The notes under the pieces are model-generated. The model saw only the letters and a program-made list of their open reading frames with translations, had not been told where the DNA came from and did not search any database. A stretch of DNA of 64,000 bases, from positions 124,001-188,000 of the forward strand of contig MPMR01000002.1 in NCBI GenBank assembly GCA_002238605.1, given 5' to 3'. Source of the stretch: BD2-11 clade cluster bacterium bin43. GTDB lineage: Bacteria; Gemmatimonadota; Gemmatimonadetes; Longimicrobiales; Gaopeijiaceae. The translations under genes and the position numbers were made by a program. Shown one piece after another: positions 1 through 64,000 of the stretch. Each line of letters starts with the position of its first letter. Within the stretch, counting starts at the first letter, position 1.

Positions 1-2
1 AC

Positions 3-689
3 GACCGGGTGGATCGCCTCTACCAGACCGCGGTGCTGGACACCGACTACGCCGCCCTCGCCGACACGCTCGCGGCCTTCGAGACGGCGCTGAAGAGCGG
101 GCCGGTGCGGGTGACGACGCCTGCCGGGACCGACCTCACCTTCCTCGTGGACGACGGACCGGTGACGCGCCAGGATGGGGATGCGTCGGCTGCGCGCGCG
201 GACCTTGCGCGCAACCTGATCGATCGCGAGGTGGAGCTGCCGGCGGGAGCGGCAAGGGTCCTGCCGGTGCTGGAGTCGGTCGTGGGACGGATCGCCTTCC
301 CGCCCGCGCAGTGGGGCGGTGAACGCGCGGAGGGGGTGGTGCTGCACTTCGAGGGAGGCCGTGTGGTGGAGGTGGAGGCCGACGCCGGGCGTGACGGCGT
401 GTTGCGCGAGATCGAAGAAGCCGGGGAGGCAGGCCGGATCTTCCGCGAGCTGGGAGTGGGGTTCAACCCACTGCTCGCGATGCCCGAGGGCGAGGCGTGG
501 ATCCCGTACTACGGCTACGGGGACGCCGTGGTGAGGCTGTCGCTGGGCGACAACACCGAGCTGGGCGGGTCGGTCGGGGGCGGCTACGTGCGCTGGAACT
601 TCTTCCCGGACGCGACCGTGACCGTGGGGGCCGAGGTCTGGGTGGAGGGTGGGAGGCTGACGGAGGGGCGCCGGCCATCAGCTCGATGA
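3..689 (+). CDS. M29-like aminopeptidase, C-terminal part (cut by left edge)
   Basis: The reading frame is open from the left edge, so the true start lies outside the window. The visible 228 residues resemble the C-terminal half of M29 aminopeptidases (AmpS / aminopeptidase T): an EVELPAG segment where the family has its EVFTAP-like ligand motif, then RELGVGFNP, then LSLGDN followed by a Gly-rich stretch. M29 enzymes are cytoplasmic two-metal exopeptidases. In the family a final HxD motif supplies metal ligands; the aligned place here reads RWN, and the His before the LSLGDN-like motif reads Arg. This copy may therefore lack a normal metal site. The stop overlaps the convergent next gene by 12 bases. 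The family call is by eye on a partial sequence. Confidence 0.5.
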   Translation, partial: DRVDRLYQTAVLDTDYAALADTLAAFETALKSGPVRVTTPAGTDLTFLVDDGPVTRQDGDASAARADLARNLIDREVELPAGAARVLPVLESVVGRIAFPPAQWGGERAEGVVLHFEGGRVVEVEADAGRDGVLREIEEAGEAGRIFRELGVGFNPLLAMPEGEAWIPYYGYGDAVVRLSLGDNTELGGSVGGGYVRWNFFPDATVTVGAEVWVEGGRLTEGRRPSAR

Positions 690-1589
690 ATCGATGCTGC
701 TCGCGTGCAGGAAGTTCGTGAAGCCTTCGTCGTAGTCCGACAGTCCGTTCTGGCCGGTGAGCTTCATGCGCTCGTCGTAGAGGCGGCGCATCAGATTCGC
801 CAACGTGCCCTGGGCGGGGCCATCCTCGGGATGCAGCGCCAGGAAGTCGTCCCGCAGCTCCTGCCGCAGCCCGCCCTCCTCGACCATGGTCCGGTACCGC
901 CCCGGATCGCGGTCGGCCAGCACCCAGAGGTTGCGGTGGAGCCGCTCGCAGCGCGCCGACTGCACCAGCACCGGCTCGCCCGAGCCGACCATCGACAGGT
1001 AGCCCAGCGCCTGCGCGTGCAGTTCCTTCAGGTATCCCTTCCGGTGCGAGAACTCGTGCGCGATGATGTGCGGCTCGAAGACCCCCGCGTCCCGCAGGAT
1101 GGACACGTCTCCGGAGAAGATGTCGCAGGTGCCGAGAGCGAAGGGGAAGACGAGGCCGGCGAGGGTGAACTGACGTATTTCCGAGCTGGTTTCGACCCGC
1201 TGGCCGGTGATGTCGGCGATGAAGTCGGTCAGGTGCCGGTTGACCAGGCGGGCGAGTTCCGCGCGCGGGATACGCTCGGGGGTGTATTCTTCGCTCACGA
1301 GCTCGACCAGCCAGCGGACCTCTCCGTCGCGCTCGGCCACGGACATCGGCGTGAGCTTGTGCACGTCTGCGCCGAAGGTGTCCAGGAAGTCGATCGCACG
1401 CACGTTGCGCCGGGCGAACCAGTCGACCGCCACGCTGCCCGCGTAGGCGCCCAGGGCCACGGCCTGGAGTGCGCGGCCGGGAGGCGTCGCGCCGAGCAGG
1501 ATGCGCGAAGCGAGCGGCGCCGCGACCATCAGGTCGGTCAGCGAGATGGGCGAGTAGGTCGCCTGATTGGGGATGCGGACGGTTTCCAT
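678..1589 (-). CDS. putative zincin metallopeptidase, DUF3810-like
   Basis: This 303-residue protein contains HEFSH (an HExxH zinc motif) followed by RKGYLKELHAQALGYLS, an arrangement reminiscent of DUF3810 membrane metallopeptidases. A hydrophobic, Ala/Leu-rich segment near residues 25-50 may be a membrane anchor. The start is ATG at 1589, with GGAAGG just upstream. The frame stays open up to 1808, but that extension is Arg-rich, unlike the rest, and covers a repeat array, so it is rejected. The gene is divergent from metH. No substrate can be inferred, and the DUF assignment needs a profile search. Confidence 0.6.
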   Translation of the reverse strand: METVRIPNQATYSPISLTDLMVAAPLASRILLGATPPGRALQAVALGAYAGSVAVDWFARRNVRAIDFLDTFGADVHKLTPMSVAERDGEVRWLVELVSEEYTPERIPRAELARLVNRHLTDFIADITGQRVETSSEIRQFTLAGLVFPFALGTCDIFSGDVSILRDAGVFEPHIIAHEFSHRKGYLKELHAQALGYLSMVGSGEPVLVQSARCERLHRNLWVLADRDPGRYRTMVEEGGLRQELRDDFLALHPEDGPAQGTLANLMRRLYDERMKLTGQNGLSDYDEGFTNFLHASSIDSSS

Positions 1590-1594
1590 GAGCC

Positions 1595-1710
1595 TTCCCG
1601 GGGTTGCAACATCGTTCCCGGCGCAACGGCGGTCGTTCCCGCGCGCCGACGGGCTTCCCGGTGCAACGGCAGCCTGCTCGGCGCAACGGTATGCCTGTCC
1701 GGAGTAACGG
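1595..1710. repeat. six imperfect ~20-bp tandem repeats between divergent genes
   Basis: Units begin at 1595, 1615, 1636, 1655, 1675 and 1696, giving a 19-21 bp period (about two DNA turns). The common core is TTCCCGGNGCAACGG; copies at 1615 and 1655 differ by one base over 15, and the others drift further. The array fills most of the space between the zincin start (1589) and the metH start (1793). It could be a tandem operator or simply a small satellite. No known regulator site was recognised. Confidence 0.65.
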
Positions 1711-1780
1711 CCGCGGAACCCGAAAGTTCCTGACGGCCGGACGCTTCCCGGCTGTTCGGACCGGACGCGCCTCCGGTTAG

Positions 1781-1786
1781 TATACT
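1781..1786 (+). promoter_or_regulatory. metH -10 element TATACT; probable leaderless start
   Basis: TATACT ends six bases before the metH ATG, so a sigma70-type start would fall at or next to the A of ATG. No ribosome-binding site precedes the ATG. The -35 is not clear (TTCGGA-like sequence about 20 bp upstream). Confidence 0.5.
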
Positions 1787-1792
1787 GACGCA

Positions 1793-5520
<3,728 letters not shown>

Positions 5521-5524
<4 letters not shown>

Positions 5525-7371
5525 GCGTGACGCTGCGCCACCTCATCGCCGACGGGCGCGCCCATGTCGCGGACGGCGCGATGGGCACGATGCTCTACGG
5601 ACGGGGCATCTTCGTGAACGTCTGCTACGACGAGCTCAACGTCGAGCAGCCGGACATGGTGCGGGAGGTGCACGAGGAGTACGTGCACGCCGGGGCCGAA
5701 GTCCTCGAGACCAACACCTTCGGCGCCAATCCGGTGAAGCTGTCCGGCTTCGGCCTGGACCGGCGCACCGAAGCCATCAACCGGGCGGGAGCGGAGCTGG
5801 CGCGCGAGGCGGCCGCGGGGCGGGCCAGCGTGGCGGGCGCGGTGGGCCCGCTGGGCATCCGCATCGAGCCGTGGGGGGCAACGTCCTTCGAGGAGGCCGT
5901 GGACTTCTTCCGGCGGCAGGTGCGGGGGCTGCTGGAGGGCGGGGTGGACGGGTTCTGCCTGGAGACCTTCAGCGACCTGAGTGAGCTGGAGGCGGCCTTC
6001 CGGGCAGTGCGCTCGCTCACCGACCTGCCGGTGCTGGCGCAGGTCACCATCGGCGAGAACGGCGCCACGCCGGGGGGCACCACCATGGAGGCGGCGGGAG
6101 CCGCGATGGCCGCGTGGGGGGTGGAGGTGGCCGGAATAAACTGCTCGGTGGGGCCGGCGATCATGCTGGACGCGGTGGAGCGCCTGGCCGCGAGTTCCGG
6201 GCTGCCCGCCTCCGCGCAGCCCAACGCCGGACTGCCGCGGGTGGTCGAGAACCGCCAGATCTATATGGCCAGCCCGGAGTACATGGGCCAGTACGCCCGC
6301 CGCCTGATCGCCGCGGGCGCGCGCTTCGTGGGAGGATGTTGCGGCACCACGCCCGCCCACGTGCGCAAGATCCGCGACCACGTGGCCAGCGTGCAGCCGG
6401 GGCGGGTGCGGGCGACCGCGCGCGCCGAGCCCGCCGAACTGCCGGGCCGGTCCGGGGTGCCGCTCGCCGGGCGCTCGGCGTGGGGGAGGAAGCTCGCCGC
6501 CGGGCAGTTCGTCACCACCGTGCAGATCGCCGCCCCGCGCGGATGGCGCATGGAGGAGACCACCCGCAGGGCACGCGCGCTGGCCCGTGACGGGGTGGAC
6601 GCGGTCTTCGTGGTCGGCGGCACCCGCGGACAGGCGCACATGGACGCCCTGACCACGGCCATGCTGCTCGGCGCCCGCGCGGGGATCGAACCGCTCGTGC
6701 GCTACGTCTGCCGCGACCGCGACATGCACGGCATGATCCGCGACCTCCTGGGGGCGTCGGCCGCCGGCATCCGCAACCTCGTGATCGTGAGCGGCGAGTC
6801 CACCAGCCTGGGACCCTACGCCGACTCCACGGCGATCTCCGACATCGACTCGATCGGTCTGGTGAACGTGGTGCAGCGCCTGAACCGCGGCCTGGACGCG
6901 GGCGGCAACGACATCGGCGCGCCCACCGAGCTGGTGGCGGGAGTCGGGCTCGACCAGGCGGCGGTCGACCAGGCGCTCGAGCTCAGCCGCTTCGCGTGGA
7001 AAGTGGACGCGGGGGCGGACTTCGCGGTCACGCGGCCGCTGTTCGACCCCCGGCGCCTGGAGGGGTTCCTGGCGCGCGCCGGCACCCGCGTCCCTGTGAT
7101 CGCGACCCTGTTCCCCCTCGCCTCCCTGCGCGACGCCGAGTTCATGGCCAACGAGGTGCCGGGGGTGGAAGTACCGGAGCGGATCGTGCGACGGATGCGG
7201 GCGGCCGAGCGGAAGAGCCCGACGCACGCCCGCGCGGAGGGACTGGCGATCGCGGGGGAGATGTTCGCCGGCGTGCGGCACCTGGTGCGCGGGGTGCGCA
7301 TACGCCTCCCCGACGACGACCTGAGCCGGGCGTCCGAACTGCTCGGCTCACTCGAGGTGCAGCGGGGGTAG
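5521..7371 (+). CDS. bifunctional homocysteine S-methyltransferase / 5,10-methylenetetrahydrofolate reductase
   Basis: This 616-residue protein matches the length and order of the YitJ-type fusion. The N-terminal homocysteine S-methyltransferase domain (about 10-290) starts with [10 protein letters not shown] and keeps the zinc-binding [10 protein letters not shown]. The C-terminal half (about 320-600) is a methylenetetrahydrofolate reductase TIM barrel making 5-methyl-THF for the preceding metH. The start is GTG at 5521, overlapping the metH stop; a GTG at 5527 is a near alternative. The open frame runs back to 4966, but that part only shadows metH. Its N-terminal domain duplicates chemistry already in MetH, perhaps using S-methylmethionine or SAM as donor; that is inference. 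Confidence 0.93.
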
Positions 7372-7549
7372 ACGGAGACCCATTCACAGCGGTCCCCGGA
7401 GTCATCGGGCCGCCCCGCCGACTTGCCAGAGCGCGGGCCGGGCGGCTAGATGCCTGAATCGGACGCGCGGCGGGGACGCGCGACGGACGGGATTGACGAG
7501 GCCGACCGGCCCGGAACCATCCGGGACGGTTTGCATCACGGAGGACGCG

Positions 7550-9841
7550 GTGCAGGTACAGGAACGGCACATGGGGTTGTTCGGCGCCACCGTCCTGGGG
7601 GTGGGCGCCATCGTGGGCGGCGGGATCCTCGCGCTCGCCGGCACCGCCTTCACGGTCGCCGGGCCGGGCGCCATGGTCGCCTTCGCCCTGAACGGCGGCA
7701 TCGCCCTCCTGACCGCGGCCAGCTTCGCCCGCCTGGCCCGTCGCTTCCCCGAGTCCGGCGGCACCTACACCTACGCCAAGAACGTCTTCTCCATCGAACT
7801 CGCCTTCGTGGTCGGCTGGGTGGTGTGGTTCGCCTCGATCGTGGCCGGGGTGCTCTACGCGCTCGGGTTCGCGGCGTTCTTCATGGAGGGGCTGCTGCGC
7901 GCCCTGCCGCAGCTGGCCGACACCCGGGTGGGCAGCGACGCCGCGCGCCTGGCCGCGGCCGCGATCGCCATCGGCGCCTACATGCTGGCGCTGGTCCGGC
8001 GCGCGGCGGGGGGCGGCACCGCGGAGACCATCGGCAAGGTGGTGGTGTTCGCCGTGGTCATCGCCGGCGGGGCGTGGGCGTGGGCCACCGGGTCGCCGGG
8101 TGAGCTCGCCGACCGGCTGAACCCGTTCCTCACCGAGGGAGCGGGCGGGGTGGTGCGGGCGATGGGCTACACCTTCATCGCGCTCCAGGGGTTCGACCTG
8201 ATCGCCGCGGTGGGGGGGGAGGTGCGCGATCCCCAGCGGACCCTCCCGCGCGCCATGTACCTCTCGCTCGGCATCGCGCTCGCGCTCTACCTGCCCATGC
8301 TCTTCCTGTTCGCCACGGTGGGGACACCGGCGGGGGCGGGCGGGGTGGCGGCGGTGGCGGCGGCCAACCCGGAGGGACTGGTGGCGGCCGCCGTCGAGGA
8401 GTACATGGGGGTGGCGGGGTACTGGCTGGTCATCGGCGCGGGCATCCTCTCGATGCTCTCGGCGCTCCAGGCCAACCTGCTGGGCGCGTCGCGGGTGGCC
8501 TTCGCGATGGCCCGCGACCGCACCCTTCCCCGCCGGCTGGCCCGCATGCGCGGGTCGAGCGGCACGCCGGCGACGGCGGTCGTGGTCACGGGCACGGTGG
8601 TGGCGGTGATCGCGCTCGCCGTCGGCGAGGTGCCCGCCGCCGGCGCCGCCTCGAGCCTCATCTTCCTCATCTCCTTCGCCATGGTGCACGTCGCGGCGGT
8701 GCTGATGGAGTACCGCTCGGCCTCAGGGCGCGTCCCCTTCCTGCCCATCGCGGGCGGGCTGTTCTGCGTATCGCTGGCAGCGTTCCAGATCTTCGCCGTC
8801 CCCTTCGCCGGCAGCATCGTGATGACCTGGATCGCCATCGGCACGGCGCTCTACCTCACGTTGCTGGCCCCGGCCGCGCGCCTCACCGACGTGTCCGCGG
8901 AAGCCACCCATCCCCATCTCACCCTGCTCCGGGGCCGGAGCCCTCTGGTGCTGGCCCCCATCGCCAACCCCGCCAACGCAGCGAGCCTGGTGGACATCGC
9001 GGGCACCTTGCGCACGCCGGGCTCGGGCCGCGTCCTGCTGCTCACGGTTCTCTCGCCGCCGGACACGGCGTCCGCGCCGGAATCGCGGGTCATCGACGCA
9101 CAGGCCGTGCTCGGCAAATCGATGGTGCACAGCCTGGAGCACTCGCTGATCGCGGAAATCCTCTTCACGATCGCCCCCGACCCCTGGACCGAGATCGCGC
9201 GGGTCGCGGAGGAACACCGTTGCGAAACCGTGCTGCTGGGGCTGCCCAACCTCTCCGATCCGCTGGTCGAGTCCGCGCTGGAGCGGCGCATTGCGGGAAT
9301 CGGCTGCGACGTGGTGGTCGCGCGCACTCCTTCGGGCTGGTGCATGGACGAAGTCGAAAGGGTCCTGGTCCCCCTCGGAGGACATCGAGGCCACAGCCGC
9401 CCGAGGGTCCGCCTGCTCGCCAGCCTGGCGCGTACCCGGGGACGATCCATCACCTATCTGTCCACGATGCTTCCTTCGGCGTCGAAGGAGGAACGCCGCC
9501 GTTTCGAGCGCGAGATCCACAGAATGGTGCGCGACGAGGCCGCGGGTCCCTACGAGGTGATCGTTGAAACCGCCGCGTACCCGGAGGACACCATCATCCA
9601 GCATGCCCGCGCCTCCGACCTCATCGTCATGGGCATGCGCACCGAAGCCAACGGCCGGCGGAGCCTGCGCGGCATCCCGCACTCGGTCGCCGTGGGATCC
9701 AGGAAGCCCCTGATCCTGATCGGGAGCGCCCCGCCCTCCGCCCTGGTACGCACCGGAAAGGACCTGCTGGCGCCTTCCCGGGGGGGAGGGCTTCGGTCGA
9801 ACGAGTCGGACGGAGACGATCCGCAGCCTCCGGCGTCCTAG
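7550..9841 (+). CDS. APC-superfamily amino acid permease with C-terminal universal-stress domains
   Basis: This 763-residue inner-membrane protein begins with a 12-helix APC amino acid permease (about 5-445; first helix GATVLGVGAIVGGGILALAG with the Gly-rich unwound substrate loop). Two universal stress protein-like domains follow (about 460-600 and 605-735). The second has the conserved DLIVMG near its end and a Gly/Ser-rich putative nucleotide loop. Such fusions couple uptake to a cytosolic sensor domain. The start is GTG 7550 because GGAGG lies five bases upstream; a TTG at 7493 keeps the frame but has no such site. It lies 178 bp after the MTHFR fusion. The substrate is unknown. Confidence 0.88.
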   Translation: MQVQERHMGLFGATVLGVGAIVGGGILALAGTAFTVAGPGAMVAFALNGGIALLTAASFARLARRFPESGGTYTYAKNVFSIELAFVVGWVVWFASIVAGVLYALGFAAFFMEGLLRALPQLADTRVGSDAARLAAAAIAIGAYMLALVRRAAGGGTAETIGKVVVFAVVIAGGAWAWATGSPGELADRLNPFLTEGAGGVVRAMGYTFIALQGFDLIAAVGGEVRDPQRTLPRAMYLSLGIALALYLPMLFLFATVGTPAGAGGVAAVAAANPEGLVAAAVEEYMGVAGYWLVIGAGILSMLSALQANLLGASRVAFAMARDRTLPRRLARMRGSSGTPATAVVVTGTVVAVIALAVGEVPAAGAASSLIFLISFAMVHVAAVLMEYRSASGRVPFLPIAGGLFCVSLAAFQIFAVPFAGSIVMTWIAIGTALYLTLLAPAARLTDVSAEATHPHLTLLRGRSPLVLAPIANPANAASLVDIAGTLRTPGSGRVLLLTVLSPPDTASAPESRVIDAQAVLGKSMVHSLEHSLIAEILFTIAPDPWTEIARVAEEHRCETVLLGLPNLSDPLVESALERRIAGIGCDVVVARTPSGWCMDEVERVLVPLGGHRGHSRPRVRLLASLARTRGRSITYLSTMLPSASKEERRRFEREIHRMVRDEAAGPYEVIVETAAYPEDTIIQHARASDLIVMGMRTEANGRRSLRGIPHSVAVGSRKPLILIGSAPPSALVRTGKDLLAPSRGGGLRSNESDGDDPQPPAS

Positions 9842-9901
9842 CGGCGGACACACGGGTGGCCGATCATCCAGCCAGCCGAATGGACAGGAACGTCCCATCC
9901 T

Positions 9902-9933
9902 CAGACGACGGCGGAAGCACCTGAAGTCGTCTG
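9902..9933. terminator. inverted repeat between convergent genes
   Basis: CAGACGAC and GTCGTCTG form a perfect 8-bp stem with a 16-nt loop in the 128-bp gap between the permease and metF, which converge here. There is no T-tract, so it is at best a weak bidirectional terminator. Nothing else is seen in the gap. Confidence 0.35.
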
Positions 9934-9969
9934 CGCGATGCGCAAACAGCCTGTATTACGCGCGCCCTC

Positions 9970-10851
9970 TCACCCTCCCATCCCCTCCAGCGCGCGCACG
10001 ATCGCGCGATACCGCCGGTCCACGCTCCCGAATCCCAGATTCGCCAGGTAGATGTTGCGCGCCCCGGCTGCCTGCAGCGCCCGGATGCTGCGCGCGCAGA
10101 TCTCCGCGGCGCTTACCCCCGCCGCGAACTCGCGGGTGATCTGCTGCGCGGGGATCGGGAGAAACCGGCTCAGTCGATGCAGCGTCCCCGGGTTCGCGCT
10201 GCGGTAGAAGAAGACGCCGAAGATGGGCGGGGTGGCGACGCCCCGGCGGTCCAGCTCTTCCAGGAATTGCTCCACCGCGGGCAGGGAGTGGTGCGACACG
10301 ATCTGGGTCAGGAAGAAGTCGGCCTCGAAGTCGCCGCGCGCGATGTAGTCGACCTGAACGGCCGGATCCGCGTGCGGGTTGGCCCATCCCCCCAGCGTGA
10401 GGGACGGGAACTCGCAGCGGATGAGGTCGCGCAGCTGGTATCCGTGCTCGACGCAGCGCGGCGGCGGGCCGGTCGTGTCGCCTCCCACCACGGCGAGCGC
10501 CTCGCAGCCGCTGGAGACCGCGCGCCGGGCGAACATCATGCAGTAGTCGAGCGAGTGCTTGGCGGTGAGGAAGGGGATGATGCGCGACGCCGGCACCCCG
10601 CGCGCCAGGTTGGCGGCGACGTGGCCGAGGCTCTCCTCCTCGGCGGCATCGACGGCGTTGTCGGTGAGGAAGATGTAGCGGTCGTCGCGCGCCAGACGCT
10701 CCAGCGTGTGGTACATGTCGATCCAGGCATCCATCCCTGCCGCGTAGGAAAGCCCGCTGCGGGGCGGCCGCAGCTCGACCGTGATGGTCGGCCCGGGCGC
10801 GCGCAGGCGCGCCAGCAGTCCGCTGTCGTGCACCTTCCGTCTCGTCTCCAC
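9970..10851 (-). CDS. metF: methylenetetrahydrofolate reductase-family protein (MetF-like)
   Basis: This 293-residue flavoprotein is of the MTHFR TIM-barrel family, reducing 5,10-methylene-THF to 5-methyl-THF. ITVELRPPRSG near residue 23 holds the family's catalytic Glu, and FFLTQIVSHH near 190 fits the substrate-binding strand. It is a second MTHFR beside the fused one at 5521. The GTG start is chosen because VETRRK begins where the family does; an in-frame GTG lies at 10833, and neither has a good ribosome site. A 25-bp palindrome abuts the start, so the gene may be separately controlled from the upstream peptidases. Confidence 0.85.
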   Translation of the reverse strand: METRRKVHDSGLLARLRAPGPTITVELRPPRSGLSYAAGMDAWIDMYHTLERLARDDRYIFLTDNAVDAAEEESLGHVAANLARGVPASRIIPFLTAKHSLDYCMMFARRAVSSGCEALAVVGGDTTGPPPRCVEHGYQLRDLIRCEFPSLTLGGWANPHADPAVQVDYIARGDFEADFFLTQIVSHHSLPAVEQFLEELDRRGVATPPIFGVFFYRSANPGTLHRLSRFLPIPAQQITREFAAGVSAAEICARSIRALQAAGARNIYLANLGFGSVDRRYRAIVRALEGMGG

Positions 10852-10876
10852 TAACCCTGACGTTACGTTAGGGTTA
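10852..10876. promoter_or_regulatory. 25-bp palindrome abutting the metF start, candidate operator
   Basis: The arms TAACCCTGACGT and ACGTTAGGGTTA flank a single central T and match at 11 of 12 positions. The site sits between the M24 peptidase stop and the metF GTG. There is no T-run, so an operator fits better than a terminator. It does not match the MetJ or MetR consensus I know. Confidence 0.6.
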
Positions 10877-10924
10877 AGGACGCGGGGTGGGCTGACGGCC
10901 TGCAGGAGCCGGTACGAACCTGAT

Positions 10925-12253
10925 TCATCGCCCCCCCGCCAGCCCCTCCACGACGCCCGCTTCCGTGGGCAGCTCCGCGGTGAGGTTCTCCACCCCCGAG
11001 GCGGTAACCAGCACGTCGTCCTCGATGCGGATGCCGATTCCGGCGAAACGGGCCGCGGATCCCTCGGCGTCCTCGTGGAAGTAGAGGCCCGGCTCGACCG
11101 TGAGCACCATCCCCTCCCCGAGTGGCCGGGACCTGCCGTCGACGGTGTAGTCGCCGACGTCGTGGGTGTCGAGCCCGAGCCAATGGGAGGTCTGGTGCGG
11201 GAAGAACCGGCGGAGCGCCGCGCTTTCCTCCGCCACGCCTCCGGGCCTGGCCAGGACGCCGAGCGAGGCCAGGCCGTCGGCCAGCACGGCGCACGCGGCC
11301 CCGTGCACCGAGCCCACCGACACCCCCGGCGCCGCGGCCGCGACCGCGACCGCGCGGGCCTGGTCCACGATCTCGTAGACGGCCAGCTGCTCCGGGGTGA
11401 AGCGCCCGTCCACCGGGTAGGTGCGGGTCACGTCGGCGCAGTAGTGGCCGAGCTCGGCGGCCGCGTCCACCAGCACCAGTTCGCCCGACCGCGCCCGGCG
11501 CCGGTTCTCCGCGTAGTGCAGCACACAGGCGTTGGCGCCCGACGCGACGATGGACGGATAGGCCGGCGTCGAACCGCCGTGCCGGCGGAACACCGCCTCG
11601 ACGGCCGCCTGCAGCTCCCACTCCCCCACCCCGGGTCGAAGCTCCCCGGCGAGCGCCCGGTGACCGGCAACCGTCAGCGCGGCCGCGTTCCGCAGCGACT
11701 CCACCTCCCCGGCGTCCTTGCGGAGCCGCATCTCGTCCAGAATCCCGCCCGGATCGACGACTCCGCGCGGCCCCGTGCCCTTTCGCGCGCCGCGGGTACG
11801 GGCATGCGCCAGTGCGCCCCGCACCAGCCGGTCCACCCAGGGATCCGACCCCAGCCTGAAGAAGACGTGGCTCGCTCCCTCGAGCAGGGTCCCCAGCTCC
11901 TGCCCGAGTTCCTGCAGAGGATGACAGGCGTCCGCGCCCAGCCGTTCGCAGGCAGCCTCGGGGCCGAGTCGCTTCCCGCCCCAGAGCTCCGCGGTCGCAT
12001 CGCGCGGCCGGACGAAGAGCACGCAGCGGCTCGATTCGGCGAATCCGCGCAGGACCAGGACGCTGCCGGGCTCGGTGAAGCCGGTCAGGTAGAAGAACTC
12101 GGAGTCCGGGCGGTAGGGCGAAGGGTCGGCGCCCCGCCGGCACGCGTCCGCCGCAGCCGGAAGCACCATGACGGCGTCGCCCAGCTCGTCGAGCACCAGT
12201 GCCCGGCGCTCGCGGAAAATGTCGGCCGCGGGTTCGAAGGTCCCGGTCGTCAT
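10925..12253 (-). CDS. pepP: M24-family Xaa-Pro aminopeptidase
   Basis: This 442-residue cytoplasmic enzyme removes an N-terminal residue in front of proline. An aminopeptidase P N-terminal domain (about 10-150, with SEFFYLTGF) precedes the pita-bread catalytic domain (about 185-430). The dinuclear metal ligands are visible: Asp in LVLVDAAAELG, Asp in CADVTRTYPVDG, His in HQTSHWLG, Glu in LTVEPGLYF, and Glu in GIRIEDDVLV. The start is ATG 12253, sharing one base with the M14 stop (TGATG), so it is coupled. The frame extends to 12433 only as a shadow of that gene. It works with the neighbouring S9 and M14 peptidases in peptide breakdown (inference). Confidence 0.93.
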   Translation of the reverse strand: MTTGTFEPAADIFRERRALVLDELGDAVMVLPAAADACRRGADPSPYRPDSEFFYLTGFTEPGSVLVLRGFAESSRCVLFVRPRDATAELWGGKRLGPEAACERLGADACHPLQELGQELGTLLEGASHVFFRLGSDPWVDRLVRGALAHARTRGARKGTGPRGVVDPGGILDEMRLRKDAGEVESLRNAAALTVAGHRALAGELRPGVGEWELQAAVEAVFRRHGGSTPAYPSIVASGANACVLHYAENRRRARSGELVLVDAAAELGHYCADVTRTYPVDGRFTPEQLAVYEIVDQARAVAVAAAAPGVSVGSVHGAACAVLADGLASLGVLARPGGVAEESAALRRFFPHQTSHWLGLDTHDVGDYTVDGRSRPLGEGMVLTVEPGLYFHEDAEGSAARFAGIGIRIEDDVLVTASGVENLTAELPTEAGVVEGLAGGR

Positions 12254-13365
12254 CACGCGCCCGCCCGGGCGGCGATCTCCAGCCCCGCCTCCACCAGCGT
12301 CCACTGCAGCTTCATCTGGTCTTTCACGGGCATGGGCCGGATGCCGAGCCGGCTGCCCTCGCGGGTAACCTCTGCCGGTGAGGCGCGGCCGGCCGCCAGC
12401 TCCGCCCTCCAGCCGTCGATGCGGACCTTCCACCGGGCCGCCACCGGATCCGGAGGACCCAGCGTCTCCCCGGCCCCCGGCGTGATGAACAGCGGCATCT
12501 CCGTCACCAGCGTGAGCGTGTCGCCCCCCAGCGCACGCACCGCCTCCATCGAGCTGGGACGGAAGCGCCCCGCCGTGGCCTCATCTCCCAGCCCCAAGAA
12601 GTGCTCGCGCATGGCGTTGTGGTTCGGGCGCGTGCAGAAGCCGGGCGCGATGCGCACGAAACCCTTCTCCCCTTCCCGCTCCACGTCGTGCAGCCGGTAT
12701 CCCATGTCGCGCACCACTTCCGCGCAGCGGGCGCGCAGGGATACGGTCCGATCGACCCAGTGAGGATCGATGAGGAACCAGGGTCCCGACGAGAACCCCA
12801 TCCCGTGCAGCGAGACGTGCAGGTCGAAGGCCCCGCCGGCGCCGGTCCACCACTGGCCGGCAGCCCGGTTCTCGGGCCTGGCGCCCGCGTCATCGGGATC
12901 CGCGGGAAACCCGAACTCGATGTCGTCCCCGGGGAGCTCGCGCACGACGTGCGCCAGGTACTCGCCCAGTTCGAAGTCGAGCCCGCCCGCCTGCCATGCG
13001 CGATTGCGCGCAGCCCCGTCGGGATTCACGTGCGGCACGATCCACCACTCGAAGCGCGCGAGCATCGGATGGTCCGGGGCCAGCCCGCCCAGCCATCCGC
13101 ACAGCCTCTCGAGCAGCGCCGGGCCCACGGGCTCGTCGGCGTGGCATCCCCCGAGCAGGCTCACGCGCAGGGATCCGGAGCCGAATCGGAAGCCGTGGAT
13201 GGGGCGCCCATCCCTCGATGTTCCGATGCGCGTCCCGGCGTCCCGGCCCGCGGGCGGCGCCTCGAGGATTCGGGCAGGATCCGTACCCATGCCCACGCCC
13301 GACTCGCGCATGCGCCTACCGGATTCGCGCATGACTCCGGACTCGCGCAGCGCGCATTCCGTCAT
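12253..13365 (-). CDS. M14-family zinc carboxypeptidase-like protein
   Basis: This protein of up to 370 residues has the M14 signature: GGCHADEPVG gives HxxE, VNPDG follows, and DLHVSLHG supplies the third zinc ligand. No signal peptide is evident. The N-terminus repeats RESG three times (LRESGV, MRESGR, MRESGV), each copy encoding a Met, so the true start is uncertain. ATG 13365 is given; the Met opening MGTDPARIL about 26 residues in would remove the repeats. It lies 46 bp after the S9 gene and is coupled to the M24 gene. Substrate unknown; some M14 relatives deacylate amino acids instead. Confidence 0.8.
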   Translation of the reverse strand: MTECALRESGVMRESGRRMRESGVGMGTDPARILEAPPAGRDAGTRIGTSRDGRPIHGFRFGSGSLRVSLLGGCHADEPVGPALLERLCGWLGGLAPDHPMLARFEWWIVPHVNPDGAARNRAWQAGGLDFELGEYLAHVVRELPGDDIEFGFPADPDDAGARPENRAAGQWWTGAGGAFDLHVSLHGMGFSSGPWFLIDPHWVDRTVSLRARCAEVVRDMGYRLHDVEREGEKGFVRIAPGFCTRPNHNAMREHFLGLGDEATAGRFRPSSMEAVRALGGDTLTLVTEMPLFITPGAGETLGPPDPVAARWKVRIDGWRAELAAGRASPAEVTREGSRLGIRPMPVKDQMKLQWTLVEAGLEIAARAGA

Positions 13366-13411
13366 CGGGCTCGCACACGCCCCTCGGGGATTGGCGCATG
13401 TCCCTCCGAGG

Positions 13412-15565
13412 CTACCGTCGCTGGCTGGTCACGGTCTCCTCTTCGTCGATCAGCCAATGCACCATCCAGCTGCGGATGCGCTCCAGCCGATCCACCAGCA
13501 GCCACGGCTCGCCCGTGCGCGAGAGACCGTGGCTGGAGCGGGGATAGCGCACCAGCTCCACCGGCACGCGCAGCTTCTTGAGCGACATGAACCACTGCTC
13601 GGCGTCGGGCATCGGCGTGCGCCAGTCCTGCTCGGAATGGATGAGCAGCGTGGGCGCGGTCACGTTCTCGACATAGGAGATGGGCGACAGGCGCCGGTAC
13701 AGGTCCCGCTCCTCCCAGGGGGTTCCGCCGAACTCGTATTCGGTGAGCCCCTGGGCGTCCGAGGTGCCCCACCAGCTCTCCCAGTTGGTGATCGAGCGGC
13801 TGGAGGCGGAGGCGGCGAAGCGGTCGGTGGTGGCGGTCAGCCAGTTGGACATGAAACCGCCGTAGCTCCCTCCGGAGACGCCCAGCCGCTCCGGATCGAC
13901 GGCGGGATAGGCCGCGAGGGTGGCGTCCACGCCGGCGAGGTAGTCCTCGCGGTCGACGATGCCCCATTGCTCGCGGGTGGCGTACTGGAAGGCGTGCCCG
14001 TAGCCCGAGGAGCCGCGCGGGTTGGTGTAGAGGACGTAGAAGCCCGCGGCGGAGAGCACGTGGAAGGTCGGGAAGAAGGTGTTGCCGTAGGCGCTGTGCG
14101 GCCCGCCGTGGATCTTGAGCACCATCGGGTAGCTGCCTCCGGGGACTTCTTCCACCGGCCGCACCACCCAGCCTTCGACCTCGACGCTGTCCTCCATCAT
14201 CCAGGCGATGCGCTCGGCGGGCATGAGGGTAATGTCGGAGAGCCAGTCGTCGTTGAAGCCGGTCGCTTTCTGTTCGGTGGAGCCGTCGCCGGCCGCCACG
14301 TAGAGCTCGGCCGGAGTCACCGGGTCGGTGGCGGTGAACGCCATCACGCCGTCGTCGGACGTGAACGAGAAGCCCGACAGCCGCCGGTCGCCCGCGGTGA
14401 CCTGCGCGATCTGGCCCCCGGTTGCCGGGACGGCGAACAGGTGGGAGTTGCCTCCGGTCCCCGCGGAGAAGCGGATCCGGCCGCCGTCCTCCGACCAGGA
14501 GGGCGCGCCCGGCTGCAGGTCCCAGTCCGCGGTGAGGTTCAGGGCCAGGCCCCGCAGGCTGCCGTCCGGCCCCACGTCCTGCACCAGGATATCGGTCTGC
14601 TCGCCGCGCGCCGGGCTCGACAGGTAGGCGATGGAGCCGCCGTCCGGCGAGAGCGCCGGCGCCGACTCGCTGCCCGGGTTGGTGGTGAGCCGGCGAACCG
14701 ACCCGCCCGTCACCGCCACCGACCAGATGTCGCCCGTGTTGTCGGGGTTGTGCTCGTCGTCCTGGCGTTCGTTGCCGGTGAAGAAGATGCGCCGGCCGTC
14801 CGACGACCAGGCGACCCCGCCCACATCGAACTGCAGGTCGGTGAGCTGCCGCGCGGTGCCGCCCTCGGCGGGGACCACGAACAGCTGGGTCGTTTCGCGC
14901 AGCGAGTAGTGCGGAAGCAGGGGATGCACGCCGTCGCGCTTGTAGCGCATGGCGGTAATCACGTGACCGTCGAAGCGCTCGGCGTCCAGCGTTCCGGTCA
15001 CCGCGTCGGGCGCAATCTGCCGGTTGTCGGCCCCGTCATCGTCTTCGTCCTCCTCCGGGGCCCGGGTGAAGGCGATGCTGCGCCCGTCCGGCGACCACAC
15101 CGGCGCTCCCTCGACGCCCTCGATGTGGAATGCCTCGCCACCCGGCCCGTCCACCCGCAGGAACCAGATGGGGTTCGGGTCGTCGCCCCGGCTGGAGCGG
15201 AAGGAGAGCAGGCGGCCGTCCGGCGACCATGCCGGCCCGCTCGCCTCGGAGGTCGGGTCGGAAAAGCGGATCGCTTCGCCGTCGGGCCTGCCGCCCGCGA
15301 GGGGCTGCAGCCACACCTCGCGGTGGCGCCGGTTCTCCTCCTCGATCACGCGCGTGACCGTAAAGGCGACGTACGCGCCCGTCGGCGACATCGCCGGCTC
15401 CGACACACCCACGATGCGGTAGTAGTCGGTGGGCTGGAAGCCGCGCTCCTGCGCCATCAGCGGCGAGGCGACGGCGGCAATCAGGGCCAGGCTCGCCACC
15501 ACGACTTTCGCGGAATGGACAGGTGGTGCGCTATGGTGTAGCGATGCATGGGGCAGGCCGAACAT
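13412..15565 (-). CDS. secreted S9-family prolyl oligopeptidase-like serine peptidase
   Basis: This 717-residue exported peptidase has a signal peptide ending PLMAQE, a WD40/beta-propeller region (repeated AWSPDGR / SPDG segments, about 50-420), and an alpha/beta-hydrolase domain. The nucleophile is in GGSYGGF, the acid probably the Asp of HSEQDW, and the His in SSHGLS. The family hydrolyses short peptides, releasing dipeptides or acyl-amino acids. The start is ATG 15565, seven bases after AGGAGG; an upstream in-frame start at 15610 has no such site. It is first in a leftward operon with M14 and M24 peptidases. Confidence 0.93.
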   Translation of the reverse strand: MFGLPHASLHHSAPPVHSAKVVVASLALIAAVASPLMAQERGFQPTDYYRIVGVSEPAMSPTGAYVAFTVTRVIEEENRRHREVWLQPLAGGRPDGEAIRFSDPTSEASGPAWSPDGRLLSFRSSRGDDPNPIWFLRVDGPGGEAFHIEGVEGAPVWSPDGRSIAFTRAPEEDEDDDGADNRQIAPDAVTGTLDAERFDGHVITAMRYKRDGVHPLLPHYSLRETTQLFVVPAEGGTARQLTDLQFDVGGVAWSSDGRRIFFTGNERQDDEHNPDNTGDIWSVAVTGGSVRRLTTNPGSESAPALSPDGGSIAYLSSPARGEQTDILVQDVGPDGSLRGLALNLTADWDLQPGAPSWSEDGGRIRFSAGTGGNSHLFAVPATGGQIAQVTAGDRRLSGFSFTSDDGVMAFTATDPVTPAELYVAAGDGSTEQKATGFNDDWLSDITLMPAERIAWMMEDSVEVEGWVVRPVEEVPGGSYPMVLKIHGGPHSAYGNTFFPTFHVLSAAGFYVLYTNPRGSSGYGHAFQYATREQWGIVDREDYLAGVDATLAAYPAVDPERLGVSGGSYGGFMSNWLTATTDRFAASASSRSITNWESWWGTSDAQGLTEYEFGGTPWEERDLYRRLSPISYVENVTAPTLLIHSEQDWRTPMPDAEQWFMSLKKLRVPVELVRYPRSSHGLSRTGEPWLLVDRLERIRSWMVHWLIDEEETVTSQRR

Positions 15566-15602
15566 CCCGGACCTCCTGCGCTCAACGAAACAACCGGCGA
15601 TC

Positions 15603-15618
15603 TCACTCAATATAGGAA
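15603..15618. promoter_or_regulatory. divergent AT-rich promoter
   Basis: An AT-rich patch in otherwise GC-rich DNA reads TATATT leftward (15614-15609), giving a 35-40 nt leader for the S9 gene. Rightward it reads TATAGG, giving about 50 nt for the next gene. The -35 boxes are not clear. Confidence 0.35.
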
Positions 15619-15675
15619 GAGGGCCGGGGTCGCGGTAACACGAGGCCGGACGCCACAGTCAAGAGGGGGCAGGTG

Positions 15676-17481
15676 ATGGTTGGAAGGAAAAGGCGTCCCG
15701 CGATCGTGCGAGCTCCGGAACGGGTGACCCGCCGCCAGACAGCCGGCACGGTGCTCGCACTGGCTTGCTGGCTGGCCGCGGCCTGGGCCGCCACCGCCTC
15801 CCCGGCCGCCGCGCAGATCGTGCGCGGGCGGGTGCTGGAAGAGGGGGTCGGCACGCCCCTGGCCGGCGCGATGATCGTGCTCGTCGACAGCGAAGGCGCC
15901 CAGGTCGGACGCATCCTCACCGACGACCTGGGCAGGTTCACGCTGCGCGCGCCGCAGGCCGGAGCCTACACCCTGCGCGCCGACCGCATCGGCTACGCCA
16001 GCATCACCTCCCCGCCTCTCGCTCTGGCCCCCGGGGCCGGCGCCTTCCACGACATGGTGGTCCCCGTGCAGGCGATCGCATTGGACAACATCACCGTGGA
16101 GGGCGAGCGCCGCTGCGTGCTGCGCCCGCAGGGCGGGCTGGACGTGGCGCGGGTGTGGGAAGAGGCGCGCAAGGCGCTCGAGGCCGCCGCCTTCACCGAC
16201 GAGACGTCCGTCTACCGCTACGTCACCATGAAGTACGAGCGGGACCTCGACCCCGACGCCCGCACCGTGACGAACGAGCAGCGCAACTTCAGCGACCTCA
16301 TGCAGCGCCAGACTTTTGTCTCGCGCCCCGTCGAGGAGCTCATGGCGGACGGCTTCGTGCAGGAGGAGGAGGACGGCACCTACTACTACGCCCCCGACGC
16401 CAACGTGATGCTCTCGGACGCCTTCCTCGACACACATTGCCTGCGCGTGCGGGAGGGCGAGGACGAAACCGAGGGCCTCATCGGGCTCGCCTTCGAACCC
16501 GTGGACGGACGTCGCGGGCACATCGACATCCAGGGCGTCATGTGGCTGGAGCCGGAGTCCTCGGAGCTCCAGTGGCTGGAGTTCGATTACGCGGATCTGG
16601 ACGCCGACCTCCGTTCGCGGCATCTGGGCGGCAAGGTGATGTTCGCGGGACTCCCCAACGGGACCTGGGTGGTGCGCGAGTGGTACATCCGCATGCCCCG
16701 CCCCGGGATGAGGCCCAATCCCTTCACCAACATCCCGGAACGTTTCCTGGCGGGGATCCGCGAGACCGGCGCCGTGGTCATGCGCATCCTGACCCCGCTG
16801 GGAGAGACTCTGGTCGAGGCCGAGACCGGGACGATCGAAGGGACGGTGCTGGATTCCCTGCACACCCGCCCGCTGGAGGGTGCGCGGGTTTTCGCGGATG
16901 GCACCGATCACGCCGCCGTCACCGGGCCCGAGGGCAACTACCGGCTGACGGGCCTGACCGAAGGGGTGTACCGCATCGCCTACCATCACCCGGTGCTCGA
17001 GGAGGTGGGGTTTGCGCCCGAGCCTGTCGAGGTGGAGGTGCGCCGGGGAGAGGTCTCCGCGTTGCGGCTGCTCACCCCGTCCCGCCGGGAGGTGCTGCGC
17101 GATGCCTGCGCGGACGTGGACGCCGTGGACCGCACCGCCGTGCTGGCCGGCCGGGTGGTGGACGGCGTCACGGGAGCCCCCGTGGAGGGCGCTCTCGTCA
17201 CCGCAACCTGGACCGGCTGGGACATCGGCACCATCGCGCAGGGTAGCAACCCGCGCGGCGGTGGCGACCCCGCGGCCGGGCTTGTGCGGCTCGAGCAGAG
17301 GGACGGCCAGTACGAAGGAATTACCGGCACGGACGGGCGCTTCCTGTTCTGCCGGGTGCCGGCGGGGCCCAGCGTGGTGGTCGAAGCGGCGGTGGCCGAC
17401 GCCGTGGCCGAACCCGAGACGCTTGTCCTGGAGGAGGCGGGCCAGACCGCGTTCATGACCGTGTATATCAGGAACCCGTAG
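15676..17481 (+). CDS. secreted protein with three carboxypeptidase-regulatory (Ig-like) domains
   Basis: This 601-residue exported protein has a signal peptide ending SPAAAQ. CarboxypepD_reg-type beta-sandwiches lie at about 48-125, 395-465 and 490-580, each opening with a VRGRVLEEG / IEGTVLDS / LAGRVVDG strand and followed by GRFTL / GNYRL / GRFLF. Between the first two is a region of about 260 residues that I cannot name. It starts with RRCVLRPQGGLDVARVWEEA and includes a beta-rich stretch (IQGVMWLEPES, VREWYIRMPRP). The protein at 62202 shares this plan. The start is ATG 15676 after a G-rich ribosome site; GTG 15673 is adjacent. It precedes a TonB receptor by 155 bp. A surface or periplasmic role is likely; function unknown. 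Confidence 0.75.
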   Translation: MVGRKRRPAIVRAPERVTRRQTAGTVLALACWLAAAWAATASPAAAQIVRGRVLEEGVGTPLAGAMIVLVDSEGAQVGRILTDDLGRFTLRAPQAGAYTLRADRIGYASITSPPLALAPGAGAFHDMVVPVQAIALDNITVEGERRCVLRPQGGLDVARVWEEARKALEAAAFTDETSVYRYVTMKYERDLDPDARTVTNEQRNFSDLMQRQTFVSRPVEELMADGFVQEEEDGTYYYAPDANVMLSDAFLDTHCLRVREGEDETEGLIGLAFEPVDGRRGHIDIQGVMWLEPESSELQWLEFDYADLDADLRSRHLGGKVMFAGLPNGTWVVREWYIRMPRPGMRPNPFTNIPERFLAGIRETGAVVMRILTPLGETLVEAETGTIEGTVLDSLHTRPLEGARVFADGTDHAAVTGPEGNYRLTGLTEGVYRIAYHHPVLEEVGFAPEPVEVEVRRGEVSALRLLTPSRREVLRDACADVDAVDRTAVLAGRVVDGVTGAPVEGALVTATWTGWDIGTIAQGSNPRGGGDPAAGLVRLEQRDGQYEGITGTDGRFLFCRVPAGPSVVVEAAVADAVAEPETLVLEEAGQTAFMTVYIRNP

Positions 17482-17567
17482 TCCCTGGATAGATCTGCGC
17501 GCGCACCGAAGGCGGTGAGGGGCCGGTCCGGCAAGGCGCATTGGATGCCAGAGTGGTATCATTACCG

Positions 17568-17583
17568 GCGACCTGCAGGTCGC
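17568..17583. promoter_or_regulatory. perfect 16-bp palindrome before the TonB receptor gene
   Basis: GCGACCTGCAGGTCGC is a perfect inverted repeat. It lies six bases after a possible -10 (TATCAT, 17557-17562), where the transcript would begin, and 53 bp before the receptor ATG. A repressor site is the simplest reading. Confidence 0.5.
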
Positions 17584-17636
17584 GCACTCACGGCAGGATT
17601 GCACGCACCTCGGCTCCCCCAACCGACCACCCGACG

Positions 17637-19787
17637 ATGACCCTTCCTCTGCATCAATCCCTTGAGCGGCCCGGGCCCCGGAGCGCGCCCGACTCGGCTC
17701 CCCGACGGTTCCCGGCCCCTGGATTCGTGCTCGCAGGCCTCGCTCTGTCGTTCGCCCTGACGAACATCCCCACGCGACTCGCGGCCCAGGAACCCGATTC
17801 GTCCGCGGTGATTCCGCTGGACGAAATCGAGGTGACGGTGCTGCGCACGCCCATCCTGCTGGGCGAAGTTCCCTTCGCCGTGTCCGTGCTCGGCGAATCG
17901 GCGCTCACGCGGGGCAAGGCCGGACTCTCCATCGAGGAGGCGCTCCAGGGTCTTCCCGGCGTACAGGTGCAGAACCGCTACAACTCGGCGGTGGGCGAGC
18001 GCATCTCCATCCGCGGCTTCGGCGCCCGCTCCCAGTTCGGGGTTCGGGGGGTGACGGTGCTGGTGGACGGCATTCCCGCCACCCTTCCCGACGGGCAGTC
18101 GACCCTCGACCACCTCGACCTGGGCACCCTCGGACGGGTGGAGGCGTTGCGCGGCCCGGGCTCGTCCGCCTACGGAAACGGGGCGGGCGGGGTGCTGCGC
18201 TTCGAGACCCGGCGGGCCGCCGACCAGCCTTTCCGCCAGGACTTCTCCACCATCTTCGGGAGCAACGGCATGAGCCGGCTCCAGGCCACCGCCAACGGAG
18301 TGTCGGGTGACCGGGAATACCTCCTCAGCGCCTCCCGGTTCAACTACGACGGCTTCCGCAGAAACCCGATCGCGGACGACGGCTCGCTCTACGGAGGCGC
18401 GCGCCGTCTGCACCTGAACGGCCAGCTGCGTTCCCCGGTCGCAGAGGGCGAGATGGTGGTGACCGCGAATCTGGCCAACCTCGACGGGGAAAACCCGGGA
18501 TCGCTGAACGATTCGCTGATGGCGATCGGCGACCGGCGGTCGCATACGGGGAGCATCTTCCAGCAGACGAACAAGAAGGTCACCCAGGGGCAGCTCGGGG
18601 TCGCCTGGACCGGACCGGCCGCCGCGGGCGAAGCGGACATCTCGGCGTGGGGCCTGTTCCGCAACCTGGACAATCCCATCCCCTCCGCGGTAATCGACCT
18701 GAAACGCACCGCGGCGGGGGCGCGCGGCGCGCTGAGGGGACAGGCGGGGGAATCGGGACAGTTCACCTGGAACCTCGGCGGCGAGCTCGCCCTCCAGCGC
18801 GACGACCGGCAGAACCACGGCAACGACGGAGGCGAGCGGTCCGACCTCAGGCTCGACCAGCTGGAAAACGTCCGCACCCTCGCGTTCTTCGGCCAGGGCA
18901 ACCTGAGTTTGGGGGAGCGCGCGCGGCTGGTCGGAGGCGTGCGCTACGACCGGCTCAACTTTTCCGTGGACGACGCGTTCCTCTCCAACGGCGACGACTC
19001 GGGCGACCGCCTGATGGACGCCATCAGCCCGTCGATCGGGCTGCATGTCGCGGCCGGCTCGTCGGTCGGCCTGTTCGCGACCGTCGGCACCTCCTTCGAG
19101 AGCCCTACCACGACCGAGCTGGCCAACGACCCCAGCGGACGAGGCGGCTTCAACCCGGAGCTGAACCCGCAGCGCAGCCTGAGCCTGGAAGCCGGGGCGC
19201 GAGGCGTCTCCGGGAACCGGTTCGCCTACGAGTTCAGCGTCTTCACCACCAGCATCACCGACGCGCTGGTGCCCATAGAAGTGCCCGACATCGACCGCAC
19301 CTTCTACGCGAACGCCGGGTCGGCGAGCCATCAGGGCTTCGAGGCGGCCTTCACCCTGGCGGCGGGCGGAGGTGCGTCGCTGCGCGCCACCTACAGCTAC
19401 ACGGACGCGGTCTTCGACGACTACGTGGCGCGCGGCAACGACTTCGGCGGCAACCAGATCCCGGGGCTCGCCCCTCACCGCGCGGAAGCCATCGCTTCGC
19501 TGGACCAGCCGGGCTGGTTCGCGGAACTGCGCCTCACCCGGGTGTCGGCCATCACCGTCAACGACGTCAACACGGCCGAAACCGACCCCTACCAGCTTCT
19601 TGACGTGCGCTTCGAGCTGGATCCGGTTCGCGTCGGCGCGCTCGACGTGGCCCCGGTGGCGGGCGTAACCAACATCTTCGACACGCTGTATACCGCGTCG
19701 GTGGTGGTGAACGCCTTCGGGAGGCGCTACAACGAGCCCGGCCCCGGCCGGAGCTTCTACGCGGGACTGCGCGCCGGACTGCCGTGA
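17637..19787 (+). CDS. TonB-dependent outer-membrane receptor
   Basis: This 716-residue receptor takes up a ligand through the outer membrane using TonB energy. It has a signal peptide (hydrophobic VLAGLALSFALT, ending RLAAQE) and a short region with EIEVTVLRTP, which may serve as TonB box. The plug domain (about 70-190) has ISIRGFGARSQFGVRG and VLVDGIPATLPDGQ, followed by a beta-barrel to the C-terminus. The plug resembles siderophore- and cobalamin-type receptors rather than SusC. ATG 17637 begins a typical signal peptide; the frame opens at TTG 17541 but that stretch is not signal-like. The next gene overlaps by 4 bp. The ligand cannot be told from the sequence. Confidence 0.9.
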   Translation: MTLPLHQSLERPGPRSAPDSAPRRFPAPGFVLAGLALSFALTNIPTRLAAQEPDSSAVIPLDEIEVTVLRTPILLGEVPFAVSVLGESALTRGKAGLSIEEALQGLPGVQVQNRYNSAVGERISIRGFGARSQFGVRGVTVLVDGIPATLPDGQSTLDHLDLGTLGRVEALRGPGSSAYGNGAGGVLRFETRRAADQPFRQDFSTIFGSNGMSRLQATANGVSGDREYLLSASRFNYDGFRRNPIADDGSLYGGARRLHLNGQLRSPVAEGEMVVTANLANLDGENPGSLNDSLMAIGDRRSHTGSIFQQTNKKVTQGQLGVAWTGPAAAGEADISAWGLFRNLDNPIPSAVIDLKRTAAGARGALRGQAGESGQFTWNLGGELALQRDDRQNHGNDGGERSDLRLDQLENVRTLAFFGQGNLSLGERARLVGGVRYDRLNFSVDDAFLSNGDDSGDRLMDAISPSIGLHVAAGSSVGLFATVGTSFESPTTTELANDPSGRGGFNPELNPQRSLSLEAGARGVSGNRFAYEFSVFTTSITDALVPIEVPDIDRTFYANAGSASHQGFEAAFTLAAGGGASLRATYSYTDAVFDDYVARGNDFGGNQIPGLAPHRAEAIASLDQPGWFAELRLTRVSAITVNDVNTAETDPYQLLDVRFELDPVRVGALDVAPVAGVTNIFDTLYTASVVVNAFGRRYNEPGPGRSFYAGLRAGLP

Positions 19788-20392
19788 TCCGAACCTTCGC
19801 GGTTCTGTTGCTGGCGGGTGGCCTGGCGTTGGCTCCGCGCGGAAGGCTGCAGGCCCTGTCCCCGGTCACCACGATCGGCCCGAGGTTCACGCCTTCCGCT
19901 ACCCGGACCGTGCCAGCAGCGGACCCGGCCTCCGCCACACCGACCCCGGAAGCGATCGATGCGGCCGACGATCCACCCGTCTACCGCTACGGTCTGACCC
20001 TCGGGGGCACCAGCTTCATCTCACTGGTCTTCGAATACGAGTCCAACAACCGGGCGGTGGAATTCGCGCTCGGGACCTTCTCGGGACGGGACCTGTCGCT
20101 GGCCGTCACCGGCAAACAGTACCTCGGCGGGGGCGACCTCCGCGCCTTCGCCGGCGCCGGGCTATGGGGCGTCGCCGCCTTCCCCGCCGATCAGCGCGCC
20201 GGGTTCGCCCTGATCGCGCGGGCTCCGATCGGAGTGGACTGGCACGCGCTCGAACGACACGCAGCCGGATTCGAACTCAACCTCAACCGGGCTCTGGCCA
20301 TGCGCCGGCCCGACCCCGTGGACGAACGCCCGCCGCGCACCCGCATCGTCCCCCTTCCGGCCCTCTACTACCGCTTCGCGGATCCCCGCTGA
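19784..20392 (+). CDS. small secreted protein coupled to the TonB receptor
   Basis: This 202-residue protein starts with GTG overlapping the receptor stop (GTGA). It has a signal peptide (FAVLLLAGGLALAP), a Pro/Thr/Ala-rich linker to about residue 65, then alternating hydrophobic strands (YRYGLTLGGTSFISLVFEY, AVEFALGTFSG, LRAFAGAGLWGV), consistent with a small outer-membrane barrel or beta-sandwich. I do not recognise a family. The coupling suggests that it works with the receptor. Confidence 0.65.
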   Translation: MIRTFAVLLLAGGLALAPRGRLQALSPVTTIGPRFTPSATRTVPAADPASATPTPEAIDAADDPPVYRYGLTLGGTSFISLVFEYESNNRAVEFALGTFSGRDLSLAVTGKQYLGGGDLRAFAGAGLWGVAAFPADQRAGFALIARAPIGVDWHALERHAAGFELNLNRALAMRRPDPVDERPPRTRIVPLPALYYRFADPR

Positions 20393-20469
20393 GGACGCGC
20401 GCCTTCCAGCACACCTCCTACTCCACCGGCGTCCCCATGTGCGCCGAGGAAGGTCGTGCGCCCTGCCCC

Positions 20470-20494
20470 GGTCTGTTCGAAAACGGAACAGGCC
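20470..20494. promoter_or_regulatory. inverted repeat upstream of the sigma54 regulator, candidate enhancer site
   Basis: CTGTTC and GAACAG flank GAAAACG; allowing a G-T pair the stem grows to nine. The centre is about 107 bp upstream of the -24 GG of the sigma54-like promoter, a normal distance for an NtrC-type enhancer site. The rest of the 20393-20645 gap shows no gene. A weak terminator for the preceding operon is an alternative, but no T-run follows. Confidence 0.45.
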
Positions 20495-20586
20495 GTCCCA
20501 TTATCGGTCGATGGCTGTCCTGGCCCTCCATTGGTGGTGGCCCATAAGCTCCTGGACTACCATGTGATACGACCTCTCGCCGTGGC

Positions 20587-20603
20587 CTGGCACGAAGCTT
20601 TCT
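20587..20603 (+). promoter_or_regulatory. sigma54-type promoter for the regulator/kinase genes
   Basis: CTGGCACGAAGCTTTCT matches YTGGCACGRNNNTTGCW at all fixed positions but one: the -12 GC reads TC. Transcription would start near 20614, leaving about 32 nt before the ATG. The gene downstream encodes a sigma54 activator, so autoregulation is likely. Confidence 0.7.
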
Positions 20604-20645
20604 CGTGAGTCCATGATCGAGCACAAAGAATGAGGCAGGCAACCC

Positions 20646-22028
20646 ATGCCGGCGCGTATCCTGATCGCGGATGACCAGAGCGATATTCTTGAAGCTGTGC
20701 GCCTGCTGCTGAAGGGCGAAGGCTTTGAGACCACCGCCGTCACGTCGCCCGGTGCGGTCCGGCGCGCGGTCGAAAAAGGTGATTTCGACCTGGTTCTGCT
20801 CGACTTGAACTACACCCGCGACACCACCTCCGGAAAGGAAGGACTGGGTCTGCTCGGCGACCTGCGCGAACTGGACGAAACCCTGCCGGTCGTCACCATG
20901 ACCGCGTGGGGCAGCGTGGGTGGAGCCGTGGAGGCGATGCGCCGCGGAGCCCGGGACTATGTCGAGAAGCCGTGGGACAATGAACGGCTGCTCGCCACGA
21001 TTCGGACGCAGGTGGACCTCGGGCGGGCGTTGCGCCGCGCCCAGCGGCTCGAGACGGAGAACATCAGGCTCAAGGGAGAGAGCGCACCGCAACTCATCGC
21101 CGAATCCGCGGCCATGCGGCCGGTGCTGGAGATCATCGACCGCATCGGCCCCTCGCACGCAAACGTGCTGATTACCGGAGAGCACGGGACGGGAAAGGAG
21201 GTAGTCGCGCGACGCCTGCATGCCGTGTCGAACCGAGCCGAGTACGACCTCGTCGCCGTAAACGCCGGGGGATTCGGCGAAGGGATCTTCGAGAGCGAGA
21301 TCTTCGGACATGTAAAGGGTGCCTTCACCGACGCCCGGACCGAGCGGGTCGGGTGCTTCGAACTTGCCCACAAGGGCACCCTGTTTCTTGATGAGATCGC
21401 CAACGTATCGTTGCACCAGCAGGCCAGGTTCCTGCGCGTGCTCGAGACCGGGGAGATTCAGCGTGTCGGCTCGTCGAAGGTGCGGCATGTCGATGTGCGG
21501 GTCATTTCCGCCACCAACGCCAGCATTGGCGAAGCAGTAGCGAGAGGTGAGTTGCGCGAAGATCTGCTCTACCGGTTGAACACGGTCGAAATCGAGCTTC
21601 CCCCACTTCGGGACCGTCCCGAGGACATCCCGCTACTCGCTCGGCACTTCCTGGTCCGGCAGGCAACCCGCTACGGAAGAGCCATCGTCGGCTTTTCGCC
21701 GGGGGCCGAGGCCGCCCTCGCGGCGCACGCATGGCCGGGCAACGTGCGTGAGCTGCAGCATTCGGTCGAACGCGCCGTGCTCATGGCACGCGGCTCGCAC
21801 ATCAAGGCGGCCGACTTTCGGCTGCGCGGCCGCGAAGTCGATTCGGCAACCCTCTCGGACGTTACGCTGGAGGAGGCCGAGCGGATCCTCGTCCGGAAGG
21901 CGCTGGATCGCCACGATGGTAATGTGAGCAGGGCGGCGCGGGCGCTTGGGCTCACTCGCAGCTCCCTCTACCGGCGGCTGAAGCGGATCAAGGCCGAGGA
22001 CGATGACCGGGAACCCGTGAGTCGTTGA
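20646..22028 (+). CDS. NtrC-family sigma54-dependent response regulator
   Basis: This 460-residue DNA-binding activator has a receiver domain (1-120) with acidic DD at 9-10, phospho-acceptor Asp53 (LLDLNY) and Lys108 (EKPW). The AAA+ domain (about 148-385) has Walker A GEHGTGKE at 178, the sigma54-contact loop GAFTDA at 225 (canonical GAFTGA, with Asp for Gly) and Walker B LFLDE at 246. The C-terminal Fis-type helix-turn-helix (about 415-455) reads NVSRAARALGLTRSSLYRRL. It is paired with the kinase 34 bp downstream. A sigma54-like promoter precedes it and another precedes the efflux operon at 23744, the probable target. Confidence 0.94.
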   Translation: MPARILIADDQSDILEAVRLLLKGEGFETTAVTSPGAVRRAVEKGDFDLVLLDLNYTRDTTSGKEGLGLLGDLRELDETLPVVTMTAWGSVGGAVEAMRRGARDYVEKPWDNERLLATIRTQVDLGRALRRAQRLETENIRLKGESAPQLIAESAAMRPVLEIIDRIGPSHANVLITGEHGTGKEVVARRLHAVSNRAEYDLVAVNAGGFGEGIFESEIFGHVKGAFTDARTERVGCFELAHKGTLFLDEIANVSLHQQARFLRVLETGEIQRVGSSKVRHVDVRVISATNASIGEAVARGELREDLLYRLNTVEIELPPLRDRPEDIPLLARHFLVRQATRYGRAIVGFSPGAEAALAAHAWPGNVRELQHSVERAVLMARGSHIKAADFRLRGREVDSATLSDVTLEEAERILVRKALDRHDGNVSRAARALGLTRSSLYRRLKRIKAEDDDREPVSR

Positions 22029-22062
22029 TCGCGTTCGCGCGGCTTGGGGAGCCGAGAGACGA

Positions 22063-23403
22063 ATGAGCCTCAGGTGGCTGGGTACGCGACACGACTGGCG
22101 GGTTCTCCTCCTTACCGCTTTGGCGGGCCTGCCCGGCGTCGTCGTGGCACTCCTCTTTCTCTGGCGGAGCGGCCTCGACCCCGCAATGCGCTGGCCGTTG
22201 TCGCTGGCGTTGATCGGCGGTTGGATCGGGCTCAGCGCCGCTGCGAAGAACCACGCTGTCGGTCCCTTTGAGACCATCGCGAACATGCTCGCGGCCCTGC
22301 GTGAGGGGGACTTCTCGATCAGGGCCAGGGTGGGTGATGCCCGAGACTCCCTCTCGCTGGCCTATCTGGAGATCAACTCACTCGAGGAGATCCTGAGGGA
22401 GCAAAGGCTCGGAGCCGTTGAGGCCACCGAGACGCTCCGCAAGGTCCTGGAGGAGATCGACATCGTGGTGCTGGCCTTCGACCCGCAGGGTGTGCTGCGC
22501 ATCATCAATCGGGCCGGCGAAAGACTCCTCGGACAGCCGGCGCGCCGACTCAGAGGCAGGACAGCGGAGGAGTTGCGTCTCTCCGGCCAGTTGACCGGTA
22601 CTACGCCGCGCACTGTGGAGCTCTCATTTCCCGGTGGATCGGGCCGGTGGGAACTTCGACGCAGTGTCGTCCGCCAGGAGGGGTATCCCCTCAGGCTGAT
22701 CGCGCTCTCGGACCTGAGCCGTGCGCTGCACGAAGAGGAGCGCAAGGCCTGGAAGCGCATCATCCGCGTGCTGTCCCATGAGATTAACAATTCCCTCGCC
22801 CCGATCAAATCGATCTCGGGCAGCCTCCGCACCCTTCTGAAGCGCGGCCGGCTTCCTGCCGAGATGGAGGACGATGTGGAGCGGGGCCTGGACGTGATAT
22901 CGTCCCGGGCCGAGACGCTGGGGCGGTTCATGGCTTCCTATGCCCGGCTCGCTCGGCTGCCGGCACCGAAGCCGGCTCCAATCCCGGTCGGTAATCTGGT
23001 TCAGATGGTTGCCGACCTGGAGACCCGGATCCCGGTGGAGGTGGTGCCGGGCCCCGAGGCTACCTGTTCCGCGGATGCGGATCAGCTCCAACAAGCCCTC
23101 ATCAACCTCGTGAGGAACGCGGTCGATGCAACTCTCGAAGCCGGGGGCCGGCGGGTCCGGCTCGGATGGGCGGTGCATGACGCCAGGGTTGAGATCATCG
23201 TCGAAGACGAGGGCCCCGGGCTCGGAGACACCGGCAACCTCTTCGTGCCCTTCTTTACCACCAAGTCCGGGGGCTCCGGGGTCGGCCTCGTCCTGTCACG
23301 GCAGATTGCAGAGAGCCATGGCGGCACTCTGTTGCTGGAAAATCGGGGAGACGGCCCGGGAGCACGCGCGCGCATCGCGATCCCCATGGATTCGGACGAT
23401 TGA
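22063..23403 (+). CDS. membrane sensor histidine kinase (NtrY-like)
   Basis: This 446-residue kinase has two membrane segments (about 13-33 and 44-60) with almost no periplasmic loop, suggesting that it senses within the membrane. A HAMP-like linker (65-115) and a PAS domain (about 125-215, NRAGERLLGQPARRLRG) follow. The dimerisation helix has phospho-acceptor His239 in LSHEINNSLAPI, and the ATPase domain has N-box NLVRNAVDA, G1 EDEGPGLG, F-box FVPFFTTKSGG and G2 GSGVGL. All catalytic boxes are intact. It is the partner of the upstream sigma54 regulator. Confidence 0.93.
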   Translation: MSLRWLGTRHDWRVLLLTALAGLPGVVVALLFLWRSGLDPAMRWPLSLALIGGWIGLSAAAKNHAVGPFETIANMLAALREGDFSIRARVGDARDSLSLAYLEINSLEEILREQRLGAVEATETLRKVLEEIDIVVLAFDPQGVLRIINRAGERLLGQPARRLRGRTAEELRLSGQLTGTTPRTVELSFPGGSGRWELRRSVVRQEGYPLRLIALSDLSRALHEEERKAWKRIIRVLSHEINNSLAPIKSISGSLRTLLKRGRLPAEMEDDVERGLDVISSRAETLGRFMASYARLARLPAPKPAPIPVGNLVQMVADLETRIPVEVVPGPEATCSADADQLQQALINLVRNAVDATLEAGGRRVRLGWAVHDARVEIIVEDEGPGLGDTGNLFVPFFTTKSGGSGVGLVLSRQIAESHGGTLLLENRGDGPGARARIAIPMDSDD

Positions 23404-23549
23404 AGAGGCGTGCGAGTCCGCCGTCCCTCCGAAAGCTCCCAACGCCACGGGGATCGGTACCCCGGCACCAAGGTCAACCGTTCAGAATCGCACGCCCGAG
23501 TCCCATAACCGGGCGGAGACGACATTTCCAACGCGGGACGACACGCTCC

Positions 23550-23574
23550 GTAACATGTTGTGTTGATGTAACAT
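23550..23574. repeat. GTAACAT direct repeats upstream of the sigma54 promoter
   Basis: GTAACAT occurs at 23550-23556 and 23568-23574, an 18-bp period, about 21 bp before the sigma54-like promoter. The second copy is part of ATGTAACAT, a near-palindrome also seen by glyS. It may be a regulator site. The remainder of the 340-bp gap 23404-23743 contains no gene. Confidence 0.4.
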
Positions 23575-23592
23575 AGACACGACGACACCGCC

Positions 23593-23609
23593 TTGGCACG
23601 CTTCTTACA
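23593..23609 (+). promoter_or_regulatory. sigma54-type promoter for the TolC/ABC efflux operon
   Basis: TTGGCACGCTTCTTACA matches the sigma54 consensus except at the first base of the -12 GC, which reads AC, the same position that departs at 20587. The predicted start near 23620 leaves a leader of about 124 nt before the TolC gene. Confidence 0.7.
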
Positions 23610-23743
23610 CTGTCTCCCCTCGGAAGCGCGGGCGGTCCCATGGGGAAGCGCGAGGAGATCGCGGCGAGGCCTGGAGGCGTTGGTCAGGTCAACGCCGGCG
23701 CCCACCGCAGGCACCGATCACTCCGGACGTGGAGCGAGCATCA

Positions 23744-25264
23744 ATGGTTCGAGATACCGCAGTTGGCGCGGCTCTCGTCCTGATGGCCGCGGTCGGTATC
23801 GCCTCAGCCCCCGCGGGGGTATCGGCCCAGGAGCGAATCAGTCTCTCGCTCGAAGAGGCAATCCGGATCGCGAAGGATGGGAACCCGGCCTTTCTCTCGG
23901 CGACCAACGATCTGGATCGCGCCGCGTGGCAGGTCCGCGAGGCCTACGGCCAGTTCCTGCCTTCGGTCATCGCCGGGGGAGGAGCCCAGTACGAGTACGC
24001 CGGCGTGCAGCGCTTCGGCATCTTCTCGTCGACCGACATCGCGGTGGGCACCACGGATTACCTGCTCTCCAACTATTTCCTGTCCGTCAACTGGTCCCTT
24101 AACGGCAACACATTCTTCCAGGCGAGGTCGGCGCGTGCGAACCAGCGCGCCGCCGAGGCCAGGGGCGCGGCCGACGAGTTCGCCCTGGAGGCCACCGTCA
24201 CGCTGCAGTACCTCGCCGCGTTGAGGGCCAGGGACGCGGTCGAAGTTGCGGAGGGCCAGGTGGCCCGCTGGGAACAGAACTTTGCGCTGATCGGTGCGCG
24301 GGTTGACGCGGGAGCCGCCCTTTCGACCGAGGGAAAGCAATCCGAGGTTGATCTGGGGCGAGCCCGGGTGGCCCTTCTGCGGGCGGAAAACCTCTACCGC
24401 ACCGAAGTGGCCCGCCTCATGGAGCAGCTCGGCACGGATCTGGGAGCCCCGCTCGAGCTGGCTTCGGACTTCGCCGTGTTCGAACCGGATTGGGATCGGA
24501 GAGAGCTGATCGAGATGGCCACATCGGGACATCCCGGCTTGCGGGCGGCTCTGGCGTCGGAGGCCTCGGCGTCGGAGCAGGTCAACCAGGCCCGCAGCAG
24601 CTACTTTCCGACGGTCTCGGCCTCGGCGGTCTGGTCCGGGTTCACCCGCCAGGTCGGCAACCGGGACTACGTCGTTCAGCAGGCACAGGGCAGCGTCGAC
24701 CGGCGGCGACGAAGCTGCCAGTTCGACAACGCCCTCCTCGCCCACCTGCAGGAACTGCCGGGGCTTACGATGGACGATTGCTCGAAGTACGTGCTCACGG
24801 AACCGATGCGCCAGCAGGTCCTGACGGCGAACGAGACGTTCCCGTTCGACTTCACGGGGCAGCCGCTGAGCCTTCGCCTGGCCGTGAGTTTCCCCGTCTT
24901 CGAAGGCTTTGCCAGGCAACGCAACATCGCCCACGCCCAGGCGGACAGGCGAGACGCCATGTACGCTCGCAGGGCGGAAGAACTCAGGCTCCGCGCGGCC
25001 GTCACGCAGTCCTACGACGATCTGGTGACGGCATACCGGGCCCTGCGCATCCAGGAGCGCAATCTCGAGGTCGCGTCGGAGCAGCTTGAGCTCGCACGCC
25101 GGCGTTATGCGCTCGGGGCGGCCCCGTTCCTGGAGCTTCTGGACGCCGAGGACTCGATGGCGCAGTCGGAGCGCGACCACCTCGCTGCCGTGTACGACTT
25201 TCATGCTGCCATCTGGTCGCTTGAAGCCGCGGTCGGAAGGCGTCTTCGACCGGAGGATGGGTGA
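23744..25264 (+). CDS. TolC-family outer-membrane efflux channel
   Basis: This 506-residue protein has a signal peptide ending GVSAQE and two repeats of the OEP family: long Ala/Glu/Arg-rich helices (about 40-250 and 270-500) broken by strand segments. A Cys-containing insertion near 325-350 (RRRRSCQFDNA, LTMDDCSKYV) is unusual. It would form the exit duct of the exporter encoded next. The start is ATG 23744 with GGAG about ten bases upstream; GTG 23729 is in frame. First gene of an operon reading TolC, permease, adaptor, ATPase. Confidence 0.9.
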   Translation: MVRDTAVGAALVLMAAVGIASAPAGVSAQERISLSLEEAIRIAKDGNPAFLSATNDLDRAAWQVREAYGQFLPSVIAGGGAQYEYAGVQRFGIFSSTDIAVGTTDYLLSNYFLSVNWSLNGNTFFQARSARANQRAAEARGAADEFALEATVTLQYLAALRARDAVEVAEGQVARWEQNFALIGARVDAGAALSTEGKQSEVDLGRARVALLRAENLYRTEVARLMEQLGTDLGAPLELASDFAVFEPDWDRRELIEMATSGHPGLRAALASEASASEQVNQARSSYFPTVSASAVWSGFTRQVGNRDYVVQQAQGSVDRRRRSCQFDNALLAHLQELPGLTMDDCSKYVLTEPMRQQVLTANETFPFDFTGQPLSLRLAVSFPVFEGFARQRNIAHAQADRRDAMYARRAEELRLRAAVTQSYDDLVTAYRALRIQERNLEVASEQLELARRRYALGAAPFLELLDAEDSMAQSERDHLAAVYDFHAAIWSLEAAVGRRLRPEDG

Positions 25265-25300
25265 AGGTGGCGGCGGGGTCGGGCAACCATCTCCGAGAGG

Positions 25301-27747
25301 ATGAGCGGGTACACGATGCTCGATGATTTCCGCTACTCCGTGAGGGCCCTTCGGAGGACCCCCGGGTTTACCGTTGTGGCCGCATTGGTGCTCGCTCTCG
25401 GGATCGGCGCCACGAGCGCGATCTTCAGCGTACTGAGCGCCGTGGTGTTGCGGCCCGTGCCTTTTCCGGACGGCCAAAGGGTCGTGAATCTGGCGTGGAA
25501 CTACGGTGCCTACGCCTCCCCCTACCTGACGGCAGCCAGGTTCTCGTACTGGCAGGAGCGCACGCGCTCCCTGGGCACGTTCGCGAGCTGGCGGCCGTTT
25601 TTCGGGAGGGTCGGCGAAGTCGGCGAGATCACGGGCGCTCAAGGCCTGCGCGTAACGGCGGGCTTTTTCGGCGTGCTGGGCATGTCGCCGACGGTGGGCC
25701 GTGCCTTCGCCGAGGATGAGTACCGACCGGGCGGACCGAGAGTCGCGGTAGTGTCTCCAGGGTTCTGGCGCGAGCACTTCGGCGAACAGGTGGACGTGTC
25801 CGGCCGCGTCTCGATCAGGCTGGAAGAAGAGGCCTACCCGATCATCGGGCTGCTTCCCGAGGATTTCGCGTTCCCTTACGTCCCGGAACCCGTGGAGATC
25901 ATCCTGCCCACGGAGGTGCCACCCGTCGACCCTGACGACCATGGCGAGAATTGGCCGGCTATCGCAAGACTCGGCGAGGACTACACGATGAGTGACGCCC
26001 GGACCGAGGTTGCGTCGCTCAATGCCGGGTTCGGGGTGACTTACCCCCAGCAAGCCGCCGAAGCCGAACCCGGCATGATGCTCGAATCCTTCGCGGAGTT
26101 GTACGTCGGACAGACGGCGAGTGCGATCTGGATCCTGATGGGTGCCGTCATGGCCGTCCTGCTGATCACCTGCGCCAACGTGGGCAACCTGTTCCTCGTC
26201 AGGGCGCTGCGACGGCGTGGGGAGATGGCGCTTTGCGCCGCGCTCGGAGCAACGAAGAGCCGCATCGTGCGCCTCGGCATGGCGGAGGCCGTCGCCGTGG
26301 CTTCGGCGGCGGGCGTCGTCGGAATCGCGCTCGCGGTCTGGGGCGCCAACGTGCTCGTCGCATTGGCGCCCGTCCGGCTGCCGCTGGCAGGCGCGATCAC
26401 GGTGGACTGGAGGGTTGCAGCGTTCACGATCGCGATCTCGCTGACCGCGGCGGTCGTGGTGAGTCTCGTGGCTGCGTGGCCCGGGGTGCGCGGGGGACTG
26501 TGGCGGGCGCTGGGACAGGGGTTCCGGACCACGAGCGGACAGCGTCGATTGCAGGAGGCGCTGGTATCGGGGCAGACGGCGCTCTCGACCATTCTGCTCG
26601 TGGCGGCCGGTCTGCTCTTCACCACCTGGTCGAACCTCAGGCAGGTCGACCCCGGATTCGATCCCGAAGCGCTCGTAGCCGTGAAACTGCCGATCAGGCC
26701 GCCGAACTATGACACTTCCGAGCAGCTTGACGAGTTTGCGCAGGGAGTGATCGAACGTGTGCGAGCCTCGGAGGGAATCAACCTCGTCGCCGGAGCCAGC
26801 AGTCTCCCCTTTGAGCGGGGCCTGAACTTCCCCGTTTCAATCGCGGGACGTGATGAGTTCGGTGGTTCGGTCGAGCTGCGAACCGTCACCCGGGGCTATT
26901 TCCGGACGCTGGGGGTCCCGTTGGTGCGCGGACGATCGTTCACTCCAGCGGATGTTCGGGGCGCCGTCCCGGTCGCCATCGTCAATGAGACGTTCGCGCG
27001 CAGTTACTTTCCCGATGGCGACGCGATCGGACAGCGCATCGATCCCGGGCGAATCGGCAACGAGTACCGATTCCCTTCCCTGGAGGGGCCCGGAGTCCTG
27101 ATCGTCGGCGTGGCTTCTGATGTGCAAGACGTTTCGTTCCGGACCGAGGTCCGTCGAACGATGTACCTTCCGCACGCTCAGGTCGGCGATTACATCGCCA
27201 ACATCCGACCCACGATGCCGGTGTTCGTCGTGCGGAGCACGCTGCCTGTGGACCGGCTCGAGCGGGCATTTGGGCAGGCGACTCGCATTGTGGACCCCGC
27301 GCTGCCCGGTCCTGATGTCTTCCCTCTGAGCGAGACGGTCGCGGAGACAATGGCCCGGGAACGATTCGGCACCCTGCTCGTGGCGCTCTTCGGCGCTCTC
27401 TCGCTCATCCTGACCGCGGTCGGCGTCTACGCCGTGTTGGCCCAGACCGTACGAAGTCGACGCCGCGAGATCGGAATCCGAATGGCTGTAGGCGCGAGCG
27501 CCGACCAGGTACTGCGGCTGTCCGTCGTGCGAGGGCTGCTCCCGGTCGCGGTCGGGGTCGGCATTGGACTCGCGGGTGCGATGGCCCTCTCGGGTCTGCT
27601 GGAAGCCTCCTCTGGGGCGTAACCGGCACCGACGCCAAGACGCTCGGCATCGCTGCGGCCAGCATCCTCATTGTAGCCACCCTGGCGTGTTGGATTCCCG
27701 CGCGGGAAGCGGCGGGGATGGACCCCGTCACAGCGTTGGCCTCATGA
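25301..27747 (+). pseudogene. ADOP-type ABC efflux permease, frameshifted near the C-terminus
   Basis: The frame from 25301 encodes an ADOP (eight-helix, doubled MacB/FtsX) permease: LRRTPGFTVVAALVLALGIG at the N-terminus, a MacB-type periplasmic domain, then paired FtsX domains. It stops at 27622, right after LSGLLEASSGA. In the -1 frame the sequence continues as SLLWGVTGTDAKTLG, a last membrane helix and AREAAGMDPVTALAS, ending at 27747 as the family does. A single lost base at 27603-27604 (GAAAGC to GAAGC) explains it. The last helix, about 47 residues, is detached. It may be a real lesion or an assembly error in an A-run. ATG 25316 is an alternative start. The adaptor follows in 20 bp. 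Confidence 0.85.
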
Positions 27748-27766
27748 AAACCCCAAGGAGCCAGAC

Positions 27767-29047
27767 TTGGACATAATCCGCGATACCGGCCCCAGGAAGC
27801 GGAGGAAGAGGCTGGCGTGGAGCGCAACGGCCATCGGCGCCTTCGCGATCGCCGTCTTCGGATGGCAGCTGCTTCCGTCGGGCGTCCCCAGCGTTGATGC
27901 CGCCATCATCTGGAGCGACACGGTGGCGCACGGAACGTTGACTCGGCAGGTGCGAGGTCCGGGCACGCTCGTACCGGAGCAGATGCGCTGGATCACCGCG
28001 GTGACCGCCGGACGTATCGAGCAGATTCTCTCGCTGCCCGGCGCCGAAGTCTCAGCCGGTGATCTCATCATGCGCTTGAGCAACCCGGATGTGGACATGC
28101 AATTGCTGCAGGCCCAGCAGCAGTTGTCGGCGGCGCACGCGAGCCTCGTTCAACTGAGGACCAGCCTGCGGATGCAGGAGCTTCAGCTGCGCGCCACCAC
28201 GGCAACCGTGCGTGCGGACTACCTGGAGGCGGAGCGAACACATCGGATCAACCAGCAGCTCTTTGACGAGAATCCGGAACTCGTCGCCCGGGCCGACCTC
28301 GATCGGTCACGCGAGTCCGTGGAAGCCCTGTCGCTTCGCCTCGAGACCGAGACGGAGCGCCTGGCCGTGATCCAGACCACGTCCGGGGAGCAAATCGGCG
28401 CCCAGGAGGAACAGATCACGCGGCTCGCCGACCTGGTCCGGTTCAGCCGGGATCGAATCGGGTCCATGCACGTGACCGCATCGGTGCGCGGGGTGTTGGC
28501 GCCGCTCGACATTCCGCTACAGGAGGGACAGTGGGTGCAGTCGGGACAGGCCCTGTCGCGAGTCGTCGTTCCGGGTCGCCTGAAAGCGGAGATCCGCATA
28601 CCGCAGACGCAGGCGCAGGAGATCGCTGTTGGACAGGTCGCGATGATCGACACGCGGACGGACACGATTCAGGGGCGGGTCGTGCGCATCGATCCCGCGG
28701 TTCGGAGCGGAACCGTGACCATCGACGTCGCACTTCCGCCGGACCTTCCGCCATCGGCGCGCCCCGATCTCAGCGTTGACGGAAACGTCGTCGTCGAGCG
28801 CCTCGATGACGTAATCCACATGAGCCGTCCGACGTTCGGGCAGGCCAATCAGCAGATGAGCCTCTTCAGGGTGGTCGATGACGGGCGGTTCGCAGAGCGC
28901 GTTACCGTCCGCCTGGGCGCGAGTTCGCTCAACGACATCGAGGTACGCGAGGGACTGCAGCCCGGCGACGTCGTGATTCTGTCGGACATGTCCCAATGGG
29001 ACGGGTTCAGCCGGGTGAGGCTGAGGGGACGCGGAGGAGCACGATGA
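27767..29047 (+). CDS. periplasmic adaptor (HlyD/MacA-like) of an ABC efflux system
   Basis: This 426-residue membrane-fusion protein has an N-terminal inner-membrane anchor (about 19-36, LAWSATAIGAFAIAVFGWQL). Then come a lipoyl half-motif (TAGRIEQILSLPGAEVSAGDLIMRL), a long coiled-coil hairpin (about 100-225), the second lipoyl half and beta-barrel (ASVRGVLAPLDIPLQEGQ) and a membrane-proximal domain. It would bridge the permease and TolC. The TTG start is supported by AAGGAG seven bases upstream. It overlaps the ATPase gene (ATGATGA). Confidence 0.88.
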   Translation: MDIIRDTGPRKRRKRLAWSATAIGAFAIAVFGWQLLPSGVPSVDAAIIWSDTVAHGTLTRQVRGPGTLVPEQMRWITAVTAGRIEQILSLPGAEVSAGDLIMRLSNPDVDMQLLQAQQQLSAAHASLVQLRTSLRMQELQLRATTATVRADYLEAERTHRINQQLFDENPELVARADLDRSRESVEALSLRLETETERLAVIQTTSGEQIGAQEEQITRLADLVRFSRDRIGSMHVTASVRGVLAPLDIPLQEGQWVQSGQALSRVVVPGRLKAEIRIPQTQAQEIAVGQVAMIDTRTDTIQGRVVRIDPAVRSGTVTIDVALPPDLPPSARPDLSVDGNVVVERLDDVIHMSRPTFGQANQQMSLFRVVDDGRFAERVTVRLGASSLNDIEVREGLQPGDVVILSDMSQWDGFSRVRLRGRGGAR

Positions 29048-29766
29048 TGGCCAGTGATCCGCTGATCCGGCTGGACGGCGTGGGCAAGGTTTTCCTTGCC
29101 GAAGAGGTGGAAACGCACGCGCTGTCGAACATCAATCTGTCGATACGCAGCGGCGAGTACATATCGATTGCGGGTCCATCGGGCTGCGGCAAGACGACGT
29201 TGTTGTCGATTCTGGGATTGCTGGACGGTCCCACGAGCGGGCGCTACGTGCTGGACGGCACCCCGGCCGAGAAGCTGGATGCGGGCCAGCGGGCACGAGT
29301 TCGCAACCGGGCGATCGGCTTCATCTTCCAGGCGTTCAACCTGATCGGTGACCTGACCGTGTACGAGAATGTCGAGTTGCCGCTGACCTATCGGGGGATG
29401 GGGGCCGCGGAACGCAAGGAGCGGGTGCAGGAGTCCCTCGAACGTGTGGGGCTTGCTCATCGCACGCGGCACTATCCCAACCAGTTGTCGGGCGGCCAGC
29501 AGCAGCGTGTCGCGGTCGCGCGGGCGATCGTCGGAAGCCCGCTCATCCTGCTCGCGGACGAGCCCACGGGGAACCTCGACTCCAGAAACGGAATCGCAGT
29601 GATGAGGCTTCTCGATGAGTTGCATGCCGATGGCGCCACGATCTGCATGGTGACGCACGATCCGCGTTATTTCCACATGGCCGAACGAACCGTCCACCTC
29701 TTCGACGGGCAGATCGTGAGCGAAGATGAAGCGCAGCGGCAGGCCCTTGAGAGGGTCGGTCCCTGA
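29044..29766 (+). CDS. MacB-type ABC transporter ATPase
   Basis: This 240-residue ATPase powers the exporter with the preceding genes: Walker A GPSGCGKTT, Q-loop FQAFNLI, signature LSGGQQQR, Walker B LLADEP followed by TGNLDS, and switch His in VTHD. It is of the LolD/MacB subfamily. The start is ATG 29044, overlapping the adaptor stop and preceded by GGAGGAG; upstream in-frame codons to 28996 shadow the adaptor. Confidence 0.95.
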   Translation: MMASDPLIRLDGVGKVFLAEEVETHALSNINLSIRSGEYISIAGPSGCGKTTLLSILGLLDGPTSGRYVLDGTPAEKLDAGQRARVRNRAIGFIFQAFNLIGDLTVYENVELPLTYRGMGAAERKERVQESLERVGLAHRTRHYPNQLSGGQQQRVAVARAIVGSPLILLADEPTGNLDSRNGIAVMRLLDELHADGATICMVTHDPRYFHMAERTVHLFDGQIVSEDEAQRQALERVGP

Positions 29767-29803
29767 GGATGGAGACAGTCACGGGATTGGAGCAGGCGGC
29801 TTC

Positions 29804-29985
29804 ATGAGTCCCACGCTCCGGAACGCGTTGCGGCGGCTGAGGCGAAACCCCGGATTCAGCCGGTCGTCGTCTGCGGTACCGTGTTTCTAACAGCAGGAAT
29901 CGCCATCATCAGACCAGTCCTGTCGACCGGTCGGCGGGATGCGATGGGACTGATTCAGCAAGGACTGTCGGGGCATTCCACATGA
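29804..29985 (+). pseudogene. degraded remnant of a second ADOP permease
   Basis: ATG 29804 opens MSPTLRNALRRLRRNPGF, the typical N-terminus of ADOP permeases, then stops at 29890. In the next frame the sequence continues as VVVCGTVFLTAGIAIIRP, like the first membrane helix, and stops at 29985. About 800 codons expected of a full permease are absent before thrC. This looks like a 5' fragment with an internal frameshift left after a deletion. It is the last piece of the efflux operon. Confidence 0.65.
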
Positions 29986-30009
29986 TTCCGGGTCGGCCGC
30001 CCCGGCGAC

Positions 30010-31212
30010 TCACTGTGACTCCACCGGCGTCATCCCCACGTACTTGAGCCCGCTTCCGGTGTTGAACAGCACCGTTTCGTCGTCCTCGGAGAGGAGCCCC
30101 ATCCGGAGCAGCTCCGTGACCGACGCCAGCACCGCGCCTCCTTCCGGACAGGCGAAGATGCCCGTGCATTCCCCCATCACGCGCACGGCTTCCGCCATCG
30201 CCGCGTCCTCGATCGCCACCGCGCCGCCCCCCGATTCCCTGATCGCGCGCAGCATCAGGAAGTCCCCCACCGCCGCCGGGACCCGGAGCCCCGCCGCGTA
30301 TGTCTCGGCGTCCTGCCAGAACTGCGCCGCCTCGGTGCCTTCCTGCCAGGCCCGCACCACCGGCGCGCACCCGGTCGGCTGAACCGAGAACATCTTCGGC
30401 CGCTCGTCCCCGATCCAGCCCATCTGCTCCATCTCGTCGAACGCCTTCCACATCCCGATGAGACCGGTGCCTCCTCCGGTCGGATAGATCACGGCGTCCG
30501 GGAGCCGGAACCCCAGCTGCTCGAAGAGCTCGTACCCCATCGTCTTCTTGCCTTCCACCCGGTACGGCTCCTTCAGGGTGGAGAGATCCCACCAGCCCAT
30601 GTAGTCGGCCCCCTCGCGCACCACCTTCCCGCAGTCGGTGATGAGCCCGTCCATGAGCACCAGGTCGGCGCCCAGCCCGCGGATCTCCTCGACGATGGGC
30701 GCGGGGGTGTCGTTGGGCGCCACGATGTGCACCGGGAGTCCGCCCGCGGCCCCGTACGCGGCCGCCGCGCTGCCCGCGTTGCCCGCCGAGGGGATCGCCA
30801 GCTCCTTCGCCCCCAGCTCCTTCGCCCGCGACACGGCGAGGCACAGCCCGCGGTCCTTGAAGCTGCCCGTGGGGTTCATGCCCTCGTTCTTCACCCAGAG
30901 GCGCCGCATGCCGTACCGCTCCGCGAGCCGCGGCGCGTCCGTGAGCGGCGTCCAGCCCTCCCCAAGCGACAGCTGGCATTCCGGTACCCGCACCGGCAGC
31001 ACCTCCTCGTAGCGCCACAGATCCGGCCGCCGCCCTGCCAGATCGCCGGGGCGGAAGTGGCGACGGATGGTGTCAAGATCGTAGCGCGCGAACAGGGGCC
31101 TCCCGGCGGGCGAGAGGCCCATCAGCTGCTCGCTGTCGAAGGTCTCGCCGGTCCAGGTGCACTCCAGATGACTGGCGCCGCGCGCCTTCCACGGAATTGC
31201 GTTCATGTGCAT
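30010..31212 (-). CDS. thrC: threonine synthase
   Basis: This 400-residue PLP enzyme converts O-phosphohomoserine to threonine. LSLGEGWTPL opens the catalytic core; the PLP Lys is in NPTGSFKDRG; PSAGNAGSAAAAYGA is the Asn/Gly motif; YPTGGGTGLIG binds the PLP phosphate; and NTGSGLKY closes the domain. An N-terminal segment of about 70 residues is short for the E. coli type but normal for the shorter class. ATG 31212 or 31206 may be used. The gene converges on the efflux remnant and diverges from the sigma-factor operon. Confidence 0.9.
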   Translation of the reverse strand: MHMNAIPWKARGASHLECTWTGETFDSEQLMGLSPAGRPLFARYDLDTIRRHFRPGDLAGRRPDLWRYEEVLPVRVPECQLSLGEGWTPLTDAPRLAERYGMRRLWVKNEGMNPTGSFKDRGLCLAVSRAKELGAKELAIPSAGNAGSAAAAYGAAGGLPVHIVAPNDTPAPIVEEIRGLGADLVLMDGLITDCGKVVREGADYMGWWDLSTLKEPYRVEGKKTMGYELFEQLGFRLPDAVIYPTGGGTGLIGMWKAFDEMEQMGWIGDERPKMFSVQPTGCAPVVRAWQEGTEAAQFWQDAETYAAGLRVPAAVGDFLMLRAIRESGGGAVAIEDAAMAEAVRVMGECTGIFACPEGGAVLASVTELLRMGLLSEDDETVLFNTGSGLKYVGMTPVESQ

Positions 31213-31517
31213 GGCCTTTCAAGTCTCGAGGGAAGCTGCGACATCAGGCGTGCGCCGGCATGGTGGACAAGTTCCCGCATCCGTGCCCCGGGCGCGAGCC
31301 TGATCTCGCCGCCGGTGACCTGGTGACGCTCTTCCTCTTCTGGGAGCTCCGCCGCCAGCGACCGTGCATGCCGGGGACCCGGCCTGTTCCGATACCCGGG
31401 CGAGTGGTGTAGGCTTCGTGAAGATGCGGCGCAAGGTTACAGGCAACCATCCACAACCGCAACACATCCAAAAGACGTAGTTCGGGACGCCGGAAATCTG
31501 GTCTGGATACAACCCGA
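31213..31517. other. divergent intergenic region, no gene seen
   Basis: These 305 bp between thrC and the ECF sigma operon contain no supported gene. GATACA at 31506-31511 ends six bases before the sigma ATG and could be a -10 giving a leaderless message. No threonine leader peptide or clear ECF-type -35 was found. Confidence 0.4.
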
Positions 31518-32138
31518 ATGAGTCGAGCACAGAGGACATTCGCGCTTCGCAACGAGCGGGTACCGACGGATGAAGGGATGAACGAGTCCCAGATGATCCG
31601 CAGGGCGAGCGAAGGGGACGCTCGGGCGGTGCGGTCGCTGTACGACCGCTACAGCCCTCGCGTGTATGCCGTGGTGCGCAGAATCGCGGGGGACGACCAC
31701 ACTGCCCAAGACTACGCCCAGGAGACCTGGGTGCGCGTCATCCGGGCGCTTCCGACGTTCCGCGGCGACTCGAAGTTCTCGACCTGGCTGCATCGCATCG
31801 CGGTCAACGCGGCGCTGCAGGCGAGGCGCAGGGAGAGCACCCGGCAGGATCGGGAGGTGCCGATCCCCGAGACGGTTTCGGTGCGGTCCTCGCCGGGCGA
31901 TCCTCTCCTGGCGCGGCGGCTGGAGAAGGCCCTGGACCGGCTGCCGGAAGGAATGCGGCGCGTGCTGATCCTCCATGACGTCGAGGGCTACACGCATCAG
32001 GACATCGGTGAGATGACGGGCGTGACGGCGGGCACATCCAAGTCGCAGCTCTTCAAGGCGCGGGCGAAAATGAGACAATGGCTGGGGTCGGTTCACGAAC
32101 CCCGACACGAACAGGAGCGGGAAGCATGGAGCATCTGA
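31518..32138 (+). CDS. ECF-family RNA polymerase sigma factor
   Basis: This 206-residue sigma factor has region 2 (about 30-100) with DYAQETWVRVIRALPTF and STWLHRIAVNAALQARR. Region 4 (about 135-190) has LPEGMRRVLILHDVEGYTHQDIGEM followed by SQLFKARAKMRQ. It directs polymerase to stress or envelope genes. The next gene overlaps by 13 bp and encodes a zinc anti-sigma factor. ATG 31518 has no ribosome site but a nearby -10-like hexamer; ATG 31578 (MNESQMIRR) is an alternative that starts exactly at region 2. Confidence 0.92.
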   Translation: MSRAQRTFALRNERVPTDEGMNESQMIRRASEGDARAVRSLYDRYSPRVYAVVRRIAGDDHTAQDYAQETWVRVIRALPTFRGDSKFSTWLHRIAVNAALQARRRESTRQDREVPIPETVSVRSSPGDPLLARRLEKALDRLPEGMRRVLILHDVEGYTHQDIGEMTGVTAGTSKSQLFKARAKMRQWLGSVHEPRHEQEREAWSI

Positions 32139-32830
32139 GTCTGGAAGCTCTGGCTCGCCTGGTTGACGAGACACCCTTCAGGAGCGAGAGGCGGCACCTG
32201 GCCCGCTGCCCGGACTGCTCCCGGGAGCTTGAGCTGCTGCGCGAGCAGACGGAAGTGCTGGGATCGCTGCCGGATTTGCGCCCGGCGCCCGGAGACTGGC
32301 CGGCGCTGGAGGCGCGCCTGGAAAGCGAAGGCCTTCTGCGCAAAAGCACTCCGGCGGATGCGGTCATCCGCCTGATCGACCGCCGGCGGAGCTGGATGCA
32401 GGCCGCCGCCGCGGTGGTGCTCTTCCTTGCCGGAGGTCTCTCCGGAGCGGTGCTGGCGCCGGCGGGATGGGGTTTGCAAACCGGTGACGGACAAGTTGCA
32501 TCGGGCGGGATGACGGCGGGTGAGGCGTCCCCGGCCGGGCTCGCGGCCACGGAAGCCGGAACCCTCGAGGAAGCGGCGGAATATCTGCGGTTCACCGAGC
32601 AGCAACACCGGGACGCCGCGCTGCGTTATCGCGCGCTGGCCCGCGGCCCGGAGGACGGGACGCCGATGGATGCGCGCCACTTCGCCGCGCGCGAGATGCT
32701 GGTTGCCGCAAGTCAGGCGGCCGTCCAAGAGGCTCCCGACGATCCGTTTCTGAACGGGTTCCTGGTCAGCGCCGTAGCGGAACGCGAAGCGGCGATGAAC
32801 GCGCTCTTCGCTTCCGCCGATCGATACTAG
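32126..32830 (+). CDS. zinc-type membrane anti-sigma factor
   Basis: This 234-residue protein starts at ATG 32126 (AGGAG upstream), 13 bp inside the sigma gene. Residues 24-31 form HLARCPDC, the Hx3Cx2C zinc anti-sigma motif. One membrane helix follows near 92-115 (AAAAVVLFLAGGLSGAVLAP). The C-terminal part, about 110 residues outside the membrane, is helical and Ala/Glu-rich and probably senses the signal. It would hold the upstream ECF factor at the membrane until released. Confidence 0.88.
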   Translation: MEHLSLEALARLVDETPFRSERRHLARCPDCSRELELLREQTEVLGSLPDLRPAPGDWPALEARLESEGLLRKSTPADAVIRLIDRRRSWMQAAAAVVLFLAGGLSGAVLAPAGWGLQTGDGQVASGGMTAGEASPAGLAATEAGTLEEAAEYLRFTEQQHRDAALRYRALARGPEDGTPMDARHFAAREMLVAASQAAVQEAPDDPFLNGFLVSAVAEREAAMNALFASADRY

Positions 32831-32832
32831 CC

Positions 32833-33921
32833 ATGCTCCGTTTCCGCGCTTCCGGGGCTCTGCTCCTGATGCTCCCGCTGTTCCCCGCGGGGGCGGAGGC
32901 TCAGACCGGCGTCCCCACGGAGGGGGATGGCTGGATCGGCATCCAGGTCGAAGGTCGCGCGCTGCCCGACGGCTCCACCCGGGTGATGATCGTGCGGGTC
33001 GACCGCGGCAGCCCCGCCCAGCAGGCCGGGGTGCGTCCGTTCGACCTCCTGCTCCGTCTGGACGGTGAGGAGGTCTCGCCGGAAGCCCTGCTCGAGTTGG
33101 GCGAGCGCCTCCGCCCCGGACTTCCCCTCCAGCTCACGGTGCTGCGCGGGGAGCGGGAGCGGACCCTGCGCGTCATCGCCGGCGCGCGGCCCGATCCCAT
33201 GGATCCGGCCACGATGGAGGAGTTCACGGCCCGGGTCGACTCGGCGCGCCTGCAGATCCTGCGCATAGTGGACTCGCTCATGGCCGATACGAGCTGGGCG
33301 AGAGTCCGAACCGAGGCGACCCGGAGGGCCATGGTCGAGCAGGCCGAGGCCGCCGGAGAACTGGAAGCGACCGCGGAGGTGATGGCGCGGGTGCGTGAAA
33401 TGATGGTGCGGGCCCGCGAGGCAATGCGCTCCCAGCGTTTCCGCCGTCCCCCGCCGCCGGGCGGTCCTCCCCCGGCACGTGTACGAATCACCATCGACGA
33501 AACGGCGGTGGGCGAGCGCAGGAGCCGCGGCGGGCCACCCGACCGCGGACCCATCGTGGTCGGCAGGAGGGGGTCCGAGGAGCGCAGAGGCCCTGGAGGC
33601 CCGCCTCCCGGCGTTCGCTTCCGGTCTCCATACCTCCTGGGCGACCGATTCGTGGCGGGAGCCGAACTCGAGGTGGTCGAGCCGGACGCTCCGGCCGGCA
33701 CCGGGGGACCGGCGCTGCAGGTCGTGCAGGTTCTGGAAGGCAGCCCCGCCGACCGCGCCGGACTGGCTCCCGAGGACCTGATCGTGACCATCGGCGGAGA
33801 ACCGGTGGGCAACCTGAGGGAGTTCCGCGTCCGCCTCGGCCGGTTGATCCTGCGCGGTCGCCCGGAGATGCAGGTGGTGCGCGGCGACTCGACCCTGGTG
33901 GTCATCCTGCCTCGACCGTAG
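32833..33921 (+). CDS. secreted protein with two PDZ domains
   Basis: This 362-residue exported protein has a signal peptide ending AGAEAQ. PDZ 1 (about 35-115) has GWIGIQVEG and GSPAQQAGVRPFDLLLRLDG. A helical Met/Arg/Glu-rich middle (about 125-205) and a Pro/Arg/Gly-rich linker (about 205-265) follow. PDZ 2 (about 270-360) has GSPADRAGLAPEDLIVTIGG. No protease domain is present. It lies three bases after the anti-sigma gene, so it is co-expressed and may bind that protein or misfolded envelope proteins (inference). Confidence 0.8.
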   Translation: MLRFRASGALLLMLPLFPAGAEAQTGVPTEGDGWIGIQVEGRALPDGSTRVMIVRVDRGSPAQQAGVRPFDLLLRLDGEEVSPEALLELGERLRPGLPLQLTVLRGERERTLRVIAGARPDPMDPATMEEFTARVDSARLQILRIVDSLMADTSWARVRTEATRRAMVEQAEAAGELEATAEVMARVREMMVRAREAMRSQRFRRPPPPGGPPPARVRITIDETAVGERRSRGGPPDRGPIVVGRRGSEERRGPGGPPPGVRFRSPYLLGDRFVAGAELEVVEPDAPAGTGGPALQVVQVLEGSPADRAGLAPEDLIVTIGGEPVGNLREFRVRLGRLILRGRPEMQVVRGDSTLVVILPRP

Positions 33922-33966
33922 ACAAACCCCACGCGATGGGCTAGCCGCAGACGGGGTCCAATCGTC

Positions 33967-33981
33967 GGACGCTCCGCGTCC
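33967..33981. terminator. short hairpin between convergent operons
   Basis: GGACGC and GCGTCC pair around a TCC loop in the 148-bp gap between the PDZ gene and the leftward permease. No T-tract follows, so it is a weak terminator candidate. Confidence 0.3.
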
Positions 33982-34069
33982 ACTGTCGCGTCAGCACGAT
34001 GAGGCGATGGGCTGCTCGGTTCCCGGCGCCCACCACCGCAGCCCCCGGCCTGTGTCGGACGGTGTCGCC

Positions 34070-35290
34070 CTACTCGTACCTGAGCGAGTCGATCGGATCG
34101 AGCAGCGCCGCCCGGCGCGCGGGCCAGATTCCGAAGAAGAGCCCGATCCCCGCCGAGAAGAGCAGCGCCACCGCGACCGCTGCGGGCGCGACCGCCGTCT
34201 CCCAGCCCGCCGTGCTCGATAGCAGCTCCGCGCTGCCGACCCCCGCTGCCACGCCCAGGACGCCGCCCATCGTGCATAGCACGAGGGACTCGATGATGAA
34301 CTGAAGCAGGATGTTCAGCCGCGTGGCCCCCATCGCCTTGCGGATGCCGATCTCGCGGGTGCGCTCGGTCACGCTCACCAGCATGATGTTCATGATGCCG
34401 ATGCCGCCGACCAGCAGGCTGATCGCCGCGATGCCTCCAAGGAGGTAGGTGAAGGTCTGCTGCGTCTCGTTGAACGACTCCAGCAGCTGCGCCGAGTTGC
34501 GGATGGAGAAGTCGGCTTCCTCACCGGGCGGGATGCGGTGCTCGCGCCGCAAAATGCGGTCGATGTCGGCATAGGCCGCGTCCATGGAGGCCTCATCCAA
34601 TACCTTCACGCTGATGGAGTTCAGTCGGTCGCGGCCACCGAAGACCCGGTACTGGGCCGTGCTCAGGGGGATGTAGACTCGTTCGTCCGGCTGCGACCAG
34701 GGGCTGGACTCACCCTGCTCCTCGAGGACGCCGATCACCTCGAAGGGAATTCCGCGGATCTGGACCGTGCGCCCCACAAGGAGCGCTCCGGGCGTCTCCA
34801 GCTGGTTGGGGATCTCCGATCCCACGACGGCGACCCGGCGTCGGCCCTGAACCTCTCCTTCGTCGAAGATCCTTCCGAGCGCCAGCTCGATGTTCTGCAC
34901 GCCGAAATACTCGGGCCAGGTGCCCAGCACCTCGTTGCTCGAGTTCCAGCGCAGATACGAAATCTGCTGGCGCTGCTCGATCTCGGGGGCGATCAGGAGG
35001 GTGCCCCCGGTCTGCATGCGCAGCGCCTCTGCGTCCTCGTCATAGAGGCGCGCGCGCGCGCCGCCGTCGCGGATGCCCCGGAACATGCTCTGGCCGGGCC
35101 GGATGGTGAGCACGTTGGTGCCCATGTTCTGGATCTGCTCTTCCACCCGGCGCTGCGCGCCCTCGCCCAGGGACACCATGGCGATCACCGCGGCCACGCC
35201 GATGATGATTCCCAGCGTAGTCAGGAACGAACGCAGCGCGTTCACCCTGATGGCCTGAAGGGCGACGACGACGATTTCCTTGATCAGCAT
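34070..35290 (-). CDS. MacB-type ABC transporter permease
   Basis: This 406-residue permease has four helices in classic MacB/FtsX layout: helix 1 (about 18-42, LTTLGIIIGVAAVIAMVSLG), a large periplasmic domain (about 50-275), then three helices at about 285-310, 335-355 and 365-390. The family segment VTERTREIGIRKAMGAT precedes helix 3. It ends LDPIDSLRYE. Together with the ATPase, adaptor and TolC upstream it makes a tripartite exporter. It is the last gene of the leftward ECF-sigma operon, 20 bp after the adaptor. Confidence 0.93.
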   Translation of the reverse strand: MLIKEIVVVALQAIRVNALRSFLTTLGIIIGVAAVIAMVSLGEGAQRRVEEQIQNMGTNVLTIRPGQSMFRGIRDGGARARLYDEDAEALRMQTGGTLLIAPEIEQRQQISYLRWNSSNEVLGTWPEYFGVQNIELALGRIFDEGEVQGRRRVAVVGSEIPNQLETPGALLVGRTVQIRGIPFEVIGVLEEQGESSPWSQPDERVYIPLSTAQYRVFGGRDRLNSISVKVLDEASMDAAYADIDRILRREHRIPPGEEADFSIRNSAQLLESFNETQQTFTYLLGGIAAISLLVGGIGIMNIMLVSVTERTREIGIRKAMGATRLNILLQFIIESLVLCTMGGVLGVAAGVGSAELLSSTAGWETAVAPAAVAVALLFSAGIGLFFGIWPARRAALLDPIDSLRYE

Positions 35291-35310
35291 TTCGGGCCTC
35301 CGAGGCGCGT

Positions 35311-36990
35311 TTAGCGCCTGCCGCGCGGGGTTCCGCCTCCGAACGGGCTTCCGCCCATCCGCTCGCGCATGCGGTCGATGAACTCCTGCTGCTGTGCCTG
35401 GAGCTGGGCGGCGCCGATCAGCGCGACCTCCTCACCCTCTTCAAGGCCGGCAACCACCTCGGTGTTGTCCCAGTCGTTCACGCCGATCAGGATGGGGCGC
35501 GGTTCGATGGTTCCGTCCGCGGAGATCACGAACGTGATCGCGGGGCGAGGCGCGCCTTCCTCCTGGCGACCTCCCCCAGGGCTCCCGAAACCGGCGCCCA
35601 TGCCGTCCATCATGCCCTGGCCTGCGCCGGACCCCATTCCCATCACTCCGGCACCATTGCCTGCCCCCATGCCCACGCGTCCACCGGCGCCGTTTTCAGT
35701 GCCTCCGCCGGCGCCCGCCGCGGGACGGCCGGCACCCGTTCCAGGTCCTCCGTTCACACCCGCTTCAGGACCGCCGCCGTTCGCCGCCCGGGCCTGCGCC
35801 ATCTGTTCGCGCATCTCCTCCCGCGAAATCTCCCCGGCCGCCAACTGCTCGCGAAGTTCCTGCAGGCGCGCGTTGCCGCCCATCCCGCCCATCGGCCTCT
35901 GGCCTGCCGTCACTCCCCCGCGAACTCCATCAGGAGCCGCGATGAACCCACCCGGCGCGCCGGAGCTGCCCGGCGATGAGGCCCGCAGCTCCGCAAACAC
36001 CGACCGGTCCATCTCGATCGCGTCCGGATCCATCCCGAGCACCATCGCCGCGGGCGCCATCTCCTGGAACTGCACCAGCGCGTTGTTGGGGATGAGCAGG
36101 GCGTTGGGACGCTCGGCGACCAGGATCTCCACCTCCGCGTTCATCCCGGGCTTGAGCAGTCCGCCGCGGTTGTCGATCATCACGATCACCGCGAACATGG
36201 TCACGTTCTGCTGGACCTCGGCTTGCGGTTCGATCTTGTCGACGATTCCCTGGAAGGTCTGTCCCGGGAACGCCTCCACCGTCACCGTGGCGGTCAGCCC
36301 GTCGGAGATCTGCCCGACGTCGGTCTCGTCGACCAGCGTGCGCACCTGCATCTCGGCCAGATTGGCCATCATGAAGAGCGTCGTGCCCCCGGACACGTTC
36401 TGGGAGGCGGACTGGATGACCTGCCCCTCCTCCACGTTCTTCTGGATGATGGTACCCGCCATGGGCGCGCGGATGGTGACGTCGCTCAGCCGCAGCTCGG
36501 CGAGTTCCATGCTCGTGGTGGCCTTGACCAGGTTGGCCTGCGCGTTGGCATAGTCCAGGTTGGCCGCCTCGTGCTCCTGCTCGGTGATCACTCCGGCTTC
36601 GAAGAGCAGGCGCGAGCGCTCCAACTGGGCGCTGGAGATCTCCACCCGGGCCCGCGCCACGTTCAGGTCGGCCTCGATCTGGTTGAAGTCGTTGCGCACA
36701 TCGCGTGGATCGATCTCCGCGAGCAGCGCCCCCGGCTCGAGTTGGTCCCCCGTGTCCACGTGCAGGCGCAGAATCTCGCCCGAAGCCTTGGACTTGACCT
36801 CCACCGTGCGCACGGGCTCCATCAGGCCGGTGGCTTCGGCCACCAGGCGCAGGTCGTCGCGCAGGGCCGGCATGGTCGTGAGGCCGGGCGCCTCTGCAAC
36901 CTGCTCGCCGGGGTCGCAGGCCACCACGGTCAATAGTGCGAGGAGCCTCATGCCCCCGTGCCTCAGTCCCATCGTGCTCACGTTCATCAT
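35311..36990 (-). CDS. periplasmic adaptor (MacA-like) with a Gly/Met-rich insertion
   Basis: This protein of about 559 residues is longer than usual MacA (about 370). An N-terminal lipobox-like LLTVVAC suggests a lipoprotein. Lipoyl halves (ASGEILRLHVDTGDQLEPG; APMAGTIIQKNVEEGQ), a coiled-coil hairpin (about 100-165) and a beta-barrel follow. About residues 330-480 are inserted: a helical EREM-type segment, then a run of Gly, Met, Asn and Ala. The membrane-proximal domain resumes at ITFVISADGTIEPRP. The second ATG (36987) sits five bases after GGAG. It links the MacB pair to TolC. Confidence 0.88.
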   Translation of the reverse strand: MMNVSTMGLRHGGMRLLALLTVVACDPGEQVAEAPGLTTMPALRDDLRLVAEATGLMEPVRTVEVKSKASGEILRLHVDTGDQLEPGALLAEIDPRDVRNDFNQIEADLNVARARVEISSAQLERSRLLFEAGVITEQEHEAANLDYANAQANLVKATTSMELAELRLSDVTIRAPMAGTIIQKNVEEGQVIQSASQNVSGGTTLFMMANLAEMQVRTLVDETDVGQISDGLTATVTVEAFPGQTFQGIVDKIEPQAEVQQNVTMFAVIVMIDNRGGLLKPGMNAEVEILVAERPNALLIPNNALVQFQEMAPAAMVLGMDPDAIEMDRSVFAELRASSPGSSGAPGGFIAAPDGVRGGVTAGQRPMGGMGGNARLQELREQLAAGEISREEMREQMAQARAANGGGPEAGVNGGPGTGAGRPAAGAGGGTENGAGGRVGMGAGNGAGVMGMGSGAGQGMMDGMGAGFGSPGGGRQEEGAPRPAITFVISADGTIEPRPILIGVNDWDNTEVVAGLEEGEEVALIGAAQLQAQQQEFIDRMRERMGGSPFGGGTPRGRR

Positions 36991-37030
36991 CTCTCCAGAG
37001 AATCCTGCTTCGCAGGAAATGGCGTCATCT

Positions 37031-37741
37031 TCAAACGGTCGCCGTCATCAGGGATTCGTTCATGAAGTCGCGCTCGACCAGGCCGTCCCGCAGATGAATC
37101 TGCCGCTGGGCGTACTGGGCGATGTCGTGCTCGTGCGTCACCACAAGGATGGTCTGCCCCTGCCGGTGGAGGTCCACGAAGACCGTCATGATCTCCTCGC
37201 TGGTGGTGGAGTCCAGGTTGCCCGTGGGCTCGTCGGCCAGCAGGATGGCGGGCTCGTTGACGAGCGCGCGCGCGACCGCCACGCGCTGCCGCTGGCCGCC
37301 GGAGAGCTCCGGTGGGCGGTGGTCCATGCGCAATCCCAGGCCCACCGTCTCCAGCGCCTCGCGGGCCCGCTGGCGCCGCTCGCGGGCGGACACGCCGGCA
37401 TAGATGAGCGGAAGTTCCACGTTGTGCAGCGCCGTGGCGCGCGGCAGCAGGTTGAAGGTCTGGAACACGAACCCGATTTCGCGGTTGCGGACGTTGGCGA
37501 GCTGATCGTCGCTCAAGTCGCTCACCAGCTGCTCGTTCAGCCAGTACTGCCCCCGGGTGGGGGTGTCCAGGCACCCGATCAGGTTCATGAAGGTGGATTT
37601 GCCGCTGCCCGAGGGTCCCATGATGGCGACAAACTCGCCCCGGCTGATCTCGAGGTCGACGCGGCGAAGGGCGCGGATGGTCTCCGCTCCCAGCACGTAG
37701 TGCTTGGTCAGTCCTACGGTTTGAATGACAGGTCGGCTCAC
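37031..37741 (-). CDS. MacB-type ABC transporter ATPase
   Basis: This 236-residue nucleotide-binding subunit has Walker [11 protein letters not shown]-loop FQTFNLLP, signature LSGGQRQR, Walker B LLADEP with TGNLDS, and switch His in VTHEHD. It energises the permease at 34070. The GTG start overlaps the TolC stop (GTGA), so it is translationally coupled. ATPase and permease are separate here, unlike the fused E. coli MacB. Confidence 0.95.
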
Positions 37742-39039
37742 AGTTCGCTCCCCAGAATCGCCTCCAGTTGCGCACGCGCGACCGCATAGTCGTATCGCGC
37801 CGTAACCAGACCGGACTCCGCCTGCACGAGGGCGATCTGACTCGTGATCAGGTCGAGGATGGTCGCAACCGAGAGGTCGAAGCGCTGCTGCACGACCCGG
37901 AGGTCCTCGGCGGCCACGTCCCTCGCCTCGATGGCGATGGCGATGGCCTGCTCGGAAGTCCTCAGCGCGAACAGCGCTCCGTCCACCTGCGCGCGGACCA
38001 GACGTCTGGCATCCTCCTCCTGTACGAAGGCGACGCGTTCCTGATTCTCGGCGCGCGTGATGCTCTGGTCGCGGTTGAAGCCGTCAAAGACGTTGTAGCT
38101 GCCCGAGAGGCGAATATTCCAGGAAGTCGTCCCGCCGGTGAGCGCGGCCTGCCGGTTCGCCCAACTGTAGCCGGACGAGAGGCGGAGCGACGGAAACCGG
38201 GAGCTCCGGGAAGAGCTGGCGGCCGCGGAGGCCGCCCTGGCGGCGGCCCGGGCACTGCGTACGGCCGGCGAGCGCTCTTCGGCGAGGAGGAACATCTCCT
38301 GCTCACTGAGAGCCAGCGGACTCGGGGCGAGATCGCCCGGCAGTTCGGGCATGACCGGCTCCGACAGCCCCACCTGGCGCCCCAGGGAGAAACGCGCCGC
38401 CCGGGTGGCCGCCTCCGCCTGCAGCACGGCCTGCATGGCGTTGGCCACTTCCAGGCGGGCCCGCAGCGTGTCCGAACGCGTCCCGGAACCCAGCTCGGTG
38501 CGACGGCGCGTGTTGGCCAGGCTCTCCTCGGCACGTTCCACGCTCGCGCGCGCCACTTCCAGCAGATCCGACTGGCGCAGGGCGGCGAAGTACAGATCCT
38601 TCGTCTGCAGAATGACCCCGAAACGCTGGTTCTCCAGGTCGGCCTCGGCCGACGCGATGTCCGCCCTCGCCCGATCCATGTCGGCGAAGCGCTGGCCGCC
38701 GTTGAAGACGCTGTAGGAAAGCGACAGGCCCGCGTTGTAGCTCTCGCTCGCGCCCGCAACCGTGCGCTGGGTCGCCGCGTCGAACCGCTGGCTGCTGTTG
38801 GTCGAGGCCCCCGAGCTGACGCTCAGGGTGGGGAGGAAGCCTCCCCAGGCGGCCCGGTGCGAGACGCCGGCGTTGTCCAGGCCGGCGCGCGCCTGCGCCA
38901 TCGACGGATGAACCTGCAACGACCTCGCGATCGCCTCGTCCAGCGTCAGCGGCTGCTGCGCCGCAAGCGTGCCCGTCAGCGCGAGCACGATGGGAAGTCC
39001 GGCGATGCGCCGGGCGAATCTCATACGTGTTGTGACCAT
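37738..39039 (-). CDS. TolC-family outer-membrane efflux channel
   Basis: This 433-residue protein has a signal peptide ([21 protein letters not shown]) and the OEP duplicated helical hairpin ([20 protein letters not shown] at the start of repeat 1). It would form the outer-membrane duct of the MacAB-type exporter encoded downstream. The start ATG 39039 lies inside the upstream Spy-like gene (19-bp overlap), after an AGGGGA site, showing tight coupling. It is shorter than the TolC homologue at 23744 and lacks the Cys insertion. Confidence 0.9.
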
Positions 39040-39578
39040 TGTCCCCTGTCCCGTTCTCTCCCGTCCCCGTCCCTGCTGTCCCGCTGCGGGCGCTCCTGGC
39101 CGCCCTGCCCGCGGTCACGCTCGCCGTCGCGAGCCTCGGACCGCGATCTCTCTCTTTCCCGTTCGTCCTCGATCTCCCGGCGGCGGTCGAAATCGGTCAG
39201 AAGCGCATCGTACTCGGCGGCCTGCTCGGGGGTGAGCACGGCCTTGATGGAGGAGCGCGTTGACTCGATCAACTCCCCGTACCCCGTCCGGTAGTCCGTT
39301 CGCAACTGCCGCATGAGCGTGCGCGAGTGGCCCACCAGCGAGTCAACCTGAACCTGCTGCTGCGCGCTCAGTCCCACGCGCTCCACGATCAGGCCGCGAC
39401 GGCGGGTCTCCCCTCCGCGGTCCTCATCCGCCTCCCCCGCCGCCACGGCCGCGGGCGCAGTGGGTTCAGCCTGAGCCGGCGATGTCCTCGACCACACCAG
39501 ACCGAGAAGGAACCCGGCCACCAGCGTCACAAGAAGTACGCCTCCGGCCGCTGCGCGCGTGTTGCGTGCGGTCATCAT
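39021..39578 (-). CDS. periplasmic Spy/CpxP-like protein
   Basis: This 185-residue protein has an N-terminal membrane anchor or signal (VLLVTLVAGFLLGLVW, about 14-30). The helical periplasmic domain has the two LTxxQ-type motifs of the Spy/CpxP/CnrX group (GLSAQQQVQV near 70 and VLTPEQAAEY near 115). A highly charged Arg/Glu/Asp/Gly tail occupies about 130-185. Family members are envelope chaperones or metal sensors controlling sigma factors. Two ATGs follow GGGAGG; the start overlaps the anti-sigma stop by 4 bp. Confidence 0.75.
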   Translation of the reverse strand: MMTARNTRAAAGGVLLVTLVAGFLLGLVWSRTSPAQAEPTAPAAVAAGEADEDRGGETRRRGLIVERVGLSAQQQVQVDSLVGHSRTLMRQLRTDYRTGYGELIESTRSSIKAVLTPEQAAEYDALLTDFDRRREIEDERERERSRSEARDGERDRGQGGQERPQRDSRDGDGRERDRGQWSQHV

Positions 39579-39979
39579 CCGCCTCCCTCGATCGCGACCA
39601 GGAACGCCACTTCGTCCACCTGATCGGCGACGAGCACCGCCGGCAGCGGCTCATCATCGACCCCGGCCACCAGTGCCTCCTCAATGGCGATGCCGGCTCC
39701 GGGCGTCGTCTCGGCCGGCATCAGCAGGGAGGCCATCGCCGCGGCCGCCACAACCGACGCCGGGACCAGCAACCTCCACCACGACGCCAGCACCTCGCCC
39801 ACCGTGAGCGGGCGCGTGGCGCGCCGCCTGGCCAGTTCCGGACCCGCAAGGGCCATAACGCGGGCCTGGAAACGGGCCCAGTGGCCGGGATCCGAGTTCC
39901 CGGGATCGAGTAGTTCGAGGGGGATGCTGCCGTTGTCGACCATGTCCCGGCCCCCGCCTGATGCTGCGTCGTTGCTCAT
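39575..39979 (-). CDS. small membrane anti-sigma-like protein
   Basis: This 134-residue protein sits between an ECF sigma gene and a Spy-like gene. A cytoplasmic N-terminal part of about 70 residues (DPGHWARFQARVMALAGPELARR) precedes one membrane helix (about 77-97, LLVPASVVAAAAMASLLM) and a short acidic periplasmic tail. There is no zinc motif. Position and topology suggest that it anchors the sigma factor. ATG 39979 is used; the longer open frame to 40408 shadows the sigma gene. The stop overlaps the next gene by 4 bp. Confidence 0.7.
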   Translation of the reverse strand: MSNDAASGGGRDMVDNGSIPLELLDPGNSDPGHWARFQARVMALAGPELARRRATRPLTVGEVLASWWRLLVPASVVAAAAMASLLMPAETTPGAGIAIEEALVAGVDDEPLPAVLVADQVDEVAFLVAIEGGG

Positions 39980-40056
39980 TTGACTGCTTCTTCCGTCTCG
40001 TTCCTGCGTAGATGTCGTTCGCGTCTTCCGCCCGGCCTGCGCGGGCGTCCTTCCAG

Positions 40057-40587
40057 CTATTCGCCCGGCTTCAGGAGCTTGCGCAGCGACTTGCGCGCGT
40101 AGTGCAGGTGCGAGCGTACCGTCCCCGCGGGGAGCCCCAGGCGCTGTGCGATCTCTCTGTGCTTCCACCCCTCCAGGTCGTGAAGCAGCACGATCTGTCT
40201 CTGAACTTCCGGCAGCTCCCCGAGCGCGCGGGCGATCTCGTCGCGCAACTCCGACAACTGAGCCTCCTTCTCCGGCGTCGGGGTGCTGGAACGGGCGCTG
40301 AACGGAATCTGTTCCGTCGCCCGCAACGCCTCCCGGCGCACGAGGTTGTTCGACCGGTTTCTGACGATCGTCATCAGCCAGCCCCCGAACCTGCTCGGGC
40401 GGCGACAATCGTCGAGGCGCTCGAGCGCGACCAGGAAAGCCTCCTGCGCCGCGTCCTCCGCGTCCTCCGGCCGTCCGATCACCGAGAGAGCCACCAGAAA
40501 TGCCGCTCTGCGATAGCGGGTAACGAGTTGCCCGAAGGCGTCCCCGTCCCCCGACCGGGCCAGTGCAACCAGCGTGGCGTCATCCAA
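40057..40587 (-). CDS. ECF-family RNA polymerase sigma factor
   Basis: This 176-residue sigma factor has region 2 (about 15-85) with RYRRAAFLVALSVIGRPEDAEDAAQ and FGGWLMTIVRNRSNNLVRR. Region 4 (about 115-170) has LPEVQRQIVLLHDLEGWKHREIAQ and GTVRSHLHYARKSLRKL. The start is TTG at 40587; no in-frame ATG fits and GAGG lies about 11 bases upstream. It heads a leftward operon: anti-sigma, Spy-like, TolC, ATPase, adaptor, permease. It probably controls that operon. Confidence 0.92.
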   Translation of the reverse strand: MDDATLVALARSGDGDAFGQLVTRYRRAAFLVALSVIGRPEDAEDAAQEAFLVALERLDDCRRPSRFGGWLMTIVRNRSNNLVRREALRATEQIPFSARSSTPTPEKEAQLSELRDEIARALGELPEVQRQIVLLHDLEGWKHREIAQRLGLPAGTVRSHLHYARKSLRKLLKPGE

Positions 40588-40640
40588 GTGATCGTTGCCT
40601 CAACGAGAATGACACGTGGACATCGAACGTTGTTGAACGG

Positions 40641-41420
40641 CTAGTGCCGGCGATGGCGTCGGCCTCCGCGTTTCCGCCTGCTCTTGCCGGACGCGGGCCG
40701 TTCGCGGGTAGCCTCCGCCAGCAGCGCGTGCCACTCGGTGGGAAAGAGTTCCGCCAGATCCCGGGCGACCGTCACGAGCTCGCCGCGCGGCTTCTCCGAC
40801 TCCTCCCCGGCACGAAAGAACCGCACCAGCATGAGCGCGGCGCCGGGATCGGAGATCGCGCCGCTTCGCGCGGCACCCGCCACCCGCGCGATCCAGGCCG
40901 CGCCCCCGGCGTCGGAGAAGCTCCACTCGGTGGACGCGGGCGGCGATGGCAGGGTTGCCTCGTCAGGCGGGTCTTCACGGCCGGCAGCGCCCTCCCCGCC
41001 GGCAGGTCGAGGGGCGGGCCCGGGGGGTCTCAGGCGGGCCGGCGGCGGCGGCGACCCGGACGCGGGTGACGTGGGCGCGTGGGCTCCGGAGCGGTTGTGC
41101 CGTCGGGAAGGCGCGGGGGCGGCGGGAGAGGGCGGTCCGCCGGGAGCCGGCGACTGCGGTCGCGCGGATGGGGGCGAGGACGGGCGGGCCGACGGCGGTA
41201 CCGTGCGGTGGCCCGGAGGGGATGGTGTCCCGGGGCGCGCGGGTCGAGGCGGGTCCGTCCTGCTCACGGGTGGAGGGGCGGGACGGGCGGAAGGCGGAGG
41301 TTCGGGATGGGCGGAAGGTGGAGGTTCGGGACGGGCCGGCGGGGGTGAAGGCGGTTCTGCGGACGATCGGCGGTCCGGTCCATCGTGACCGGGACCATCC
41401 GGTGGCGACGGCGGCTTCAC
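40641..41420 (-). CDS. proline-rich protein with conserved-looking C-terminal domain
   Basis: This 259-residue protein has GTG overlapping the HNH stop (GTGA). Residues 1-155 are low complexity, rich in Pro, Ser, Ala and Arg with repeats such as RPEPPPSAHPEPPPSARP. Residues about 165-245 look folded (TEWSFSDAGGAAWIARVAG, ALMLVRFFRAGEE, LFPTEWHALLAEA), and the tail is basic (KSRRKRGGRRHRRH), suiting nucleic-acid contact. I do not recognise the family. Translational coupling to the HNH nuclease suggests a joint role. Confidence 0.65.
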   Translation of the reverse strand: MKPPSPPDGPGHDGPDRRSSAEPPSPPPARPEPPPSAHPEPPPSARPAPPPVSRTDPPRPARPGTPSPPGHRTVPPSARPSSPPSARPQSPAPGGPPSPAAPAPSRRHNRSGAHAPTSPASGSPPPPARLRPPGPAPRPAGGEGAAGREDPPDEATLPSPPASTEWSFSDAGGAAWIARVAGAARSGAISDPGAALMLVRFFRAGEESEKPRGELVTVARDLAELFPTEWHALLAEATRERPASGKSRRKRGGRRHRRH

Positions 41421-41992
41421 TCGTCGCCGGTCGACGCCACGCTCGACAGCGAGAGCGCCTTGAGGATCTCGTCTCCGTAGAACATGCGCACGTACTTGGC
41501 CTGGACCGGGGTAACGCTGCGCACCGCCCAGACCAGATGGACGTAGTTGGGCTCGGCGGGGATGGAGAGCAGCCGCATGCCTGCCTCCGCAGGCGTGTTG
41601 TCGCCCTTGCGGTTGTTGCAGGGCGAGCATGCCGAAACGACGTTGGCCCACTGATTGCTCCCGCCGCGGGAGATCGGCAGAACGTGGTCGCGGGTCAGGA
41701 ACTCGCGTGCCCGCAGCTGATCCCGGTGCCGGCCGCAGTACTGGCAGCAGTAGTCGTCGCGCGCGAACATGAAAGTGTTGGTCACCTGCCGGCGGAAGCG
41801 CCGGGGCACGTGCACGAAGCGCACGAGGCGAATCACCGCGGGAAACGGGATGTTGCGGTGCTCGGAGCGGAACGCGCGTGCTTCCTCCGCCTCAAGGATC
41901 TCCGCCTTCGAGTCGAGCACCAGACGCACAGCGCGCCGGGCGGGCACGATGGTCAGCGGCTCGTAGGAGGCGTTCAGCGCGAGGCAGCTCAT
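41417..41992 (-). CDS. HNH endonuclease family protein
   Basis: This 191-residue protein opens with CLALNASYEPLTIVPARRAV, as in the widespread bacterial HNH family with this N-terminus. The HNH core has zinc-type CxxC pairs (CCQYCGRH and CSPCNNRK), the DHVLPISRGG motif with the catalytic His, and NVVSAC as the HNH Asn. It probably nicks or cuts DNA; the physiological role of this family is unclear. ATG 41992 is used because the family begins there; the frame runs to 42097. It is coupled to the Pro-rich gene and lies 217 bp from priA. Confidence 0.85.
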   Translation of the reverse strand: MSCLALNASYEPLTIVPARRAVRLVLDSKAEILEAEEARAFRSEHRNIPFPAVIRLVRFVHVPRRFRRQVTNTFMFARDDYCCQYCGRHRDQLRAREFLTRDHVLPISRGGSNQWANVVSACSPCNNRKGDNTPAEAGMRLLSIPAEPNYVHLVWAVRSVTPVQAKYVRMFYGDEILKALSLSSVASTGDE

Positions 41993-42209
41993 CGCGAATC
42001 CGGTTCTTGAGACCTTCCCTGACTGCCGACGGCCCGGCTCCGGCGCTTCCGGGACCCGGTCGGCCGCCTGACGGCGCGGGCGGTCCACGGCGGACACATC
42101 CCACGGTCAGACTGACAAGCGCCGCAAACTACCGGGGATCGGGAAGCGGAGCAACCGCCGAACCCGCCGTCGCGTCGGTTTGCGCCGGAATCATCGGTAC
42201 AGCGATGCC

Positions 42210-44486
42210 CTACAGCAACGCCATCGGATCCCGGTCGATCAGAACCCGCGCGTCCGAGGGAGGACGGAAGCCCGTCGAAAAGGCTCGCGTGAGGGTTCCC
42301 AGAGCGCGTGCCGAGCGGCTGCGCAGGAGGAAGTGCCAGCGCCAGCGGCTCTGCAGGCGCTCGATGGGCGAGGGAGCCGGACCGGTCAACTTGACCGCTG
42401 CGCCGGGCAGCCGGAGCTCCACCCAGGCGGCCGCGTCTTCGGCTGCGGTCGCGGCGACTTCGGGATCGGGACTGGTCACGACGACGTTGACCAGGCGCGC
42501 GAGGGGCGGATAGCCGGGGCCCTCGCGCTCGGTGAGCTCGCGCTCGGCGAACGCCTCGAAGTCGTGGTCGCATGCCGCCCGGATGGCGTAGTGGGCGGGC
42601 ATCCGGGTCTGGATCAGGACCTCGCCGCCCAGGGTGCCGCGCCCCGCCCGGCCCGCGACCTGGCTGAGCAGCTGGAAGGTCCGCTCGCTGGCGCGGAAGT
42701 CCGGCAGGTGCAGGCCGACATCGGCATCCACCACCCCGACTAGGGTCACGCGCGGATAGTCGAGTCCCTTGGCGATCATCTGCGTTCCGAGCAGGATGTC
42801 GACCTCCCCGCGGCCCACGCGTCCGAGGATTTCGCTGTGCGCCCACTTGCGCGCGGTCGTGTCCACGTCCATGCGCGCGACCCGGGCTCCGGGGAAGGAC
42901 TCGGTCACCACGCGCTCCACCTGCTCGGTGCCGAGGCCCCGCCGTGAGAGCGCGCCGGATGCGCAGCGGGGGCAGCGGTCGGGCACGGGCTCCTCGTAGC
43001 GGCAGTGATGGCAGAGCAGCCGCCCGGTGGCCCGGTGGAAGGTGAGCGAGACCGAGCAGGCCGTGCATACCGGGACCTCGCCGCATTCCCGGCACTGGAA
43101 GAAGGTCGAGTACCCGCGGCGGTTGAGCAGCAGGATCGACTGCTCGCCGCGATCCAGACGGCTGCGGATGGCGCCGGCCAGCTCGGGTGAGAGGACGGTG
43201 CGGCCGGTGGTCGAGGGGCGCGCGGGACGGCCCCCGTTGCTCGGGGATGGGGCGGCGGTGGAAGAGGGTTCGCGGAGATCCACGACGCGCACCGGAGGCA
43301 GCGAGCCGCCGGTGGCACGCTCGGGAAGTTTCAGCAGCTCGAACTTGCCGCCGGCCTGGTTGGACCAGCTCTCGAGCGACGGGGTCGCGCTGCCCAGCAG
43401 GCACAGGGCACCCTCCTGGCGGGCACGCATGACGGCCACGTCGCGGGCGTGATATCTGGGAGCGTCGGACTGCTTGTAGCTGCCTTCGTGCTCCTCGTCC
43501 ACGATGATGGCGCCCAGGTCGGGGAGGGGCGCGAAGATGGCCGAGCGGGCGCCGATGGCGATGCGCCGGACCCCCGACCGCAGCTGCCTCCAGGCATCGT
43601 AGCGTTCCCCGTCGGAGAGGCCGGAATGCAGCACGGCGACGCGGTCGCCGAAGTGCGCGCGGAAGCGGGTGACGGTCTGCGGCGTGAGCGAGATCTCCGG
43701 CACCAGCACGATCGCCGACCGGCCGCGCGCGTCCACGACCTCCTTCAGGAGCTCGATGTAGACCAGCGTCTTGCCGGACGCGGTGACGCCGTGCAGCAGG
43801 ACGGGCCGGGGCGCGGCCTCGTCCAGCGCCGACACCAGCCGCCTGTGCGCGGCGGCCTGGGCGGGGTTGGGCGTCAGGTCGGGGGGCGGTTCCGTACCGG
43901 TGGAAGCAAAGGGGTCGCGCACGACCTCCTGGTCGCGGACCTCCACGATCCCCTTCCCTTCCAGGGCCTTCACGACCCCGCGGCCTATGCCCTGGTCGAG
44001 AAGCGAGGCGAGCGGGATTGATCCCGCGGCACGCTCCAGGGCCTCGTAGGCGGCCTTCTGGCGCGGGGCGCGCGCAAAGGCGGCGTCCCGTTCGGCGAGC
44101 GACTCCAGCCAGCGTACGATGTGCACGACCTTCCGGGTGCGCGCCATCGTCCCCGGCCCCCGACCCGTCCCACACAGCACCGAAGGGAGTGCGGCGCGCA
44201 GGACAAGCCCCAGCGGAGCGACGTAATACGCGGCCATCCAGCGGGCGAGTTCCAGGAGGCCCGGCGAGAGCGACGGCTCCTCCTCGAGGATCTTCGAGAT
44301 GCGGCGCAGGCGGAGTTTCCCGGATCCGGGGCGGCCCGGACCGACCACCCAACCGACCCGTTTCGCCCTGTGAAACGGAACCAGCACGCGGGTGCCCGGC
44401 ACCGGCCGAGGCGCGTTCGGACCCAGGGCGTAGGTGAAGGTCTGGTCGACGGGAAGCGGGAGCGCGACTTCGACGCGGGATGTCAC
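42210..44486 (-). CDS. priA: primosomal protein N' (replication restart helicase PriA)
   Basis: This 758-residue helicase reloads the replisome at stalled forks. It has an N-terminal DNA-binding domain (1-110, VDQTFTYALG). The superfamily 2 helicase core has Walker A GVTASGKT (near 215), DEEH box VDEEHEGSYKQ and QxxGRxGR-like QVAGRAGRG. Between the lobes is the zinc region with paired CxxC motifs (CRECG, CTAC, CHHC, CPRC). A C-terminal winged region completes it. All motifs are intact. The neighbouring HNH gene may be associated with DNA repair. Confidence 0.95.
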   Translation of the reverse strand: MTSRVEVALPLPVDQTFTYALGPNAPRPVPGTRVLVPFHRAKRVGWVVGPGRPGSGKLRLRRISKILEEEPSLSPGLLELARWMAAYYVAPLGLVLRAALPSVLCGTGRGPGTMARTRKVVHIVRWLESLAERDAAFARAPRQKAAYEALERAAGSIPLASLLDQGIGRGVVKALEGKGIVEVRDQEVVRDPFASTGTEPPPDLTPNPAQAAAHRRLVSALDEAAPRPVLLHGVTASGKTLVYIELLKEVVDARGRSAIVLVPEISLTPQTVTRFRAHFGDRVAVLHSGLSDGERYDAWRQLRSGVRRIAIGARSAIFAPLPDLGAIIVDEEHEGSYKQSDAPRYHARDVAVMRARQEGALCLLGSATPSLESWSNQAGGKFELLKLPERATGGSLPPVRVVDLREPSSTAAPSPSNGGRPARPSTTGRTVLSPELAGAIRSRLDRGEQSILLLNRRGYSTFFQCRECGEVPVCTACSVSLTFHRATGRLLCHHCRYEEPVPDRCPRCASGALSRRGLGTEQVERVVTESFPGARVARMDVDTTARKWAHSEILGRVGRGEVDILLGTQMIAKGLDYPRVTLVGVVDADVGLHLPDFRASERTFQLLSQVAGRAGRGTLGGEVLIQTRMPAHYAIRAACDHDFEAFAERELTEREGPGYPPLARLVNVVVTSPDPEVAATAAEDAAAWVELRLPGAAVKLTGPAPSPIERLQSRWRWHFLLRSRSARALGTLTRAFSTGFRPPSDARVLIDRDPMALL

Positions 44487-44567
44487 CGAGGGCGGCGCGC
44501 GGAGCCGACAGGGGCCGTCAGCGCCTTGCCGGCCCGGCGCCTGACCGCTCGCGGTGCCTGCGCGGAT

Positions 44568-45770
44568 TCATCCACGGGCCACGGGCAGGAGGAAGACCTC
44601 CTCCTGGGGGTCGGGCGTGGTCACTTCGGGTCCGTCGGTTCCTAGATGGACGTCGACCTCGGTGCGCACACCGATATCGTCGGGGATGTAGATGCCCGGT
44701 TCTATGGAGAAGCCGACGCCGGGGAGGAGAAGGCGGGTGTCGCGCGTCTCCAGGTTGTCGATGTTGGGGCCGCTGCCGTGGAGATCGACATCGATGGAGT
44801 GCCCGGTCCGGTGTACGAAATGGCGTCCGTAGCCGCGTTTGCGGATGAGCTGGCGGCAGACGTCGTCGACCTCGTAGCCGCACACCTCGTCGCCGGCCGC
44901 AATGCGCTCGCGCAGGAACTCCACTGCCGCGTCGCGGGCGTCGCGCACCGCCTCCCAGATCCTGCGGGTGCGGCGCGGGAGTCTTGCGCCCAGGTAGCCC
45001 ATCCAGGTCTGGTCGGCGGGGATGTCCTCGGCGGTCGGCTTGCCCCACAGGTCGATCAGCAGGAGGTCGCCCCGCCCGATCGGCTCGCCCACGCCCACGG
45101 GTGCATAGTGGGGGTCGGCGGCGCGCGGGCCGATGGCGACGATGCAGTCCACCTCCTCGGCGAGGCCGCCGGCGTTGAGGCGGGCGCGAATCCAGTCCGA
45201 GAGCGCGCCCTCGGTGGTGGGCTCCCCGGCCTCCACGGCGGCCGCGGCGCGCTCGAAGGCCTCCCGCGCGACGCGTGCCGTCACGGTGGCGGAGCGGCGG
45301 TGGGTGGCCAGCTGCTCCGGCGTCCAGCGGGAATGGAAGAGCGAGACCAGGTCGCCCGAACTGACCGGGTCCACCCCCACGGCCCGCAGCAGCTCCATCA
45401 TCCCGGCCGGAACGCGATCGAGGTAGGGTATGGCCGAACCCGGCGAGGTTTCGATGGCGAGGCGCGGGCGGCCGCGCACCAGGTCGGCGAGCCCGGACTC
45501 CATCTCGCGCCACGACGAATAGATGCGCTTGCGCCAGGGCCAGTGCCGCCACGACGACCCTTCGATGGCATGAATCAGGGCCACCGGGTCGCCGCGGTCG
45601 GGCACCAGGGTGAAGGATCGGCGCGTGTTCCACCCGAGCCCGACCATGGAGGCGGCGATCGGGTTCTGGCCGTGGAACTCGAAGAGCAGCCAGCCGTGCA
45701 GCCTCATGTCGGCGAGCGCCGCCTGCACCTGTTCGACGCCTGCGCGGGTCAGAAGGGGGCTATCGGCCAA
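44568..45770 (-). CDS. M24-family Xaa-Pro peptidase
   Basis: This 400-residue M24 enzyme differs from the PepP at 10925. It has an N-terminal creatinase-like domain (about 10-160) and a catalytic domain with Asp in LLLIDLWGK and DQTWMGY, His in HRTGHSIDVDLHG, Glu in FSIEPGIYIPD and Glu in RTEVDV. TTG 45770 is chosen because GGAGGA lies six bases upstream. The frame also extends to ATG 45938, which would add a low-complexity leader of about 56 residues and sits about 12 nt after a TAGTAT -10; that start cannot be excluded. Peptide turnover is likely. Confidence 0.85.
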   Translation of the reverse strand: MADSPLLTRAGVEQVQAALADMRLHGWLLFEFHGQNPIAASMVGLGWNTRRSFTLVPDRGDPVALIHAIEGSSWRHWPWRKRIYSSWREMESGLADLVRGRPRLAIETSPGSAIPYLDRVPAGMMELLRAVGVDPVSSGDLVSLFHSRWTPEQLATHRRSATVTARVAREAFERAAAAVEAGEPTTEGALSDWIRARLNAGGLAEEVDCIVAIGPRAADPHYAPVGVGEPIGRGDLLLIDLWGKPTAEDIPADQTWMGYLGARLPRRTRRIWEAVRDARDAAVEFLRERIAAGDEVCGYEVDDVCRQLIRKRGYGRHFVHRTGHSIDVDLHGSGPNIDNLETRDTRLLLPGVGFSIEPGIYIPDDIGVRTEVDVHLGTDGPEVTTPDPQEEVFLLPVARG

Positions 45771-45954
45771 GGGGTCCTCCGGTCGCGGGTTGAGCTGCGG
45801 CGCGGAGTCCTCCCTCGCGGGAGATGACTTCCGGCCAGGTTCTGCGGGCCGCGAAAAGTAGGAGCCGCGCGCGGGCGATTCAATGTTCGATCCGGTCTCC
45901 GTCCCCGGCGCGTTCCGAGCCGGGAACTTCGATGGCATCACGGTGGCGCCCGCG

Positions 45955-45985
45955 TGATACTATCGCGAGTAGCCGCATGATACTA
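45955..45985. promoter_or_regulatory. tandem TGATACTA octamers 23 bp apart
   Basis: TGATACTA occurs at 45955-45962 and 45978-45985. Read leftward these give TAGTAT, a good -10 for the M24 gene, in duplicate. They may be tandem promoters or a two-site operator. The rest of the gap to the deacetylase gene at 46025 holds nothing else. Confidence 0.45.
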
Positions 45986-46024
45986 CCGGAAACACACGGC
46001 GGGCCCCGTCTCGCTCATGACGCG

Positions 46025-47004
46025 CTAGCGGACCGTCTCCAGCCCCGCCAATGCATGAATGACCGCCACCGCCCCATCGCCGGTGCGGGCGGGATCGTAC
46101 CCCCCCTCGAGCAGGGCCACGACCCGGCTGCCCGCGTGTTCGGCCGCTAGTTCCATGACTCGGCCGGTCATCCTGTAGAAGTCCTCGGGCTCGAGCAGCA
46201 TTCCACCCAGCGGATCACCGGCCATGGCGTCGAACCCGGACGAGATCAGGAAGAAATCGGGCTCAAAACCGGCCACGACCTTCACCAGCGCCTCGTCGAA
46301 CACCTCGTGCCAGGTCGCCGGGGGCGTAGCCGCGCGCAGCGGAAGGTTGAGCGTGGCGCCGAGGCCGGCACCGCTGCCCCGCTCGTGGAAGGCGCCGGTC
46401 CCCGGGTAGTGGGGCGACTGGTGGAGGGACAGGTAGAAGACCGTCCCGTCCTCGTAGAAGATGTCCTGGGTGCCGTTCCCGTGATGCACGTCCCAGTCGA
46501 CGATCAGCACCCGCTCGGCCAGCCCGCGGGCCTGCAGGTGGCGCGCCGCGACGGCCACGTGGTTGAACAGGCAGAAGCCCATGGCGCGGTCGGCGGTGGC
46601 GTGATGGCCGGGCGGCCGGCTGGCCACGAAGGCGGTGGCGGCAGTCCCGGCCGCGACCGCCTCGGCCGCCGTGATCACCGCGCCAGCGCTCCCGGTCGCC
46701 GCACCCCACGAGGCGGGAGAGACCACCGTGTCCGCATCGAGCCGCACCAGCCCCTCCTCGCGCGAGCGCGCCACCGCCCGCCGGACGCGTTCCACGTGGT
46801 CGGAGGTGTGCACCCGGAGCAGTTCCTCCTCGGTGGCCGGGCGCGCGTCGCGCTGTTCCACCCGGTCGTGTAGGGTGAGGAGGTTGCGGCCCACCGTGGA
46901 GGCCAGGGCGCGCAGGCGGCCCTGGTGTTCGGGGTGCCCCCAACCGGTGTCGTGCAGGGGGGCGTCGGGGTGGAGGTAGAAGGCGGTGGGCGCCCGGCCT
47001 GCCA

Positions 47005-47005
<1 letters not shown>
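46025..47005 (-). CDS. histone deacetylase-family / acetoin-utilisation-type deacetylase
   Basis: This 326-residue zinc amidohydrolase has the HDAC fold. RPPGHHA gives the tandem active-site His pair, DWDVHHGNGTQ the Asp and His zinc ligands, SSGFDAMAGDPLGG the second zinc Asp, and EGGYDP the C-terminal Gly-rich loop with Tyr. Bacterial members deacetylate polyamines, acetylated proteins or small molecules; which applies here is unknown. ATG 47005 shares one base with the carB stop (TGATG), so it is co-translated. Confidence 0.92.
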
Positions 47006-50389
<3,384 letters not shown>

Positions 50390-50397
<8 letters not shown>

Positions 50398-50512
50398 GTT
50401 CGGCTTCTGACTTCTCCGATTCCGTGCGCACGGCCTTGGAGAGCACCAGGGCGAAGCCGCCCCAAACGAACGCGCCGATCACGATCATCGTGACCCAGGT
50501 AGCCGTCGTCAA
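50390..50512 (-). CDS. MetS-like small subunit of an NSS amino acid importer
   Basis: A 40-residue open frame starts at TTG 50512, with GGAG nine bases upstream, and overlaps the carB start by 8 bp. The product is a single membrane helix with a polar tail: [18 protein letters not shown], then [12 protein letters not shown] and a charged end. The MIVIGxxVWGG pattern is that of the short MetS partners of methionine/alanine NSS importers. An NSS transporter lies 3.2 kb upstream at 53760, not adjacent. The alternative is an unrelated small membrane protein. Confidence 0.6.
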
Positions 50513-50541
50513 CGAGTGGGCTCCAGCGAGGGGTTAGGTGA

Positions 50542-50563
50542 GATCAGTTCCCGTAAACTGACC
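50542..50563. promoter_or_regulatory. 22-bp palindrome upstream of the metS-like/carB pair
   Basis: GATCAGTT and AACTGACC flank CCCGTA; seven of eight arm positions match. It lies 30 bp upstream of the small gene's TTG. A repressor site or RNA hairpin in the leader are both possible. Nothing else is seen in the 185-bp gap to 50697. Confidence 0.45.
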
Positions 50564-50697
50564 GCGCCCCGACCCGGAAGCAACCCGGCGCCGACCGGCC
50601 GCCGCGGGCTGAACACCGCTCGGATGAGAGTGGCGAGGTCGACGGGCGCGTGGCCGGTTCGCGACAAAGCCGCCGGAGCCGGGCGCTCGCATTCCAG

Positions 50698-51297
50698 TTA
50701 CCGGCCTCGAGCTCTCGCCCGCCGGCGCGCCGCCAAGTCCTCTCCCCGCACCTCCAGCACGTCGGCGACCGTCCTCATGCCGTCGATGACGTTCTGGATG
50801 TGCTCGGGCCGCGGAATCCCGATGAGCTCGACCCCGCGCGCGACCTCGCCACGGTGCACCCCAGCGGCGAAGGACTTGTCCCTGAGCTTCTTCGCCACCG
50901 ACTTGGGCTTGAGGTCGTCGATGCCGTTGGGCCGCACCAGGCAGCAGGCGTAGACCAGTCCGCTCAGCTCGTCGCAGGCGCACAGAACCTTGTCGAGGTC
51001 GGTCTCCGGCGGGACATCCGTCAGGTCCGGGTACCCGTGCGCCAGCACGGCGCGGATGACTTCCTCCGGGTAGCCGTCCTCCCGCAGGCGCGCGACCCCG
51101 CGATGCGGGTGCTCGTCCGGGTGCTTCTCCCAGTCCAGGTCGTGCAGGAGGCCGGCCAGGCCCCAGATCTCCTCATCGGCTCCGTACTTGCGGGCGTAGA
51201 AGCGCACGGCGGCCTCGACCGCGTACATGTGCTTCCTGAGCCCCACGTTGTCGACCCATTCGTGCAGCAGTGCTACCGCGTCGTCGCGGGTGGGCAT
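50698..51297 (-). CDS. HD-domain phosphohydrolase-like protein
   Basis: This 199-residue protein has an HD domain: His in LRKHMYAVE, the HD pair in GLLHDLDWEKHPDEHP, and a later Asp in CACDELSGLV. That is the metal-binding pattern of phosphohydrolases acting on nucleotides. It ends in an Arg-rich tail. The substrate is unknown. ATG 51297 is clear. It follows nth by 106 bp in the same direction. Confidence 0.8.
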   Translation of the reverse strand: MPTRDDAVALLHEWVDNVGLRKHMYAVEAAVRFYARKYGADEEIWGLAGLLHDLDWEKHPDEHPHRGVARLREDGYPEEVIRAVLAHGYPDLTDVPPETDLDKVLCACDELSGLVYACCLVRPNGIDDLKPKSVAKKLRDKSFAAGVHRGEVARGVELIGIPRPEHIQNVIDGMRTVADVLEVRGEDLAARRRARARGR

Positions 51298-51403
51298 GGG
51301 CGTCGTCCTCGATTGGGGAATTGGGTGGTCGGAGACACGGTTGATCGCGCGCGGCCGGCCAATCCCTCCGATGCGCCGGACCCGGGCCGGTCAGCGGTCT
51401 GAT

Positions 51404-52051
51404 TCAGACACTCGAAGAAGGGCACAGGCGCGACAGCGCGCACTCCTCGCAGCGGGGCTTGCGGGCCGCGCACACCTGGCGCCCGTGGAAGATCAGGAGA
51501 TGGGCGAGCAGTGTCCAGCGCTCGCGGGGGAAGAGCTTCATCAGGTCGCGTTCGATGGGCACGGGACTCGGGTGGCGGGTGAAGCTCATGCGGTTTGCCA
51601 GACGCTTCACGTGCGTGTCCACGACCACCCCCTCGTCGATGCCGAAGGCGTTGCCGAGAATGACGTTGGCCGTCTTGCGCCCGATGCCCGGGAGCGCGAC
51701 CAGCTCATCCATGTTGCGCGGCAGCTCGTTTCCGTGCTGCTCGGCCACCACGGTGGCCATGCCGATCAGGTTCTTCGCCTTGTTGCGGAAGAAGCCCGTG
51801 GAGTGGATGAGCTCCTCCACGTCGCTCTGGCGCGCCCCGGCCAGATCCTCGGCCTCCGGATAGCGCTCGAACAGGGCGGGCGTGACCATGTTCACCCGCT
51901 CGTCGGTGCACTGCGCGGAGAGGATGGTCGCGACCGCGAGCTCGTAGGGGTTGCGGTGGTGGAGGGCGCAGTGGGCGTCCGGGTAGCACTCGACGAGCAA
52001 CTCGTAGATGCGCGCCGCCCGCTCCTTTCTGGCCTTCACCGACTCTCTCAT
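51404..52051 (-). CDS. nth: endonuclease III (DNA glycosylase/AP lyase)
   Basis: This 215-residue base-excision repair enzyme removes oxidised pyrimidines. The helix-hairpin-helix LPGIGRKTANVILG is followed by the catalytic Asp in VVVDTHVKRL. The catalytic Lys is the one within LPGIGRKTA. A 4Fe-4S cluster motif (CAARKPRCEECALSRLC, Cx6Cx2Cx5C) ends the protein. ATG 52051 overlaps the upstream gene's stop by 4 bp (ATGA). Confidence 0.96.
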   Translation of the reverse strand: MRESVKARKERAARIYELLVECYPDAHCALHHRNPYELAVATILSAQCTDERVNMVTPALFERYPEAEDLAGARQSDVEELIHSTGFFRNKAKNLIGMATVVAEQHGNELPRNMDELVALPGIGRKTANVILGNAFGIDEGVVVDTHVKRLANRMSFTRHPSPVPIERDLMKLFPRERWTLLAHLLIFHGRQVCAARKPRCEECALSRLCPSSSV

Positions 52052-52890
52052 CGTGCCTCCGCGGTCGTGATCCGCCGCCAGGGCAAGGTGCTGGCGAGCG
52101 GGGCGCTACTGGACGCGCCCGGCTCCATGGCCGCCTCCGGCGCCCTGGTCCCCGCTTCCCCACCCCTGGTTGGAGCGCCGGCTCGCAGCAACCCCTGTTC
52201 CAGCTGCCGGAAGAGGCGCCCCGCGAGCTTGACCACTTCCCCGAGCGTCTCGATCGAGCACAGCTCCTCGCCGCCCGGCAAGGTACTCGCGAAGTCGTCG
52301 CCGTGCCGGCGCACGGTCGCGGCAGCCCACTCGCTCGCCTCCTCCCCGGAGATCTCCGGCACGGGCATCACCCCGAGTCCGGGACGGTCCGCCCGCATCC
52401 CGCTCGCAAGCATGAGGTGCAGGCGTTGGGCGGGGGTCAGCACCCAGAAGAAGCCGTCGAGCGACTCGGCGGGGCCTCCGGCCTCGGGCCGCGCCCAGAA
52501 CAGGTACCGCGGCAGCTGCACGTAGCCGGCCCGGGAAGGCGCCGCGAAGGTCCAGTCCGCCGGCCCGGAGTCCAGGCCGGCGCGTGTCACCTGGTGGGCG
52601 GCCTCGGTGCCAAGCAGGTACAGGGGCTCTCCGGCGCTCCAGAAATGGAAGGCATGAAAGAGGATGACGCCATATTGCACGAAGAGGACGGGATTCTCGT
52701 CCTCGGTGCGGATATCGGCGATCGTGCGCCCGGCCTGCTCGAGCATGCTGAAGGCGCCCGGGTCCCAGATATCCGCGTCCCGTCGCTCCGCCTCTTCCCG
52801 GATCAGCTCGAACCGCTCCTCCGCGAAGGGGCGGCCCGGGAGAGCCATCTCGTACGGCGTGACGCGGGCGTACAGGTCGTGGATCCTCAT
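52048..52890 (-). CDS. uncharacterised protein between zincin and nth
   Basis: This 280-residue soluble protein has no recognised motif. The first 220 residues look folded (RIHDLYARVTPYEMALPGRPF; NPVLFVQYGVILFHAFHFW; FFWVLTPAQRLHLMLASG). The last 45 are low-complexity Gly/Ala/Pro/Ser. There is no signal peptide. It overlaps by 4 bp both the zincin gene before it and nth after it, so the three are one translational unit. Confidence 0.7.
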   Translation of the reverse strand: MRIHDLYARVTPYEMALPGRPFAEERFELIREEAERRDADIWDPGAFSMLEQAGRTIADIRTEDENPVLFVQYGVILFHAFHFWSAGEPLYLLGTEAAHQVTRAGLDSGPADWTFAAPSRAGYVQLPRYLFWARPEAGGPAESLDGFFWVLTPAQRLHLMLASGMRADRPGLGVMPVPEISGEEASEWAAATVRRHGDDFASTLPGGEELCSIETLGEVVKLAGRLFRQLEQGLLRAGAPTRGGEAGTRAPEAAMEPGASSSAPLASTLPWRRITTAEAR

Positions 52891-53711
52891 CGCGGTCTGC
52901 CGGACTCTCCGGGCTCCGGCCGCACCGGGTTCGCGCCGCGCGCCCGGAGGTCTTCAACCCTCTTCGCCCGGCCCGGATCGTGCGCGGCATCGGCGCCCTC
53001 CACCCGGCGCGCGAGCGCCTCCGACTCCCAGAGTTCCTCCGCCGGCCGCTTCATGAACGCCTCCCACCATCGCCGCTTGCGCACCAGCACCAGCTGGAGT
53101 TCGCCCGGTCCGGCGTCGACGCCGTCGATCCAGATGAAGTGGGCATCCCCCAGACGCTCGGGCGCATCGACGCGAAAACCCTCGCCCCGCCACTGGAAAT
53201 GCACCTCGCCGGCCCGCGCGAGCCGCTCCGCGGTCCACTCCTGCTCGATGAAGAAATCGGTCTCAACGCGGAACACCCGGGGCGCGATCTCATCCCCGGA
53301 CTGATAGTAGCAGGGGTCGAAGTCGAGCCCCTCGCTCCGCTTGAACGACTCCTCCATGGCGTAGTCGACCCCGCCGAGTTCATCCTGGTCCGCGAGCGAC
53401 TCGAGGTGGTGACGAACCTCGTGGGTGAGCGTTTCCCACAACTCGCCCTCCCAGTCGAAACCGGGATCGTGCCGCGACAGCTCGCGGAAGGAGCCGTAGT
53501 ACAGGGCGACGACCGAGCGCGTGGTCTCGGGCCCCTGCCAGTCCGACGGATACGACTCCGTCGAGCACATGCCCAGTGTGTAGATGTCCGGGAATACCGG
53601 ATGCGGAAGCGCCTCATGGCGGACCGAGAGCCCGTCCAACCCGCTCGTGTACTCCTCCGGGATCTCGCGAAAGGCGCGCCGCGCGGCCCTTTCGAACTCG
53701 CGAAACCTCAT
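52887..53711 (-). CDS. zincin-like metallopeptidase family protein
   Basis: This 274-residue protein has a zinc HExxH in ETLTHEVRHHLESLADQD (near 98), as in the short bacterial zincin-like family. In that family a similar N-terminal domain of about 120 residues stands alone. Here a second region (about 135-230) has strands (VFRVETDFFIEQEW; LQLVLVRKRRWWEAF), and the C-terminus is charged. Cytoplasmic, substrate unknown. It lies 48 bp after the NSS transporter and overlaps the next gene by 4 bp. Confidence 0.7.
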   Translation of the reverse strand: MRFREFERAARRAFREIPEEYTSGLDGLSVRHEALPHPVFPDIYTLGMCSTESYPSDWQGPETTRSVVALYYGSFRELSRHDPGFDWEGELWETLTHEVRHHLESLADQDELGGVDYAMEESFKRSEGLDFDPCYYQSGDEIAPRVFRVETDFFIEQEWTAERLARAGEVHFQWRGEGFRVDAPERLGDAHFIWIDGVDAGPGELQLVLVRKRRWWEAFMKRPAEELWESEALARRVEGADAAHDPGRAKRVEDLRARGANPVRPEPGESGRPR

Positions 53712-53759
53712 TCCCCTGCCGTGCCCGGACGATCATCGGCGCTGCCCGACGTCAAGACG

Positions 53760-55217
53760 TCAACCGGACGAGCCGCCGCTCCCGCCCACGGTCGCCCGTG
53801 TGATCCTCCTGTTGAGCATCCAGAGAATGAGAATCACGACCGCCGCCTGGATGACCACGCTCCCCACGTTATACGGGCTGAACAGCGTCCAGGTCTCCGC
53901 GAAGCTCGCCCCCCGGGCGCTCCAGAGGAACCACACCATGAGCACGACGGCCTCGACGATCACGAGCCGGATCGCCCAGTCCCACCAGGCTCCGATGCGG
54001 ATGTCGGAATCAACCGTGTTGATGAACTTGCGGCGCCACTCGGTCACGCCGTAGCGCAGCACGGCGAAGGCGAAGAAGAAGCCCGAGAGCATGAGCCCCA
54101 CGCCCCAGACCCAGTCCTGGTTATGGAAGAAGTCCATGTTGAGCGCGCTCGGGATTCCGCACACCAGCGCCGCGATGCCGACGATGCCCACTGCGCGCTT
54201 GCGTTCGATCCCCGCGTCGCGCAGGACGCGGCTGGCGAGCTCGATCATGGCCACCAGGCTCGTCCACGCCGCGAAGACCAGCGCCATGAAGAAGAGGATC
54301 ATGAAGAACTGGCCGCCGGGCATGAGCGCGAAGAGCTGCGGCACCCAGATGAAGGTGATGCCCTCGTTCCCTGCCCCGACGATCTGGCTGGCCGCGTCCG
54401 GCATCACCGAAAAGACCGTGCACAGCACCATGATGCCCGCGAGCAGCGACATCGAATTGTTGCCGAAGCCGATGACGAACGCGTTGAGCGCGGTGTCTTC
54501 CCGTTTTCGCATGTAGATGGCGTAGGTGAGCACGAGACCCCACCCCGCGCCCGTATCCCACGCGTTCTGGGTCAGCGCCTCGAGCCAGATGCGGTAGTCG
54601 CCCAGCTCGCTGAAGTTCGGGGTGAAGAGGAACGCGAGGCCGGCGGAGGCGCCCGGCAGCGTCACGGCCCGGATGGCGAGCACGACCACCAGGATGATGA
54701 GGCTGGGGATCAGGAAGCGGGCGGCGGTCTCGATGCCCTTCACTCCCCTGGACACCACGAAAACCCCCATGCCCAGCGCGATGGCGTGCGTAATCATCGC
54801 CGAGGGCGTGGCGGCGAACGAGTTCCAGAAGGCGTCGGGCACTTCGGTGGGGATCTCGCGGGTGATCGAGGCCCACAGAAAGCGGAGCGTCCAGCCCATG
54901 ACCACGCTGTAGTAGAACATGATCGCGGTCGCGACCCAGGCGACCCAGGCGCCCATCCAGCCGAATTTCGGCCCCAGAGTGGCGGCGAACGCCCCGATCG
55001 GGCCCTTGCGCACGCTCTTCCCCATCCCGAACTCGAGGATGAGGAGCGGCACCGACCAGAGGAGCAGGAAGCACACCCAGGCCACCAGGAAGTTGCCGCC
55101 CCCGTTGGAGGCCGCGATGCGCGGGAAGCGCCAGATGTTTCCGGTGCCCACCGCCATCCCCAGCATCGCCAGCAGCATGCCCCAGCGCGAGCTGAAAACC
55201 TCTGACCTGGATGCCAT
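53760..55217 (-). CDS. NSS-family sodium-dependent amino acid transporter
   Basis: This 485-residue inner-membrane symporter is of the neurotransmitter:sodium symporter family. About 12 helices are visible. Helix 1 has GMAVGTGNIWRFPRIAASNGGG, the unwound sodium- and substrate-binding segment, and helix 2-3 has PLLILEFGMGK. The family imports Met, Ala, Trp or Leu depending on member. It is followed by the zincin gene and preceded by glyS at 58 bp. A MetS-like small subunit occurs at 50390, pointing to Met/Ala import as the most likely role. Confidence 0.93.
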   Translation of the reverse strand: MASRSEVFSSRWGMLLAMLGMAVGTGNIWRFPRIAASNGGGNFLVAWVCFLLLWSVPLLILEFGMGKSVRKGPIGAFAATLGPKFGWMGAWVAWVATAIMFYYSVVMGWTLRFLWASITREIPTEVPDAFWNSFAATPSAMITHAIALGMGVFVVSRGVKGIETAARFLIPSLIILVVVLAIRAVTLPGASAGLAFLFTPNFSELGDYRIWLEALTQNAWDTGAGWGLVLTYAIYMRKREDTALNAFVIGFGNNSMSLLAGIMVLCTVFSVMPDAASQIVGAGNEGITFIWVPQLFALMPGGQFFMILFFMALVFAAWTSLVAMIELASRVLRDAGIERKRAVGIVGIAALVCGIPSALNMDFFHNQDWVWGVGLMLSGFFFAFAVLRYGVTEWRRKFINTVDSDIRIGAWWDWAIRLVIVEAVVLMVWFLWSARGASFAETWTLFSPYNVGSVVIQAAVVILILWMLNRRITRATVGGSGGSSG

Positions 55218-55275
55218 CCCGCCTTCTCCCGTGTTCGGTTGCCCGCCGTTCTCCGTGCCCGGGACGCCCGGCGAC

Positions 55276-56613
55276 TCAGCGCGCGAGCCGTTCCCGCAGG
55301 TAGTCTATCACGCCGTCCGCGTTCACGCGCACCTGCTCCAGGGTGTCGCGGTCGCGCACGGTGACCGTCCCGTCCTCGTTGGTCCGGCCGTCCACGGTGA
55401 CGCACCAGGGGGTGCCCGCCTCGTCCTGGCGGCGGTAGCGGCGTCCGATGGATCCGGCCGCGTCGTAGAAGCTGGGAACGGCCGCGGCCTTGAAGGCGTC
55501 GTGCAGCCGGGTCGCGATCTCCGGCATGCCGTCCTTGCGCACCAGCGGGAAGATCGCCGCCTTCACCGGCGCCAGCCGCGGATGGATGCCGAGCACCGTG
55601 CGCCGCTGGCGCCCCACCTCCTGCTCGTAATACGCATCCGAGAGCACCATGAGCATCATGCGGTCGACCCCCGCCGCGGTCTCGATGACGTAGGGGATGT
55701 AGCGGCCCCCGCCCCCGGGCTCCACGTAGCGCATCTTCTTGCCCGAGTACTGCTGGTGCCGGGAGAGGTCGAAGTCGGTGCGGTTGTGGATGCCCTCCAG
55801 CTCCTTCCAGCCGATGGGAAACTCGTACTGGATGTCCACGGCCCGCTTCGCATAGTGCGCCAGCTCGTCGGGTCCGTGCTCGCTGAAGCGGAGCGAATCG
55901 GCCCGGATGCCCAGCGTCCCGGTGTGGAACTCCATGCGCGCGTCGCGCCAGTGATCGAACCACTCCTCGTCGGTCCCCGGGGTGACGAAGAACTGCATCT
56001 CGGCCTGCTCGAACTCGCGCGTGCGGAAAATGAAGTTGCCGGGCGTGATCTCGTTCCGGAACGCCTTCCCGATCTGGGCCACGCCGAAGGGCACCTTCTG
56101 GCGCGCGGTGGTCTGCACGTTGAGGAAGTTGACGTAGGAGCCCTGCGCGGTCTCGGGACGCAGATAGACGGTCGCCGCAGCCTCCTCCACGGGCCCCATG
56201 AAGGTCTTGAACATGAGGTTGAAGAGCCTCGGCTCCCCGATCTCGCAGGCCTTGAAGGCCCCCGGAGCCTTGCTCGGCTTCCGGCCGCAGCGGGCGCCCT
56301 CCATTTCGTCGGCGCGAAAACGCTTCTTGCACGTCTTGCACTCGACCAGCGGATCCGTGAAGCCGTCGACGTGGCCCGACGCCTCCCACACGCGCGGATG
56401 CATGAGAATAGCCGCGTCGACGCCCTCGACGTCGTCGCGCTGATGCACCATCGCGCTCCACCAGGCCTCCTTGATGTTGCGCTTGAGTTCGATGCCCAGC
56501 GGTCCGTAGTCCCACACCGAGCCGGTGCCGCCGTAGATCTCCGAAGACTGGAAGACGTACCCGCGACGCTTGGTCAGCGAGACGAGCTTGTCCATGCTAT
56601 CCAGTTGAGGCAT
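55276..56613 (-). CDS. glyS: glycine--tRNA ligase (dimeric, alpha2 type)
   Basis: This 445-residue class II synthetase charges tRNA-Gly. It has LVSLTKRRGYVFQSSEIYGG and WDYGPLGIELKRN at the N-terminus, a Cys-containing insertion (CKTCKKRFRADEMEGARCG), motif 2 FRNEITPGNFIFRTREFEQ, motif 3 AAGVDRMMLMVL, and a C-terminal anticodon-binding domain. This is the single-chain form, not the glyQ/glyS pair. ATG 56613 lies just after a TACAAT -10; ATG 56595 (MDKLVSL) is the alternative. Confidence 0.96.
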   Translation of the reverse strand: MPQLDSMDKLVSLTKRRGYVFQSSEIYGGTGSVWDYGPLGIELKRNIKEAWWSAMVHQRDDVEGVDAAILMHPRVWEASGHVDGFTDPLVECKTCKKRFRADEMEGARCGRKPSKAPGAFKACEIGEPRLFNLMFKTFMGPVEEAAATVYLRPETAQGSYVNFLNVQTTARQKVPFGVAQIGKAFRNEITPGNFIFRTREFEQAEMQFFVTPGTDEEWFDHWRDARMEFHTGTLGIRADSLRFSEHGPDELAHYAKRAVDIQYEFPIGWKELEGIHNRTDFDLSRHQQYSGKKMRYVEPGGGGRYIPYVIETAAGVDRMMLMVLSDAYYEQEVGRQRRTVLGIHPRLAPVKAAIFPLVRKDGMPEIATRLHDAFKAAAVPSFYDAAGSIGRRYRRQDEAGTPWCVTVDGRTNEDGTVTVRDRDTLEQVRVNADGVIDYLRERLAR

Positions 56614-56618
56614 AGTGT

Positions 56619-56624
56619 ATTGTA
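56619..56624 (-). promoter_or_regulatory. glyS -10 element TACAAT; probable leaderless start
   Basis: Read leftward, TACAAT ends five bases before the glyS ATG, placing the transcript start at or next to the start codon. A GAGG further up would lie outside such a message. ATGTTACAT at 56637-56645 lies upstream on the + strand. Confidence 0.5.
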
Positions 56625-56929
56625 CCTCTTTGATTCATGTTACATATGAACTCGGGGCCGCGTCGCCGTGCCAGCCTTCTTCCGGAGAACCGGGCGAGAT
56701 CCGGGTTTTCTGCCGAGAGCCGACCTGGGGACCGGGCCGGAATATCGGCAAGGCGCGGCGGACCAGCAACCAGCGGGACTGTTGCTTCCATCCGACGCCG
56801 AGCCATATTTCCTGGTTGACCGCTGATGCCCAAACACGCCGAACCGGCGCGGGCCTCGCCGGAATGCGGGGGCGGTCTCACCCGGGAGAACACGGAGCCG
56901 CAAGGCCCTTCACGCAAGGACGCTGATCG
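56625..56929. other. divergent intergenic region glyS/nfuA, no gene seen
   Basis: No gene is supported in these 305 bp. The region contains ATGTTACAT (56637-56645) and a TTGACC hexamer (56817-56822), a possible -35 for nfuA without a clear -10. The nfuA ATG is preceded by AAGGA ten bases upstream. Confidence 0.4.
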
Positions 56930-57511
56930 ATGTTGACCTTTACGGACAAAGCCCGCGAGATGGTGCTCTCCTTCATGGGAGACGAGCCCGACGGAGAGCA
57001 GGCCCTGCGGGTGAAGATGGACGGGAGCCCCTTCGCGCCCAGCTTCGAGCTGACGCTGGTCGGAAACGCAGACCGCGCCGACGACGACGTCGCCATGGAC
57101 GGAGGCGGGTTCACCGTGTTCGTCGACGGCGCCAGCGCGCCCAGACTGAAGGGCGCCACGGTCGACTTCGTCGACGAACTGAACCAGAGCGGGTTCGAGG
57201 TCAAGACGTCGCCGGATGCCGACGGCCGCGGCGCCGGTGGTCCCACGGGCCCGATCGCCGAGCGCGTCACCGACCTTCTGAATCGTCAGGTCAACCCGTC
57301 GATCGCGGCCCATGGCGGTGAGATCCGTCTGGTCGACGTTCAGGACACCGAGATCTATCTGGAGATGATGGGGGGCTGTCAGGGCTGCGCCATGTCCCGG
57401 CTTACCCTGCGCCAGGGCGTGGAGAAGATGATCCACCAGTCCATTCCAGAGGTGACCGCGATCCACGACATCACCGACCACCAGGCGGGCGAGAACCCCT
57501 TCTTCTCGTAG
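56930..57511 (+). CDS. nfuA: iron-sulfur cluster carrier protein NfuA
   Basis: This 193-residue cytoplasmic protein delivers 4Fe-4S clusters. The N-terminal A-type/HesB-like domain (1-95, FTDKAREMVLSFMGDE) lacks the usual cysteines, as in NfuA. The C-terminal NifU domain (about 110-180, LLNRQVNPSIAAHGGEIRLV) has the cluster-binding CxxC in GGCQGCAMS. The length matches E. coli NfuA. Possible clients in this window include the 4Fe-4S enzyme Nth. It lies 8 bp before the M81 lipoprotein gene, possibly co-transcribed. Confidence 0.93.
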   Translation: MLTFTDKAREMVLSFMGDEPDGEQALRVKMDGSPFAPSFELTLVGNADRADDDVAMDGGGFTVFVDGASAPRLKGATVDFVDELNQSGFEVKTSPDADGRGAGGPTGPIAERVTDLLNRQVNPSIAAHGGEIRLVDVQDTEIYLEMMGGCQGCAMSRLTLRQGVEKMIHQSIPEVTAIHDITDHQAGENPFFS

Positions 57512-57519
57512 AAGCACCC

Positions 57520-59103
57520 ATGTCACCGGGTTCCGCGCGATCGTGCGCCGGCCGCCGCGGCCTGTCCGCGCTGCTGCTGGCCGCCTCGGTCACCCTTCTG
57601 GTCGCATGCGCGGACGATTCCCGGGGGCCGGAGCGGCTCCGCTTCGCGGTCGCGGCCTTCCAGCACGAGACCTGCACCTTCTGCCCCGGCGGCGACACGG
57701 AAATCGAGGACTGGCTGCGCGTCAGCGAGCCGGTCTCGGGCGAGGCCCTGCTCGGGTCGGGGGACTATGTGGGCGGCTTTGCCCAGCGGGCGCGCGAGTT
57801 CGGGGATGTCGAGCTCGTGACGCTCTCCTCTCCGCTCGGGGTGTTCGGCGGGTCGTCGCGCAGCTGGAACACGAAGGCGACCTTCGACCACTTCGTGGAC
57901 ATCATGCTGGCCGAGTTGCGGGACCAACTCCCTGTTGACGCGGTCTACCTCGCGCTGCACGGCGCCATGGCGGTGCGCGACGTGCCCCGCCCCGAGGCGG
58001 AGATCGCGCGGCGTTTCCGGGAAGTGGTCGGGCCCGACGTCCCCATCGCGGGCACTTTCGACCTGCACGGTAACGAGGACGGCGAGTTCCTGGAGCACGC
58101 CGACTTCGCTTTCGTCACCAAGCGCTTCCCCCACTACGACGCCTACATCCAGGGGGAACGGGCGGCGCGCGCGCTGAGGCTGGCGGCGCGGGGCGAGTAC
58201 CAGGCCACCACCGCGACCCGCAAGCCGGGGATCATCACCGCCACCGTTCTTCAGTGGACCGGCCAGTCGCCCTCCATGGACATCATGGAGCGAGCCCGAC
58301 GGTGGGAGTCGCGCGAGGATGACGCTTACGTGTCGGTCTTCTTCGGATTCCCGTGGTCGGACGTACCCGACGTGGGCGCCACCGTGCACGTCATGACCAA
58401 CGGCGACCAGGCGCTTGCGGACGAGATCGCCGACGACATGGACGACTTCATCTGGCGGGTGCGGGAGGACTTCGCGCTGGGCGGGTATCCCGGCCCCGAG
58501 GAGGCGGCGGCGATCGTGGCGGACGCGATCGCGCAGGGCGAGGTGCCGGTGGCGGTGGGTGACTACAGTGACCGCCCGGGCGACGCGACCCACATCCTGA
58601 AGGCCTTCGAGGCCGCCGGGATCGGCAGGGTGCTCTACGGCACCATCACTTCGCCCGCGGCCCTCGAGGCGCTGGCGGAATCCGGCGCACAGGCCGGCGA
58701 CGCCTTCGACATGGAGATCGGCGGGTTCACGCCATCAGGGGGCGCGCCCCATCGTATTACGGGCGTAATACAGTACCTGGGGGCGGGCTTCAGCTACGAT
58801 CTGATCGCCGCGGTCTCATTCGGGGACGGCAACCTGGTCTTCCTCACCCCGGCGTACGAACAGGTGCTCTACCCGGACGACTTCCGCTACGGCGACATCG
58901 ACCCGGCCGACTACGAGGTGTTCGTCGTGAAGTCGCGGGTGCACTTCCGCCGCGGCTTCGACGAGACCGGCTACGCGCCCACCATCGTGCTGGTACAGGC
59001 GCCGGAGCCCTTCGTGGGAACGACCTTCCTGGACGCGCTCCCTTACGAGCACGTCGACCTGAGCGGGCTGTATCCCTACGGAGTGCCGGCCAACCGCAGG
59101 TAA
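57520..59103 (+). CDS. M81/MlrC-family metallopeptidase-like lipoprotein
   Basis: This 527-residue protein has a lipobox signal (LLLAASVTLLVACAD), then an M81 domain. FQHETCTFCPG parallels the family's HETNTF, and YLALHGAMAV, GTFDLHGN and FPHYDAY are the zinc-site loops. The MlrC C-terminal domain has GDYSDRPGDAT near 345. MlrC opens the linearised microcystin peptide; most relatives have unknown substrates and are cytoplasmic, so export is unusual. The start ATG 57520 has only a weak ribosome site; the signal sequence supports it. Confidence 0.85.
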   Translation: MSPGSARSCAGRRGLSALLLAASVTLLVACADDSRGPERLRFAVAAFQHETCTFCPGGDTEIEDWLRVSEPVSGEALLGSGDYVGGFAQRAREFGDVELVTLSSPLGVFGGSSRSWNTKATFDHFVDIMLAELRDQLPVDAVYLALHGAMAVRDVPRPEAEIARRFREVVGPDVPIAGTFDLHGNEDGEFLEHADFAFVTKRFPHYDAYIQGERAARALRLAARGEYQATTATRKPGIITATVLQWTGQSPSMDIMERARRWESREDDAYVSVFFGFPWSDVPDVGATVHVMTNGDQALADEIADDMDDFIWRVREDFALGGYPGPEEAAAIVADAIAQGEVPVAVGDYSDRPGDATHILKAFEAAGIGRVLYGTITSPAALEALAESGAQAGDAFDMEIGGFTPSGGAPHRITGVIQYLGAGFSYDLIAAVSFGDGNLVFLTPAYEQVLYPDDFRYGDIDPADYEVFVVKSRVHFRRGFDETGYAPTIVLVQAPEPFVGTTFLDALPYEHVDLSGLYPYGVPANRR

Positions 59104-59105
59104 GC

Positions 59106-59177
59106 ACAGCCCCGCGGGATCGTAGCTCGGCGGCTCGACCTACAGCCCGGCGGGATCGTAGCTCAGCGGCTCGACCT
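59106..59177. repeat. 36-bp tandem duplication at the 3' end of the PPTase gene
   Basis: 59106-59141 and 59142-59177 match at 34 of 36 bases. The second unit holds the last codons of the phosphopantetheinyl transferase (VEPLSYDPAGL-stop); the first reads VEPPSYDPAGL without the stop and lies outside the gene, next to the M81 stop. This is a recent local duplication. Confidence 0.9.
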
Positions 59178-59856
59178 CCACCCCGGCCTGGTCCATGGCC
59201 AGCGCGGCCTCGGCGCCTTCCGCGCACCGCACGCCCCCGATGTGCCATTGGGCGGGATCTTCCGGAAGGTCCTCGACGTGCAGCAACCCCTGTGCCGCGC
59301 CTGGAGTCGGGTCCACCGAGAACGACCTGAGCGGGTGCGTGAGCCCCACGCCCAGCGCCTTCAGAAACGCCTCCTTGCGCGTCCAGAAGCGGAAGAAGAG
59401 GCGCCGCCGCTCGTTCGCGGGGGCGGCGTGCAGCCGGGCCGCCTCGTCCGGGGCGAAGTTCTTGTCGGCGATGCCGAGCATGAGACGCACCTGCCGCATC
59501 TCCTCGATGTCCACCCCCAGGCGACCCGAAGCCGCCACACCGATCATGAGCCGGTCCTCGGAGTGCGACTGGTTGAAGGACGGTCCACCGGGCAGCCAGG
59601 GCTTCCCCTTCTCCTCGTAGTGGAAGCGGATGTCCTCCGGGCGCGTGTCCGTCAGCTGTCCCAGAACGCGGCGCAGGTGCCCCTGGGCGACGGTGTAGCG
59701 ACGGCGGTGGCGGTCGTAGGCGAAGCGGTCGGCGCGCTTGCGCTCGCCCGCCGAGAGCAGCTTCCGGGCCGCGGCCGTGACCCGTGCAGGGACATCCAGC
59801 CGGCCTTCCCAGATGTATACGATGCCGGGCCGGAGTCGGGGAGGTTCGAGGCTCAT
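59140..59856 (-). CDS. Sfp-type 4'-phosphopantetheinyl transferase
   Basis: This 238-residue enzyme moves the phosphopantetheine arm of CoA to carrier proteins. The pseudo-dimer shows SFNQSHSEDRLMIGV (SHS-type motif), LGVDIEEMRQV with the Mg-binding DxE, and the WTRKEAFLKALG helix. ATG 59856 is chosen: TATTCT at 59892-59887 is a good -10, giving a start downstream of the alternative ATG 59883, and AGGACA precedes 59856. No carrier-protein or PKS/NRPS gene is in the window. Confidence 0.9.
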   Translation of the reverse strand: MSLEPPRLRPGIVYIWEGRLDVPARVTAAARKLLSAGERKRADRFAYDRHRRRYTVAQGHLRRVLGQLTDTRPEDIRFHYEEKGKPWLPGGPSFNQSHSEDRLMIGVAASGRLGVDIEEMRQVRLMLGIADKNFAPDEAARLHAAPANERRRLFFRFWTRKEAFLKALGVGLTHPLRSFSVDPTPGAAQGLLHVEDLPEDPAQWHIGGVRCAEGAEAALAMDQAGVEVEPLSYDPAGL

Positions 59857-59886
59857 CTGTGTTGTCCTGACGGGGATGCGCATCAA

Positions 59887-59892
59887 GAATAG
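59887..59892 (-). promoter_or_regulatory. -10 element TATTCT for the PPTase gene
   Basis: Read leftward, TATTCT lies about 30 bp before ATG 59856. This fixes the start and rules against ATG 59883, which sits only three bases after it. On the other strand TTGTTACATCC (59909-59919) lies in the promoter region of the divergent gene. Confidence 0.4.
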
Positions 59893-59939
59893 ACGACGCC
59901 GGCAGATATTGTTACATCCGCGCCCAAGGAGCCACCCCG

Positions 59940-60992
59940 ATGTTCGCCACGATGATCTCGCGCTCGTTCGGGCGCGCCACAGCCCTCGCTGCCTTCATCC
60001 CTCTCACCCTGGCCGCCTGTCAGGCCGGATCCCCGCCGGAGGAGCCATCCGCCGAGGCGCCGATGGCCGCCGAGACGCCGGCCCCCGACTTCACCCTCGG
60101 CTCCGAGAACACGCACAATCGCTGGAGTTCCACCATCCCGCCGCAGTTGACGGTTCCCTCCGGAGCAGTCGTCGAAGCGTTCACGAAGGAAGCTTCTGAC
60201 GGCCAGATCACCGAAGCCACGACGGCCGAGGACCTGCTCACCGTCAACTTCGACCTCATCCATGCGCTCACCGGCCCCATCTACGTGGAGGGAGCGAGCC
60301 CGGGCGATCTGCTGGCGGTGACGCTGCACGAGATCGAGGTCCAGGGCTGGGGATGGGCGGGCATCTTCCCCGGGTTCGGCTTCCTGCCCGAAGAGTTCAC
60401 CGGGCCGTTCATCCGGGGATTCCCGATGGAGCCGGGAGCCACGGAAGTCCCCTTCAACGACGACATCACGATTCCGCTGGCGCCGTTCGCGGGGGTGATG
60501 GGGGTCGCGCCCGACACCGACTCGATGCTCGTGACCATCCCGCCGCGCACCAACGGCGGCAACATGGACAACCGCCACATGATCGCGGGAACGACGGTCT
60601 ACTTCCCCGTACAGGTCGAAGGCGCCCTCTTCTCAATCGGTGACACGCACGCGGCCCAGGGCGACGGCGAAGTGTCCGGTTCCGCCATCGAGGCGCCCAT
60701 GCGCATCGTCTTCGAGGTCGACGTCATGGAGAACACGCGCGGAATGGTCGAACCCCAGTACGAGAGCGACGACTACTACGCCGTGACCGGCTTCGCCACC
60801 ACCATCGACGAGGCGGCCCGCAAAGCCACCCGCTACATGATCGACTACCTGGTCGCCGAACACGGCCTCACGCCCGAGGAAGCCTACGTGCTCTGCTCGA
60901 TCGCCGGCGACATGAAGATCTCGGAGACGGTGGACGTGCCGCACATGCTGGTGAGCATGCACATGCCGAAGGGGATTTTCAGGGAGGGATAG
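59940..60992 (+). CDS. acetamidase/formamidase-family lipoprotein
   Basis: This 350-residue protein has a lipobox signal (FIPLTLAACQAG), a Pro/Glu/Ala linker, and an FmdA_AmdA-type fold. THNRWSSTIPPQLTV starts the domain, GPIYVEGASPGDLLAVTLHEIE follows, GNMDNRHMIAGTTVYFPV and FSIGDTHAAQGDGEVSGSAIE carry the family's conserved acid and His, and DMKISETVDVPH closes it. The family hydrolyses short amides to ammonia. Surface export is seen in some environmental phyla. AAGGAG precedes ATG 59940. Divergent from the PPTase. Confidence 0.88.
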   Translation: MFATMISRSFGRATALAAFIPLTLAACQAGSPPEEPSAEAPMAAETPAPDFTLGSENTHNRWSSTIPPQLTVPSGAVVEAFTKEASDGQITEATTAEDLLTVNFDLIHALTGPIYVEGASPGDLLAVTLHEIEVQGWGWAGIFPGFGFLPEEFTGPFIRGFPMEPGATEVPFNDDITIPLAPFAGVMGVAPDTDSMLVTIPPRTNGGNMDNRHMIAGTTVYFPVQVEGALFSIGDTHAAQGDGEVSGSAIEAPMRIVFEVDVMENTRGMVEPQYESDDYYAVTGFATTIDEAARKATRYMIDYLVAEHGLTPEEAYVLCSIAGDMKISETVDVPHMLVSMHMPKGIFREG

Positions 60993-61026
60993 GACCCGAC
61001 GGAGTGAGACGCCGCTGCGGGGCGCT

Positions 61027-61902
61027 TCAATTCCCCAGCGCCCGTCCAACCGTGACGTGATACACCGTCTGCTGACGCTCGTAGATCACGAGGGCCAGCC
61101 CCTCGGACTGCGCTTGCAGGAGCACCCGGCTGAAGATGGCTCCCAGTTCGCGGGATTTTCGGCCCGAGACCGACTCGAGCGCCAGATCTACGAGCCGCTC
61201 GACGTGCGGGGCGAACTCGGCGGGCACGCCGGCGAGGATTTCCGGCGGCCGCTCGGACGGTGGCGCGAACGCGGCGTAGGAGAGGTCCACGGTGGTGCCG
61301 AACTCGTGTGAGCTCACGCCGGCGGCTGCATTGGGGTTCCTGCCTCGCAGACGTGCCTGCCGCCCGGACGTGCGCAGGGCGCTCGTGACTTCGATGCGGT
61401 ACGGCGGAAGGCCCATCTCCGCGAGGCGTTCCTGGAACCGCCGGCCCAGCTCCTCGAGCAGGGCGGGCACCTCGGGAACCATGTACGTGGGGGAAGTGCC
61501 GGGGCGAACGATCCAGTGCGCGGTGCTGTCCTCAAGCTGAACCAGCCGCCCAGCCGCGACAAGGGAGTCCCGGGCGGCGCGGTCGGCTACCCGGACGCCC
61601 AGCTCGCGGGCGCGGGCCACGTGCGAGGCGTTGAGGAAGCGGCGGAGCGCGTTCTCCTGGGCCGTTGTCATTACCGGAAGGGGAGAGAGAATGTCGTTGG
61701 CCCTGTCCGCCTCCCGGTCCGTGAGGTCGAGCGCCTGTGACAAGGCTTGCTCGATCTCCGTCACGGTGGCGACCCTGGCCGCCTCTACGGCCGCCTCCCG
61801 CTCCCGCTCCCGTTCCGCTCTGCCGCACGAGGTCAGGAACAGGGCCAGGACCGCGATCCATCCGGCTTTGCGTCGAAGCATGGCTGCGCTGCCGTTTGTC
61901 AT
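61027..61902 (-). CDS. DUF5715/M15-like lipoprotein, possible peptidoglycan D-Ala peptidase
   Basis: This 291-residue protein starts at ATG 61902, six bases after GGAGGA, with lipobox LALFLTSCG. A charged helix (about 28-70) precedes a domain with SALRTSGRQARLRGRNPNAA and SSHEFGTTVDLSY. This is the SxHxxGxxxD zinc motif of M15 D-Ala-D-Ala peptidases, with Arg and His/Asp positions kept. The last zinc His would be in the VYHVTV segment near the C-terminus. A role in cell-wall trimming is likely. Confidence 0.75.
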   Translation of the reverse strand: MTNGSAAMLRRKAGWIAVLALFLTSCGRAEREREREAAVEAARVATVTEIEQALSQALDLTDREADRANDILSPLPVMTTAQENALRRFLNASHVARARELGVRVADRAARDSLVAAGRLVQLEDSTAHWIVRPGTSPTYMVPEVPALLEELGRRFQERLAEMGLPPYRIEVTSALRTSGRQARLRGRNPNAAAGVSSHEFGTTVDLSYAAFAPPSERPPEILAGVPAEFAPHVERLVDLALESVSGRKSRELGAIFSRVLLQAQSEGLALVIYERQQTVYHVTVGRALGN

Positions 61903-61998
61903 CGAAGTCCTCCAATCGACGGGGTCGCGGGAACGGTCACGGGTGTATGGGTTTCGAGGCTAGACACGAGCATGACGGCAGGCAAGGAGAACCGACCC

Positions 61999-62079
61999 AT
62001 GACCGAAGGAAAATCCCGTCCCCGCTCGCGCGTCGCCGTGAAGGCCCGAAGGCGAGCGCGGAGCGCACTGGATGACTGA
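61999..62079 (+). CDS. possible 26-residue basic small protein
   Basis: ATG 61999 is preceded by AAGGAG nine bases upstream and encodes MTEGKSRPRSRVAVKARRR followed by ARSALDD. A strong GC hairpin begins three bases after its stop. The composition is highly basic. Chance cannot be excluded in a GC-rich gap with no other gene; the gap 61903-62201 otherwise shows nothing. Confidence 0.3.
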   Translation: MTEGKSRPRSRVAVKARRRARSALDD

Positions 62080-62081
62080 CG

Positions 62082-62108
62082 CCCCGGGCTGCACGCCGCC
62101 GCCCGGGG
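62082..62108. terminator. GC-rich hairpin after the small ORF
   Basis: CCCCGGGC and GCCCGGGG form a perfect 8-bp stem around an 11-nt loop, three bases after the TGA at 62079. No T-tract follows, so it may be a Rho-independent-like terminator without tail or an mRNA-stabilising stem. Confidence 0.4.
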
Positions 62109-62201
62109 AAGCCGCCGGAGCGGGCAACCGGAACCTGGCGGTGTCCATCCCATTAGACACTACAGAGCACCGCATCAACCTCGACCTTCCCTGACCCGCC
62201 G

Positions 62202-63344
62202 ATGGCCATCCACCAGTTCCCACTCGTCCGGCGGCAGCCGCATCGCAGCGTCCCGCTCGCGCATGACCGCACCCCGGGCGGAGCCGCCCCCGCTTGGGGC
62301 GCATTCCTCCTGCTGATGTTCGGCCTCGCCGCCGCGTATCCAGTGCAGGCCCAGATCACCGGCTACGTGCTCAACGAGGAGGGCGACCCGGTCGCCGGCG
62401 CGGCCGTGGAGGCCTGGGCGGCGGACCGCAAGATCGGAGGCCGGCTGGCCGATGAGGACGGCTGGTTCCTCTTCCCCGCCAACATGACGGGACAGATTCG
62501 CGCACTGTACGCGGGACAGCTCGGATACCATCCGGAAGTAGTCCAGATGGAGGAAGGCGTCGACGCCTACGAGATCCGCCTGACCCGCGAACCCATTCCG
62601 CTTCCCGAGCTGGTCGTGGATGCGCAACGGGCCCGCTGCGCCGGCGGAGAGGATCGCGACGCGCGACGCCTGTGGGAGTACGCCGCCGCGCGCTACAACC
62701 AGGGTCTGGACACGCTGGGCGTGGCCACCTACCTGGCATCCGTGGAATCCATCCTGCCGGAAGGTGAGGTGGGGACGGTCCAGGCTGCGGGCGAGGCCAT
62801 CGCCCAGCGCGGGTCCTCTTCCCTGCTCCGCTTCAGCTGGCGGCGGCGCATCGAGCGCGAGGGGTACGCGTACCAGATCCGGCGAACGACCCCCGAGCAA
62901 TCGTACACGTCCTGGGTCTATCCTCCTCTGGAGGCGGATTTCGCCCCGCACTTCGCGGGGGAGTTCTTCGGCGACCGGCATCGCTTCCAGTTCGACAGGG
63001 TCGAGGAGCCCGACCAGGACGGGAGCGTGACGGTGGTGTTCTGCGCACGGGACGACGACCATCCGTCGATGGAAGGCACGCTGGTCATCAGCCCGGACAC
63101 GACGATCGCGGTTGCCCAGTGGCTCTTCCGCACCCCGGAGCCGGTCGAGCATGCGGGCGGGCGGGCGGTGTTCGGCCCACTCGCGGACGATCCCGAAGAC
63201 TCGTATCTGCTGCCCATCGAGGGTGTCTTCTGGCGCAGGTCGCCGCCCGACAGCTTCTGGCAGCGGTACCAGAAGTTCGAGCGGTGGATGGTGGCGCAGG
63301 GAGACTCGGTACCTTTCCTTCCCAAGAGACCTGGCGGAGATTAG
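62202..63344 (+). CDS. secreted protein with one carboxypeptidase-regulatory domain, relative of 15676
   Basis: This 380-residue exported protein has a signal peptide (AFLLLMFGLAAAYPVQAQ). One CarboxypepD_reg beta-sandwich (about 50-125) has ITGYVLNEEGDPVAGAAVEAW. A region of about 250 residues follows, opening RARCAGGEDRDARRLWEYAA and containing MEGTLVISPDTTIAVAQWLF. This echoes the middle region of the protein at 15676 (RRCVLRPQ, ARVWEEA, IQGVMWLEPES). The two look like members of one unnamed family. Function unknown; outer-surface location is inferred. Confidence 0.75.
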   Translation: MAIHQFPLVRRQPHRSVPLAHDRTPGGAAPAWGAFLLLMFGLAAAYPVQAQITGYVLNEEGDPVAGAAVEAWAADRKIGGRLADEDGWFLFPANMTGQIRALYAGQLGYHPEVVQMEEGVDAYEIRLTREPIPLPELVVDAQRARCAGGEDRDARRLWEYAAARYNQGLDTLGVATYLASVESILPEGEVGTVQAAGEAIAQRGSSSLLRFSWRRRIEREGYAYQIRRTTPEQSYTSWVYPPLEADFAPHFAGEFFGDRHRFQFDRVEEPDQDGSVTVVFCARDDDHPSMEGTLVISPDTTIAVAQWLFRTPEPVEHAGGRAVFGPLADDPEDSYLLPIEGVFWRRSPPDSFWQRYQKFERWMVAQGDSVPFLPKRPGGD

Positions 63345-63395
63345 GGCGGCCTGCGGGTACGCCGCAGCAACCTTCGCCCCCCGAACCCGCCACCG

Positions 63396-64000
63396 CCATG
63401 AAACGCTTTGCCTTCGGCACGCGCGTTCGCGCCGGCTTCGTGGTCCTCCTGCTGTCCGCCTGCGCCGACGCCGCCCCCGCGCCCCGGCCACCCGGCGACG
63501 GGGACTGGGTGGCCTACGGCCGGGACGCGGGAGGATCCAGCTATTCGCCGCTCGACCAGATCACGACCGCGAATGTCGGCGGGCTCGAGCTGGCGTGGAG
63601 CTGGGAGACGGGCGAGGAGCCGATTCCCGGCCCTCTTTCGCCGATTCGCGGGCAGGAGGTGCGGCCGGGCAACTTTGAGACCACGCCGCTCGCCTTCAAC
63701 GACACGCTCTTCTTCACCACGGCCTACAACCGCGTCATCGCCCTCGAAGGCAGCACCGGCAGACCGCTCTGGGAGTACGACCCGCGCACCGTGGAGTGGG
63801 GGCAGCCGCCCAACGGAACGGGCTTCGTGCACCGCGGGGTGGCGGTGTGGAGCGGGCCGGGCGAGCGGCGCATCTTCCTCAACACGCGCTGGCGCCTGAT
63901 TGCGCTCGACGCCGCCACCGGCGAGCCGGTGCAGTCGTTCGGGCACCGGGGCGAGATCGACCTCACCGAGCAGCTGCTCTGGCCCACCAACCGCCTGCAC
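63396..64000 (+). CDS. PQQ-dependent dehydrogenase, N-terminal part (cut by right edge)
   Basis: The frame is open from ATG 63396 to the window end, 201 residues. A lipobox signal (FVVLLLSACAD) is followed by DWVAYGRDAGGSSYSPLDQIT, NVGGLELAWSWETGE, an FETTPLAFNDTLFFTTAYNRV strand, and LDAATGEPVQSFG. These are the first beta-propeller blades of membrane-bound PQQ glucose/alcohol dehydrogenases, which oxidise sugars or alcohols in the periplasm. The active-site residues lie beyond the edge, so the substrate is unknown. Confidence 0.9.

Follow-up and report, generated by a model that had tools for sequence, protein, structure and literature searches.

Positions 29804-29985 of the window, the 64,000-nucleotide stretch of DNA that was analysed, very probably are a pseudogene, left when a single deletion took about 2.27 kb out of the interior of perm2, the second permease gene of an exporter operon. 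The segment consists of the first 57 bp of the 2,451-bp gene fused to its last 125 bp. It starts 37 bp past the stop codon of the ATPase gene, and the convergent gene for a PALP-family enzyme (30010-31212, minus strand; PF00291), which bounds the operon and had been called thrC, lies 24 bp beyond it. The original prediction of a fossil second permease at the end of the operon is thus borne out, as both ends of perm2 are kept. The 5' end (29804-29860, plus strand) comprises 19 codons, MSPTLRNALRRLRRNPGFS, and is the ADOP N-terminus that had been recognized there; it differs in 2 of 19 residues and 6 of 57 bases from each of the four relatives G005, G007, G008 and G001, in which the frame runs on. 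The 3' end (29861-29985, plus strand) encodes the last helix and the C-terminus up to the stop codon at 29983-29985. It is out of frame with the 5' end, because the length of the deletion is not a multiple of three. The helix in the shifted frame, which had been taken for the first one, is helix 8, the last hydropathy peak of the protein (VVVCGTVFLTAGIAIIRP, residues 774-792 of 816 in G008).

The window sequence 28996-30012 was used as a query against 39 genomes. In G005, G007 and G008 it gave two same-strand matches each, one covering query positions 1-865 and the other 866-991 or 866-1001; the gap between them was exactly 2,269 bp in all three. These genomes carry the intact operon with a full second permease that the original prediction had suggested to look for; each perm2 is 2,451 bp long and open from ATG to stop. 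The right-hand piece matched alone in them with E values of 7.1e-34, 7.7e-34 and 3.7e-31, and its match to the end of perm2 is far beyond chance. The deletion joint, which had likewise been anticipated, was found at 29860|29861, where 2,269 bp are absent relative to the three carriers. Among the matches listed for the 39 genomes, only that of the window genome (G000) itself aligned through the joint and no relative had exactly the same arrangement. The two marks of an internal-deletion pseudogene are therefore present: relatives have an intact orthologue in this position, and G000 has kept both ends. A transfer of perm2 to another place in G000 was considered and rejected, the sole match at E <= 1e-40 being the first permease gene (perm1) with 28% identity. 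Repeats shared at the joint were rejected as well: the two arms have no base in common, and within 60 bp of the breakpoints the longest common direct word is 6-8 bases and the longest inverted one 7. A joint without a shared base would fit end-joining or illegitimate recombination.

Compared with the final 41 codons of perm2 in G005, G007 and G008, counting the stop, the tail of the remnant differs in 19-21 of 123 bases and in 4-5 residues. At sites where the compared carriers agree, the remnant shows 19 differences, of which 13 affect third codon positions: 10 of 14 in the tail (113 sites) and 3 of 5 in the head (55 sites). This excess indicates that perm2 was constrained over most of the period after the split. 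Between the three carriers themselves, its dN/dS is 0.16-0.30 over 816 codons.

Where perm2 is whole, the order of the operon is response regulator, kinase, TolC, perm1, adaptor, ATPase, perm2. All genes of the operon in the window are on the plus strand. It is headed by an NtrC-type response regulator (20646-22028; PF00158, PF00072 and PF02954), found at the same position in relatives such as loci L047, L048 and L058, and a histidine kinase (22063-23403; PF02518). These are followed by a TolC-type outer membrane factor (23729-25264; PF02321, 7.3e-49), perm1 (25301-27622), a HlyD/MacA-type periplasmic adaptor (27767-29047; PF13437 and PF16576; dN/dS 0.12-0.16 versus eight relatives) and an ABC ATPase of the MacB/LolD/DarD type (28996-29766; PF00005; dN/dS 0.10-0.14 versus six relatives). 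TolC, adaptor and ATPase are intact, as had been supposed: each is an open frame with the Pfam domains to be expected.

ADOPs, the 'orphan' permeases, are named for the absence of an adjoining ATPase. Both permeases have the internal duplication of the MacB/FtsX unit that is characteristic of ADOPs, with two MacB_PCD stretches each and FtsX in two stretches in perm1 and in one in perm2; the full-length proteins show eight hydrophobic peaks. The permease of G008 encoded by perm2 matches the ADOP model TIGR03434 over positions 5-800 of 803 with 546.5 bits (543.5-552.8 bits in the three carriers), which is under the curated cut-off of 622.3 bits; it is therefore called ADOP-like. Solved relatives are mostly MacB. 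'Orphan' does not describe these permeases, since the ATPase at 28996-29766 is in the same operon.

The frameshift that had been noticed in the first permease is present. In the window perm1 is a 773-aa ORF that matches TIGR03434 with 665.8 bits (model 2-756) and passes the cut-off even truncated; perm1 of G003 reaches 712.0 bits. The match halts at model position 756 and resumes in the next frame, where the last 45 codons (stop included; 27613-27747, plus strand) are still open to the old stop. The break, near 27604-27612, costs the last helix, leaving seven hydrophobic peaks versus eight. Ten copies from nine relatives have one common frame at the 3' end of perm1, from which G000 alone departs. 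For the body of perm1 dN/dS is 0.15-0.21, and for the 44 codons past the break it is 0.15-0.28 versus eight relatives and 0.08-0.40 among relatives. The values for the perm1 body, the adaptor and the ATPase are all inside the range among relatives; in these calculations G010, which equals G003 at the locus, and the G002-G004 pair were left out, and the ATPase was compared without G002 and G004. As both sides of the break are constrained as in relatives, the break would be either very recent or a sequence error.

The sequence quality was controlled by a gene-by-gene comparison of the window with G010 (39 ORFs retained) and G009 (43 retained). Some dozen or more cases looked short or split and were judged mostly by eye. 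One other case, at about 37030, was examined closely, and perm1 was the only one judged to be a true frame break versus these two genomes, which argues that the sequence is not generally poor. The remaining cases were read as effects of start codons or shadow frames or as divergent ends. The case at about 37030, a seemingly broken gene in a neighbouring macB-type operon, was rejected as an artefact of mechanical ORF calling, the ATPase having the same stop in G010, G009 and G005. A further irregular copy of the operon is on a contig in a bin titled Bryobacterales that is nevertheless about 90-92% identical to the window genus (L072:294-4273); its TolC matches in three frames and continues in one ORF into perm1. 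This state may reflect decay, a mis-binned contig or poor sequence.

The genus comparison covered 11 genomes, G000 included. A full perm2 is present in three of them (G005, G007 and G008), and in G001 its first 154 codons are followed by the contig end. No perm2 orthologue at E <= 1e-40 was found in G002, G003, G004, G006, G009 and G010, where the search returned paralogues of 27-28% identity or no match; G006 is only 67% complete. Without perm2, G009 has a joint at about window 29771/29994, and G003 and G010 have a common one at about 29734/30009. In the latter two genomes (L026:10525-11301 and L027:10330-11106) the ATPase also had its final residues replaced by the deletion that removed perm2, and its frame now terminates inside the 3' end of the convergent neighbour gene. 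In a tree of the operon genes (t1; 8,455 columns, rooted on G002/G004) G009 is sister to the carrier G005 (100%), and G003/G010 group with the carriers G007, G008 and G001 (100%). With fewer genes (t2 and t5) G003/G010 join G009 and G005 (82% and 92%), and G009 and G005 are still sisters (100% and 98%). In t1, t2 and t5 alike, G000 falls outside the group formed by these genomes. The different joints, and the position of non-carriers among carriers in the trees, point to at least three losses of perm2, which would have been present in the common ancestor if the locus was inherited vertically. The tree of the flank (t3; thrC, pdz and macB2) has another branching, in which the partner of G003/G010 is the carrier G008 (100%), not G009. 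This points to recombination, which may have moved the locus; 'three losses' would then be the count of joints. The proposal that the operon is decaying in its permeases is half supported. perm2 is dead in G000 and appears to have disappeared on two or more further occasions in the genus, but perm1 is whole in G003/G010 and G009, and in G000, where it has a frame break, it is as constrained as in relatives. No published case of permease loss in Gemmatimonadota was found in the open literature.

In the outgroup G002/G004 the operon has another order, with adaptor and ATPase first, and is without perm2. The arrangement in these genomes (L028 and L029), adaptor-ATPase-regulator-kinase-TolC-perm1, is a circular permutation of the window order, as expected from a tandem duplication followed by differential loss. 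At L054:7675-10188 a perm2 homologue, 69% identical, is situated between the response regulator and the kinase of an operon with the order adaptor-ATPase-regulator-permease-kinase. This placement implies that the permease type of perm2 has sat in different cassette slots.

The doubled architecture suggests that each ADOP-type chain holds two MacB-like halves. A review of the superfamily describes the MacB pump as a dimer of such units and mentions pairs that are fused or mixed (PMC5985334). Since each chain would already have both halves, perm1 and perm2 are probably alternative complete pumps on one adaptor, ATPase and TolC and not the halves of one pump. As alternatives, perm2 would be dispensable as long as perm1 and the rest are intact; perm2 was lost and a whole perm1 left in G003, G009 and G010. 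The cassette probably works like MacAB-TolC with a separate ATPase: a periplasmic substrate would be taken up by the periplasmic domains of the permease and pushed through the adaptor and TolC by an ATP-driven movement. In the wider family, co-occurrence suggests that one cassette would serve a pool of ADOPs scattered over the genome, of which the window genus, with one to three permeases, may be the shrunken end of the range.

Relatives of the adaptor were collected in named genomes at 31 loci. Among the distant loci with enough flank, an ADOP adjoins the cassette in L062 and L065. None was detected beside it in the available flanks of L059 (cut upstream), L063, L068, L069, L070 and L074, and ten unassigned ORFs from these six loci, picked by length and third-position GC, matched no Pfam permease family. 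The count excludes L060, L061, L064, L066 and L071, which have little flank, L067, which is cut upstream and has none downstream, and L075 and L076, in which the adaptor is only 41% and 34% identical. In L076 a weak ADOP-like ORF adjoins the adaptor. In L068, L069 and L074 a second ATPase, 44-47% identical to that of the window, follows the first, and no permease was detected in the operon. The number of ADOP matches per genome (E <= 1e-60) is at least 46 for L063, 10 for L068, at least 43 for L069, 8 for L070, 18 for L074 and at least 46 for L065; the same six genomes have one adaptor each (E <= 1e-40) and one to three such ATPases (E <= 1e-70). The genomes of L054 and L073 contain two ADOPs, one adaptor and two ATPases each. 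Ten genomes of the window genus have one to three ADOP matches and the incomplete G006 has none (E <= 1e-60); all 16 ADOP matches in the genus sit inside such operons.

The distribution of the two components was surveyed in one sample of 116 genomes of the same family (adaptor at E <= 1e-80, ADOP at E <= 1e-100). The adaptor occurs in 44 genomes, in single copy in 41 of these and in two copies in G001, G002 and G004, and ADOPs occur in 56. Both are present in 43 genomes, the adaptor only in one (G122, 64% complete), ADOPs only in 13 and neither in 59; Fisher's p for this co-occurrence is 5e-19, which is no true probability because the genomes are related. The corresponding numbers are 21, 0, 8 and 41 for genomes with a completeness of 90% or more and a contamination of 5% or less, and 33, 1, 13 and 58 without the window genus. 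Counted by genus (any member, n=40) they are 17, 0, 4 and 19. Mixed patterns occur in eight of the 40. Adaptor and ADOP go together in g33, g45 and, with three exceptions among 14, g6; in g47 one of five genomes has ADOPs only. ADOP-only genomes account for the mixture in g13, g31 and g38, and the incomplete G006 for that in g1. The control was the adaptor of the neighbouring MacB-type system, which is present in 101 of the 116 genomes at E <= 1e-50 (100 at 1e-80 by the listed values). It hardly follows the ADOPs (both 52, adaptor only 49, ADOP only 4, neither 11; p 0.10), and such a near-ubiquitous gene is a weak control and the sole one used. Good assemblies are among the 13 ADOP-bearing genomes without the adaptor at E <= 1e-80: G022 (94% complete) has at least 7 ADOPs and no adaptor at the cut-off, G081 (97%) has four ADOPs and none, and six genomes of g38 have a single ADOP each and none. 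In G022 a matching ATPase reads in two frames (L034:8315-9057), possibly a decayed cassette.

Deletion pseudogenes as such are commonplace, but the setting of this one is less usual, as ADOP, ATPase, adaptor and TolC are in one operon and the adaptor is nearly confined to ADOP-bearing genomes (43 of 44). From this co-occurrence, there seems to be about an even chance that the TolC-adaptor-ATPase cassette is the partner of 'orphan' ADOPs, one engine per genome driving from one to dozens of exchangeable permeases. The permeases would come and go like plug-ins, and the window locus, where one permease is deleted at a joint of its own and the last one is breaking, would be a pool running down to zero. 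The shared operon and the survey make the question of the ADOP partner testable by one gene knock-out. In some phyla the number of ADOPs per genome is in the tens and reaches about a hundred: an acidobacterium MAG has 102 'acidobacterial orphan permeases', with transcription of 80 (PMC10564751), and for two Dyadobacter genomes 28 and 33 copies are reported, likewise 'of unknown function' (PMC11573002). A published partner of ADOPs was not found in the open literature, with subscription papers outside the scope of the search; the passages on ADOPs in these sources give counts without a partner.

The middle of perm2 could have been dropped during assembly, with the gene whole in the living cell. 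G000 is a 4.47-Mb draft of 65 contigs (97.3% complete), both breaks in the operon are known from the assembly alone, and the second one, in perm1, may also be an error. However, the absence of a shared base at the joint and the occurrence of at most 8 common bases in a row nearby in the carriers make a repeat collapse unlikely, and perm1 is the only gene judged truly broken in the window versus G010 and G009. An assembly artefact is consequently regarded as very improbable. A similarly slight chance is given to perm1 and perm2 having formed an obligate hetero-pair, in which case the pump would already have died with perm2. The permease units of LolCE are indeed different chains (PMC5985334), but G003/G010 and G009, all without perm2, keep perm1 open over its full length, with normal dN/dS in G003 and G009, and each chain already has the doubled architecture.

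The whole pump may be dying, both permeases being gone and adaptor, ATPase and TolC being next. With perm2 deleted, perm1 broken before its last helix and no other full-size ADOP in the genome this is possible, though somewhat doubtful, since dN/dS is in the range of the relatives for the adaptor, the ATPase and both parts of perm1, and the perm1 break, if real, would be very recent. It had also been suggested that another permease may now use adaptor, ATPase and TolC. In five of six distant genomes no ADOP was detected beside the cassette, though eight or more are present in the genome, which makes service at a distance plausible in the family. G000 itself contains further, partial and MacB-like, matches to the ADOP model. 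Eight TIGR03434 matches were found besides perm1, which is the only one over the cut-off in this 97.3% complete genome: the tail of perm1 itself and seven partial ones of at most 134 bits. Two of these adjoin each other on contig 5, and one on contig 25 belongs to an 866-aa frame that matches only the last quarter of the model. Another is the neighbouring MacB-type permease (34070-35290); an adaptor (PF16576, PF13437) and an ATPase (PF00005) of its own lie at 35311-37741. The suggestion thus finds no full-size ADOP candidate in G000, and a switch of adaptor and ATPase to a different kind of permease appears unlikely.

By analogy, the cassette of the window probably mediates ATP-driven export through TolC in a MacAB-TolC-like manner. 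It resembles MacAB-TolC in its MacB-type permease domains, HlyD/MacA-type adaptor, TolC and MacB-type ATPase. In MacAB-TolC, however, the ATPase is fused to the N-terminus of the permease, whereas the two are separate ORFs in the window, where the permease is a doubled single chain and a two-component system heads the operon. The likeness to ADOPs lies in the score of perm1 over the cut-off, the near-complete model match of perm2 and the two MacB-like units per chain; the window operon differs in including an ATPase and an adaptor, and perm2 in its score under the cut-off. Separate permease, adaptor and ATPase are also reported for the darobactin exporter DarBCD (PMC9055067). The best NCBIfam match of the window ATPase is DarD, with weaker matches to DarC and DarB, although all the scores are far under the equivalog cut-offs (DarD 243.9 of 375, DarC 40.3 of 450 and DarB 26.1 of 700 bits). 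No biosynthetic gene was noticed. A second operon of G001 (L032, contig C90) has the order adaptor-ATPase-permease X-regulator-kinase-permease Y, in which X and Y are two further divergent ADOP-type permeases on one cassette.
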